From Hyaloperonospora brassicae (lineage: Eukaryota; Oomycota; Peronosporomycetes; Peronosporales; Peronosporaceae), in the NCBI GenBank assembly GCA_947650285.1, contig CANTFL010000851.1, positions 124,001 to 188,000 of the forward strand: a stretch of DNA of 64,000 bases, written 5' to 3'. This document shows, one piece after another, positions 1-64,000 of this stretch. The position numbers and the translations under genes are program-made. The notes under the pieces were generated by a model. That model saw nothing but the letters and a program-made list of their open reading frames with translations. It was not told the origin of the DNA and made no database searches. How positions within the stretch are numbered: position 1 is the stretch's first letter; every line of letters starts with the position of its first letter.

Positions 1-2
1 GT

Positions 3-707
3 AGAGCAAGAGAGTGGGCTCTGACGTGTGACACGTCGGTCGTCTTGGCGTTTCCCACATGGGATTCGCTCAAGTTAGACCTTTTTCGAGTTTTCTCGCC
101 GCTTAACCAGGCATATCGCGTGCGCTCACGCTTCTTGTCTACCTGTCAGGGTAAGAATGAGCTAACGAACTATGTCTAGAAGTTGAGAACTCTGATGGCT
201 GCTATGCAGTCTGACCCTCTCCCTGATACAGTCTATGAGACTGTCTTCATGGAAGGTCTTCGTAATGGCGTTGCCAGGACCGAGGTGTTTCGGGTCCATC
301 ACTCTACTTTTGACGAGGCTGTTAGCATCGCTCAAAATGCTGAGCACAACTTCAAGTCGGCCAGACTTGGTTGGAATGGGTACAACCCAAGCTTTACGAG
401 GGCGACCTTTGCGAGCATCTCGGCTTACTATAGGCCAGAACCGATGGATCTCTGCCATGCTGAAGATGAAGGTGAAGCTGAGCTTCATGTTGCAGAGCAA
501 CGACAGGAAGTGAAACGCTGTTACATGTGCGGAAGCACTAAACAATTGCGTCCCACTTGTCCTTTGCGTAAGCAACAATTGACTCCTATGGGTCGAAACC
601 CCAGCCACAACAAAAACCTGGTATTGCACGGGGAAACGTCGACACCCAGTAGGCGCGGGGCGCCCTACTGGGGTAGAACTGAGTTCTGTTTCTTCTCTAC
701 GAGGTAG
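3..707 (+). pseudogene. Gypsy gag, C-terminal part, nonfunctional
   Basis: This is the structural Gag of the gypsy element. The frame is open from base 3, and the stretch around 9-120 has the aromatic and leucine pattern of the Retrotrans_gag domain (REWALTC, then TWDSLKLDLF). A TAG at 174-176 interrupts it, after which the frame continues with LRTLMAAMQSDPLPDTVY. Near the end (519-560) lies a zinc knuckle CYMCGSTKQLRPTC in which the histidine of C-x2-C-x4-H-x4-C is replaced by Gln (CAA), so the knuckle is broken. The frame ends at 707 before the protease. Start codon and LTR are outside the window. Confidence 0.8.
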
Positions 708-828
708 AGTGAAACAGGGCGTAGCCCCACAGAGCTCCGTGCCAGCAAGCACAGAGCGTGGATACAAGCCTGGCTTGTTAGTCGCTGAGGCGATAGTTAA
801 AGGCTTTGAGAAGCACTGGTCGATATAA

Positions 829-1326
829 ATCGATTCTGGGGCGTCATGCAACTATGCTAGACGCCGTTCCCTTGAGAGGAGTCAGCAATATGCTGAGGCG
901 CTCAAAGCGCACGATGGTGATTCCATCACTGTTCGGTTAGCGACGGGTAGTCGCGTTACTGTGCCTAAAGTTCCGTTGAACTTGGGCGTGAGGTTTTTGG
1001 ACTTTGATAGCACAGAACGCTGTCTCGTCCTTGACTTGGATTCGAGATACGATCTCATCCTAGGCATGGCATGGCTTGAACGCTATGAACCATGGATCGA
1101 TTGGAGGTCTAAGACCTTAGGCGCAACGCGCAATGTTCCTAGTGGAGTCTTGGAGAGTCATGAACCCACCTTTGCTAGGCAACAAGAGCGCTTTTGGCGC
1201 GAGCCATTGACGGAAGATGTCAATGTGCTGGACATTGGTATGTCAGAGTTAATTAACTCCAATGTCAATGACATTATATTGAGTGGAGCTCTTTCACCGT
1301 ATGTGAGGGTATTTATACTCCGTTGA
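829..1326 (+). pseudogene. Gypsy aspartic protease region
   Basis: The active-site motif I-D-S-G-A-S begins at 829-846, two codons after a TAA at 826-828 that cuts it from gag. The same frame runs on through LATGSRVTVP, a flap-like region, and DLILGMAWLERYEPWIDW (about 1045-1107). That is the second conserved hydrophobic-Gly motif of gypsy proteases. The frame closes at 1324-1326. The role would be maturation of the Gag-Pol polyprotein. The DSG triad is intact, but the upstream stop and downstream shift make the copy nonfunctional. Confidence 0.75.
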
Positions 1327-1629
1327 GTAATACTCGCTGTGATAATGAGTCACTGCATGCGTCAAGCATGGTTGGCCTACGGGCGGGACATAAAGAATGT
1401 AATTCCTCTGATGTACGTGAAGTGGAACGTGAAATCCCACCGAGTGAGGGCGGCCGAGATGGCACCTCACTGAATGTCGGTAATGACATTGTTGGCGAGA
1501 AGCCAGAGTGTTCAGGGCTAGGCCCGAATGCTGTACGTGAAGTGGTACGTGTAGACCCACTGGGTGAAGTGTTCGAGTTACGTAACACTTCACTAGATGT
1601 CGTTCAAGACATGAGCTCTCGTCTAGAGC
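1205..1629. repeat. Hairpin-rich stretch between protease and RT
   Basis: At least ten perfect short inverted repeats were found by eye: 1205-1225 (7-bp stem), 1246-1259 (14-bp palindrome), 1261-1275 (6-bp stem, 3-nt loop), 1325-1335, 1356-1370 (5 bp), 1443-1471 (7 bp, 15-nt loop), 1473-1490 (6 bp), 1515-1525 (4 bp, 3-nt loop), 1564-1593 (10-bp stem), 1597-1612 (5 bp) and 1615-1629 (5 bp). A direct repeat with the core GTACGTGAAGTGG also occurs near 1414 and near 1533. The stretch encodes a low-complexity linker of the polyprotein. Confidence 0.7.
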
Positions 1630-2997
1630 GTGCTAAGATGAATAGCAACCACGGGGACCATACTTTCTTGGCCTCTACTAAGCGTAAGGTTTCTTTGAGG
1701 AAACAATCTCAGCGTAGGGTGACAACTGTTAAGCACCCCACGTCTAAGAAGTCACGAAGTGATAATAGTAATAATACACTATATACACTTGTCTATGGGT
1801 TGACTGGAAATGTTGATGGCAACATTAGTCTTGAGACTCTTCCATCTTTGGATGCTCTCTTTGAGCTAGACGAAATGTCTGACGGCGAATTTAGCCAAGC
1901 CTTACAGGCAGGAGAATCATTCAAGTTAGTGGTCATTCGACCGGATATTGAGTTGAAATTATCCTCGATATTGGACGAGTCTGTCCTTGAGGACACAAAG
2001 GCGGCATTGGATGCCCGTATTGGATCGTCGATCCTTAAGGATCCTCTTGATCCGTTCTATCCTTTGGTAAAGGAGTTTAGGGCCTGGTGTGTCACGACCC
2101 ACCGTCCGTCTTACCTCCCGATAGAGGTGTAATTCATGAAATTGACTTGGTTCCTGGAACTAAATACTGCGTAACACGGCAGTGGCCTTTACCGAAGGAA
2201 CAGTGTGACGTCATTGACGACTTCTTTCGTGCAAAGCACGCGGCAGGTATGGTACGTGAGAGCAAATCTCCCCGTACCACACCGATCTTCTGTGTCAAAA
2301 AGCCCAATGGGAAGTGGCGCATTGTTCATGCTTACAATAAGCTTAATGCAGCCACCATCGGGGCTCAGACACAAATTCCGAGGAAGGATGTTTTTCAGAA
2401 CAATATGGTGGGATGTACAATGTACAGTGCACTCGACTTAGTCGATGGTTATTACCAACTTCTCATGCGAGAAAGCGATATTCCGCTGACAGTGGTCAGC
2501 ACTCCAAGCGGTAGCTCTGGTATTGGCTTGTAATGCCGAAAGGGATATCAAATGCCCCGGCTACAATTAATCGTCTTGTGACACAATTGTTCAGACCTCA
2601 CAGAGGTCATGCACAGACATACTTAGATGACATCTTTGTCCATAGTCGTGCTATGAACGGTCGGTCAGATGTGGACAATCACATTGACCATTTACGAGCG
2701 GTAATCGAGTGCATGCGCACGAATAAGTTGTACGTCAACGAGTCTAAGTGCATCTTTGGTGCAGAAGAGATTCCCTTTTTAGAGTGCTTTATTGGGAAGC
2801 GTGGTCTTAGAGCGGATCCCGCTAAGGTAAAAGCCATTGTTGATTGGACGGTTCCAAAGAACCAAAAGGACTTGCGTAATTGGCTTGGCCTTGCAAATTA
2901 CTTGCACAAGTACAGTGCGAATTACGCAGAAATGGCTAGGCCATTATCCAATCTCCTTAAAAGGATGTGGAATGGTGCTGGACTATACCTAGCATGA
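1323..2997 (+). pseudogene. Gypsy pol linker and reverse transcriptase
   Basis: The first frame (1323-2132) is a low-complexity linker ending in a segment (LYTLVYGLTGNVDG, then LKDPLDPFYPLVKEF) that usually precedes RT in oomycete gypsy elements. RT itself is split. Frame 2087-2533 carries the fingers and first palm motif (SALDLVDGYYQL). Frame 2533-2997 carries MPKGISNAPAT, the catalytic TYLDDIFVHS (the YxDD box, about 2620-2650) and the thumb (WLGLANYLHKYSANY). The two parts are joined by a 1-nt loss near 2505-2520. The catalytic aspartates are still present; frameshifts, not active-site changes, disable this domain. Confidence 0.85.
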
Positions 2998-3040
2998 TGC
3001 TTTTCAAGCAGTAAAGGAGAGTCTCCTTCATGCGTCAATC

Positions 3041-3778
3041 TTGTCTTTGCCTGATCCTGATCGATCTTTCAGTGTCGTCTGTGACGCATCTGACTTTGCC
3101 ATCGGCAACGCTCTGTTACAAACAGATAATGATGGACGGGAACGCGTAATTGCGTTTGAGTATCGGCAGCTGAAGGCTGCAGAAAAGAATTATCCTGTTC
3201 ATGACAAAGAGCTACTTGCAATGAAGTATGCTTTAGTTAAGTATAGAGTTCATCTTCTTGGCTTTAAGCCGTTTGTGATCGATACAGATCATGCGTCATT
3301 ACGCACTGCGACCCAGTCGCCTCACCTCTCTAATAGAATGGCTCGTTGGCTCTCATTCTTTGCCGAATACAACTTCGAGGTAAAGTATAAGCCGGGCAAG
3401 CAGAATGCTTTGGATGATGCGTTGTCACGCAGGCCTGAATATGAGCTTGCTCATGTTACGACTCTGTCGTCGTCGGTCACTGATCTAATCCGTACGGCAT
3501 ATGCCAAAGATGAACACTGTGTAGCTCTTCTACGTGCTCTAGGGAGCGAGGAGTTTAAGGACTCGGACATAGAATTAACGGCACGGTCACTTGCGAGGTT
3601 ACATCGATATTCCATCGATCATGGCCTGTTGTGCTATTGCACGGATGTGGAGGATACTTCGCGCATCGTTATCCCTCAAGATGAGGAGTTGAAGTATCGG
3701 ATACTCTATGAGGCACATGATACTGCGTTGAGTGGTCATCTCGGTCGTGAGAAGACCTATGGATCAGTTATCCTATGA
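3041..3778 (+). pseudogene. Gypsy RNase H and integrase zinc-binding domain
   Basis: RNase H begins with SVVCDASDFAIGNALLQT, including the first catalytic Asp, and continues with YPVHDKELLAMKYAL (Glu) and IDTDHASLRT (Asp). It ends at KYKPGKQNALDDALSRRP, the usual end of gypsy RNase H. The rest leads into the integrase HHCC finger. The histidine part (EAHDTALSGHLGREKTY) is at about 3712-3763, and the two cysteines follow in the next frame (CTRETCQRVKP, 3820-3852). The frame breaks at 3778 by a stop and shift between the two halves of the finger. Confidence 0.85.
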
Positions 3779-3805
3779 TATTGGTGGTCCAAACTATACA
3801 AATGG

Positions 3806-4600
3806 GTGAGCACATATGTGTGTACGCGTGAAACATGTCAACGGGTGAAACCATCACCTCACGCGGCCGCGCCGCTGGCTATTTTGACTGTACCCAATGA
3901 TTGTTGGGATTCCATCAGTATAAACTTCCTGTTCGGATTACCGAGGGATTCGTATGGAAATACGGGTATTGTGGTCTTTGTTGACCGTTTGAGCAAGATG
4001 GCTCATTTAGCAGCGGTGCCAGATGCCATTGATGGTGAAGGTACAGCTACACTGTTTATCGATCGAGTGTTTCGACAACACGGCTCGCCTGTGGCAATTG
4101 TCTCTGACCGAGATCCTAGCTTCACTGGGAAGTTTTGGAAGTCCATCTTCAAGGTGCTCGGAACACGTTTGGACATGTCCACAGTGGATCATTCGCAGGC
4201 TGATGGTCAAACCGAGCGAGTGAATCACATCATCGGTGACATCTTGCGCAGTGTTTGCGCTGAAACGCCTAATCTTTGGAATTCGATGCTCCCTGTCGTT
4301 GAGTTTGCGTTGAATAACGCGGTGCCTGCCTCCACCGGCTACACACCGTTTTATGTGAATGGTCTCACACACCCTCGCGTTCCGTTAACGCTACCACTGC
4401 GTGGTTCAGGGCTTGGTGGGGGAGAGATGACCGATCGGCTTGCTGATATCAGCTCTGCTACTGTTCAAAAACATGTAAGCGAGTTTCTCGCAACGCGATT
4501 GAATGTCTTACGACATGAGTGTGACGCACTGGCTGATAGCCAAGACAAGCAGAAGGAACAAGCTGATGCTAAAGGCAGAGGTTGTATTGAACGTTATTAG
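3806..4600 (+). pseudogene. Gypsy integrase core, catalytic Asp lost
   Basis: This is the DDE integrase catalytic core. The first catalytic position sits in SISINFLFGLP (about 3914-3946). Here the usual D of the SxDF motif is Asn (AAC), so the metal site is damaged. The second Asp is present in IVSDRDPSFTGKFW, and the Glu in ADGQTERVNHI with proper spacing. The region after it (ALNNAVPASTGYTPFYVNG) is the conserved GPY-side segment. The frame ends at 4600 with a shift into the C-terminal frame. Confidence 0.85.
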
Positions 4601-4648
4601 GTCGGAGACCAAGTTCTGCTCAATGCTAAAATACTACCTACAAATGTA

Positions 4649-5266
4649 GTGTCTGCTGTCTTCAAGACAAAGTTGCGCCCGCGCTTCATTGGACCATTCA
4701 CAGTCGTCGTCAAGAAGGGACTTGTGTACACGCTCAACCCTTTGCGCAAACTGCGCACACACCCCGTGTTCTACGTTGGTTTGCTGAAGCCGTATCAGGA
4801 TCCGTATCACGTGAACTCGAAGGCGCTTGCGCCGCATAGGTTGGCCTTGCTATCGGTTGCTGAATCCGTATCAGGAGGTCAAGCTGAGCCTTCATCCGGG
4901 CTTGGCCCAACTCCAACGCCTGGACAAGGGCTCGCATCGCGTCAAACGCACTCTGGGTCTTACCCAATGTCTCACGGAGACCACTCATCTCGAGAAGCAC
5001 CTTCTCGTGCTCCTCCTTCGGTATACCGACCACCTCCGACGCTGCTCGATGAGCAAGGGAACCGCCAGTTCCATGTGAAGCGGCTCCTGAAACGACGTCG
5101 TCGTCAGGGTCAATACCAGTATCTGGTGAAGTGGCGAGGGTACCCGGAGTCGGAGAACTCGTGGGAGTTTGAGATACCCCTACGGCAGGATTGCCCATAC
5201 GCCGTTGATGTTTTTGAACATAGTGGCAGGGGTCATCCCTCGACCGAGAGCGCTTCTCACCAATAG
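4649..5266 (+). pseudogene. Integrase C-terminus with chromodomain
   Basis: Starting near 4650, LRPRFIGPFTVV and HPVFYVGLLKPYQ form the SH3-like integrase C-terminal domain. A Pro/Ser-rich spacer (4810-5055) follows. The chromodomain spans about 5065-5220, with YQYLVKWRGYPESENSWE carrying the aromatic cage residues of the fold. Chromodomains of this class bind modified histone tails and direct insertion into heterochromatin, which places the element among chromoviruses. The spacer and chromodomain are overlapped on the other strand by the long antisense reading frame described separately. Confidence 0.85.
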
Positions 5267-6086
5267 TGGTGAAGGCAGGTGAGTGCTTGGGTACCGCTTT
5301 ACCAACACCCACATCAGTCGGCACAGCCGGATCATAGCGTGTGCGAGTTCGCAACTGGCCTCTGGCCTTAAGCATAGCGTAATCATATCGAAGCTTTCGT
5401 TCTAGACGAACATCTGCCACATCGGAACTTGCTCTGAAATCTAACACGCTGCTAAGGTGTCGTTTCCGATGCACCCAGCGAACAAACGCGTTGTCTTCTT
5501 CCTCCTGAGATTCGCCTGCGAATAAAAGGATGGGTATAACTTATATCGGTGGAACCGGTGCACCCCGTGCTTGCGTGTCAAGTCACAACTTGTTTTGACT
5601 TTGAATCGTCAAGTGGGGTTGCAGGTACCTCTCACGAAGTGCCTGTCGACTCGCCACCTCATCAGAAGATGTAGGCTCAGCGCCAATGGCCCACGTTGCC
5701 AAAGACCGACCTGTCGTTTGGCGTATACGCTCTTCCACATTGAGTGGTGTGAACAGATAGCCACGACAACCCTCAAGGGTTGCAGCAAGCTGCATACGGC
5801 GCTGAGCGCTCTCCTCTCGTTGGATATTCAACTCTTGGTACTCATCGAGCGGATTAGTGATGATGGCATCGCCCACAAGAAGTGTTTGATGCGGCGCCGG
5901 TGGCGCGTTGGATTCGCCACGCTCGGCAAATGGGTTTGGTGCAATATGAGGCGCTGCCTCTTGCACTGGTTCGTCGGACATTGTCCTCTCGTCACCATGC
6001 ATGTCGGTATCGCTACCATAATCCAAATTTACATCGATGCCAAGGTAAGACGAGAGAGTCGAGGACTCATGGGGTGGCGATGCCAT
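4734..6086 (-). pseudogene. Antisense reading frame of the gypsy element, unknown function
   Basis: Read on the minus strand from ATG at 6086-6084, one frame runs about 450 codons to a stop at 4734. Only two in-frame stops occur: TGA at 5585-5583 and a TAA about 45 nt further on, near 5540. About 20 stops would be expected by chance. The product would be hydrophilic. Its first third is acidic (YGSDTDMHGDERTMSDEP). The middle is charged with RQTTGRSLATWAIGAEPTS, GESQEEEDNAFVRWVHRKRH and LERKLRYDYAMLKARGQLRT. A Pro/Ser/Thr-rich stretch follows, then a heptad-like helix (EEHEKVLLEMSGLRETLGK). No known family was recognised. About 820 nt lie between pol and the presumed LTR; the rest overlaps the chromodomain. 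Compare retroviral antisense genes such as HBZ in arrangement only. Confidence 0.6.
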
Positions 6087-6182
6087 GGTGTTTTGTGTTT
6101 TGCCAACCGTGAGGTTGAAGCGCACACACACCGTCCTCTTCGAGGAAAGAATTCGATTGGCGTTTTGTGGAAACATCAGTCT

Positions 6183-6194
6183 GGTGGGGGAGGG
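6183..6194 (+). promoter_or_regulatory. Candidate polypurine tract of the gypsy element
   Basis: GGTGGGGGAGGG, purine except for one T, lies immediately before TGTAACGGGGTTACA at 6195, a TG-starting LTR edge. It would prime plus-strand DNA synthesis. The second LTR is not in the window, so the boundary cannot be confirmed by comparison. Confidence 0.5.
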
Positions 6195-6740
6195 TGTAAC
6201 GGGGTTACACGTCGACTGGTAGTAGACAATAGGTGTGGTACACACAAGGGATGGGATCCCCTTTAAAGTAATATTAGAACACAAATAGTAATTGTTGAAG
6301 ACTGATGTCTGTCATCAATTGATTACGAGATCTTTTTTAATAGGTTTACTAAGGACATATGTGAGTAGGTTATTTACTTTGTTCTACGGTGTTCTTTTAG
6401 GTTAAAAGAAGAAATAAAATTCAGTTCCCATTTTGATCAACAAAAGACACGTGCCTCTCTGAGGCGTCTTGTGATCGTAAGGAAGTAGCAACGCCTTGCT
6501 AAGGTAGCTACTCCTTGTGCACTAAGTGCGATTGATTCTTTGAATCGTTTGGTCCCCCTGGAACAGGGACCGTAAGCTCTTTGAGCTTGGTGACTCTTTG
6601 AGTCGGTTTCTTTGAACCACCTTTTAGCTCTCGGAGCTGTTGACTCTTTGAGTCGGGTTCGTAGAACCAAAGTTGCTCGTAAGAGCGTTAAGTCTTACTC
6701 TGAATTAAGGAGATGTGTAGCTCCGCTACAAAGTAGGTAA
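6195..6740 (+). repeat. Candidate gypsy 3' LTR, right edge unknown
   Basis: The sequence begins with a 6-bp stem, 3-nt loop palindrome (TGTAAC GGG GTTACA) at 6195-6209 and contains the mini-hairpin array at 6453-6730. There is no coding frame on the plus strand. The call rests on position after pol and the PPT. No partner LTR is visible, and the end could lie anywhere between about 6740 and 7090. Confidence 0.4.
6453..6730. repeat. Array of mini-hairpins with 5-6 bp stems and 3-nt loops
   Basis: Nine perfect stem-loops, each with a 3-nt loop: 6453-6465 (GCCTC TCT GAGGC), 6534-6546 (GATTC TTT GAATC), 6556-6568 (CCCTG GAA CAGGG), 6574-6588 (AAGCTC TTT GAGCTT), 6592-6604 and 6642-6654 (both GACTC TTT GAGTC), 6626-6638 (AGCTC TCG GAGCT), 6656-6668 (GGTTC GTA GAACC) and 6716-6730 (TGTAGC TCC GCTACA). 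Weaker members are at 6494-6504, 6519-6529, 6605-6618 (one bulge) and 6675-6686 (GTAA loop). By chance about 0.3 such 5-bp/3-nt hairpins are expected in 280 bp. Confidence 0.85.
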
Positions 6741-7094
6741 AGCTTAGCTAATCAATACTGCCACTGATCAACATTGAGGGAGGTAGTCATGATGGCATTG
6801 GCGAGGAATTGATGGTTCAGATGGTACATCTCGGTAGCTGCTTTCTATGTGTGTGTATGTGAAAGCGTATTTATCTGTAAGTCAAGCAGAACCCCTGGTT
6901 TGACGGTCACGAATCAGGTATATTTTGCAAGCACGGAGATGTCCTATTGAAATAGCACACACAATGGCTGTGTAAGGAGTGACTTCATCAGCAGTTGTCA
7001 GAGTGGAGGAAATGTATTTGTATATACATCAGAGTTTGCAGAAGTGTAGAGGGGTAAACGGCGATGTCTAAGTAGGTGTCACGCATAGAGATAT
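6741..7094. other. Spacer between gypsy element and copia array
   Basis: No gene or known repeat is seen. The last five bases, GATAT (7090-7094), are the left flank of the copia array. They match GCTAT at 21773-21777 on the right flank in four of five positions, a plausible decayed 5-bp target duplication. Confidence 0.4.
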
Positions 7095-7414
7095 TGTAAG
7101 AGTGTAGTAGTGCACTTGGTGCAAAGTAGGTGGAAGTAAAAATGAATATATTGTGTGTTAAGAACTTGCTTCCTACAACACTACGATATGTATGACCAGA
7201 GACGTAAACTACAACTTTACCATGTCAAGTCTCATGTGGTGACCGTCTCTCCCTGACCCATGTGACATCCTCTCACATGACGTCCGTCTCTCCCGTCCCA
7301 TCTGTCATTCTGTCACATCATCAGCCAATCAGGTGAGGTCGCACTTACCTGTACCAGGTCTTGCACTTGGCCTGCACAACCTTCTTGACTTGTCAGAAAG
7401 AGTATGTTTTAACA
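7095..7414 (-). repeat. Copia LTR 1, outer left, element 3' LTR
   Basis: 320 bp, TG...CA ended (TGTAAGAG to TTTTAACA on the plus strand). It differs from LTR2-4 at five sites, all in the left half: three in the first 14 bases, then AAAATG for AAAGTG, and GACATCC for GACACCC. Its right end (TATGTTTT) is shared with LTR2 and LTR3. Confidence 0.92.
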
Positions 7415-7427
7415 CTCCTCTTCGACG
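7415..7427 (-). promoter_or_regulatory. Copia polypurine tract, unit 1
   Basis: On the minus strand GACGTCGAAGAGGAG runs directly into the 3' LTR (TGTTAAAACA). The purine run GAAGAGGAG is the plus-strand primer site. It begins within 13 nt of the pol stop codon (TGA, 7430-7428). The same site is at 12201-12213 and 16987-16999 in the other units. Confidence 0.7.
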
Positions 7428-10400
7428 TCATCCTAAATGGACTTTAACTTGAACATCTTGCGCAATTCCACAATCCGCGGCTGGCAGTGCATTTGTCAAT
7501 AGGTCTTCAATCATGTCTCTAGACTTGACATAACTTGGCTTGACTAATTTGGCTTGAGCGTAGTGGCAGATAAACTTGAATCTAATGTCCACGTGCTTAG
7601 CGCTTGACGTACTCTTATCGCTGTCGAGTTGTGTGATCGCGGCTTGGTTATCAATCCACATCGGCATGGGCTCAACGGCCCTCATGTCCAGCTCCCGAAT
7701 AGTTCCTTCAGCCCTAATAGTTCACGTCCTGCCTGTGACGCCGCGATCTAAGCTTCCATGGTGCTCAGGGATACCCCAGTTTGCTTCTTGCACGCCCATG
7801 ACACCAGTGCTCCATACATCGCCAATACGCATCCTGAGACCGACTTTTCTGCTGCAAAGTACGCGTCACTCCAGCTCTCGTTCTTGATCGGGTCCATTGA
7901 CTTTCCTGAGCTGTCAATAAACAACTTCTACATCTTTGTTACTTTCAGACATCTGGCAATGCGTTTGGCCATCTTCCAATCTGTCACGATTGTGTTGTGT
8001 GTCTCCCTTGTCGCACGATGTACCGCAAAGCTGATGTCCGGTCTTGTACAGCGTGCAATCCAAAACAGGCTTCCATTCAGCGACTGGAACGTCTTGATGA
8101 TCGCATGTCAAGACCCAGCTGACTTAACCAATGTGTCTGTGGCTTCAGGGTCAACTTCGACGCAGTCTTCATCAATAGGATCTCGAACACCATTCGCCGA
8201 CTCCAGTCCATTATCCTTTAGCAACACGTATATCATCACCTCATGGTCCAGCATGTAACCACACTTGTCATCTAACCGAATTCTTAACTCCAGAAACTTG
8301 TTGCCGACGCCTAAATCCTTGATCTCGAGGCACACCAAGCTCATAAAACTTGATCCACAGCTTTACTTGAAGTTCTCGTGACCAAAAGGTCGTCGACATC
8401 TACCTCAACAAACGTTAAGGCGTCGTCGATCTTCTATACGTACGGGCACATGTCCGTCGTGCACTTGCTGAAACCGAGTTCAACCACCTTCGAGTGTAAC
8501 AGTTGAATCCAAAAACGTCCAGCTTGCTTCAACCCGTATAGGGACTTCTTCAAAAGTAGGGAAAGTTGCTGTGGGTGCGTGACGTTGTGTTCGTCCAATA
8601 TTGTCTTGGCTCACTTGCATCCCGCTCGGCACCTTCATGTAAATGTAGAGATCTTTTACCTTGTCTGCCTTGACGTAGGCATTTGGGATGTTACCGTGTC
8701 TCGCTGTTACGTTCCATCGACGCGGCATTACCAAGATGACCTTCACGATGCCAAGCTCCATGACTGCAGCAAAATTCAATATGTGGTTGATCCCAAATAG
8801 CTATTCATTTCGACATACCACCAGTCTAGTCTTGTACCGCTCTACATTTCCGTCGGCGTCGGTTCTAGACTTGAAAACCCACTTGTTATGTACAACATGT
8901 TCGTTTTCGGGCGGTATCACTACCGTCCTCACTCCATTTGATTCCAGAGCAGTCAGTTCTTCAGTCATCGCTATGCGCTACTTGTCTTTTGATGGAATTC
9001 GCACAGCCTCACCGTAGTTTCTTGGATCTGGCTCGGTCACGATGCTGACAATTTATTGATCTTCTTTGCCTTTGGTTTCATCATTCGACTCATCCACTTT
9101 CTTGCCAATGGATCTTGTCACGTGTCGGTCACGTGTCCATCTGGATGAACGACTCTTTGCTGGACGTTCGTCGTGTTTATCTTGTTACTACTCCTGACCT
9201 TCAGCATTATCGTAAACTTGTAGTGCTTTTCCGTCTTATATGGTGTTCAGGGTCTCAATGTTCCTCACATGTTGCGTGACCACGACAACGCGCCTCTTTG
9301 GCAGGTAGACAAGATATGCCTTCGTCTCATCGCTCTTTCCAATGATGATTGCCGCCTTTCCACGCGCACCCAGCGATTTGTTCCCCGTGTGCAATTGAAC
9401 TGTGTACGTCGATCTAAACACCACGATTTTGCTGAGGTTGGGCTTCTTCATGGTGAGTAGTTCAATCAATAAAACCCCACCCTTGTTTTCCTTAGTCGGG
9501 CTTCGGTTAAGTATGTAGGCTGCATACTCAGCAGCATCACTCCAAAACTTCAAAGGTAGTCCGCTTGCAAAACTCATGCTGCGCACCATGTTCATAATCG
9601 CGCGATGTATCATTTCGGCTTTTCCATTGCTGTCATGGTTATCACGCTTGCTAATTTGGCAAGCGAAACCAGTGGCTTTGCAGAGCACATCCCGAGGCTT
9701 GTATTAGCCTCCATCATTTGTCCGTAAGACGTGGATCCGGAAATTGAAACTTCGCTCGAAACCCTACAGGAAATGCTTAAAATTCACCGTGGCAACGTCT
9801 TTAGTTTTCGCTAAGAAAACCCGGCAATAGTTGGACTGATAATCGACGAAGTTGATCAGGTATCTCTTTCCGAGCCAATCGCGAGGTGTCATGGGACCTT
9901 TATTGATCAAAGTAAATTACTTCATCTATCACGTCGATTAACGAATTGGTTCCACTGTCTCTGCGAGGTTGTCGGTTCTTCGTCTGATTGCCTTGTGCAC
10001 AGGCCGAGCAGTTAACACGCTTAGTATCTGTAAATTTGATACCAGAGGCAGGGTCGCGGGCCATCTTGACGATCGTGTCGTAGCATAGGTTACCCAAACG
10101 CCGATAGAACTGTAGCAAGCTTCCATGTTGAACGTTCGTCTTATTTCCATCCCCATCCCCATTCACAATCGCCATGGCCGCCTCCGGTGGTGAGCCATTA
10201 ACACGAGAAACATTCGTCGAATCGTCGTCGTAAACCTTCACAATCAACACATCGTTGATGCGATCGACATCCATGATGGGTAAACCACCGAGATGAGAAC
10301 AAAATGCGCATACCTTCACGATATTCAAGCACGCATTCCTTCTTCTCCAACCTCCCGAAGGAAATGATTTTACGCCCCAAGTTGGAGGCGTATTGAACAT

Positions 10401-10599
10401 CGAAGAGTCGGATGGTCTTGATGAAACCGAGTGCTTAGACCCAAATCCTAGCACTGCCTTGCTTCGTGGTCTGAAGAGGTCTTCCGTCAGACGCTGCGGT
10501 AGAACATTCGTGATTGCAGTCAACCACTTACTCCAGTAGGCTCAAGTCATTGACCAAATGACGCCCCGACCTACTGTCTAGAACCCAGCTAGCGGTTCC
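7428..10599 (-). pseudogene. Copia pol, unit 1: protease, integrase, RT, RNase H
   Basis: Domains read from 10599 down. The protease motif WVLDSRSGRHLVND (near 10578) has the catalytic DSG changed to DSR. The integrase finger at about 10110-9990 (LLQFYRRLGNLCYD, then NCSACAQG) has lost both histidines. In the integrase core the second catalytic Asp is Asn, in an LRTNDGG motif that is followed by TAA, while the Glu in SNGKAEMIHR (near 9610) survives. RT contains GNIPNAYVKADKVKDLYIY and the catalytic box at 8400-8389 as VDVDDLLVT, where YVDD has become DVDD. RNase H ends with MWIDNQAAITQLDSDKS and KHVDIRFKFICHYA. At least six frame breaks separate these pieces. The stop is TGA at 7430-7428. The host equivalent of this protein would be a full polyprotein of about 1300-1400 residues. 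Confidence 0.88.
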
Positions 10600-11876
10600 T
10601 TGGGTCGGATCCCCGTCCGCATCACAGACTGTGAGGACGAAATTCGCATCTTGTTTTTTCTTTGGTCTTCTCGTACAGAATGCCTCGAGGTGTCCCGTGT
10701 TTCCACAGCAGTAAAATCTTTTTTGTCCTTGACCCTCAAGCCTTTTCTTGACTGGCTCAACTTTCGTTACCTCCTTGGTAGTCTCCACAACGTTCACAAC
10801 ATCACGGACATCGATCTCCGTCGATTGTGCAAACTGTGCCAGCTCTTCAGCTTGTCGCAAGTAGTCGACCCTGTGCAAATCTAAACGCGAAAGCGTCGTC
10901 GTGCGCATCTTCGGGCCTGCGTAGTGAACGACGTTGTCCAAAACGAGGTTTTCCGCGCCTACGCAGGCATCGCTCACAGCAGTGAGATACAAGAAATGTT
11001 CCGTCCAATTTCGATGCGACGACTTGGCTGCATTAAACAGCTTCATGCTCTGGGCAGGTATTATATTGTTGTTGAAGGTCTAGAGCAACCTTTGCATTGC
11101 ATGCTACAAGGTTTAACTCTCGGACCACCAAGTCTCCACCTGTCGTCGGTAATACTTTTGTGCCGTTCCAGCAAGATGCTGACCAGGCACATCACCCTTG
11201 ATGTCTTCAGGCCATACGAAGCCACACGCGCGCTGTAGAAGCCAACTTGGCGTGCCAACTCCTTGCCTTAGTTTAAGAACATACTTCCAAGGTCAAGATA
11301 GAGTTCCTTTCCATTAAATGGCTGCAACGCCGAATTGCGCTGACGACCGTCAGGTACACCCATGGGTATCTGAACTTGGTGAAAAAACATCGGACCAGGT
11401 GCACCCACACCTGGATACGGTGCCGGTGGTGCTCCCTGCAATCCGGGTGCTGGTTCTTCATTCCTCGCATAGTCGCCACGGTTCTGAACCGGTGGATCGA
11501 CTATGTTTCCAGCAAAAGCTGGTCGTCGGGAACCTAAGTAGGTGGCCGGCGAGACATCCGGTGACCGCTTGGGAGAAGGAGTACGCTCCAAAGCCTGGAG
11601 GTTAACACCCTGTCCTGCTCCCACGGCCGAATCAAAGACGCTCGACTCTAGAGAGTCATTCCGTTGCCGGTCGACTTGTTCGAAGTGTGAGGATTCCATC
11701 CTGCACATTCGCTCCGACAAATCACCGAGCATGACGAGCATCTTGTCCAGTGCCGCGGCCGCGGGCACAGCCTACTTTTCTCCCAGCTGATGATCAATGG
11801 TCTTCTTTTGACCATCGATCACCACAGCGGGTGTGGCTCTGCGAGCCGCGCCGCCAACACGTTCTGTTGGGCTCAT
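10600..11876 (-). pseudogene. Copia gag, unit 1
   Basis: The first ATG of the internal region, 11876-11874, lies inside the primer binding site and opens MSPTERVGGAARRATPAVV. A TAG at 11774-11772 (codon 35) stops it. The frame then continues with ALDKMLVMLGDLSERMCRM, a Pro-rich segment and FNGKELYLDLGSMFLN, where the frame shifts. The capsid-like part resumes as LARQVGFYSARVASYG and MKLFNAAKSSHRNWTEHFLY. The zinc knuckle near 10716-10675 reads FYCCGNTGHLEAFC, with the first Cys changed to Phe. The wording matches copia Gag proteins common in Phytophthora. The copy cannot make functional particles. Confidence 0.85.
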
Positions 11877-11880
11877 AACC
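11861..11880 (-). promoter_or_regulatory. Primer binding site, half-tRNA-Met type
   Basis: On the minus strand, directly after the 5' LTR (ends CTCTTACA), stands GGTTATGAGCCCAACAGAAC. Its complement, GGGCTCATAACC, is a Met tRNA anticodon arm with the CAU anticodon, not a tRNA 3' end. This is the internal priming mode known from Drosophila copia (half initiator tRNA-Met). The gag ATG (11876-11874) is part of the site. Identical sites occur at 16647-16666 and 21433-21452. Confidence 0.75.
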
Positions 11881-12200
11881 TGTAAGAGTAAAGAAGTGCA
11901 CTTGGTGCAAAGTAGGTGGAAGTAAAAGTGAATATATTGTGTGTTAAGAACTTGCTTCCTACAACACTACGATATGTATGACCAGAGACGTAAACTACAA
12001 CTTTACCATGTCAAGTCTCATGTGGTGACCGTCTCTCCCTGACCCATGTGACACCCTCTCACATGACGTCCGTCTCTCCCGTCCCATCTGTCATTCTGTC
12101 ACATCATCAGCCAATCAGGTGAGGTCGCACTTACCTGTACCAGGTCTTGCACTTGGCCTGCACAACCTTCTTGACTTGTCAGAAAGAGTATGTTTTAACA
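11881..12200 (-). repeat. Copia LTR 2, internal, recombinant
   Basis: 320 bp. The left half carries the LTR4 variants (AAAGAAG near the start, AAAGTG, GACACCC). The right end carries the LTR1 variant (TATGTTTT). It serves both as 5' LTR of unit 1 and 3' LTR of unit 2. There is no target duplication on either side. Confidence 0.92.
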
Positions 12201-15200
12201 CTCCTCTTCGAAGTCATCCTAAATGGACTTTAACTTGAACATCTTGCGCAATTCCACAATCCGCGGCTGGCAGTGCATTTGTCAATAGGTCTTCAATCAT
12301 GTCTCTAGACTTGACATAACTTGGCTTGACTAATTTGGCTTGAGCGTAGTGGCAGATAAACTTGAATCTAATGTCCACGTGCTTAGCGCTTGACGTACTC
12401 TTATCGCTGTCGAGTTGTGTGATCGCGGCTTGGTTATCAATCCACATCGGCATGGGCTCAACGGCCCTCATGTCCAGCTCCCGAATAGTTCCTTCAGCCC
12501 TAATAGTTCACGTCCTGCCTGTGACGCCGCGATCTAAGCTTCCATGGTGCTCAGGGATACCCCAGTTTGCTTCTTGCACGCCCATGACACCAGTGCTCCA
12601 TACATCGCCAATACGCATCCTGAGACCGACTTTTCTGCTGCAAAGTACGCGTCACTCCAGCTCTCGTTCTTGATCGGGTCCATTGACTTTCCTGAGCTGT
12701 CAATAAACAACTTCTACATCTTTGTTACTTTCAGACATCTGGCAATGCGTTTGGCCATCTTCCAATCTGTCACGATTGTGTTGTGTGTCTCCCTTGTCGC
12801 ACGATGTACCGCAAAGCTGATGTCCGGTCTTGTACAGCGTGCAATCCAAAACAGGCTTCCATTCAGCGACTGGAACGTCTTGATGATCGCATGTCAAGAC
12901 CCAGCTGACTTAACCAATGTGTCTGTGGCTTCAGGGTCAACTTCGACGCAGTCTTCATCAATAGGATCTCGAACACCATTCGCCGACTCCAGTCCATTAT
13001 CCTTTAGCAACACGTATATCATCACCTCATGGTCCAGCATGTAACCACACTTGTCATCTAACCGAATTCTTAACTCCAGAAACTTGTTGCCGACGCCTAA
13101 ATCCTTGATCTCGAGGCACACCAAGCTCATAAAACTTGATCCACAGCTTTACTTGAAGTTCTCGTGACCAAAAGGTCGTCGACATCTACCTCAACAAACG
13201 TTAAGGCGTCGTCGATCTTCTATACGTACGGGCACATGTCCGTCGTGCACTTGCTGAAACCGAGTTCAACCACCTTCGAGTGTAACAGTTGAATCCAAAA
13301 ACGTCCAGCTTGCTTCAACCCGTATAGGGACTTCTTCAAAAGTAGGGAAAGTTGCTGTGGGTGCGTGACGTTGTGTTCGTCCAATATTGTCTTGGCTCAC
13401 TTGCATCCCGCTCGGCACCTTCATGTAAATGTAGAGATCTTTTACCTTGTCTGCCTTGACGTAGGCGTTTGGGATGTTACCGTGTCTCGCTGTTACGTTC
13501 CATCGACGCGGCATTACCAAGATGACCTTCACGATGCCAAGCTCCATGACTGCAGCAAAATTCAATATGTGGTTGATCCCAAATAGCTATTCATTTCGAC
13601 ATACCACCAGTCTAGTCTTGTACCGCTCTACATTTCCGTCGGCGTCGGTTCTAGACTTGAAAACCCACTTGTTATGTACAACATGTTCGTTTTCGGGCGG
13701 TATCACTACCGTCCTCACTCCATTTGATTCCAGAGCAGTCAGTTCTTCAGTCATCGCTATGCGCTACTTGTCTTTTGATGGACTTCGCACAGCCTCACCG
13801 TAGTTTCTTGGATCTGGCTCGGTCACGATGCTGACAATTTATTGATCTTCTTTGCCTTTGGTTTCATCATTCGACTCATCCACTTTCTTGCCAATGGATC
13901 TTGTCACGTGTCGGTCACGTGTCCATCTGGATGGACGACTCTTTGCTGGACGTTCGTCGTGTTTATCTTGTTACTACTCCTGACCTTCAGCATTATCGTA
14001 AACTTGTAGTGCTTTTCCGTCTTATATGGTGTTCAGGGTCTCAATGTTCCTCACATGTTGCGTGACCACGACAACGCGCCCCTTTGGCAGGTAGACAAGA
14101 TATGCCTTCGTCTCATCGCTCTTTCCAATGATGATTGCCGCCTTTCCACGCGCACCCAGCGATTTGTTCCCCGTGTGCAATTGAACTGTGTACGTCGATC
14201 TAAACACCACGATTTTGCTGAGGTTGGGCTTCTTCATGGTGAGTAGTTCAATCAATAAAACCCCACCCTTGTTTTCCTTAGTCGGGCTTCGGTTAAGTAT
14301 GTAGGCTGCATACTCAGCAGCATCACTCCAAAACTTCAAAGGTAGTCCGCTTGCAAAACTCATGCTGCGCACCATGTTCATAATCGCGCGATGTATCATT
14401 TCGGCTTTTCCATTGCTGTCATGGTTATCACGCTTGCTAATTTGGCAAGCGAAACCAGTGGCTTTGCAGAGCACATCCCGAGGCTTGTATTAGCCTCCAT
14501 CATTTGTCCGTAAGACGTGGATCCGGAAATTGAAACTTCGCTCGAAACCCTACAGGAAATGCTTAAAATTCACCGTGGCAACGTCTTTAGTTTTCGCTAA
14601 GAAAACCCGGCAATAGTTGGACTGATAATCGACGAAGTTGATCAGGTATCTCTTTCCGAGCCAATCGCGAGGTGTCATGGGACCTTTATTGATCAAAGTA
14701 AATTACTTCATCTATCACGTCGATTAACGAATTGGTTCCACTGTCTCTGCGAGGTTGTCGGTTCTTCGTCTGATTGCCTTGTGCACAGGCCGAGCAGTTA
14801 ACACGCTTAGTATCTGTAAATTTGATACCAGAGGCAGGGTCGCGGGCCATCTTGACGATCGTGTCGTAGCATAGGTTACCCAAACGCCGATAGAACTGTA
14901 GCAAGCTTCCATGTTGAACGTTCGTCTTATTTCCATCCCCATCCCCATTCACAATCGCCATGGCCGCCTCCGGTGGTGAGCCATTAACACGAGAAACATT
15001 CGTCGAATCGTCGTCGTAAACCTTCACAATCAACACATCGTTGATGCGATCGACATCCATGATGGGTAAACCACCGAGATGAGAACAAAATGCGCATACC
15101 TTCACGATATTCAAGCACGCATTCCTTCTTCTCCAACCTCCCGAAGGAAATGATTTTACGCCCCAAGTTGGAGGCGTATTGAACATCGAAGAGTCGGATG

Positions 15201-15385
15201 GTCTTGATGAAACCGAGTGCTTAGACCCAAATCCTAGCACTGCCTTGCTTCGTGGTCTGAAGAGGTCTTCCGTCAGACGCTGCGGTAGAACATTCGTGAT
15301 TGCAGTCAACCACTTACTCCAGTAGGCTCAAGTCATTGACCAAATGACGCCCCGACCTACTGTCTAGAACCCAGCTAGCGGTTCC
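12201..15385 (-). pseudogene. Copia pol, unit 2
   Basis: This is the same broken pol as unit 1, shifted by 4786 bp, with the same DSR protease, HHCC loss, integrase Asp to Asn, DVDD and frame breaks. Small private or shared changes include GAAGTC for GACGTC next to the PPT (near 12210), LPKGR instead of LPKRR in the integrase tail (near 14080), and Leu for Ile near 13785. Its stop is the TGA at 12216-12214. It is nearest to unit 3 at most differing sites. Confidence 0.88.
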
Positions 15386-16662
15386 TTGGGTCGGATCCCC
15401 GTCCGCATCACAGACTGTGAGGACGAAATTCGCATCTTGTTTTTTCTTTGGTCTTCTCGTACAGAATGCCTCGAGGTGTCCCGTGTTTCCACAGCAGTAA
15501 AATCTTTTTTGTCCTTGACCCTCAAGCCTTTTCTTGACTGGCTCAACTTTCGTTACCTCCTTGGTAGTCTCCACAACGTTCACAACATCACGGACATCGA
15601 TCTCCGTCGATTGTGCAAACTGTGCCAGCTCTTCAGCTTGTCGCAAGTAGTCGACCCTGTGCAAATCTAAACGCGAAAGCGTCGTCGTGCGCATCGTCGG
15701 GCCTGCGTAGTGAACGACGTTGTCCAAAACGAGGTTTTCCGCGCCTACGCAGGCATCGCTCACAGCAGTGAGATACAAGAAATGTTCCGTCCAATTTCGA
15801 TGCGACGACTTGGCTGCATTAAACAGCTTCATGCTCTGGGCAGGTATTATATTGTTGTTGAAGGTCTAGAGCAACCTTTGCATTGCATGCTACAAGGTTT
15901 AACTCTCGGACCACCAAGTCTCCACCTGTCGTCGGTAATACTTTTGTGCCGTTCCAGCAAGATGCTGACCAGGCACATCACCCTTGATGTCTTCAGGCCA
16001 TACGAAGCCACACGCGCGCTGTAGAAGCCAACTTGGCGTGCCAACTCCTTGCCTTAGTTTAAGAACATACTTCCAAGGTCAAGATAGAGTTCCTTTCCAT
16101 TAAATGGCTGCAACGCCGAATTGCGCTGACGACCGTCAGGTACACCCATGGGTATCTGAACTTGGTGAAAAAACATCGGACCAGGTGCACCCACACCTGG
16201 ATACGGTGCCGGTGGTGCTCCCTGCAATCCGGGTGCTGGTTCTTCATTCCTCGCATAGTCGCCACGGTTCTGAACCGGTGGATCGACTATGTTTCCAGCA
16301 AAAGCTGGTCGTCGGGAACCTAAGTAGGTGGCCGGCGAGACATCCGGTGACCGCTTGGGAGAAGGAGTACGCTCCAAAGCCTGGAGGTTAACACCCTGTC
16401 CTGCTCCCACGGCCGAATCAAAGACGCTCGACTCTAGAGAGTCATTCCGTTGCCGGTCGACTTGTTCGAAGTGTGAGGATTCCATCCTGCACATTCGCTC
16501 CGACAAATCACCGAGCATGACGAGCATCTTGTCCAGTGCCGCGGCCGCGGGCACAGCCTACTTTTCTCCCAGCTGATGATCAATGGTCTTCTTTTGACCA
16601 TCGATCACCACAGCGGGTGTGGCTCTGCGAGCCGCGCCGCCAACACGTTCTGTTGGGCTCAT
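15386..16662 (-). pseudogene. Copia gag, unit 2
   Basis: This is unit 1 gag shifted by 4786 bp: the same ATG inside the primer binding site (16662-16660), the same TAG at codon 35, the same frame break after SMFLN, and the same Phe in the zinc knuckle. A visible change from unit 1 is Thr for Lys in the GPTMR segment (near 15694), shared with unit 3. Confidence 0.85.
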
Positions 16663-16666
16663 AACC

Positions 16667-16986
16667 TGTAAGAGTAAAGAAGTGCACTTGGTGCAAAGTA
16701 GGTGGAAGTAAAAGTGAATATATTGTGTGTTAAGAACTTGCTTCCTACAACACTACGATATGTATGACCAGAGACGTAAACTACAACTTTACCATGTCAA
16801 GTCTCATGTGGTGACCGTCTCTCCCTGACCCATGTGACACCCTCTCACATGACGTCCGTCTCTCCCGTCCCATCTGTCATTCTGTCACATCATCAGCCAA
16901 TCAGGTGAGGTCGCACTTACCTGTACCAGGTCTTGCACTTGGCCTGCACAACCTTCTTGACTTGTCAGAAAGAGTATGTTTTAACA
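16667..16986 (-). repeat. Copia LTR 3, internal, recombinant
   Basis: 320 bp, with the same hybrid pattern as LTR2: left half as LTR4, right end as LTR1. That two inner LTRs share one crossover pattern fits repeated unequal exchange, or duplication of a whole recombinant unit. Confidence 0.92.
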
Positions 16987-19900
16987 CTCCTCTTCGACGT
17001 CATCCTAAATGGACTTTAACTTGAACATCTTGCGCAATTCCACAATCCGCGGCTGGCAGTGCATTTGTCAATAGGTCTTCAATCATGTCTCTAGACTTGA
17101 CATAACTTGGCTTGACTAATTTGGCTTGAGCGTAGTGGCAGATAAACTTGAATCTAATGTCCACGTGCTTAGCGCTTGACGTACTCTTATCGCTGTCGAG
17201 TTGTGTGATCGCGGCTTGGTTATCAATCCACATCGGCATGGGCTCAACGGCCCTCATGTCCAGCTCCCGAATAGTTCCTTCAGCCCTAATAGTTCACGTC
17301 CTGCCTGTGACGCCGCGATCTAAGCTTCCATGGTGCTCAGGGATACCCCAGTTTGCTTCTTGCACGCCCATGACACCAGTGCTCCATACATCGCCAATAC
17401 GCATCCTGAGACCGACTTGTCTGCTGCAAAGTACGCGTCACTCCAGCTCTCGTTCTTGATCGGGTCCATTGACTTTCCTGAGCTGTCAATAAACAACTTC
17501 TACATCTTTGTTACTTTCAGACATCTGGCAATGCGTTTGGCCATCTTCCAATCTGTCACGATTGTGTTGTGTGTCTCCCTTGTCGCACGATGTACCGCAA
17601 AGCTGATGTCCGGTCTTGTACAGCGTGCAATCCAAAACAGGCTTCCATTCAGCGACTGGAACGTCTTGATGATCGCATGTCAAGACCCAGCTGACTTAAC
17701 CAATGTGTCTGTGGCTTCAGGGTCAACTTCGACGCAGTCTTCATCAATAGGATCTCGAACACCATTCGCCGACTCCAGTCCATTATCCTTTAGCAACACG
17801 TATATCATCACCTCATGGTCCAGCATGTAACCACACTTGTCATCTAACCGAATTCTTAACTCCAGAAACTTGTTGCCGACGCCTAAATCCTTGATCTCGA
17901 GGCACACCAAGCTCATAAAACTTGATCCACAGCTTTACTTGAAGTTCTCGTGACCAAAAGGTCGTCGACATCTACCTCAACAAACGTTAAGGCGTCGTCG
18001 ATCTTCTATACGTACGGGCACATGTCCGTCGTGCACTTGCTGAAACCGAGTTCAACCACCTTCGAGTGTAACAGTTGAATCCAAAAACGTCCAGCTTGCT
18101 TCAACCCGTATAGGGACTTCTTCAAAAGTAGGGAAAGTTGCTGTGGGTGCGTGACGTTGTGTTCGTCCAATATTGTCTTGGCTCACTTGCATCCCGCTCG
18201 GCACCTTCATGTAAATGTAGAGATCTTTTACCTTGTCTGCCTTGACGTAGGCGTTTGGGATGTTACCGTGTCTCGCTGTTACGTTCCATCGACGCGGCAT
18301 TACCAAGATGACCTTCACGATGCCAAGCTCCATGACTGCAGCAAAATTCAATATGTGGTTGATCCCAAATAGCTATTCATTTCGACATACCACCAGTCTA
18401 GTCTTGTACCGCTCTACATTTCCGTCGGCGTCGGTTCTAGACTTGAAAACCCACTTGTTATGTACAACATGTTCGTTTTCGGGCGGTATCACTACCGTCC
18501 TCACTCCATTTGATTCCAGAGCAGTCAGTTCTTCAGTCATCGCTATGCGCTACTTGTCTTTTGATGGACTTCGCACAGCCTCACCGTAGTTTCTTGGATC
18601 TGGCTCGGTCACGATGCTGACAATTTATTGATCTTCTTTGCCTTTGGTTTCATCATTCGACTCATCCACTTTCTTGCCAATGGATCTTGTCACGTGTCGG
18701 TCACGTGTCCATCTGGATGGACGACTCTTTGCTGGACGTTCGTCGTGTTTATCTTGTTACTACTCCTGACCTTCAGCATTATCGTAAACTTGTAGTGCTT
18801 TTCCGTCTTATATGGTGTTCAGGGTCTCAATGTTCCTCACATGTTGCGTGACCACGACAACGCGCCCCTTTGGCAGGTAGACAAGATATGCCTTCGTCTC
18901 ATCGCTCTTTCCAATGATGATTGCCGCCTTTCCACGCGCACCCAGCGATTTGTTCCCCGTGTGCAATTGAACTGTGTACGTCGATCTAAACACCACGATT
19001 TTGCTGAGGTTGGGCTTCTTCATAGTGAGTAGTTCAATCAATAAAACCCCACCCTTGTTTTCCTTAGTCGGGCTTCGGTTAAGTATGTAGGCTGCATACT
19101 CAGCAGCATCACTCCAAAACTTCAAAGGTAGTCCGCTTGCAAAACTCATGCTGCGCACCATGTTCATAATCGTGCGATGTATCATTTCGGCTTTTCCATT
19201 GCTGGCATGGTTATCACGCTTGCTAATTTGGCAAGCGAAACCAGTGGCTTTGCAGAGCACATCCCGAGGCTTGTATTAGCCTCCATCATTTGTCCGTAAG
19301 ACGTGGATCCGGAAATTGAAACTTCGCTCGAAACCCTACAGGAAATGCTTAAAATTCACCGTGGCAACGTCTTTAGTTTTCGCTAAGAAAACCCGGCAAT
19401 AGTTGGACTGATAATCGACGAAGTTGATCAGGTATCTCTTTCCGAGCCAATCGCGAGGTGTCATGGGACCTTTATTGATCAAAGTAAATTACTTCATCTA
19501 TCACGTCGATTAACGAATTGGTTCCACTGTCTCTGCGAGGTTGTCGGTTCTTCGTCTGATTGCCTTGTGCACAGGCCGAGCAGTTAACACGCTTAGTATC
19601 TGTAAATTTGATACCAGAGGCAGGGTCACGGGCCATCTTGACGATCGTGTCGTAGCATAGGTTACCCAAACGCCGATAGAACTGTAGCAAGCTTCCATGT
19701 TGAACGTTCGTCTTATTTCCATCCCCATCCCCATTCACAATCGCCATGGCCGCCTCCGGTGGTGAGCCATTAACACGAGAAACATTCGTCGAATCGTCGT
19801 CGTAAACCTTCACAATCAACACATCGTTGATGCGATCGACATCCATGATGGGTAAACCACCGAGATGAGAACAAAATGCGCATACTTTCACGATATTCAA

Positions 19901-20171
19901 GCACGCATTCCTTCTTCTCCAACCTCCCGAAGGAAATGATTTTACGCCCCAAGTTGGAGGCGTATTGAACATCGAAGAGTCGGATGGTCTTGATGAAACC
20001 GAGTGCTTAGACCCAAATCCTAGCACTGCCTTGCTTCGTGGTCTGAAGAGGTCTTCCGTCAGACGCTGCGGTAGAACATTCGTGATTGCAGTCAACCACT
20101 TACTCCAGTAGGCTCAAGTCATTGACCAAATGACGCCCCGACCTACTGTCTAGAACCCAGCTAGCGGTTCC
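16987..20171 (-). pseudogene. Copia pol, unit 3
   Basis: The same broken pol, shifted by 9572 bp from unit 1. Private changes include ASNGKAEMIHRT for DSNGKAEMIHRA at the integrase Glu motif (near 19200) and a G for T near 17419. All catalytic lesions of units 1 and 2 are present. The stop is TGA at 17002-17000. Confidence 0.88.
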
Positions 20172-21448
20172 TTGGGTCGGATCCCCGTCCGCATCACAGA
20201 CTGTGAGGACGAAATTCGCATCTTGTTTTTTCTTTGGCCTTCTCGTACAGAATGCCTCGAGGTGTCCCGTGTTTCCACAGCAGTAAAATCTTTTTTGTCC
20301 TTGACCCTCAAGCCTTTTCTTGACTGGCTCAACTTTCGTTACCTCCTTGGTAGTCTCCACAACGTTCACAACATCACGGACATCGATCTCCGTCGATTGT
20401 GCAAACTGTGCCAGCTCTTCAGCTTGTCGCAAGTAGTCGACCCTGTGCAAATCTAAACGCGAAAGCGTCGTCGTGCGCATCGTCGGGCCTGCGTAGTGAA
20501 CGACGTTGTCCAAAACGAGGTTTTCCGCGCCTACGCAGGCATCGCTCACAGCAGTGAGATACAAGAAATGTTCCGTCCAATTTCGATGCGACGACTTGGC
20601 TGCATTAAACAGCTTCATGCTCTGGGCAGGTATTATATTGTTGTTGAAGGTCTAGAGCAACCTTTGCATTGCATGCTACAAGGTTTAACTCTCGGACCAC
20701 CAAGTCTCCACCTGTCGTCGGTAATACTTTTGTGCCGTTCCAGCAAGATGCTGACCAGGCACATCACCCTTGATGTCTTCAGGCCATACGAAGCCACACG
20801 CGCGCTATAGAAGCCAACTTGGCGTGCCAACTCCTTGCCTTAGTTTAAGAACATACTTCCAAGGCCAAGATAGAGTTCCTTTCCATTAAATGGCTGCAAC
20901 GCCGAATTGCGCTGACGACCGTCAGGTACACCCATGGGTATCTGACCTTGGTGAAAAAACATCGGACCAGGTGCACCCACACCTGGATACGGTGCCGGTG
21001 GTGCTCCCTGCAATCCGGGTGCTGGTTCTTCATTCCTCGCATAGTCGCCACGGTTCTGAACCGGTGGATCGACTATGTTTCCAGCAAAAGCTGGTCGTCG
21101 GGAACCTAAGTAGGTGGCCGGCGAGACATCCGGTGACCGCTTGGGAGAAGGAGTACGCTCCAAAGCCTGGAGGTTAACACCCTGTCCTGCTCCCACGGCC
21201 GAATCAAAGACGCTCGACTCTAGAGAGTCATTCCGTTGCCGGTCGACTTGTTCGAAGTGTGAGGATTCCATCCTGCACATTCGCTCCGACAAATCACCGA
21301 GCATGACGAGCATCTTGTCCAGTGCCGCGGCCGCGGGCACAGCCTACTTTTCTCCCAGCTGATGATCAATGGTCTTCTTTTGACCATCGATCACCACAGC
21401 GGGTGTGGCTCTGCGAGCCGCGCCGCCAACACGTTCTGTTGGGCTCAT
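20172..21448 (-). pseudogene. Copia gag, unit 3
   Basis: The same gag relic, shifted by 9572 bp from unit 1, with the ATG in the primer binding site (21448-21446), TAG at codon 35 and the broken zinc knuckle. Private changes include GQIPMG for VQIPMG and LGLGS for LDLGS (near 20865-20950). This is the unit adjacent to the outer 5' LTR, so it would be the promoter-proximal one. Confidence 0.85.
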
Positions 21449-21452
21449 AACC

Positions 21453-21772
21453 TGTAAGAGTAAAGAAGTGCACTTGGTGCAAAGTAGGTGGAAGTAAAAG
21501 TGAATATATTGTGTGTTAAGAACTTGCTTCCTACAACACTACGATATGTATGACCAGAGACGTAAACTACAACTTTACCATGTCAAGTCTCATGTGGTGA
21601 CCGTCTCTCCCTGACCCATGTGACACCCTCTCACATGACGTCCGTCTCTCCCGTCCCATCTGTCATTCTGTCACATCATCAGCCAATCAGGTGAGGTCGC
21701 ACTTACCTGTACCAGGTCTTGCACTTGGCCTGCACAACCTTCTTGACTTGTCAGAAAGAGTATATTCTAACA
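21453..21772 (-). repeat. Copia LTR 4, outer right, element 5' LTR
   Basis: 320 bp. It has the left-half variants of LTR2 and LTR3 but a private right end, TATATTCTAACA against TATGTTTTAACA. The flank GCTAT (21773-21777) resembles GATAT at 7090-7094. Confidence 0.92.
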
Positions 21773-22068
21773 GCTATTGCGCCAGACGTAGCTTTCTAGT
21801 TGATCTTGGCCGCTACAAGTGCTCGTCAATACGATACAGTAGCGGCAATTTGACTCCGGCTGAATGAACACCCAGCGCCTTACCTTTCGCCCGAGTAGTG
21901 TCACCTTTCTCGACTTCCGGTGGGGCACTGCCGACATGAGAGCCAGACGCGCAGCGAATTATGCTCTCAGAAGCAAGCACGCCATTCAGGACACACAGTG
22001 AGTGTGTTGGTCGAACCTAGCAGTCAAGAGGATTCGAGAAACAGAATATATGGAGCTCTGGTGGCACT
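21773..22068. other. Spacer right of copia array
   Basis: Mixed-composition DNA without a recognisable gene or repeat. It is the original flank of the copia insertion. Confidence 0.4.
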
Positions 22069-22833
22069 TTAGGAAGACTTCTTACTCACCAATCGACCAA
22101 CAAGGAGTAGCATAATCACGACAGTATACACATGCGTGACGCGTTCAATGCCCGCCGTCCTTGAGACAGACTCGAGTACAGAGGCAACAGGCATCCCTTC
22201 GCTCGGCCCTGTGAATGCTATCAGAGCTACTCGTCCACATGACCAAATTCTACGTCGTCGTCCGCACTTGGTCATCGTTGTTGTTGCGCAGACAAGACCA
22301 GCCGTCATATCTCGTATCGCTGATCCTTGCGCCCAACGCATCGACCTAGCCGACGAGTTGTTTCCATCACACAACAAAACGACCATGGCAACACCGTGCA
22401 AAGTCATCTCCCAGTCGCTAACGTTGGCCATCTGAATGGGGTACATACACATCCGACACCTGCTCAATGTTCTGGACCAGTGTGTCATGTAAAGGGCAGA
22501 CTGCTGAGCTTGCTCCCCTCTTGCAAACACGTGGACCTCCTGTGTTGTTGGTGAGGCAGTGATGTCTGATACATTACAGTACAAGGCGTCATTGCGTAAA
22601 CAATGACACCAGGATACCGAAAGCGACGGTCCCGTGATACACTCTGCACATTGTCCAGTTGCGCATCGAGTACATGCGACCAACGGACCTTCACGAGCTG
22701 TATACCGTGTCGGTACACGCCCGTCGGGCATCGTGGCCTGCTTGTATTCGCTCAGTCGCATGCTTTCCATCCCTTTCCAGCACCAGCTCTCGATATGCAC
22801 CCGTTTCGTTACCAGCTGCCCCACATCATTCAC
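22069..22833 (-). CDS. Doubtful cysteine-rich protein with C-terminal hydrophobic segment
   Basis: The frame is 254 codons without a firm ATG start (GTG at its edge). The product has clustered cysteines (ACTRCATGQCAECITG, WCHCLRNDALYC) and a hydrophobic run LHGVAMVVLLC. It ends in VYTVVIMLLLVGRLVSKKSS, which looks like a C-terminal membrane anchor with a basic tail. The same frame continues upstream to about 23322 with more Cys-rich text but is cut by stops at 23121-23119, 22866-22864 and near 22842. It could therefore be the last exon of a spliced gene or an eroded one. No family was recognised. The overlapping plus-strand frames look less protein-like. It lies divergent to the peptidase gene. 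Confidence 0.3.
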   Translation of the reverse strand: MNDVGQLVTKRVHIESWCWKGMESMRLSEYKQATMPDGRVPTRYTAREGPLVACTRCATGQCAECITGPSLSVSWCHCLRNDALYCNVSDITASPTTQEVHVFARGEQAQQSALYMTHWSRTLSRCRMCMYPIQMANVSDWEMTLHGVAMVVLLCDGNNSSARSMRWAQGSAIRDMTAGLVCATTTMTKCGRRRRIWSCGRVALIAFTGPSEGMPVASVLESVSRTAGIERVTHVYTVVIMLLLVGRLVSKKSS

Positions 22834-23588
22834 GTCTGCTTATTGCCCTGGCACAACCGCACGCTACTGCTCGCAAGCCAGACACGAATGTTGCCAAAGG
22901 GTACCTTGTGTGCACGCGACACGTGGCTCGGTCTCAACACGCCGACCACGTGTTGCAACCGGCAGGAGTAGGTTTTGCACCAGGACGAATGAAGGAATCG
23001 TGTATGGAAGAAGTGCAGCACACAAACACAGTCGTTCCTGCTGCACCTCTCGTGTCGCCCTGTGGGCACAAACTTGCACGCGTGAACAGGACATGCGACA
23101 ACACCAGAGAAACACGTGCTACCGTAGTGTAGCTCGCGTTTGTCTCACCTTCTCCCTCGACGATGGTGAGTGCTGTGGGCGAATGGCTGCATATACAGGC
23201 TGTTCGTCCCGTCGACCATCAGTCGATCCTGTCAACCCTTCTGCAAATGGACAGTGGGTCCCTTCGGCATGCGAAGACGCGAGCGCCACGCAGTTCATCG
23301 AGCCTCGACCACGCCAGAGCAAGGACGGAGCAGGTTGGTCACTTGCTGACCATTCTCGCGGCTGGGTTCAGTGGGCACGTGTCGCCCACGCATCTCGATC
23401 CTGCCGCAATATGGCGTGACTCTTCTTTGTTTGCACGTCTTGATCTGACGATGGTAAGCTGTGTGAAGAAGCGCTGCACGATGCGTCGACCTTATCTTTC
23501 GGGTCCATGTGGTCGTTCCCATTGCACGCCGGCCTATCCCATCGGTTCCCGGGCAAATGAACCTCCGGTGCTCTTGCCGTGACGTCTA

Positions 23589-23604
23589 TCACTTTCCAAT
23601 TTCC
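23589..23604 (+). promoter_or_regulatory. Oomycete Inr-FPR core promoter
   Basis: TCACTTTCCAATTTCC matches the 16-nt oomycete core TCATTYYNCAWTTTYY at all but one position. It combines the initiator and the flanking promoter region. It sits 30 bp upstream of the ATG at 23634, the usual short distance, and supports that start codon. Confidence 0.65.
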
Positions 23605-23633
23605 TGGACGCCAACAACACTGGAGCACAAGAC

Positions 23634-25439
23634 ATGCAGCTCCGTCACACACTGATTGTCCTCGTGGCTGGATGCCTCGGACAAGCGTCAAAGGCAAACG
23701 TGGCTACTCCAAACAATCAGTTGAACGGGTGGTACCCGTGCCCGATCGACACTCAGTCGAATGAACCCAACAATGGCAATCTCAGTGCCGAGTGCGCAAC
23801 CTTCGCGGCTTCTCTGTGCTATCCCGGTATCTGTGAGGCACCGGTGGAGGCGAATCGGACGATCGACGTCTTTGTGAAGCGCTTACTTGCTTCGTCAATC
23901 AATGCAGAGGAGGCGTCCAACGTGTGGATGATTCCAGGTGGACCCGGTAGCCCCTCCCTTGCCTGTAAGTGAATCTCTTTCTCTTGCCATATATGTCTGC
24001 GAGCTCGAAACTGACTAAAGCTCTTGCACGATGAAGTGGAACGCTCGATGGTGACGTTACACGCGAGTCTGAACGGGTCAGTCAACGTGTACACAATGGA
24101 TCCTCGCGGTGTTCAACGCAGCACGCGACTGCATTGCGTCTTATCGCAGACCACGACGAGCGGATCTCGATCCAGCCGCACGGATTCCTCGGAGGTTCCA
24201 TCTTGTGCTAAAGAACTGCAGACGCGGTATGGAGACCTTGCGTCGTTCTCGACAACAAGCGTTGCCATGGACATCGCGACCTTCATCGCCACGTATGTAA
24301 ATGGTGCACGCACTATCGTGTACGGCGCGAGCTATGGAACGGTGGTGGCTCAACGCCTGATGCACTTGAACCCAACGAATGTGACTGGATACGTTTTGGA
24401 CGGCATCGTGACGTCTTCAGGACCACCAGTTGACCGTATTTACTATACAAACTGGGACACTGACACTGGTGTAGTGGGCGAGCAGTTCATGGATCTGTGC
24501 GCGCAAGACAGGACCTGTGCTGATCACTTTAACGTCACCAACTTGTCGACTACGCTTCGAAATACGATATCGAGATTTGAGATCGACCCCAACTCGACCT
24601 GTGCTGACCTGATACGAAACGCGACACAGGATGAACCATCCATTGCTCTCCGACGAACAATGGGCGGGATTCTGATGTATCCAATCACACGGTCACTGAT
24701 CCCACCGGTGGTGTACAGGCTGAATCGCTGCGATGCCAATGACGTCAACGCGTTGACGCGCTTCTTCGAGCGCAGGTTTCCATCCAACCCAAGGACGGAC
24801 GAACACCGGGATCTGAACTCGCAATTGCTCTACTACCTGGTCATATTCTCGGAAATGTGGGAGACACCCACGCCTTCCTACGCCGAATTGGAAAATCGAT
24901 TGACGAGCGTGAGTATTTCAAGCGGAGCTATATACACCAAGCTTCCTTCGTACTGCGTCTTTTCGAAAGAAAAGTCACCAGGGTGTGCTGAGTATGGAGA
25001 TAACAACTATGAAGCGAACGGGATCATCTATGCGCGTGACCAGTACTGGAACAAGACTGCTGCCGTACCTGATCAAGCGAGTGTGCTTCTGATGAACGGG
25101 AAACTCGACCCACAGACTCCTTACAAATACGCCGAGTCTTTGTTTCAGGCACTCGACACACCCAGAAAGGAGCTTGTCGTGTTTGACTACGCGGCGCATA
25201 TGTTGCTGGATACGACCCCGTATGGAGATGGCACGAAGACGTGCGGTATGAATCTACTGGCTTCGTACGTCGCCAACAATGGTGACCTCAGCCTTTTGGA
25301 CAAGTCATGCATGTCTGAAATGCCTGCCTTTAACATGACGCCCACGCCCGAGGTCGCGGACTTTTTCTTCGGCACGACTGAGGCGTACGACGGTGTGGCA
25401 ACTCCAGCTGCGTCCGACGAGAGCGTCCGATTGCAGTAA
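23634..25439 (+). CDS. Secreted serine peptidase, S33/TAP-like alpha/beta hydrolase
   Basis: Exon 1 is 23634-23964, intron 23965-24036 (72 nt, GTAAGT...AAG, with a CTGAC-type branch region), exon 2 is 24037-25439, giving 577 residues. The first 21 residues look like a signal peptide (RHTLIVLVAGCLG core). PGGPG at 101-105 is the oxyanion motif. The joined exon reads on into NVYTMDPRG. Ser209 in GASYGT is the predicted nucleophile, Asp468 in NGKLDPQTP and His498 in YAAHMLL complete the triad, and the last part resembles the TAP-like C-terminal domain. Family members release peptides from N-termini; the substrate here is unknown. Several cysteines and NxT/S sites fit an extracellular enzyme. The start is chosen by the promoter and signal peptide. 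Confidence 0.85.
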
Positions 25440-27810
25440 AGCGACATCGCAATGGTGCACGAAGCTTTTGGACGCACACCCGTTTTCTCATTCGCGAAGC
25501 TTTTCATCAGCGAGTAATACACATTGATGATCCAATTGCTGTTCTTCTCCGCTTGTTTTTGACAGTAGTCCGCCTATCAACTACAGCACACACACGTGCA
25601 CGCAGTCTTACTTGTGCGTGTTGAGTTCAAAGCTGTCATGCAAAGAAACATGAGAATGAGGATCAAGCAAGACATGGCTGGTACTCACAGTCCTACGCCA
25701 TGTGGTCTAAAGGCAGGCTCGTTCTATCTTTTCATCGTATGGTAGTCCAGCAACGTAAAAGGAAAGAGTAGGTACACATCGTCGGTGGCCTCAGCAATAC
25801 TAACGCACAGATACCAGCATTGAGGTTCGTCCGTCAGAACTGGTCCTCAAGCTCAACAGAAGTAAGCATATCTTCTTCTATCTCGATCGGTGAATGAGCG
25901 TGTGTCGTTATGCAACGTAAATATATGTCAATCTTGCGGTTGGTCCACGTGCGCATCATGTAGTCCTTCCACTTGCGTACGATACTCTCGTTATTTGCTA
26001 TGCGTCAGAACATCAGAGTCCTGGAAACTAGATCCGATCGCCACCAGGTGCTTTCTTGTTTCGATGGCAGCACCTTGGGTCATTCTTGAAGGGTTGTTAG
26101 TCTCTAAGACGTTGTATCACCCACCTGGAAGTGCTATCAGCACACGAGGACATGCAAGGTATAAAGGCACAGGAGCAGGAACCATATGTACAGCGAATCT
26201 ACTGAGAAGATACACTTCCTAGGTCAATAGGTGTCATCACACATATGTCGGATGAAAATGGCGATGATCTAGCACTACCTGGGGAGGTAGGTGCTGGATG
26301 CACTAGCGCTGGCACTGTCTGTATACGATCACAGCTCACCTCGATAGCAGCAATAGAGATCTGCCTGTGGCATCAACTGACACTGTCCGACAGTCACCTG
26401 TTCTAAAATGCGCGACTGCAATACATAATGTCTGGTTTGGAGCTCCACGCGCATGAGACGCAGCCTCTTATGGTCGGACCGTCGTGCTTTCTAGCTCATG
26501 AGATCACTTTATACGAGCGACAAAACACGTTACCCGTATCGTTTGTTCCTTGGAACGTATATGACCCTTGACAAATGTTTCTTGGTCCAGGAGAAGTAGC
26601 GTATTCTCCGTTCACTTTATAATTTTAGCTGTGGCAGGTGCACGCAACACCGGGGAGGCCTACGAACAAAGGCCGACAATGTCCAGCTTCGCCATGATGG
26701 ATACATCCCGATCGTCTCGTCCGTCCTGTATGGCAGCAAATGCCCACCCGCATTCGCTCGCAACATATTGCGACCAGTACTAACGCAAAACTGCTTCGTT
26801 CACAGCGTCTTCACTGACAGTAACGGCAAAAAAACACACAATTCGCAACATCGGTGTCAGAACCATCGAAACGGCCAGCGACGTCATCGACGACGGTGCT
26901 TCAAACTGCCTTTATCTGCTTCTTTCGACTATCTAGCATGCTGGACCATTCTTCAGGTGTCCGATCGGTACATCTGCTTTAGTTGCTCGACTGACAATAC
27001 GTGGTCAATGATGGATCGATACGTTCTTTTCGATGCTACTTCGGAGAGGGTGCTAGAAGTCATACAAGTCACTGCACCTGGTGTTGGGGCAGACAGAATG
27101 ACGCGTAGAAGCACTTTGTACATCAACGTCGAATACGTTCGTGCTGCTTGATGGCGAATGACACGGCTTCGGTGGCGAGCAAAATCTGTCATGATGCTAC
27201 GAAGCACTCCTCAAAAAGAGAGAGAGAGCATTTGAACACATCACGACTCATTCTGTGGACACTGAACGGTGAGGCCAAAGACACTTCAAGCGGCGACGTC
27301 AGCTGCAACAGCAGTGGCGGCGATTCGTCCAACCTACGCGTGTTACCAAACATCGCCTACATGTATATAGCCTTCACGGGTTTGCCTTCACATCGGGTCT
27401 GTGCGTGCGTTTTAGCTTCCGCGCACGCACTGATGAGGAGCGTGAGACGCACGACCGCGCGCATCAGACGCGGTGGCCCAATTCTCAGATTTGTGACTGA
27501 CACCACACCACAAATGCGCTCGAATTAGCTGCTGGATTTGCAGTCGAAGGGCTGATTGCCTCAGTGCGGGGAGGGCTGACGTGGTCAAATAGTCCCTGCC
27601 GTACGTGATACCCTGTGATAGCACTTCACAGCACACCACGAGGAAGAACGTAAATGTCACAGATCCACTGCCATAGCTCCGGGAGCTGTGCAATACCTCC
27701 ACAAACCGATTCCACCCATCGTCTGCTCGTCACGAGCTCTTCAGAACGACATTCACACCGCAAAGTCCACTTGTCCCGTCGTCTCCGCTTCTGCTCTGCT
27801 GCTCTTCTTC
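25440..27810. other. Intergenic region between peptidase and SEL1L-like gene
   Basis: No gene was recognised. Open frames up to about 127 codons exist but show no domain wording. A short GA run lies at about 27219-27230. The last 100 bp before 27811 are pyrimidine-rich (TCTCCGCTTCTGCTCTGCTG), as often upstream of oomycete genes. Confidence 0.4.
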
Positions 27811-30033
27811 ATGCGCCGGTCGTGTCGCCACCCGCTCGCGGCCACCGCAGTCGCTGCCGCGCTCTTTGTCGCTCTCGCGTCCTGCTCGGACGTCGTTGAG
27901 ACCCGCGCGACCGGTACGCGGCCAACGCGCCGTCGCGCTGTCGATTGCCTCTCGTGTCGCGCTCCCTCACTCTGTGTCGATGTCGTTTGTGTGCTTCTGC
28001 CTCCTGTAGATGCCAATGCCCCGTCTTTACCACTCACAGAAGCGCTCCAGCGCGTGCAGACTGAACACGCCGCCGTGCGCGACCTCAGCGACGCGGCGCT
28101 GTCGCCTCTCGTGTCTGCTGCCGAGCGTCGCGAGGCGCTGGTGCAGCTGGGAGACATGTATTTCTACGGCAACCGCTCGCTCAACACGCGCGTGAACGGC
28201 ACGCTCGCAATGCGGCTGTACGCAGAGGCAGCGGATCTGGGGGCGCCGAGGGCGCAGTTTCACGTGGGCGTAGCGCTGAGCTACGGCCTGTGGGGCTTTC
28301 CGCTGGACGAAGCTGGTGCCATGACGCGCTACTACTTTGCTGCCCTCGGTGGGGACATTGGCGCTGCCATGGCACTGGGATACAAGCACCACATGGGACT
28401 TGGCGCCCCGAAGAAGTGCGAGTCAGCCGTGCGGTACTATGAAGTAGCAGCGGACGATGCAGTGGCGAGACGGGAAGAGAATGTCAGTCATCCCGTCATG
28501 TTCGACTTGCCGCAGCGCCGTCTGAAAACTATGGCGGAGAAGGTGCACAAGAAGATTGCGCCGAGTGACAGCGCGATTGTCGACTACTTTCGCTTCTCGG
28601 CCGACAAAGGCGATGCAGACGCTACATTGAGCTTAGCGACGCTGTACTACTACGGCGCGCGCGGATTGACGCAGGACTTGGACCGCGCAGCACTCCTTTT
28701 TCAGAAGGCTTACGATTTGGGGGCCAGTGAGGGAGCGTACCATCTGGGGCACATATACAGTTATGGCATTGGTGTGATGCAGAACAATGAGACAGCGTTC
28801 GAATATCTGCAAGAGGCAGTGAATGAGGGCATCGCCGCGGCGCAGAATGAGCTGGCGCACATGTATCTGATTGGAAAGGGTGTTGAACCGAACGAGGTGC
28901 GAGCGGTAGAGCTGTACAAGGCTGCAGCGAAGCAAGGAAGCATGGAGGCATTTTACAACTTGGGTGTCCTATACATGCGAGGTGAAAGCGCAACGAGCTT
29001 TTCATTTACAGCGGATCATCCTGAATACGAGGTCGCGTACAGCTTCTTCCAGGTGGCTGCGCTCCAAGGCCACACTGTTGCGAGTCACAAAGTTGGTCAT
29101 ATGAGACTGCACGGAATCGGCACAACTCCGTTGTGCAAGAGTGCAGTTGAGTCGTTTAAATCGGTGGCCGAGCGTGGAGATGGGGAGCGTGTGCTAGCAC
29201 AGGCTTACGACGATTTCAAGCGCCAAGACTACGAAGCATCCTTCATAAAGTACGCTGTGTTGGCACAACAAGGCTACGAGGTCGCTCAGCATAATGCTGC
29301 GTACCTGTTGGACTATAACTTCTTGACACCGTCACCGTTGTCACCCATGCTGTCGTTGTCGCCTCCAAGTGTTGGACTCGACGCGGATGGCGCGGCTTCA
29401 ACTGCCCTGCTGTTGTACAGGCTAGCAGCGCAGCAGGGTAATGTGGATGCAAACTTGAAGATTGGCGACTACTTCTATTATGGTAAAGGGGGGCATCCGG
29501 TGGACTTTGTTAAGGCTAGTGCGCACTACTCCCTTGCCAGCAAACGGTCGAATGCAGAAGCGATGTTCAATCTTGCGCTAATGTACGAGCACGGAATTGG
29601 AGTGGATCGAGATTTTTATCTGGCCAAGCGCTACTTTGATAAGGCACGTGTAGCTCACAGCGATGCCAACGTGCCAGTAGCGCTTGCGCTATGGAAATTG
29701 CGGGCTCACGCGTATTTTCGTTCATGGACGAAATGGTGGAAAGAGTTGGTAGAGGATGTGCAACCGGTCGCTGAGAACGGGTTGCACCCGTTAGCTTCAT
29801 CAGGCGTCGCGCCAAGCAGCAGTCACAACGTTGCTGAAACTGAAGAGGACACGAGCGCTTCTTTGCTTATTTGGCTGAAGGAGTGGTGGTCGGGTGATGC
29901 AAACGTGAGCGCGGATACGATTTCGCGTGTCACTGTCGGCGACATGCTTCAGTCCGACAATTTTTTCATCTTTGTATTGACGATCGCTCTCGGCGTCGTC
30001 CTGTATATTCGTTCTGAGCGACAGCACCTGTGA
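27811..30033 (+). CDS. SEL1L/Hrd3-like ER membrane protein with Sel1 repeats
   Basis: The probable start at 27811 gives MRRSCRHPLAATAVAAALF, a signal peptide. Upstream in-frame codons to 27688 look noncoding. An intron at 27914-28009 (GTACGC...TGTAG, 96 nt, a multiple of three) leaves 708 residues; unspliced, the frame stays open. Sel1 repeats cover most of the protein: about nine motifs such as ALVQLGDMYFYGNRSL, AYHLGHIYSYGIGV, QNELAHMYLIGKGV and MFNLALMYEHGIGV. After the last repeat, FYLAKRYFDKARVAHSDANV resembles the end of the Hrd3/SEL1L repeat domain. A single membrane helix (FFIFVLTIALGVVLYI) closes the protein. Hrd3/SEL1L scaffolds the HRD1 ubiquitin ligase and recruits misfolded lumenal proteins for ER-associated degradation. 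Confidence 0.88.
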   Translation: MRRSCRHPLAATAVAAALFVALASCSDVVETRATGTRPTRRRAVDCLSCRAPSLCVDVVCVLLPPVDANAPSLPLTEALQRVQTEHAAVRDLSDAALSPLVSAAERREALVQLGDMYFYGNRSLNTRVNGTLAMRLYAEAADLGAPRAQFHVGVALSYGLWGFPLDEAGAMTRYYFAALGGDIGAAMALGYKHHMGLGAPKKCESAVRYYEVAADDAVARREENVSHPVMFDLPQRRLKTMAEKVHKKIAPSDSAIVDYFRFSADKGDADATLSLATLYYYGARGLTQDLDRAALLFQKAYDLGASEGAYHLGHIYSYGIGVMQNNETAFEYLQEAVNEGIAAAQNELAHMYLIGKGVEPNEVRAVELYKAAAKQGSMEAFYNLGVLYMRGESATSFSFTADHPEYEVAYSFFQVAALQGHTVASHKVGHMRLHGIGTTPLCKSAVESFKSVAERGDGERVLAQAYDDFKRQDYEASFIKYAVLAQQGYEVAQHNAAYLLDYNFLTPSPLSPMLSLSPPSVGLDADGAASTALLLYRLAAQQGNVDANLKIGDYFYYGKGGHPVDFVKASAHYSLASKRSNAEAMFNLALMYEHGIGVDRDFYLAKRYFDKARVAHSDANVPVALALWKLRAHAYFRSWTKWWKELVEDVQPVAENGLHPLASSGVAPSSSHNVAETEEDTSASLLIWLKEWWSGDANVSADTISRVTVGDMLQSDNFFIFVLTIALGVVLYIRSERQHL
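27914..28009 (+). other. In-frame intron of the SEL1L-like gene
   Basis: The donor is CCG/GTACGC. The acceptor is a pyrimidine-rich tract ending CTCCTGTAG/ATG. It is 96 nt, exactly 32 codons, with no stop in frame. The retained translation is Cys- and Arg-rich, unlike the protein on either side. Splicing joins ETRAT to DANAPSLP. Confidence 0.7.
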
Positions 30034-33000
30034 ACGCCAATTTGCAGGGCTGCCTGAAGCAAGTAATGTGAATACGGAAAGGAGGTGTGAAAGCCATGAC
30101 CCGGCAGCAACAGCAGGATCATTGCATCATATCTTTACTGCCTGTGTAATACAGACTCGTTCGTGTGACGCTCGTAGTATACTTTGACGTTGATTATTCG
30201 TAGCCACACTTGTGGTGGCGCTTCGTAGTCACCTGCATGTTATTACATGGGGTCCTTGTCAATTGAAAAACTGCACCGAGTGGATGTCATGTACGCTGCA
30301 TGGCATCGATAGAGGTGTTTGATGTTTTCCTCGCACTTCTAGTCGGTAACTTCTCGATCAATAAGCCGAGTTGTGCGTGATCACGATACTTCACCGTTGA
30401 GTAACGGTCCTCGATATGCTCGTCATAAGGAAACGAACGCTATGCTCCAATAAGCAAGCGAAGGACTGATGCCAGAACCAACGTTATGTCCACATGATCA
30501 AGCAATGGAACGGTACAGCTAAGCACCGGCCTTCGACATACTCGTCATAAGAGCTTTAGCGCTATGTCCACGTGATCAAGTGATGGAATGTTTGTCACGG
30601 CTGAATGTCGAAGTATTCGATCACAGCCATGCACACGTTGATCGGTGTAAATCAAGAACGAGAGGTTCGATATGGAAACGTAGGCATAGTGATTGGTGTG
30701 TGATTGTCAAACTTTGGTACACCACAGGGCGCATCGTCGTGTGATCGAAGTAGCATTAGGCACATCGTCATCGACGAATATTCAGACATTATACGCTGTC
30801 CATAGCCATTGCGTGCGCGAAGCCACACTATCATTGATCATGGCTTACTTGGGTTGTGCACAGCCTGTTGCGGTTGTGCTATGTACGACTCGAAAAACTT
30901 AGCAAGTCGCATGCTCTCGTGCACATGGCTTTATAACAGTAAATGGGCTTTTGGTTTAGGCGGTTCAACCACAGATTCGTTGCAAACAGTCGTCCAAACG
31001 TGACTCAGCGGATTCTAGAAAAAGGAATGCACTGAATAATTGTAATAGTACTATAAGCGACCACAAAAAGACAAGGCAAACCAACCATGAGATCACGAAA
31101 GTATAAAAACACCATAAGACCACAAGACTAAAAACTAGTGCACGAATGCTAGCTTCTGCACATTTCGTCATTGCGCGTTTGTGCACACGCCTGGTGTTAT
31201 TCATACATGTCCTCACATATCGTCAACGATCATTTGTCACTAAGTTATTCACAAACATTTGCCTCTTCATCTGTCGGCGTTCAATTATTTCGCGATACAC
31301 CTGTGTTGTAGCTCCAGTGCAGCCTCACACGTTTTCCACCACAGGATGTGAGCCACGTACAACATCCTCCTTCATTCCGCTTCCACTGGTCCAGCATATC
31401 GCCAACGCGTAGCTGTCCCCTGTGGCGTCGTCCATGAAGATAAGCAGTAAAAAGGTATCGCAGTGTCAAATTGTGGAATTTAATTCTGTAAGATAAATAA
31501 GATCGACTGAAGGCAATACGACGATGGATACATGGTGGCAGCAACTGGAGGCGGTATACTGGAGAGATGAAGGGAGCTCGTTGACGCTATTGCATGGAGT
31601 CATGCAGAGCTTGTGAGTGCTGTAAAGCTCAAGGCCGTCGTCACGCTAGACGAGAAGCGTTTGAACATCGTCGATAGCATACGATATGTGTTTCGCATAC
31701 CGATAGCTTCGGATCGTTGATAGCGGGCAACTTGAAGGCAGCCGCAAGATGTGGACGAAACTTTTGAATAGACATGAGGCGCACACGTGATGCGTTTTCG
31801 CTAATTATTCCCATGCCTAACTGGCTTTGATACATGGTGTATACTGACTGTTGATACTGCGAATGTAATGGGGCGAGCCAGGTACATGTCATTGGCACGA
31901 ATTGTGCCAATGTAAAAAAAATTGTAAATTGAGAATAATGTAGAATATTACTCTTGCGAAGAAATATTGTTGATCTATTATATATAGAGGTAAGATTCGG
32001 CACCGCTTCGCGCTTAGTTGGTGCAGGCCATGATATCAACCGAATAAACCATTAGTCTCTGCTAGACGCGCGCAATGGGTGAGGAGTGAATTTCTGCATC
32101 GGAAGTTTGTAGTTTAACATCGTCTAAGGAAGATAAAGATGGTTTATTAACGAGGTTTAACTATATTAAATATGCAGTTTTACTTTTCCTTCCTCTGAGC
32201 ACCTCTTGCTCAGATTCTTTACTTCCTCTGCACGTGCGGTTTACGTGGAGTTTTAGGAGCGCACACATTGTACTGTTTCGGTACAAGGGCGTACCAGTTA
32301 TGTAGTAAGAAGTGTGCCCATGCCGACGCTTCGCGTAGTGTTGCATGCACCAAGTGAGACGTCGACTTTATTTCAGATCGATTTAGCCTTTATTTGCTTC
32401 TCTGGCCAGTAAGTCGAATGCGAACAGATGGCTTGCCGTGTCTACTACCGCGTGTCCACCGTCTTTGGCTTCAACGATACCACAAAAACAAATGTGTCCA
32501 TTGCGACTGAGCAGCAAGAAGAACCTCCCATCCTTGCTTTGAGCTGATGACACTCTTTTACACGACCGTGCAAGTGAACCCTTCGTTGATAGAGTGCGCA
32601 AAGTCGATGGAGTGCTACAGCCGTCAAAACTGAAAATGCGAAGAATGGTATCAGTGGTGTGGGTCTATTTTGTCATTTGCCGTTTGGAAGATGCGATGAA
32701 ATATGCAATAGCGCAATTTGCTGTGGGGAATAGGATGCACACAGGCGTAGGTATATTGGTCTTCTCGGTCCACATGTCGGACATGTAGCACAATGTTGAT
32801 ACTTCATTCGGACACATTCTTGACACAGTCGCTCTGCCTGCGTTCAGACAAACTGTGACGCTCGCGTCGTAGAGTCTATGTATCCGGAAGCAAAACGTGT
32901 CAGCTTATAGTGCGACACGAATGAGTCTGTTGGACACGTAGACCGATCTGACGTTGCAAAAAAAATAATTGGAAACGCTTCATCTCGCAACCACGTTGGT

Positions 33001-34242
33001 TTGTATTTTGACCACTATGTCAATACTTTCCCACGTGATTCGACGAATTTATATGTTTGCATGCAAATGACATGTCGTCGGCACATTGCAAATGTTGTGA
33101 TTATATGAGGCACAATCTCTCGATTTTTTTCATCTCGTGGTATCCTTTCCATTGATTGTCCCGGTTATTTCGTGCCTTTTTGTAATCCCCCTGGAATTCT
33201 ACTTTTAACTCTCAAGAACGCATGCGCGAGGAGCAGCGAGTAGATAGTTACACTATCGAATCGAAGTTGTAGATTGTTGACAGAAGTTCTCACATGATCT
33301 ATACCGATGAGACAAACTGTATAATATAGCATACTTCCCTTGTCCTCGATTCGACTGATCTATGCAAGCGAGCACTTCCTGCATACAGTTTGCGTGTGAG
33401 ACATCGAGTGCTCTAGCTAACACTGCCATCAGCAATGGTCGCTTGCACCGTAATTAGTGCCGGCGCGACGTGGCCCTTTCGCTCACATTTGTGCGTTCAG
33501 GAGGTACTGTAGGCGTGCCGTCCTTTGGAAGATCTCAGTCAAGCTAGCAGGAGGTGCGGACGTTTGTAAAGATAGCCCAATGCGTTTACGAACTTATCCA
33601 ACCGTTGGATAGAAAGCGAGAACGAAGCACACTCGATTCCGTCATCATTTTATCCGCGAAGAGATTTTGTTATCGAAGTTTATATTGAGGTACATTGAAG
33701 AAACAGTAAGCACATATCCACACGAGAACTCTTGGGACGCAGGAAAGACACAGTAATTTCTGCGTGAACGGTGTGGCATCTAAAAGTGTGAAGTCTCCCA
33801 TGTGAGGGGGAGAAGTAAACAAGCGCGCACTTGCAGATGCCTATACCAAGACTTGAGGCTGCAGTTGCCATAGTGCGCAGAGGCATGTTGAGCGATCATA
33901 AGTGTATCATGCATGCGTACGTAATCACTGTCAGGGCCAACACAGTTTCCCTGTCGATTACACTGTTTACACATCAGATAGATGGCTGCGGGTTCAGAGA
34001 AAACTGCACTACGTAAACGGCATCGCTTGGCAATCTTTGCGCATATCCTCTTCTCCTTTCTTTCTAATGTTTACGTTCGCGATCTAAAAATCTTCCACAA
34101 CTGCGTCGGTTCACTCAAATTCAAACAGCCACTATCATATGGTTTTTTGGCTGGGTTCTTTGTCGCTTCTCGATGCACGCGCTGCCATTTCTGATCATAC
34201 GTCCTCACGACTCCATCGTGTATTCAAAACGAATTTGACGCC
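30034..34242. other. Intergenic region with decayed repeats
   Basis: No intact gene is seen. It becomes more AT-rich toward 31-34 kb. Frames such as the 132-codon minus frame at 31641-32039 have no recognisable domain. Approximate direct repeats occur at 30407-30592 (separate entry). Confidence 0.4.
30407..30592. repeat. Degenerate direct repeat pair
   Basis: A segment at 30407-30443 (core CTCGTCATAAG, then CGCTATG) recurs at 30528-30566. A second segment at 30483-30512 (core TATGTCCACATGATCAAG) recurs at 30563-30592. Identity is roughly three quarters. The offset is about 121 bp for the first pair and about 80 bp for the second, so it is not a clean tandem array. Confidence 0.5.
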
Positions 34243-34830
34243 ATGGCTGCCACTGCCGTGTCCTCCTCTCCTGCACTACTGCGGTCTGCGCCGTTTTCGA
34301 AAAGCTCGTCCGACATTGTCATCCGTCAGTTCCGCCATAATGATTTGGCTCAAGTAATTGAGCTCTTCAAAGAGGGCATGCTCGTGAGAGGAACGGACGA
34401 ACTGATGGACGCGTATATTGCCACCAGTCTGGAAACGGACCTCAGCGATATCGAAGGCACGTACATCAAGCCTGGCGGCAACTTCTGGATTGCCACGCCT
34501 CGTGACGATCCGACCCTCGTTGTGGGCACGGTCGGGCTCGAAGTGAGGTCCAAGCACCAAGGTTATCTCCGGCGACTGTCGGTCAGGAGTACACATCACC
34601 GACGTGGCATTGGCCGGCTGCTCATCTCGACGCTAGAACACTACGCACGTGACCGTCTACTCGACCACATCCAGCTTGGCACGAGAGGATTCATGAATAA
34701 AGCACGGGCTCTATACCGTCTGGAAGGGTACACGGAGACAGAGGTGATTGTCATCCGTGACGAACCTCGTGCTGAGGTGATCATGATTGAGAAACGCTTA
34801 CACGTGTCTAGTCAGGGACGGACGCACTAG
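34243..34830 (+). CDS. GNAT-family N-acetyltransferase
   Basis: 195 residues, intronless, with a typical length for a single GNAT domain. After a short Ser/Ala-rich N-terminus, strand beta1 starts at IVIRQFRHNDLAQVIELF (25-42). GNFWIATPRDDPTLVVGTVGL (79-99) supplies beta2-beta4. RRLSVRSTHHRRGIGRLLIS (110-129) is motif A, with the acetyl-CoA pyrophosphate-binding R-x-x-G-x-G/A loop at 120-125. NKARALYRLEGYTETEV (152-168) is the motif B helix and turn. The enzyme transfers acetyl from acetyl-CoA to an amine; the wording is closest to NAT8/camello-like or orphan GNATs, so the substrate is not predictable. The neighbouring sequence is noncoding on both sides. Confidence 0.85.
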   Translation: MAATAVSSSPALLRSAPFSKSSSDIVIRQFRHNDLAQVIELFKEGMLVRGTDELMDAYIATSLETDLSDIEGTYIKPGGNFWIATPRDDPTLVVGTVGLEVRSKHQGYLRRLSVRSTHHRRGIGRLLISTLEHYARDRLLDHIQLGTRGFMNKARALYRLEGYTETEVIVIRDEPRAEVIMIEKRLHVSSQGRTH

Positions 34831-36338
34831 CTGACGGAAAGCGTCACGTGGGTAGTAATGCAGCGATTTGGTGGAACATGTGTAGTTGGGTCGTGGATCT
34901 GATGCACGTGTTAAACTCGCATCTTGGTTGCAACGTTTCTACAAGAAGCGCGTCGCTTGATCTAAATGCTGACTCGCTCACGATTCGAACGTTTTGTGTC
35001 ACCAATCGAAGCTTCTGCAGCCTCTTTCGACTACATTGGACGATGGAACTGTCGATCATCAACGCATGTCGTTTTTCTGTGCAAATGCCTGTTACTTATC
35101 TTCCTTCTGTGTTCGAGAAATTCTTGTGACCAATCTATATTCTGTCGTTCTACGCACGACGCAAGCCTGCGTCTACCGAAGACTGGGTCGCGACATCTCT
35201 TGCTACAACCCATGTATACTTCCACTTGATCACTAGCAAGTTGGATATGCATGTAGGTCGTATCAAGCTTTGCAAGCAGAACTGAGGTGTAAATAATGGG
35301 GCCGTACGACTCGGACACCGTGTCGTCGATGTCAGGGAACAGTTTCTAGATCTTCTTCGATGCTATGTATTGCTGCTGTTGTCTAGTCCGTAGCAATGGT
35401 CGTGCTAACGAAAGTCCTGCTTACACAAACTGCAACTGTCGTAGACCCGCAAGGATCTCGTAGCACTTACCGCTGTCTCTGTACTCCAATAAGCTTACAC
35501 GACCAATGTTGATGCCGCACATCTTCATCTGTCATACCACAAATAAGTATACCGTCGTGACACACGGTAAGTGCTTGAAGGGCGTCATGAAGATCTGATT
35601 GACTTGTGGCATGTAGGCCGCTTCTTTTGTCAAACATTGCCCTCGAGCCTGGACATTGCGCGGTGTGTAATTCTATACGATTGCAGTCAAAGCATTTTTA
35701 CGCCATATGCCACGAACGGTAGACAAAGCGCTCGTGCGATCGAAGGATGTTGCAAGCTCAAGTTTGGAGGCTGCGCTATGGTACAATGCGTATAATTTCA
35801 GCTCATCACGCGCTTGTCAGAGCAGAGTATTACGGAGCTAAGCGTGAGACGAGATGAAAGTAAACAACAATGTTTTAATCGTCTCATTCCTTCGACGAGC
35901 TCAATCGTCGATCAAAACGATATTGGGGGCGTGGACCTTCGCACAGCATGCGTAATCTTTGGTGACACGGTCGAACAAGGAGATGCGTCAATGCGGGTGG
36001 ACTATTACGTACAAACGCCACACAAGTAATGAAGGAGTACTGTGCAAACTTCGCAGTTGCTGTATATCGAACAACCAAGAAAACGTCCGGTCCCCGAGCG
36101 TCTTTATATCATTCGGGGGTACGTTGACTCTGGCATGAGGTTTTCGTGGCAACACGACAACAGATGGGCGCCTCGACCTGCTATCGCAATCCTCTTGTCT
36201 TAGCCATCATTTGAGTATCTACATGAACTCTTCCGACACTCTGTTACCAATGACACAGTCAGGTTGATGCCATGGAGTATCGTACAAGGACTGCGCACTA
36301 TTGACGCCAAACGTGTGTGCACGCCATTTGCTTGAAGA
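34831..36338. other. Intergenic region, nothing recognised
   Basis: Several open frames of 60-95 codons on both strands occur. None shows a domain, and they overlap one another without pattern. Confidence 0.4.
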
Positions 36339-36395
36339 GCTGCAATGAACGCATCAGTGAGCAATTTGTTTAAAGCGCTGCAATGAACGCATCAG
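36339..36395. repeat. Short direct repeat before copia gag relic
   Basis: GCTGCAATGAACGCATCAG occurs at 36339-36357 and again at 36377-36395 (offset 38 bp). The second copy contains the first ATG of the gag relic, so the repeat duplicates its start context. Confidence 0.8.
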
Positions 36396-36844
36396 CTGCA
36401 TTGAATACAGGAAGCAGCGGAGGAAATACACTTCTTGCTAGTGGCCCAGCTGTTGGGGCTGCGGCAAATATACACGTGAACCGAATCGTGCGCGGAAGCA
36501 ATCAGCCACCTCGCTTCGAGGTAACGTTTGCGCTATACCGTGCCAAATTAGAACTGTGCCTTGGTAAGCGTCAAAGCTGGGACGTCGTCCGTGGTACGAA
36601 GATCCGCCATGCCTCGGAATCGGATTTGCAGAGAGGGATTGGCGAGAGGGATTGTCGTGCTCGGGCTACAATTTTACGAGGACTACGCGGGTGCCAAAAA
36701 GATGATGCAACAAAAGTGTATTCAATGGCGGCAGCAGCTGAAGTTTGGGCATCGCTCGTAGATGACAAGACTCAGCGCAACTTCTCTTATGCAGTACTGG
36801 TAAGAATTCAATTGTACCAGCATTCTCATAACGTCACGAAATAG
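36383..36844 (+). pseudogene. Copia gag fragment, UBN2 type
   Basis: A 153-codon frame. After a Gly/Ala-rich lead it has FALYRAKLELCLGKRQSWDVV, the conserved start of UBN2-type copia Gag. A disordered middle (IGERDCRARATILRGLRG) follows, then VYSMAAAAEVWASLVDDKTQ and SYAVLVRIQLYQ. It stops at 36844, before the part that normally links to the zinc knuckle. It differs from the gag of the tandem array, so it comes from another copia family. Confidence 0.75.
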
Positions 36845-37263
36845 CTAATCACCGGAATAGAGACCCTGAGAAAAATTTAAAATTTGTCTGAAGTCAGCGT
36901 GAAAATGGACGATTAAACGTGAGAACTTGAGACCAAGAATAATTCTATTCATTTGAGATTTGAATCGCGAAGCGCGCGACTATAGGCGATAGTGCGCCCA
37001 GCAAAAATATCACGAAAATATCACAAACAGTTGGCATTACCAGCATTACCAGCTTATTGCCGGAAACCACCACGTAAAAAGGCAGTTTAAATCTGGGATG
37101 ATTGCTATACGCTAATGTTCTGCAAGTCCTCATGCGTTATATTCGACGGTTCATGTCAATAGTCTTGCTCCGCTTACGAGCATTAGTAGAGGACGCAGGA
37201 TGCACCAGAATCTCGGTTTCCACGACCTCTCTGAATTTGAGCCAACAGGGCAACTCGACGTCC

Positions 37264-37943
37264 TTAACGCATCCACCATCTTGAAACAGCTTGAGCCAAC
37301 GCTACTGTTTCGGCAGTAGCACTGGCCAGAGTCCGCTCGCTATGAAGCCAGAGACCACATTGGCAGGCTGGTGTACGATGGCCTTGGTCCACGCGGCGCT
37401 TACTAAGCGATGTATGTTTTAGCGCGAGATGGAGCCTTCGGCCCCATTCAGGTTGCACTCACGCATCACGGAATCGATATTAGACTTAATGGATTGAACA
37501 CAGCCACGGCGGTAGCGTAGCGACAAATCAGGATAATCGTTGAGAAAGCATGATACCCACCGTAATGTAAGGAAGCCTGTATCCGCGTCACACCGTTTTT
37601 GGCTCGGTATATGTCTTTTTCCTTGCCAGTACTGCCTCAAAAATTAATTGGTAGGCTATAATTCTGCGTTCCGAACACCCATTCACTCAAGATCACCGTC
37701 CAGTTTTACTCCCAGTATTGGCGGCGACCCAGGCTTTCGTAAGGCCACGCCTTTTTTTAAGTAGGTCGGTTCCATACCGAATCGTTCGCTCCGGAATGCC
37801 GAATATTCGTTACAAACGCGGCCGACCTTGGCAACCGCGGCATGCGCGCGCACAGCAGCGTTTATGTCTTCTGCTGAGTAATTCTTTTTCCCCGCAGCCG
37901 AGATGACGGCCTTCTTGTTCTCCTTACCCTTTGCCACGCTCAA
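37264..37943 (-). pseudogene. CENP-B/pogo-type transposase N-terminal relic
   Basis: On the minus strand from 37943: KNYSAEDINAAVRAHAAVAK is a psq-like helix-turn-helix, then PGSPPILGVKLDGDLE. The following text in other frames includes GKDIYRAKNGVTRIQ and LNDYPDLSLRYRRGC. These are the landmarks of the CENP-B-type DNA-binding domain of pogo/Tigger transposases. Frameshifts and stops cut it at least three times, and no DDE core could be followed. It lies inside the copia relic, so it inserted after that copia element. Confidence 0.55.
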
Positions 37944-38478
37944 CGTCTCAGCCAGACTGTCTGGATCGTCACGTCTTTTTCAATAATTGGGTAATCGACG
38001 TAGCAGCAAACCATGACATCTTGAGCCTTAAACAACGAGCTGTGATTGGCAGATATGTGTTTTGGCAATGATTCGGGTTATCGGTAGCATAACGTTTCAA
38101 TTCATCGACTTACCACGATTATCGTGGTAAGTAGATGGTGAAATATTTGAAGATTATGGCAAACTTACGACAACAATCACATAGTTTGGGCGTAAATCAC
38201 ATTATCAACGATGTTTAGATGACACGAACCCTTTCAACTAGTGTCGCTATAACGCATCGGCAACATATTGAGCAATATGACCTCCCAATCAGACAAGCAA
38301 TATCACCTACACTTCAATAAGTCACGAATACGCTACAATCACGGGAAGAGCGCGACAAAATGGTTGATGATGATAACACAAAAGGACATGGTGGTCGAGA
38401 AGCCTTGGTAATGAATGCTAAGCATTGTTCCAGATACCCGAGGGATCGTGGGACAAGAAGAACCACATCATTTTTAAG

Positions 38479-38520
38479 TGCTTTTATTGTGAAAAGAACG
38501 CTCTCTGCCGGCGAGATTGT
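38479..38520 (+). pseudogene. Copia zinc knuckle remnant
   Basis: KCFYCEKNALCRRDCW keeps the three cysteines of CCHC at correct spacing. The histidine is Leu (CTC for CAC), and a TGA follows shortly after. Confidence 0.6.
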
Positions 38521-39788
38521 TGGTATTGAGAGAAGTAATGAGCAAGATTTATGACAGCAAGAACAAGCACAAGCATTTGATATAGTGGAAGAAGGAGAGG
38601 AAAGAAAATTGAGGTCATCCTAAGGAACATCAAGTACTACGTTCAACAAAATGCGCGAACACTTCGGTAAAAGCACTAGTTAAAGCGATGAAGAACACTT
38701 GGTCGTGGGCATGGTAGCAAATCATACGCATGCAAGAGACCATGTTACTTGGACTATGGATGCACCACACATGTATGTACAGAGCGAAAGCGTTTTACAA
38801 CATCAAGAAATCGAAAGCACTCTTCACCGTGTGGACAGGCGAAAAGACAAGTGGTACCGTGAGCGGATCTATGCTGATCAACATTATGAATTAAAATCAT
38901 CGCACGCTAATGAAGTTGCAACTAGATGATGTGAAATATGCATCAAAAGGAAGAACATATATTCTACGCCCAGGAGAGATGGAAAAGAGAAACTTTCTCC
39001 CTTCTTTTTGTTAGGCATCTGTTGCCCCTAAAAGAATGTTGTTAGATCGTGGGACAAAGCGGCTGGAATTTGTAAAAAATGTAAACATTATTGGCTGAAA
39101 GCATCGTCCCCGATAACTTTTAATACTGAGCTTTGAATGATGACTCTTAACACCGATACATGTCCATTAATGCGATGGCACGAACAACGTTAAAGCAAAT
39201 GGTAGACAAATACGTTTTCAATGGGATGCACATACCGGTACAGGTGTTTAGTATCACTCATCCTATTTAAGCTCTAAAATAGAAGGTTAGAAACGAATGT
39301 CATACAAGACAAGCGCTGCAGGGAAGCTAATATTGTATAATATGAACGCTATCTATCGTATGTCAGTGACATATGAACAATATTAATCGGGGTGAAAATA
39401 CCGATACTTGGACTTATACAAGACGAGGGATCTCGATTCAAATAATGTAACGGATGAAATAAAATACCGAATTAAGTGACAACGTCAATGTGGTGGTAAC
39501 GGAGATTTTTGCTCAAAGACATCGCATCCAAATATATCAGCGATGGAGTTTGTGGGTTGTCAATGCTACCCTGAAGGCGTTTATAGCGGCACCGGGTATC
39601 TACTTTGTACCTACACCTTCAAAGTCTTTAGAAAAAAATGTCTTGGTAAAAAATGGAATGGTGTATTGGTAAATGAGATGCGAGCAGAAATGGATGCTGC
39701 TGATCTTTTCACCAAGATTTGACCAGAAGTACTTCAGTACAGTGTTGATATCGGTTACATTAGTGCAACAAGTGCACTAAGAGCCAAA

Positions 39789-39848
39789 AAGACATTAGAA
39801 ACGTTGCTCGGCAATAAACCTGATTTAAGCAAGATAAAAGTGTGCGGG
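39789..39848 (+). pseudogene. Copia integrase C-terminal remnant
   Basis: The segment LLGNKPDLSKIKVCG matches the conserved P-x-L-S-x-I-K-V-x-G block that follows the integrase core in copia polyproteins. Stops flank it. Confidence 0.55.
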
Positions 39849-40414
39849 TGATTGATTTTCATTCATGTGCTGATAAAGGAACGGTACACATAGTTGAGTT
39901 TATAAGCTGAGCCGATACTACTTCTTGATTTCGCGCCTACTACAAGTAATTATCACTTGCTACACTTAGAAACAGGTTGTATTTATTGAAGCTCGAGATG
40001 TGAACTTCAGAAAAGATATCACAGTGAGCAAGAAGTACGTATATACTTTGCTCAAAGGATAACACGGTTTGTACGAAAACATTCCATTTGTACCTCTCTC
40101 AGTCACGAACGTGGCAAAAGAAGACGTACGTGGTGTTCTTGCACATAATATGATGACAGAAGTTAATGCGAACCATCGAGAACGAGCGGCTGAAATGAGC
40201 ATGCATGTTCATAAAAGAGCAATGTCGTCGGGTAGTGACGAGTAGGAAGTGGACAAAAACTATTCATCGCACAACTCACAGGCATCGGTGGGCGTGACTG
40301 TTACGATAATTCTACGCATGAGTGGACATGCTTGTGTTTGGGTCCCAGATTGAGTGAGACCTTATAATCAGACAGATGAAGCGGGTCTCGAAGGGTGCCA
40401 GATGTCATCTTAAG

Positions 40415-40465
40415 CATTTGTGTTACGTAGATGATGCACTTTTACACGTGACGAAGCTCAAATTT
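40415..40465 (+). pseudogene. Copia reverse transcriptase remnant with YVDD
   Basis: LCYVDDALLHVTKLKF, with YVDD at 40424-40435, is the RT palm motif. The surrounding frame is short and broken. Confidence 0.55.
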
Positions 40466-40600
40466 CAGCGTTTTTTGTATATGAGTGTGATAAGGTGCAG
40501 CATTCGGTATCCGAGAGTGCAGTATCATAACCATGGAATACAAAGCCCGAGCTGCTGTGAGAACTGTTCAGCATCATGTGTCTCGTCCAGTTTTACACGT

Positions 40601-43070
40601 GGGTAGCTTGGGCAAATTTTTGCTCGTGTTCATTTTGTGTGCCTGCAATTGGAGTGGCTGGTTGCCAACTCAAAAAGATCGGCTACGAGTTATTACACAG
40701 TATTTTGTAAGTATCACATATTAAGTGAAGTGATAACGTAGATTTTGTGGCTGCAATTGGATGTCCATTGGATTATATTCTGCACACAACGGTAACTTCG
40801 CACCTGAACGCGTCAATTAGTTGGTTGCATGGGTTCTTTTGTAGACAACTGCACGATCAGTACTAAGGGCTGGATGTTCTAGGATGCCTAAGGTTTTCGA
40901 CTCGAATGGAAGAATGTAAAACGGAGTGAGTCCGTTACATGTCATTGATAACAAAATATCTCCATTGTAATTTTTCGTGATTGGTAACATTTATCAATAC
41001 AACCAAAGGTAAACGACCACTTCAGTGCGTGATTTTGGACCAGTTCGAATTTTTTCAACATAACGTAAATAAAGACATTTTGGACACATAAAAACCATGT
41101 TAAAGCCATTTTAGCGTCAATTTTCATCCACATCGTTTCAGGTTTATGACATTATTATATGAAATTCTGCGAGCTGACAAAATCAGTTAAATTTGGGCCC
41201 ATTTTATTGGGTACAGGTTTAGTGCACGACTACTAGTCGGATGCTTCTGCTAGCTTTTTTTGATAAATAGCCTGCGGGTAATGTCAATCGTTGTTCTATA
41301 CTTCTTCTTCTTCTTGCGTGCAGGTTTTGGAGGGTGAGTGACGATCGCATTCTGGGTTGTGGAGACCTTGCACGGGCGGCTTACAGTTCAATATGCAGTG
41401 CCATAGTCGCCTTACACTCCCCCAGTTTGATACTCTCCGATACGCTTGCAAATTTGAATAAGAGAGAGGGCGTATATCTCAATACTTTAAAAGCCCTCAA
41501 ATGTATTGCTGGAGCTCTTAATGATGTCGCTTTGGTATACAAAGCACTCAATACGATGACTGTCTGTTTGGACAGCGCCGGATTTAATGTTTTTTAACGC
41601 TATAGACCCTCGCGGACGATTGTTTCAAAAGGCCTTAAAACGGCCACGACAAGCGGCTGAAAGATGTGCGTTGCGTTTGCTGGAATGGCGAATCATGAAA
41701 TATATCTTCGCAGACCGACTCTGAACAAAACAAATCTGATTTAAGTGAATATAAAAAGGAATACAATGATGAAAAAGATCCTGCAGAAATTAACTATATT
41801 CACATGCGTGCGCATCCCTTCAATCGGAATTCCGCTTTGCTGGCCCTGCCCCTTCTTAAACAATGTGTAAAACGGAGTAGAAGACGAGCGCGTCCTCGGC
41901 GTACGATTTATCGTTGCGCACTCTCTTAAGAGAACTCGATGACTTCTTGCTTTTCGTAGTGCCCGCAACGCACCACCATCTGCTTTATACTTTTATTCGT
42001 TTTTGAAAGGCAAAAACATTACTTCGCACATAGCGAATCGTGCATTGAACCGGTTCAAAACATCATGTGCCAATCAAATTGCTTGTATTCGGAATAATCA
42101 AATTTATATTAAATATTAATTAGCATCGTGCACTGGAGTGATACCGTGCACAAAACTGGTCGTCTACCTTATCCAAAAAAAGATAAATAGAAAAATACCG
42201 TTAAGAACAATTTTGATTGAAATGTGTATCAACAATATAAAATGAAAATAACGAACGATTAATAATATCAGTATCTCGTGATGCTTCAAAAACCAAATTT
42301 CCCAAATTTGTTTTTTAAGAAATTTTACAAATTGCTTATAATGTCAATTGTGTTTGGTTGACATTGAAGAGTATCCAAAATCTGAGGTGCATGTGATATG
42401 CCTATACTCGGTGGTGATTCACGTTTCGCTCGATCTAAGACATGATACTAAAAAAGACCCACCCATTACTGAAAGACCACGCGCAATAAACGGTGAAAAA
42501 GAAACTACATAGGACATTACAGTTCAAAAACATTTAGGTAAGACAAAGAAGAATGAATTAACAGAATCACAACTATAGAAAATAATCCTATAAATTTCCC
42601 CTACTTTGCTCATCCTTTGCACATCTCTCTCCCCCGCTCTTCCTCAACAATCATGTTTACATGACGTGCGGGATTACGCACCCTTGTGGTAAAATATTAC
42701 AAGGGATTACCAGTGAAATGTGTGCCTCGTTTTACCTGGTAGCACTTCGAGACCCATTCAAAGACTACGACTACCTCACCAAACATAAATATGTTGGATG
42801 TTGGTAAACTATACACGCCACGAAGGAAAGTCTTAATTGCACGAGTGACATCAAATAAGTTAGGATAATGAATGGGCTATAGTTTAGATACAAAAAGTAT
42901 TTTTTTATAAAAGGAGGGATCGCGCTCCGGCTAGGTACGAACTGGCAAACGATTAGTGAATATGAACGTACAAGAATCATCACGTCTGTTGGACTGATGG
43001 GAAAAGTCGATGGAATCGACTTTCGTTTCGATCAAAAGGTGACCAAGATGGAGAAGAACCTATTATTCTG
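40601..43070. other. AT-rich region, nearly empty
   Basis: One 87-codon plus frame at 41334-41597 (LARAAYSSICSAIVALHS, later LKALKCIAGALNDVALVYK) reads protein-like but no family was recognised. It starts just after a CTT run (41301-41316) that ends in TGCAG, a possible splice acceptor. The rest is AT-rich, without recognisable features. Confidence 0.35.
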
Positions 43071-43310
43071 TAAGTGATCGCGATCAAGAAGAAGATCGCG
43101 AAGAAGAAGATCGCGATGGAGGACGCGATCGCGATAAAGGAGGATATCGCAATTTACCAGATGGGTGTTTGCCACACTACGAGGTCCGCGATCAAGGTGG
43201 CAATAACGATTAGATACCCAATCGATATCGATCAGTGCGAACATCCCTATCAAGGACGCGATCGCGATCTGATGGATCGCGATCGATCAGGTAAGTTCGT
43301 ATTACACCAC
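43071..43310. repeat. GATCGCGATC-rich, RD/RS-coding low-complexity patch
   Basis: The hexamer CGCGAT or its complement and the palindromes GATCGCGATC, GCGATCGC and TCGCGA recur many times. One frame reads DRDQEEDREEEDRDGGRDRD, another SRRRRSRW, the type of text found in RS/RD domains of RNA-binding proteins. The frame closes at a TAG near 43213. Flanking GTAAGT-like donors are at 43070 and 43290. It may be an exon of an eroded gene. Confidence 0.55.
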
Positions 43311-46300
43311 GCGATCCGCGATCCGCTACCAGAGGAGTACATGAAGTGGGATGTGTCGTGCAAGGAGACAATAAGAAGGGACAGAAAAAACTACAGTACA
43401 GTCAGAGTCTCTTGTAAGCATAGTGGTATCTCTTAGTTAAGTGGATAAACACCATACAGAGTCCAAATTGCGTATGAGTATCCGTGTCTACTTCTCTTCC
43501 GAGTTGGATGACCTACCACCTGACGTCATGAAAAGAACCATACTTTGATCAAGTGATGTACCTAGATTGTTTTACCAGGTATCAAGGACTCTCAAGCAAT
43601 CCCCTCTCACCTGCGATTGAACTTAGTAACATAGAAGAGAACAAGGAACCGCGAGACGCTTCAGGTGTTCAGAAGGTCAAGCGGGTCAAGTGTCAGCGTA
43701 TTAGACAAGGCGACCTAAGCACAAGCACACCCATAATTGTGTGAAGAATTCCGTACGATCACCTTCATTCTCATCTCAAACACGGTCAAATTTACCTCGA
43801 CACGAGTCCACCTGGAAGAGTGCAGCCCGCCTAACCGACGGTAACACAAGATCGGGGAGGAAACGACACACACGAAAACGGAGTACCTAATCGCAACAGC
43901 CGATCTTCTGTGCGGCAGTGGAGAGTCGGGACGTACAAATCTTAACATCGCCAATCCAATACAATGTCTGGTACGAGGATCTCCAGAAAAACAACATAAT
44001 ACTAGGTATTTTTTTACGAGAAAATATAACTATTCATATTTTTTTACTTAACTTACGAGCGATAGATTGCAGGTGTAGCTGCATCCCAAAGAAAGCGTTT
44101 TTCAGAGGAAACGATACTTGAGGAGGTCAAAAGGCCGCCGTGCCCTCCCTCCATCATTTACAATTATTTAAACACGATCAGTATGGGTTATATTGCATGT
44201 AAATCAGTTTCTGCTTACAAGTTTTTATTTTTACTGATTGGAAAGAAGCAGAACACTCGCAAATACAATATTTATTATATGTGACATCTAGCTTTTTACT
44301 AAAACACCAGAAAAAGTGACGAACGTTGTTACCCACAGAATAGTAGGACTCATTCATCGCTCTTATTCTACTCGTTTCGATCGACCCCACTACATATATT
44401 TTGCAGTGATGTAAAGAAATCTATGGCAATGCTTCAGAACATTGAATCCACGACGCGGAAGGTAGTTACAAGCATTTTGAATCACTATCTTCAATGTCTA
44501 TATAAAAGCGGGTTGTTTGTAGTCCCAACAAATATAACAATGTCCTTCATTTTTCTATTTAAAGCTAGCTCATCATAATCTTACGCCTGATTTAAAAGGT
44601 CTTGCTGGTAGCAACAAGTAAGAAACTTCAAACAATTAAGGAGAAGATTATATTTGTGTCTGTGGATGTCGATGACTGGAAGCTGAAACCACTTCAATGA
44701 GAAGAATGCTAAATGACGATCTAAACATAAGCTCTACTTCATGTGCTTGCAGTAGACGATATATAATGATACCAAAGTGAAAAAGAACTCGTATCATTTG
44801 CCACGTCCGCATTTTGATTATGCTATATCATTTTTTGTCTCGCGATTACCATTGGAACTTCTTTTGATATTCGTACATCCCCTATAATAATTGGCGAATG
44901 ATATGCAATTGGCAAATTATACAACGCAAAGGTATTTAAAAGCTTATAATCAACAATATCAGACGTAACTGTGTTCGACGATGTACGTATGCACACCAGG
45001 ATACGACAACACAAGGACGAACGACCAGCCCATTAATATATATATACTTAATGAATATCTATAGGTAAGGAATCAATTGGCCTATAATTATCGTGAAAAT
45101 TATTTAACTTTTACGTCGGTTCATTTTTCGTATACTGTTTCGGTGATACTGCTCATACGGAGACAGAAATAGACTAATTAGTGACATTTATTTACAAAGT
45201 CCGTAATTTAAAAAGTAATCAACATTGTGGAGCTTTATATACATTTACTGAGTAATTGTGTAACGTAACTCTAAGTGGACTTAACATGTGAAAGTTTCAT
45301 TTACATATACGGAGTAAAGCGGAATCAATGTCGATAATTATTAATGACAAAAGACTACTTAAGCCAGCAGAATTGACTAGTGCGTAAATTAAAAAGCCCG
45401 ATTGATTATCATTATGGAAGAGTGATGCAATATGCCTAAATGTCGGTGAAGTAAATTTTCACCATTTTATATGCCATCGATTATATACAAATTCAAAATC
45501 TTGACCTCTTGTCAGGAGTATGGTTTATGGGTTTTCGTGATTAAGTGATGACAATTATCATTTCCGTATGCTACTAAGAATCTGTTTTATTTTAATAGTA
45601 GGATAAATTAGCTAGAACAAACGCGCATATTTGGAAAAAGCGATGACTGAGTAGATTGGTTGGCTAAACCTTTTTGAACATTAGTACAAATAACGAGACA
45701 CCTATCTCCCAATATATCAACGAATAACGTATACATCTTTTGAGGTATATTGAAAGCAATTCTTGAAGTGAAAGATCTGGCGTAACGATACTCAGCCAAT
45801 AAAAGAAGATGAATCATTTTAGTGAAAATGTATGTCGATGAACGGAATCGTGGTGTTAAGCGTATTTATCTAAAATTCAAATTGTCGAATACGCTAATAC
45901 GGCAAACAATTAATGCGGTCGGTAAGATGAATATTAGGGTTCGTTGTTGTAGCAAAATGACATTGAAAGTCTAAAATAAATGCGGTAAGTTTATGCATCG
46001 GCAAAAATGATATGAATGCCCATATATCGATGAAATATGCAGGTAAACACTTATAAATTAATTTTGGCATATTTATAAGATTGATGCAAGTAGACCTGAT
46101 AGGTGAGGATGTTGAGCCTTCAGACACAACCATTACGTACGTACTTTTATAAGAGAATAGGATTTTTACTAATCAACGTCAAATTTGGACTTCTTAGACG
46201 GACAGTTTGTCCATATTGAACCTAATAGGTCCACGTGCCTGGCCAAGCTGTCCTCGTGTGCCTTTCGCCACAGACTGTGCCACAGAGTCAACAGCGCTGT

Positions 46301-46562
46301 TACAAGCATCGCAAGATGAAACAGACAGCACATACACCCCTGGTCTTCTGCCAAAGCCATTAGAAATAGCCGAACATCCGCCCTACACTGCTTTCGCACG
46401 ATGTCTGTCGAATCAAGTATCACATGCATGCACTCTCTTCAGGGTCTCTAGACTCTATTATACAGCGACTGGTCTACCACAGTCGATGCGTAAGACAACA
46501 CCACATTTCGAAGCAGTACCAATGGAGTCCAACGAAATGATATGACGCAGACAAATGACATC
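43311..46562. other. Mostly AT-rich region, nothing assigned
   Basis: A 63-codon plus frame at 43553-43744 (IELSNIEENKEPRDASG) is protein-like but unassigned. 44.1-46.1 kb is strongly AT-rich. From about 46.2 kb GC rises around the tRNA relic. Confidence 0.35.
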
Positions 46563-46642
46563 GACAGCTGTGAGACTTGAACTCACGCGAGTTACCCCAA
46601 TATATTTCGAGTCGTTTGCCTTTACCGCTCGGCCAAGCTGCC
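46563..46642 (-). tRNA. tRNA-Ser(CGA)-like pseudogene
   Basis: The minus strand has the acceptor halves GGCAGCT and AGCTGTC (one G-T pair), D-arm GCCGAGCGGTAAAGGC and anticodon loop CTCGAAA (CGA, Ser). A long variable arm (GGGGTAACTC) follows, then a perfect T-arm GTGAG TTCAAGT CTCAC. The anticodon stem AACGA/TATAT has only two of five pairs, and no T run follows within about ten bases. It is therefore probably a dead copy or a tRNA-Ser-derived SINE head. Confidence 0.6.
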
Positions 46643-47212
46643 ATACAATGAGCCACTAAGGACATGGGAAAAATCTAAATTACCGAATTATTGAGACCTC
46701 ACATCTTGTTGGAATCTGAATGACTCAAGCAACTAAATTAAACGATTGTGAAAACAATTCCGGAGTCTATGAAATCAATGATATTGTAAGACATTATAAA
46801 ATTTTGAGCCACCATGTACGATGCCGCCGATCCTCGAAGGCATATATATAGCACAACATCAAGCCCATGAGGTTAAAAGTGTATCTGAATTACTTAGTGG
46901 CACTTGTAATCAAATCATTTCTATTTGAGCCTCAAAATGTGTTGAATGAAACGATGAGGCTTTGTATTACACGACTACGCATCTTATCTTCCTTTGTACC
47001 AATACTTTTGTGTAAGGCTTCCTCATCATACGGGTTGTCTTACATCTTTCGACAATCATTTAGAGTCTGCTAAAAATCTCGCAAAGCTTAGTACAAGTGA
47101 AAACATACAAGGCTAGTATTGTGAACATTTATCTAATGCACGAAAATTCTATTAAAATACTATCAGATCAAGTCCGAAGATCAAATCATTCATTTAAGTG
47201 AAAATAAAAAAT
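46643..47212. other. AT-rich spacer
   Basis: No gene was recognised. It contains a 68-codon plus frame (46867-47073) without domain features. Confidence 0.35.
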
Positions 47213-48220
47213 GCCCATTTGATCACAAAAATAAACAAATACCCCACATAATTGGGAAATACAATAATTACCCTACGTACTAGTATACTAAAGTTAATAT
47301 GGCGTACACATAACCACACGTCCCTAATCATTTTCGTTCTTTCATTTAAAGACCGTGGCCAACCCCCGCCCTGTTTGGGAAGCCGCAGAGAAGGTTCTGT
47401 TGCGAGCGTGCTGCGCTTGCAGCCATCAGTTGCAGGCGCAGGCGCGAGATAAAAGTACGCAAACGCGTCTTTGTATCGTTTTTCGCGGCAGTAAACACAG
47501 TCAGTTGATGCTAATGCTGTTAATACTAATGTTTTTACACTTAAATTATTGTTTCAGTTGCTACTGTCGATGATGTTGCTGCTACTGTTGATTCTGCTGC
47601 TGCTGTTTGCCGATGCTGCTGCTGAAGTTGTAGGTGATGCGATTGTTGTTTTTGTTTAAGTACCTATTGCTGATGCTTATACTGCTGTTGCTGACACTGA
47701 TATTGTTATAGGTGATGTGATTGCTGTTGACATTGTACTTTAGATGATGCTACTTCTATTGCTACTGATGTTGATACTGCTGTTGTTGTAGGTGATGCGG
47801 TTGCTGTTGTTGTTTGATTATATATTGTTGATGCTGATACTGCTGTTACTGCTGCTGCTGTTGTAGTTGTAGGTGATGCGGTTGCTGTTGGTTCTGCTCT
47901 GTAGATGATGCTACTGATAATGCTACTGATGTTGTTGTTGTAGGTGCTGCTGTTGCTATTAATGTTATTTTACTTGTGGGATTGTATTCTCTTCCTGCTT
48001 TTCGTACTAAAAACACATAATCATATCAATAGACCGCAATAAATCTTTTCTTTATGTTTAGCTCTTATCGGCGGCTTCAATGTCTGCAGCCTTCGTCGTA
48101 TGCAGAAAAATTTCAGGGAGATAATGTGCGATGATGCCTTAATCGTATTTGTCAAACTAGGACGTGGTGCATTTTATTTTCGTGATTATCTGAGGAAATT
48201 TTTTTGTGATTAAATAGGGC
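47213..48220 (+). mobile_element. Inverted-repeat element, copy 1 (non-autonomous DNA transposon)
   Basis: The left end is GCCCATTTGATCACAAAAAT. The right end, complemented, is GCCCTATTTAATCACAAAAA. The inside matches the copy at 61637-62571 in reverse orientation: first an AT-rich part with a shared ACACATAACCACACGT core, then a GC-rich module (47350-47500, about 85 percent alike by eye) with AACCCCCGCCCTGTTTGGGA, then a long GNT trinucleotide tract. There is no transposase frame. The element is 1008 bp. Target duplications are unclear because both flanks are A/T runs. Confidence 0.7.
47505..47960 (+). repeat. GNT trinucleotide tract in element copy 1
   Basis: About 450 bp dominated by GTT, GCT, GAT and GGT triplets in one phase (for example GATGTTGCTGCTACTGTTGA). 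It is imperfect and not a simple microsatellite. The same tract is present in copy 2 as its complement. Confidence 0.75.
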
Positions 48221-49590
48221 CTTTTTTCAGTTCAATTAATTACTATTCGAGCTACGTATCTTTATTAAACACCTGGTCTCTCCTAGGGAACGCAGAGGGG
48301 TCATATTTCGGTAAAGTGCATGCTTTCATAATATATGAGAGCTTGCCCGAAGTCACTTTCACTCACTGTTATATCATGATTACTCTATCATAAACTCCTT
48401 AGCAAGGCACCTCCTAACGTATTAACTCGCTTCTTCAAACTATGTGGAATCAAGTTGCAAAGTAGTGTCAGAGGTACATATCCGTGCAGAGAAGTCAAAT
48501 GAATCAAAGTTCAGTCAATTGAAAAGGTAAGCTGATGATAAAAAAGTCAGACTGTTTATAAGTTGATACATCTGAAAGAAGAATGATACAAAGAGATATT
48601 TTGAGACAACCCGGTATGATATCATTTCTGTCCCAATTTGTATATATCGCAGTTCCCTTCATGACTGCAAATCAGCGAAAAGCTAACGCAACCACTGAAC
48701 CAGTTGAGTTGGCACCTAGTACGTTGAAAGCAAATCAAAGTTCGTGTCCCTTTAGCCCTGTGTTCCACCTTTTTAGACTTTGAACTTCTTCCAGCATTCC
48801 AATACCACCTCTATTTTGAACGAACTAATTCTTTTCTAAATCAATATAACAGGTAGAGTACAACACTTTGCGTACATACAATAAACGATTGAGATATACC
48901 GACCAAGTCATCTTGTTTTTGAGCGTGTCACAATCATGTACGCTCAAAACTAATAATGTGTTTGCTTGCTCATTCATCCGTTCGTCTATTCGGTATGTAA
49001 ATTATATGGAGTAGTCGTCATCAAGATTTTAGACGCGAATGCAAAATTTATGTTTTTCCCAGACTTGCTGGCAGACGAAGGCGCCCCTCCAATATGTGCG
49101 TTGGCCTTAACCTTATGATATCATAGTAACTTAATAATCGAATGGCTCAAGCACATATTAAGGACATAAAATACATACTTGTATATATCGCTTGTAGTTA
49201 GGCCAAATTGACCAAAAAATCGCTGCTCGTAAATGTAGCACTGTGATCTAAAATGATCAATATCGCTTTTATGTCGATCGATACGCATGCGTAGATCTTT
49301 CACAATTTTAGCATGGCTATAATGCACTCGGAACGATTTCCTGAACACTCAATACATCTCGAGAGCTTGCGCTTTTGGCATGAGAGTTTGATATTATAAT
49401 AATTTATCTGTGTCAGTCTTGTAATCCGAATATACCGACTTATACGCGCTGAGCTCCACGTAGAAGATAATTCTATTTTGCCATTAATACATTTATTATA
49501 CCGATAAATATAGTCTGCAATATTGCCTCTCATAAAATAGGTCGTGTCGACCATTTTCGTCCGGTATGTGTAACGGGTTCTGCCCATTAA
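48221..49590. other. AT-rich spacer
   Basis: No gene was recognised. Minus frames of 75-95 codons at 49121-49587 have no domain wording. Confidence 0.35.
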
Positions 49591-49711
49591 TATACCGTAT
49601 TATATTCCCCTATACTACCCTATATAATAAAAAGGGTATTGTATTAGTCAGGGTACACTATAAATTCACATGATTGAAAAACAATAATTTTTGGATAATA
49701 AACGACGGCAG

Positions 49712-49765
49712 TGGTGAAGTGGTGTAGCAGGCTGTCAATTACATAAATAGCCAGGGTTCAAACCC
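49712..49765 (+). ncRNA. tRNA-derived Pol III promoter, SINE-like
   Basis: Box A TGGTGAAGTGG (49712-49722) fits TRGYNNARNGG. Box B GGTTCAAACCC (49755-49765) fits GGTTCRANYCY. Their starts are 43 bp apart, as in tRNA genes. The arms around them do not fold into a tRNA, so this is the head of a tRNA-related SINE or an old tRNA copy. Its 3' end is not defined. Confidence 0.55.
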
Positions 49766-49892
49766 AGCAGCAATCACACAGATAGGACCCCCATAGGATG
49801 GATCTGGAACCGCCTTGTAAGTCCTTTTATTTCAGATTTATTGCAATGCACAGGAGAAAAGAGCTGCAAACTCAAAAAATGAAAAGCCCCAA

Positions 49893-51192
49893 TTAAACGA
49901 CTACGTCGTCAAACTCATCTTCAATATCAGCGCCATCTGCATCATCAGGGGCTTCTTCGTCAGCACTCCTTTATTTACTCAGAAAGATTACACCGTACAC
50001 GTCGTGCTTGGCAATGTGCCAGTAGCGGTAGTCTATATAGAACCCAGATGCGGCAAATGACTTGCGGACAACATCGTTGGAGACAGCTTTCCGTGAATTG
50101 CTGACCCACGCCACCACCTCCTCCACGCTCGGTGGCCGCGGATTTCCGTTTCCGGTATACTGCACCCGACCATATCTCTTCCAGTCGTCAATCACGATCG
50201 ATGGACAATCTTTAAACGTATTGAATATTTAGATGTCGCCTGCCTGCAGTTACGGCGTTTAACCTCCAGGAATAACCATCATATCGATCTTCTTTCCTAT
50301 GCACTTCGCCTTGACGTCCTTCGCTATATGCGCTCGCATCGAGTCCCACACGATCCCTTTGCCGTCGCAGAAGTTCAGAAGCCTGGAGAACATCAAGTCG
50401 ATCCGACCTAATGAGAAGCTCACTGTTCATCCAGGCAGGCTCTTTATTCGCAACGTAAACCGCTCCGCTCTTCTGGATTGTTTTTTTCGCGACTTTCCAG
50501 ATCAAAAGAGGTGGTAGCTTTGTCTTCGTGGCTGTGACAGTAAGTGCAAGAGTGTTTCGTATCGAAGCGAACCCTGTCGACCGCAAAACGACATGAAGCG
50601 CGCCGGTAAAGTCCACAGTCATGCGCCGCGGGTCTTTAAAGAATACTGCCGTCTCATGAATCAGGAGCATGCCGCTGGGGTTGAGCTCGCTCTTCTTTGA
50701 TGAGGGGTATGTAAGAAATCGCACGGCACGCGCATTGAGCTCGTCGTCACATAATACGGTGAGGTTGGTCGTCCGTCGGAGAGAGAGGCCATAGCGAGTC
50801 ATGAAGCGAGCGAGCCACTTGTCCGATGCTCAGAAGCCATCGTCGTCCAAATCATCTTTAGCGAGCTCGCGTGCGGATACTTGAATCCACTGACGCGACA
50901 CCTTTTCCTTCTTCGATCTCAGGAAAACGATCTGATCAAACGGGACATCCTCTACCTCGCCAAGCCGTGGGTGTCTACCGCCACCTGTCACACGCAGCTG
51001 TATCGCCGGGGAGTTCGTGATGGCTTCGCGTTTCTTTCACCAGTAGCGGATCTGGGACCCTGACACTTGCCACCCTAGATACGCTTAAAAGTGCTTCAAT
51101 GCGCCCGTAGGAACCCCACTACCAGGACCTTCGATCCACTCGATCACTTCCCGCTTCTCAAGGTTGGTCTTGGAAACGCGCCTGGGTGCCAT
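49893..51192 (-). pseudogene. Tigger/pogo (DDE) transposase relic
   Basis: The ATG at 51192-51190 opens MAPRRVSKTNLEKREVIEWI. The text then continues with breaks to a TAA at 49895-49893. The best part, 50802-50212, has LLIHETAVFFKDPRRMTVDF, where the first catalytic Asp of the IDETxVFF motif is His (CAT). It also has LPPLLIWKVAKKTIQKSGAV. The second catalytic Asp is kept in GIVWDSMRAH in the neighbouring frame (near 50350). The C-terminal part (50195-49971) has PRPPSVEEVVAWVSNSRKAV and FYIDYRYWHIAKHDVYGVIF, and the acidic tail ends at 49893. The domain is DDE_1 of CENP-B/Tigger transposases. At least two stops and one shift make it inactive. Confidence 0.75.
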
Positions 51193-51427
51193 GGTGTGCA
51201 CTAAAGAATGAAGGTCTTTAATGCGAAGAGAGCTATATAACTAGTGATTTACACTTATGGAGGGGGAACGGGCTTCTATAAGTAACCGCCACCAACCATT
51301 TATCTAAGGCAATAATTGGTTAAAAACGATTTTTACTATAACAATTTATGGTATACTAATGAGCACGGTTTATTACTGTTTAATTACGTTTAAATATGGT
51401 TAGGGCATTATATTCGGACGGGGTATA

Positions 51428-54020
51428 TTGTGCGGCAGAACCCGTTATCTTTGTCCAGTTGCAATAGTTTGTGGCGAGTAGCTACATCATTCGACGACGC
51501 CGACCCTTTTCCACTTAAAATGGGATATATACCGATGTTGCAAAGCAAATTGATGGATAAAAACAGTGTTGTTTTTATACATCGATGTACAAGTTTTACG
51601 TCGGTGATTTGGAAATCTATGTCACACAAATATAAATTTTGGCGGCTCATACAAATCTACTATGTAAAGGCAAGATGCGGCAATATGCTGCAAGTATATA
51701 TATATATATATATATATATTGACTACGACGTAGAGGCGTAGGTTCTTATAAAATTGATCATGAAAAGGAAAGGTAGGATCGGCAATTACTTTTCTATATG
51801 GATTTACCATCATTTTATGAATACGCACTTTTATTGATCTAAGTTAGATGAGTTTGTCGATAAATAATATGTGAGACGAGCAGGTTGAACTAATTGAAGA
51901 TAGATCAAGGGTCAAGAACCCCTACTCTCCAAATTTTCGAAATTAGATGTGCAATCGATCGTGTAAACCATTAATAGGACCTCTGATGGTACATGAAACA
52001 AAAGATAAGATGGAACTAATGCACAGATGCGTAAATATATTTTTTAAAGTATCAGAACAAATGTGCCGATTTAATACTTTCATTTATATCACGAATGAGT
52101 AAGGTGCGACTCGGCGTGTTCGTATCAACCCGATTATGAAATTTGTTTATAACTATCTGTAGCACGCTATATTTTGGTCGCAAAACACACCATGTTGAAA
52201 TGTCTTGATAGTGCAATCGTTAGCGTCATAATCCGAGAACCGATGAGAGCGATAAGTACGGATACGTAAGGTCAATTTGGTTACAATGCCTATTTTTTGT
52301 AAGCGATCTAGTATAATACTTGAGAGAATTGTGATAGGTGAATATAATATGGTTGGTAAAAACTGATAAGACGGTTTCACGCGGCATTCTTGTCCTAGCG
52401 AAGGTTGCTTTGACACCTGAAGATAAAGTACCCGCGCCGCCGTATAAAAATCTAACGGATAAATTGCTTTGACAGGTATAGCTACAACAATTCATTGACC
52501 TAAATGCGACAATTGCATCAGGCATTTATATAAATTGGAGCTAATGCCGACTAAACAATCTAGCATAGCTCGATCTGGAGATTTCGACATCATGAAAGTG
52601 GTCAGATGGCTTGGTCAAGAAAAATCAAGCCTTTACGATTTGGTATAATTGATAACAAGGTTATTCGGGCAATCTCGATACGCAATCTCAGGTAAAGACT
52701 AGCTCTATCTATCGGTTTGAATGTCCGCACAGAGATGAAAACTGAATCTATAAACCATATCAATATCGACATCTTCAAAGGTGGATACAAAGAACTTCAT
52801 CGAACATAACATATTGGATTACTCGAAGAGAATTACAATACGACATGTAATCCAATATACTTCCACTTGTTGGCAAGTCTAGACACCACGGAGATTGACA
52901 AATCAAGTCATAAAGCTCTGTGTATCCTCCCCCTTGTACAATGATTGCTTTGTATAAATATCGATTACTGTTTGATCAAATAAGCGACTTAACTTCTTTC
53001 TTACAATATCCCTTATTTCGTGTTGCTTCTTAATAAAGACAGCATCAAATGAGTATCGACACCACAATTACTTCAGAAATATACTTATAACTTGTATATC
53101 TTTTTTGACCTCTGTGGGATGTTAAAGAAGCTTGCGATGTTAATTTCACCACAATTTTACGTTCTGTAATTTGCGATTCTTAAGGCCCGAGTCAATCATT
53201 CGCGCCTCGCATCATAGTATTAGCGCTAATATTCGTTGCGTATATTATTTTAATTGATTTTTAAATCTAAATTTGATGAATTTATCTACTGATGGAGGTC
53301 TCTAAGGCACAAGAAATTGAAATTCAGTGGGTAAATTACAATATCGGTGTCAAGTACATTTAAGCCATTAGACCTATATATACACAAGAATCCATATTCA
53401 AAATTTAGAACTGAATATGCGGTACTCTAATACATTATCGTATGGTCAATCTTTTAACAAGTAACATTCATTCACACGACACTGTTGTTCCGCATATCTC
53501 TCTAACCAGATAGTCAAATGGTAATTACACTCCTATGTTCTTCACCTTAATCTGTCGGTCTTTACATTTCTATGTATATCATTCCAATCAAATAATAAAC
53601 CTTTTGTCAATATGTGTATCACCAAATTGGTCGTATCTATTCTAGGTCCTTCTCTATCGACATTTTTATGGTAAATTGCCTCATCACAAATATCGGAGTA
53701 TTGTAGAACAATACTACTATCTTCTATCCGTCATAAATATCATCTTAATCAGGTCATTCATTTAAGTCGACCCATTGATACATACGCCGTCTTCTTTCAT
53801 TTCTAAGCTATCAAGATTTACTTTAACCCGTAGTAGTCGTAAACCTGTATTCTGCCCTGCACGTCTTGTCATATTTAGATATTATAACGTCTTATGTTGA
53901 TCGTCGTAATTCGAAATCGACGTATCTAATCAGAACTATTTATGGTCACGCAAACACCGGTTACGAAATCACAGCGGTTATTTTTAATAAACCATTACAT
54001 ATTCTTTATCGAATATAGGA
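51428..54020. other. AT-rich region with broken minus-strand frames
   Basis: It holds a (TA)n run at 51694-51719. Minus frames at 52153-52525 and 52602-52790 read protein-like (LLSIIPNRKGLIFLD) but were not assigned. Confidence 0.35.
51694..51719. repeat. (TA)n microsatellite
   Basis: An uninterrupted alternating TA run of about 25 bp, following CTGCAAG. Confidence 0.9.
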
Positions 54021-54023
54021 GTT

Positions 54024-57000
54024 ATGACAGGAACCGATCTGTTGGGGACATCAACGCATATTTCAACTATTTACTCCATTACATGTATTTTTAAATATTG
54101 GTGCAACATAAAAATCTTAGGAGGTTCATACGATCGTTTGAAACAGAGGCTTCAATGTAGCCATGATACCTATCTATATATGGGTATCAAAACGATTTTG
54201 CATACACTCAACTAAAAATTCGACTTCGACCAAGGTGGCAAATTCAAACTATTTTGCTAGATTATCTAAACGCAGCAGAATACCGGAATATTGTGATGAA
54301 TATTGGTTCACATGTTTGGGAGAAACAATATGGCGAGATTATTTAACTAATTCAATTGACATATCTGGCATTTTATGGTTTACACTGTAAACAAATGGAT
54401 GCTAAGATGTTTTGCCAAAATAACGATTGTTATATAAATCGAATACCGAGCCAGCCAGACATGCATTAATCAAGCCTGATTAATGAGACAGTTGTGTTTT
54501 AATAGTAAGCATGTTATTTTGCCACAAAATGAGGAAGTTACTTCAAGAAATACCTGTACGAGAAACAAACATATGGATCACCTAGTATGTCCGACCACTC
54601 ACACACAGATATATGCATATACGTTTGGAAGCCAGATGAAATATATTTGCAGTTTTTACGTTTCGTTGTTTTTGCAAAACATTGCACCAAATTGTGCTGT
54701 TTTCATTCAGATATTGACTGATACCTGTGCCAGACCTATAAATATGGATGGTGCGATTTTTCATGGAAAGTTGATAAAATACGCTGATTTCGTATCGACC
54801 TATCTTTGACCATCAGGTAAAGATGGCTCGCTCCTCAAAATGAAATCTTTTGTAAAAAACTGTGTGTTTCATCCTCATCGATTAGAGATCTTTAAAAACA
54901 AACTATCGTACGATTTGCCTACAGCAACTACAATTTTGTAAGGATAAATTTTTTTGCCGCGGTGTCTATCCTAGACTGTGCACGTACCGATGAATCTGTA
55001 TATATTATTATAGAAACTTTGGAGTTGTTAACACATTTTACACGGAATGTAGCGCAAATTTAAGAACCAAATATAATTGGTCATTCCGATAATTTCGCCA
55101 AATATTGATGGTGCTAGAAAACAGTTTGGCCGTATTTTCGCTTACCATAAATTGATTTGGCAACTTACCTTTTTTGGCCACAAAATATGCTACTTCTACT
55201 TTTTGAAAAGAATGAGTCCACTCTTGAGATTACACAGCCTTAAATCGACAAATGTTTCTTGCAGTATCCATTGAAGTCGATGTTTTGCATTGCTAAATGC
55301 AAAATTCAGCCACACGACGTCCAGATTTTGCCTGAAGGAGCAAATCGTCACGACAACATATTTGACTATTCCGAGTTTTAAACATCAAAAAAATTTTACA
55401 CAACGAATAGCATTGTTAAATACAGACGTTACTTCTACTTTCATACATCGCTACTTATTCTCCCCCTCCTTGAGAGGAATTATGATTCGATAATTCTTAT
55501 TTGTTTCCATGAAGGGGAACATTATACGTATAGTTGTTCAACTTAAGACGTTATTAAACCGACGTGAATAAGTAAAAAAATGCTTGTAGGTGTCAAACCT
55601 TACGCCAATCAATCGGAGACTCGTCAAAATGAGCATATCTTTTTTATTGATCCAATCATTTAAGCTTGTTCGAATTGTGACGTTCACGGTGAGCTATATT
55701 ACGTGAACAGCTTAACGTCACCACAATATCGACAACAAAGTTTTATATCGTATGCCATCGTGGATGAGGCGTTTCCTACATATACCGATTTTGCTCGAAA
55801 CGGTAATGTATGGTTCACTTTAAGTGTACTACGGACAAGAAATCGTTGTAATATAACGGTAAGAAATGACTACATCGTTATAAATTATTGTGTCTATCCC
55901 AGTAGTAGTAGCCTTAGCGGGCTTGCAAACCAAAATTGCTATTACCATACACACGCTTATGATATCCTTAAGCAAAAAAACCAAGACCTTGCTAATCTGA
56001 AAACTATAACAGAGTCAACATTTGGTGAAAAATCTAATTTTATGGCGAGAGAAACGCTCTATTTATCATGCCTTCTATTCGAATACAGATTCAGTAAATT
56101 TTACAAATTGGAAAGCATCCTAAGGATTACCGCTTCCTGATACTATATGAGGCAACGAAGAAAGAGGTAATCAAACCGAATCCGGCAAATCGACCCGTTG
56201 CAACGTATACAATACATTCTGGATTTTTATGGTCAAATTGCTACGGTGTATCTTAATTTTGTTCAGAAGTTCTATGGTCATGAGCGCCTCAATATTCGAA
56301 GATACATTTTTATTTTTCCCTCCTCTCCATATTTCTTATTTGCAATGTCTAAAAAATTTATACGTAGAAAGAGGTTCATGCCTCACACTTGTGTGACAGT
56401 GATATGAATCATCGCTACTTCGTTCAAACCACGGAACGAGATAATTCGAAATAAGACGGTAAGTGTGAAAATTGTAACGTGATTATCAACACAATGACAT
56501 ACCGGGCAAGATATGTCAAGAAAATTTTTATAGATTATATATTTATAATTGTCAGCCAGATGCATCCATCGAACCAGCTTATTGAAATGATCAGATTAAC
56601 TTTCAGTAAAGGTAAGGGCTAAATTGTAGTAGAGAACACCCAATAATTTCGCTTATAGAGCGGCAAAATCGACACGCAGACCTAAATCCATTGTAGTTTT
56701 GAAGCGCTGGAGCTACATACATTCACCTACGCTTTAATGTATGCTAAATTTGGCGTTAAAATAATTATAGACAAGATGAATCTGTAATGTGATGATAAAG
56801 TAGAATGGTCGGCGCTTGAGCTCTGTATGTCTGTCAAATGAAGCTTGTCAGAGAACAAATGCATATACATAATTTATAGTCTTCAGAGTGGGATAAACTT
56901 GGTTGTCTAGGAGTTGTCCTATGTGCCCACTTCCTGTGTTATTCAATGTCTATAGGATGAAGCTACAATTCTTATTATACCTTTTAGAATGTACAATACC

Positions 57001-58419
57001 TATTTTTATGTTGCACCATAATCATCCATGTATAAGTTCAACAACGTGTGAGAGCCACCGTGTTCATCATTTACTCGTAAGCGTCTCAGCATACTTGTCT
57101 CATATCTTCTGTCTAATTTAGAGTAATATGAATGGGTATTGTCATATACATCGCTACTCTTTTAAAGATAAGAAGTCGCATTAAAATTTCGTCTGGTGCT
57201 TTTACAGTGAGATCTAAAATATTTATCTTAGTCACAATTCATTATTAACTTTATTGCGTACTTGTTTTATATTAATGAAACGATTAAGTTTATAAGAAAA
57301 AAACATTGAATCGTTATGCATAAAGCAAAATTCACAAATACATGATCAAAATGCACGCTTTAGGGTCGCAAGCTTTATAACACACGCAGTAGGCCATTTG
57401 TCGTAAAATAATTATTTTGACAAAAATTCAATATATATACGACAAGTGAAATCGCACTGGAAATACGTAGACATCTTTATGAGTTCGTTCGCCGATCTGA
57501 CTTTGTGTCACAAATACGCACAAGAATCTAAAAAGCTCATGTTTATCTGTTTTCTCACATATCCTTTGTGGTATACCGGATACCTTTTATCTATTCGTAC
57601 ACGAATGAAGTGGATTAGCTATGTGAGCACAAAACGTCTGCGAATCAATATCCAATTGTACATCAAATATATATGCGGATATTATTGGCGCACGACAAAT
57701 ATTTCATAGCTTTATATCCTACAACCGTTGTTATTTGAAAAACTTGCATCATCGAGATCAAACGCGATTATTTAACAGATCCGCAAAAGTAATAAGAAGG
57801 GCTTTTAGTCAGTATTAAAAATTGAAACGTGACATGCAATTATTTGCTATATCAATTCAGAATATATGGCTCGCTTAAGTTAATTTCTTTCAGCTGCCAA
57901 TGTATGCTGTCTTTTCTCCTAGCTAAACTTAAGACCTTCACTTGAGAATTAAGATCTTAAACGACATCTCAGAAAGGGCTCCGCTACTTATTATTCACAT
58001 CAAAGCTGTTTGCGTGAATTGGAAACGAATTCTCGGCAGGATAGAACGCTGGTGAACGCTATCCACCAGGTAGCGATTGCTAGTCGCAAACATTTTGCTC
58101 ACGACGTTATTCAAGACCGCACTTACCGCGTGGTATCCTCTTTACCAAACTTCTAAGCTAATTCGATGTCTTAGTCAATCCATAAGTCGCTAAAAAATAG
58201 ACCTTGTATGTTAACCTACAACTGTTTCTAAAATGTTATGTACATCTCACATACATCGCTGAAAATTCCTTTTTTCTTACTTTAAACGCTTTTATAGTCT
58301 ACACATACTCGGGACAACATGCTAATACTGACGTCAGTGTAGTCAGCTTGCACTGTTTCAGAGAACAGGCGTCAGCCGAAAAATTTACACGATGTCTTGA
58401 AAATTTTAATATCATTTAA
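54024..58419 (+). pseudogene. Cluster of broken plus-strand reading frames, unrecognised
   Basis: Ten frames of 60 or more codons lie on the plus strand, against two on the minus strand, over 4.4 kb of AT-rich DNA. They include 54483-54809 (108 codons, with INMDGAIFHGKLIKYADF), 55077-55274 (IPIISPNIDGARKQFGRIFA), 55290-55493, 55703-56140 (145 codons, with AIVDEAFPTYTDFARNGN), 56198-56407 and 57446-57709. At this base composition a 145-codon open frame is unlikely by chance. Neighbouring frames follow one another as if a long gene or gene series had decayed. No family was recognised. An integrated large-DNA-virus remnant or a lost host gene are both possible. Confidence 0.4.
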
Positions 58420-60467
58420 TACTCTAATCAAGAAATAGACTTCGCCGTTTCCACATCTTGAATCGTGCTAATCAGATAGTTTTTTTGCAATATGTGATTG
58501 CTCTATCATCGATAGCATCATTGGACTTCATAATGTGGACGTTTGAATTTCTGGGTCTCAAGGGCTGTAAGCGTATACTGACATAAATGCTTTGCATACA
58601 TTTCATGTTACTATTTTTAGTTCCCAAATACTTTTTGACGACCATATACAGAATGGACGCTTATCGTTAGTATACAAGAAATATTTTGCAGCTATTTTGT
58701 TTATTTGTGATAATAAACGCCGTGTATTGGCGATGCGACTCCACATTTTGCTTTGATTTTATTTGCTATGTTTGTTATCGACTGAGCTAGCGTTGCACAT
58801 ATATATCAGTGTTCTTGCGTGTACTACTTGCGATAGCACGTTCGCTAGCTGATGCCTCGTTTCACAGTGATATCATTTTAAACTGACCTTCTTCATTTCC
58901 TTACGATTGAAGGGGTTACATAATGACGTATGCATATTACGCACGTGATTTAATTCGTTTTGCACCAGCATCCTGACCTGTTTATCGTACTTTATGGTAT
59001 ACGTACCGTCATATGCTCCTCCACCTACTTCAAATAGCGCTCGTACTTTGCTAATTTGTGCCTATATGTTTTAAAATCAAAGCTAGGCTTCTGCTAGACC
59101 TAGCGATAGTACTCATTGACGTAATATAAGCATCGTGATCACGCTATCATTGCTCTCCTGTAACAACATAACCCTTTGGACGTCTTTGGATCGCTTGTTG
59201 CTATGCTCAATGTTTATTTACGCGAAAGACATTTCTTACTAGTTATGTTGTTAGTAGCAAAGCTTTCATACGTTAAAATGTATATTGTTAGCGCGCTACA
59301 ACTTTACCATCGTGGTACACGACTGCGTTGTTAAACTTGTGACAAAAAATCTAAAAGTGCCGCTAGCGGCATTGCACATTCGTTAGTATTCTATGATATA
59401 ATGCTAAGGACATTTGGTGAGGTACCTAAATGAAGCTTCCATGCAATCATATTTTTTTTGCAATGTCGAACGTTTAAGGATCGCGTAGAGTTTTTGATCA
59501 GCGATTTTACGCAGCAATCAGTGAACTAAGCTTATAAACCTGATTTAGATATTTAAATCTTTTTTTTGAATCGATTCAAATGGAATTGTCAGTTTAAAGT
59601 TGTTTAATTAGACCTTGAGCTATACAGAGCGATACTAAGCGCTACGATTGCATGACCTTGTCGAACCGCTGATTCAAGACGCTAGCATATATCGGCAGAT
59701 TCGACGCATTAATGCTCTGGTTATAGTAAATCGTACGATTCTCGGACCATATCAATGACGTGTACTCGTTGTCCATCGCATCATTTCATCGAGTTTCTCA
59801 AAACCCGTCTACTGGCTGTGCTACTATGCTGATGGCAAATTTAAACTATGAGCCAATATATACGATCTACATACAGACAAGGTCGCGGACGGAACACAAC
59901 ATGGCGCAGAAAAAGGTCCAAACATGGTAGCCGTACGTAAAGATAAAAAATATAAACGAGATGCAAAAGCGTCTACACAGAGCACCGCCACTTCAAGGAA
60001 TTTAAGATGTCACACTGAACTTGTTTGCGAGGTTTAAGATTCGCGGTCGCCGAGACTGTTCCATCACGTGCGCTCCGAGCCCCGATGGTATAGTCGTCAT
60101 CTTCCCGAGTACAATACCGCTATGTTTCAATTTTTACATAATGAACATCAAGTAAAAGAAACAGATTGTATTTAAAGGCGTACTGGACGCGGTTTGGCCC
60201 CTGTCAGGAGTCTCGTGAGTGGCTAGTCAAAAATACAAGTGAGAACTACCCACCTTATGTCTTTGTGGTGCCTATACAACACAAAGGACCCATAGAACAT
60301 TCCATATATGTCCAAGCGTAGATCAAATCTCTGGAATCGATCCAAGAGCAACTTGCGCTTCCAACACTCCCAAATAGGAATTAATGAAAAAAGGGTTCTA
60401 GGTAAACCTATACCCTACGACACGAGGTAAAACTCGCTTGAACATCCATCATCCGAACTGTCCTGTC
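58420..60467. other. AT-rich spacer
   Basis: No gene was recognised. The end near 60.0-60.4 kb may hold the decayed RNase H part of the minus-strand copia relic to its right. Confidence 0.35.
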
Positions 60468-60468
60468 T

Positions 60469-61026
60469 TTATTGCAGGCTCCAATAAGGCTTTCCACCTC
60501 GTCTTGACCACACAATTCTCAATTTGGGTAAACGATACCCGAGATTCTTGAGCTCACGAACCTTCATGTCAGTGAAGAAATTATCAATACATTCCGCTGT
60601 CGTGCCTGTAATGAGCACTTTATCAACGAGGACCCCGACGATACGTATTAACCTCGTTAAACTTGTTAGAAACGGACTGGTCAGCAATGCTGGAGACGAA
60701 ATTCGATGTTGAGCATCGTGTCGCGGAACAAATTATGCCAAGGTATTCCTGCCTGTTTATAAACCAAATATACTCCTTTATAAAAGCAACACCTATCCAT
60801 CAAGTTCCGATACACCTAGTTGTTCCAGATTTTCTTTAGTAACTGTCATTCCATTAAAAATCGTCAAGCAAATTACACCCTCTGGCTCCGTGAAAGCTTT
60901 CAGGTTTGCGCTCAAGACGTTGCCATGCCTAACAGAAACCTCATAAATTAGTAAGGTCATGAAAATGACAAATGCATGTCCGATCGGCATTACCGTAGAG
61001 ATTGTAAAATTGTAATTTACACCCAA
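60469..61026 (-). pseudogene. Copia RT relic
   Basis: 61026-60793 has VNYNFTISTVMPIGHAFVIF, RHGNVLSANLKAFTEPEGVI and GMTVTKENLEQLGVSELDG, the RT N-terminal block. 60687-60469 has VGVLVDKVLITGTTAECIDN, where the catalytic YVDDLLITGT box reads LVDKVLITGT, so the second Asp is lost. The part between them is decayed. Confidence 0.75.
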
Positions 61027-61203
61027 ATTTGCGTGTCGGCGCGAATCAACAGTCTTGCCTTGTATCGTTCTTCAGTCCCATTTGCTCTCATCTTGCTTTA
61101 TAAACCCACTTTTTGGAATAGGTTTCGAATTCTTTGTATATTTGATCACCTTCCACGTTTCGTTTGCCTTAAGCGACGCAAGTTTATCTTTGTCAGAAAT
61201 CGC

Positions 61204-61578
61204 TTATCTGGTCCTATCTGGTCCACGACGCGCTACCCTAGAGCTTGCTGGGTATAGTATCGCGAGATTTCTGTCAAATGCTTGGTCCACAGACAGCACT
61301 ACAAACGTCATACGCACTAAATTCAACGCTTTTACCTCTGTGGCACTATTTGTAAGCTCTCCCAATTTTGTGCTTTGAACCTGATATATCCCGTTTCGTG
61401 AGCTGAATTTTTCTCGTGTCTTTATCCTCTTTCCTTCACCATACTCGGATGCCTCGGGTTGATTTCTTGACTCCGTACTTTTGAGCTGTGATCTCCTTGG
61501 GTCTGACGGCTGCGACTCCTTCATCTTATCAAGACTTTCTTTGGCCACTTGGTGCTCACTTTCCACTTTCGTTTGCAC
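61204..61578 (-). pseudogene. Copia integrase-RT linker relic
   Basis: A hydrophilic Lys/Glu/Ser-rich segment (ESEHQVAKESLDKMKESQPS, then SESRNQPEASEYGEGKRIKT-like wording), as usual between integrase and RT of copia. It continues across the inverted-repeat element from the integrase tail. Confidence 0.55.
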
Positions 61579-61636
61579 TTGCTCAGTCTCTTGTTCTCTA
61601 TCGTCATGATTTGCACGTTTATTTTTTGGGGGAAAT

Positions 61637-62571
61637 GCTCCATTTAATCACGAAAATAAAAATGCCCACGTCCAAAAATACTCAACGCAGCACATCTATA
61701 CAAGTTCTGTTTCTGGTTGTGGTGATTCTAAACGCAATTTTAATGATCACGATGCAACATACTCAACCCCTCACAGTAGGTGCTGACAATTCAGAGTGCA
61801 AGTTGCATTAATTTTATCGTTATATTGAACCGTGTCACTAGTCTTAAATGCAGCTCGGTAAGAGCAGCACCAAAATCGTCTTATTTTAGCTACACATACA
61901 CGTACACTGTCATTCATTGAGCACTAGCATGCGCGTGATGCAGGTTCGCACCTTAACCCTGCAAAGACTGAATCTTGCGGCTGCAACAGCACCAGCAATA
62001 TCGACAATAGCAACCACACTAGCAACCACAGCATATACAACAACAACAACAGCATCAACAGCAGTGGCATCATCATAAATAGCAACAACAACAGCAAGAT
62101 CAGCGCCTACAACAACATAAGTAGCAACAGCAGTATAATTATCTACAGAGTATCAAAAACAGCAAACACAGCACCCTACTACAACACAAGCAGCAGCAAC
62201 ATCAGCAGCAGTATTGATGAAGCAAGTTAAACAACATTAACCAAATCAATAACATTAGTATCAACAGCATTAGCACCAATTGAATGTGTTTACGGCCGCA
62301 AACAATGATACATGGACGCGTTTACGTCCTCATATTTCGCGTCTGCGCCCGCAACTGGTGGCTGCAAGCGCAGCACGCCCGCGGCAGAACCCATCCCGCG
62401 GCTTCCCAAACAGGGCGGGGGTTGATCACGGCCGTCAAATGGTAAACGAAAACGATTAATGACGTGTGGTTTTATGTGTACCACACTAAATTGAGTTTTC
62501 TAGGACGTTTGGCATTTCTTTATTTTCCAATTATCTGGAGCATTTTTTTTATTTTCGTGATTAAATGGGGC
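61637..62571 (-). mobile_element. Inverted-repeat element, copy 2, nested in copia
   Basis: The ends GCTCCATTTAATCACGAAAA and, complemented, GCCCCATTTAATCACGAAAA differ at one base. The element is 935 bp, in reverse orientation to copy 1 at 47213-48220 and homologous to it through the GC-rich module (62290-62450) and the trinucleotide tract (61976-62282). It splits the copia relic exactly between readable integrase and linker text. The GC-rich module has an open frame in both copies with the shared peptide text QPPPCLGSR and VLRLQP, but the resemblance may be DNA-level only. Confidence 0.75.
61976..62282 (-). repeat. GNT trinucleotide tract in element copy 2
   Basis: On the plus strand it appears as ANC triplets (AACAGC, AACAAC, ATCAGC). 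This is the complement of the GNT tract in copy 1. It is imperfect. Confidence 0.75.
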
Positions 62572-62589
62572 TTTTTATATCCCCCTACT

Positions 62590-62876
62590 TGTTATTCGCC
62601 GTACCACCAAGTATCTCGATGTAAGTGATATTTCTAGTTGTCGTGACGGATTTATAATTGAGCAACAACACCATAGATCTATTTTGTTTCTTCGTTTGTA
62701 CCCAGTATTAGTGCCCTCTCTGCATGACGTGCAAGTGTTATCTTTTTAGGGTCTCGCCAAACCTTACACGGGGACCCAAACACAACGATACATTGTAAAC
62801 TCGGCGCCTGCCCGGTACGAATATCAATCGGCGACGCACGCTTTGAAATTGATAGACTCGGACTCCGGCTAAGCAT
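62590..62876 (-). pseudogene. Copia integrase C-terminal relic
   Basis: LSRSPSLSISKRASPIDI, QCIVVFGSPCKVWRDPKK and RALILGTNEETK form the conserved block after the integrase core. Translation in the next frame (NYKSVTTTRNITYIEIL) carries on to the inserted element. Confidence 0.7.
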
Positions 62877-63031
62877 GTAATCAGCGTACTTTGTAGCCTC
62901 GCTTCAGTACGTCAGTTCTAAACCTGACCCAAAGATCATGGAAAGCACCATGTTGGACACGGTGCATTTCATGTGTTCAGCTTTTCCGTTCGATTGTGGA
63001 GTGCCTGATTCTGTTACGTGACGTCGCGCAC

Positions 63032-63670
63032 CTATCTATTTGCAGAAGAAACTAACCACATCATACTCTTCTCCGCCGTATATGTGCAGCAAGTGGATGC
63101 GGCAATTAAATTCATTTTCAAACCACGCCACAAAATGCTCGAGCATCTTGGCCGCAAATTTTTCTGCCGTGCCGCAAATACGCGTACGTAACTTGACTTG
63201 TAGTCGATGGATACTACCAAATATATATTTCTACGACTGTCTCTTGGGGTGATCGGTACTTTAAGATCACTACATATCACAACCCCTGATTCAGGCCGTC
63301 GGTGCATTTTCACCCGAGTCCTTTTTGGGCTGTCTAGATCTAGTTCCCTTCTCTCTAGCGCATGTGAGGCAATTTGTACGTACGTGATCAGTAAGCTCAA
63401 TACGTAATCAAGATATTTGATTACATGCTTCACGGTGTTGTAAGTCATGCGTCCGAGACGAAGATGAAAACGGTGCAGCGACCATTTCTGTACATCCTTT
63501 GTTGGTTTCAAATCTCGAGCTATCGTTATCACAGTATACTTAAGTCGTTTTGGTGTCAATATCAACGTACTTGAGGTCAATTTTGCCACAAATACGCCAT
63601 ACTTCGTTCGCAACTCAAATGTAGGATGTTTGCCTGACAGCATGCACATCTCATCGCCTTTCGTAGTCAT
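63032..63670 (-). pseudogene. Copia pre-integrase and integrase N-terminal relic
   Basis: A 212-codon frame. The GAG-pre-integrase finger is LHRFHLRLGRMTYNTVKHVI. The second His of the HHCC finger is Arg, and the cysteine pair is degraded (YVQIASHALERRELDL). The catalytic core starts with GVVICSDLKVPITPRD, which keeps the first Asp, followed by DYKSSYVRVFAARQK. A shift follows before the second Asp. Confidence 0.75.
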
Positions 63671-64000
63671 TGAAAATACTTTTTAAGAAAGCGTGCCCAT
63701 AGCTTATAAGGTTTTTAGACAACTTGGGCGTGTGACATACTTCAGTAAGTGTGGTTTGGGTATTGGTTCCATTCGCAATACCATATAGAACTACAGATCC
63801 TCGTTTGGTCACATTGAGCATACCTCCTTCAGGCAGCAGGAGTTCATCATTTTGCTCACATTACAGGATATCGTGAAGCAATTCAGGGCCTTGAACGAGA
63901 TGTCTGCTTGCCGCACTGTCAATCACCCGCATGTTTGTAACCACTACAGTGACGTCAGAATCATAGCTAAATAATGACTCCTTCGTTCGCCGGCGCTCCA

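Follow-up and report, generated by a model that had tools for sequence, protein, structure and literature searches.

Conflicting LTR variants in a three-unit copia-type tandem array of Hyaloperonospora brassicae favour recombination after insertion

Introduction

How do three units of an LTR retrotransposon come to stand head-to-tail with shared LTRs, by insertion of a ready-made tandem or by recombination after a single element had inserted? The question is raised by a locus of the oomycete Hyaloperonospora brassicae, which lies in a window of 64,000 nucleotides (assembly GCA_947650285.1, contig CANTFL010000851.1, positions 124,001 to 188,000 of the forward strand; all coordinates below refer to this window). 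Long-read work in rice, Arabidopsis, almond and cotton found tandem LTR elements to be frequent, and in rice highly polymorphic (PMC11899658). The statement of the sequence-only reading of the window that arrays of this kind are uncommon is not supported in general. In the family studied here the array is the only case seen: at least two inner-type LTRs, both of them in the array, were among the 40 matches scored (of 263 candidates).

In the rice pangenome 266 tandem LTR elements were described, whose origin was left open between complex insertion and recombination (PMC11899658, Morales-Diaz et al. 2025), and the inspected rice cases were mostly gypsy elements (82% of 28). For the tandem arrays of the Cassandra TRIM, LTR recombination is one of two proposed formation routes, and unequal crossing-over was proposed for copy number (PMC7215508), while template switching was proposed for complex elements of the Triticeae (Sabot and Schulman 2007, PMC1950507). 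Among the titles and abstract openings listed for oomycetes in the open-licence literature, none dealt with tandem LTR elements.

Layout of the array

Four 320-bp LTRs alternate with three 4466-bp internal regions, head-to-tail and with a period of exactly 4786 bp. The array starts and ends with an LTR, and its alternating order is that of tandem LTR-retrotransposon structures. The element is oriented on the minus strand, a point absent from the earlier reading. From left to right the array consists of LTR1 (7095 to 7414), which is an outer LTR and the 3' LTR of the element, the internal region of unit 1 (7415 to 11880), LTR2 (11881 to 12200), the internal region of unit 2 (12201 to 16666), LTR3 (16667 to 16986), the internal region of unit 3 (16987 to 21452), and LTR4 (21453 to 21772), the other outer LTR and the 5' LTR of the element. 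All these parts are on the minus strand, and comparison of the units revealed broken reading frames in each internal region. The LTR starts at 7095, 11881, 16667 and 21453 and the exact period, which had been read from the sequence before, were reproduced by a self-comparison with a shift of 4786: within the array body each 200 bases showed 98.5 to 100% identity, and beyond it identity was random.

The three internal regions are almost identical, as had been claimed. Position-by-position comparison revealed 16 variable sites across the 4466-bp internal regions and 7 across the 320-bp LTRs, with no indels. Over the internal regions there are 6 differences between units 1 and 2, 11 between units 2 and 3, and 15 between units 1 and 3, which corresponds to 0.1 to 0.3%. 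LTR2 and LTR3 are the same sequence, and the outer LTR1 and LTR4 differ by 2.2% (7/320). This outer divergence is larger than that of the internal regions (7/320 versus 13/4466, Fisher p 2.0e-4, where 13 counts the sites that the two-step model described below assigns to the first split and all differences between units 1 and 3 amount to 15). When clustered changes were counted once, the comparison was 4/320 versus 13/4466 (p 0.023).

A degenerate element

The LTRs are bounded by TG...CA (TGTAAG...TAACA). Nine open pieces from unit 2 were compared with Pfam, and seven of them had no match. One piece (14025 to 14489, minus strand) matched SH3_retrovirus with an E-value of 2.1e-11, and another (13269 to 13586, minus strand) matched the reverse transcriptase family RVT_2 weakly, with an E-value of 0.002, below the Pfam cut-off. 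Units 1 and 3 have the same open pieces, also on the minus strand, at 9239-9703 and 18811-19275 for SH3_retrovirus and at 8483-8800 and 18055-18372 for RVT_2. On the minus strand the SH3_retrovirus match is located 5' of the weak RVT_2 match. In the pol region of Ty1/copia elements the integrase side precedes the reverse transcriptase.

LTR2, LTR3 and LTR4 each adjoin, on their left side, a stretch ending in a 16-base primer binding site, which equals part of a tRNA-Met in the same genome. It is located on the minus strand at 21437 to 21452 in unit 3, with identical copies at 16651-16666 and 11865-11880. Our tRNA pattern search yielded 23 matches, of which 22 are in tandem on one contig (C874) and one is on another (C369). 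ARAGORN predicted tRNA-Met three times in the fetched part of the tandem and tRNA-Pro alone around the single match. Several copia elements prime at an internal site of the initiator tRNA-Met, adjoining the 5' LTR, and the matching tRNA-Met is presumably the initiator tRNA, judged from its sequence. The earlier assignment to copia is supported at the level of type by the LTR ends, the primer site and the SH3_retrovirus match, and the element is probably a degenerate Ty1/copia element, this superfamily being likely, short of full proof.

An intact gag-pol frame is absent. The longest open stretch in the internal region has 213 codons. All open stretches that reach 60 codons begin and end at identical places in the three units, and units 1, 2 and 3 carry identical frame breaks. 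Broken frames are the mark of a dead copy and not of another family. In the assembly (100.56 Mb, 898 contigs), the best copy of the whole internal region elsewhere has 86% identity and one fragment has 88% (35 of 190 candidates scored). Together, the identical breaks and the distance to the best scored copy argue against separate cDNA insertions and for a single, already broken ancestor. Judged from these comparisons, the three units most likely descend from one broken element, and an origin as three cDNAs of an active family is less likely.

Target repeats, flanks and relatives

The bases flanking the array, GATAT on the left (7090 to 7094, plus strand) and GCTAT on the right (21773 to 21777, plus strand), match at four of five positions, for which the chance of at least 4/5 is 0.016. 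Target repeats were assessed at 17 places of the family, two stretches (L015 and L020) being left out; for this, the aligned outer edge was extended to the LTR end by 9 bases for L012, L014 and L017 and by 16 bases for L026 and L027. A perfect 5-bp repeat was found at 13 places, among them the five with an extended edge, a 4/5 match at two (L016, L018) and no repeat at two (L010, L021). At the inner LTRs, which adjoin TAACC on the primer-binding-site side and CTCCT on the polypurine side, we found no target repeat. The proposal that only the outer flanks resemble a duplication is thus confirmed, and the target duplications at inner LTRs that were named as evidence against the earlier reading are not seen. 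Three separate insertions are rejected because of the lack of target repeats at the inner LTRs, and the sharing of LTRs and the slightly decayed, outer-only repeat point in the same direction. The imperfect match at the outer ends counts against a model of crossover in a single insertion.

A 720-bp query consisting of an inner LTR and both its neighbours was used to look for junctions of this type. Among 40 scored matches (of 263 candidates), the two inner LTRs of the array were the only ones to match it over its whole length. Thus, no other tandem of the family was detected among these junction matches, nor among 38 internal matches from the 35 candidates scored of 190. Six places (L009, L011, L013, L014, L019 and L026) carry a solo LTR with a perfect target repeat (5/5) and no internal sequence in the fetched stretch. 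Since solo LTRs are a deletion product, LTR-LTR recombination occurs in the family to which the array belongs. The right flank is single-copy in the assembly except for two short weak matches, the left flank is another dispersed repeat, and an assembly search with both flanks detected no one-unit or empty allele on a second contig.

Hybrid inner LTRs

To polarise the LTR variants, we used 30 outside LTRs from 20 fetched stretches of the family, which correspond to 19 places because L022 and L023 are the two ends of one copy on contig C356. At offsets 9, 10, 13 and 173, LTR1 has the majority base of the outside LTRs (26, 25, 28 and 30 of 30, respectively), and the bases of LTR2, LTR3 and LTR4 are found there in 2, 2, 1 and 0 of 30. 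The latter bases are therefore derived and shared by these three LTRs. At offsets 311 and 314 it is LTR4 that has the majority base (24 and 22 of the 26 outside LTRs that have a base at these offsets), and the bases of LTR1, LTR2 and LTR3 occur in 1 and 3 of 26, which makes them derived and shared by LTR1, LTR2 and LTR3. The variant at offset 47 is found only in LTR1 among the array LTRs. At 110, 161 and 177 the array LTRs have common bases that are present in none of the 30 outside LTRs, which indicates that they come from one ancestor.

No tree rooted by the outside copies can accommodate both groupings. They follow the position along the LTR and switch between 173 and 311. On the aligned sequences, the inner LTRs LTR2 and LTR3 are hybrids, LTR4-like in their left part (offsets 9 to 173) and LTR1-like at their right end (311 to 314). 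This is exactly the product expected of an unequal crossover between the right and the left LTR of one aged insertion. LTR1 keeps the array bases at 110 and 161, which argues against the idea that a foreign LTR has taken the place of its entire left part.

The right LTR of a copy on contig C300 (L016) has AAA at offsets 9, 10 and 13 and G at 311, as in the array variants, and therefore these four variants may predate the array. If they are set aside, the hybrid pattern stands on 173 and 314 and carries less weight; of the 26 outside LTRs, 3 have the T at 314. The shared bases suggested that the array had recently exchanged sequence with the C300 copy, and this was rejected: windowed identity was 0.79 to 0.89 in complete 200-base windows, with no long common tract, and a short exchanged tract at the LTR edge may exist. 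A mosaic of LTR subfamilies was also considered and rejected. The length difference of 320 versus 360 bp is due to the presence or absence of a segment of about 41 bp, which among the relatives can also be found in one LTR of an element and be missing from the other.

The hybrid LTRs bear on the possibility that the tandem arose during reverse transcription, by template switching or by transcription of a one-LTR circle, and was inserted ready-made. Such routes are described (PMC1950507, PMC11899658), and the outer-only target repeat (4/5 here) would be equally expected from them. They predict four equal LTRs which change independently, whereas the derived bases form two conflicting, position-ordered groups. 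Given also that the outer LTRs are more diverged than the internal regions and that the frame breaks are identical across units, we regard this origin as highly improbable.

Internal variants and a probable second exchange

The internal sites were polarised by majority, with 10 to 13 rows from outside copies at each site. The outside copies are distant (at most 86% over the whole internal region, many 80 to 85%) and related to each other, so that the majority base indicates the ancestral one with limited reliability. Units 1 and 2 have common derived bases at 2506, 2538, 2961, 4198 and 4279, which unit 3 does not have; four of the five are found in 0 or 1 of 11 to 12 outside copies and the fifth in 2 of 11. 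Units 2 and 3 have one common derived base (2053). Derived in unit 1 alone are 1586, 1902, 2200 and 3815, in unit 3 alone 752, 2357, 3219, 3571 and 4140, and in unit 2 alone 331. Unit 2 thus has 1 of 16 variable sites to itself (p 0.014, a modest value).

In these alignments, the bases shared by units 1 and 2 point to a second exchange. With a breakpoint at 2200-2357, unit 2 would be like unit 3 on the left and like unit 1 on the right, which fits all sites except 331, 752 and 3815 (one per unit); a permutation test of this split gave a modest p of 0.035, with two misfits. By the count of the site table, placing the breakpoint close to the unit's left end is about as parsimonious. At site 752 the majority is just 8 of 13 rows, with the C356 copy counted twice, and five copies with the LTR type closest to the array (L010, L012, L016, L017 and L018) carry the base of unit 3. 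If these copies are taken as ancestral, 752 fits the left-end breakpoint and 2053 does not; the two sites conflict, and one of them misfits under each placing. Under the placing at 2200-2357 the first split amounts to 13/4466 (0.29%), versus 7/320 (2.2%) between LTR1 and LTR4. The internal split could be due to later mutation or to an older allelic difference joined by exchange between homologues.

The same site table bears on an error of the assembly, in which haplotype versions of one element or a looped repeat would have been joined end to end. Differences at no more than 15 of 4466 sites are at a level that fits allelic variation, and haplotypes may be collapsed in this assembly because it contains no second full-length copy of the right flank. 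On the other hand, three distinct site combinations, with unit 2 as the intermediate, and two hybrid LTRs exceed two plain haplotypes. The tandem of 22 tRNA pattern matches, with a period of 574 bp, indicates that the assembly does not collapse every tandem, which is no direct support for the array locus. We consider an assembly error unlikely.

Proposed origin

Based on these observations, the array very probably goes back to one dead copia-type insertion that was amplified to three units by two mispaired exchanges between LTRs or units. A single copia-type element would have inserted and lost its coding frames, and its two LTRs would have diverged. The right LTR of one chromatid or homologue would then have mispaired with the left LTR of the other, with a crossover between LTR offsets 173 and 311. 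The product would be a dimer, the new inner LTR of which is a hybrid of both outer LTRs. An internal divergence of about 0.3%, either accumulated or brought in from alleles, would precede another mispaired exchange, with an offset of one unit, which would give the trimer with two identical hybrid LTRs. We infer this order of events; the partners may have been sisters or homologues, and the second exchange may have occurred at 2200-2357 or close to the unit's left end. The locus is likely to be a step-by-step record of how a tandem is born, by an LTR-LTR crossover in a dead insertion followed by an exchange shifted by one unit.

An identical hybrid inner LTR would also be left by a one-LTR circle, excised by LTR-LTR recombination or made as cDNA, that re-entered the LTR of the element by homologous recombination, and the solo LTRs of the family show that LTR-LTR deletion happens. 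On the sequence of the array alone, this route and unequal crossover are inseparable. It requires excision and return to the same locus, perhaps twice, and among the scored places (35 of 190 candidates) the internal sequence is found nowhere else at more than 86% over its whole length. We therefore consider circle re-entry quite improbable.

Relation to known tandem LTR elements

The evidence favours the view that the array is a further case of a known kind of tandem LTR element, with signs of recombination after insertion. Like the rice and other plant tandems (PMC11899658), it has alternating LTRs and internal regions, shared inner LTRs and a target repeat at the outer ends only, as for one insertion. 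In contrast to the inspected rice tandems, which are mostly gypsy and of open origin, it is copia-type, from an oomycete, has three units, and its hybrid inner LTRs favour recombination. With the Cassandra arrays (PMC7215508) it has in common that LTRs are shared between units; those elements are small and non-coding, carry 5S sequences in their LTRs and form arrays of up to 12 repeats, whereas the unit described here is 4.8 kb long with remains of pol. The Triticeae complex elements (PMC1950507) also have a common LTR, but were fused from two parent sequences before insertion, which the conflicting derived bases of the array oppose.

Between ready-made insertion and later recombination, which the plant survey left open (PMC11899658), the polarised LTR variants of the array favour the latter. 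The same test is applicable to any array with diverged outer LTRs, and the array adds a case outside plants. If the proposed origin is true, dead elements could continue to gain copies at their locus with no need for reverse transcription and might give rise to satellites with long units, and polarised LTR variants would be a general test for the origin of arrays.

Concerning the surroundings of the array, a gene is located 2.3 kb to its right, and by this one gene the host probably belongs to the Peronosporaceae. Among the best 120 of 281 proteins, its best named relatives are from Phytophthora, Hyaloperonospora and Peronospora, with identities of up to 66%.

Family copies elsewhere in the assembly

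In the array-family copy L016, the LTR at positions 309668-309986 of contig C300 carries AAA at offsets 9, 10 and 13 and G at offset 311 (counted within the LTR), and these bases are common to the inner LTRs of the array (window 11881-12200 and 16667-16986). Apart from them, this copy and the array share 79-89% identity per 200 bases, and its left LTR has neither AAA at 9/10/13 nor G at 311. An LTR-internal segment of approximately 41 bp was found in one LTR and was missing from the other LTR of the same element in L016 and in three further copies (L010, L012 and L027).

One internal segment is inverted in the array-family copy L020 (C809:32479-36748). The two LTRs of the copy on contig C314 (L021) are 97.5% identical to each other, and comparison of its flanks (GCTAT/GATTC) revealed no common target repeat; possibly, this copy is a recombinant.

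Other repeats in the window and the tRNA-Met tandem

The end of a different dispersed repeat lies at window 5595-6730, about 365 bases to the left of the array. At least 39 further copies of it, with 89-96% identity, were found when 40 of 1705 candidates were scored. Also left of the array, a frame at 3806-4600 matches the integrase core (rve) below the Pfam cut-off and is perhaps a piece of another element. At 47619-47934, a 161-bp unit is present in two copies, which match at 79%.

A search of the assembly for the pattern of the tRNA-Met that matches the primer binding site of the array revealed a direct tandem of 22 matches with a constant period of 574 bp (C874:112536-124613). The pattern is presumably of the initiator type, and ARAGORN called a tRNA-Met in all three tandem units retrieved (L041).
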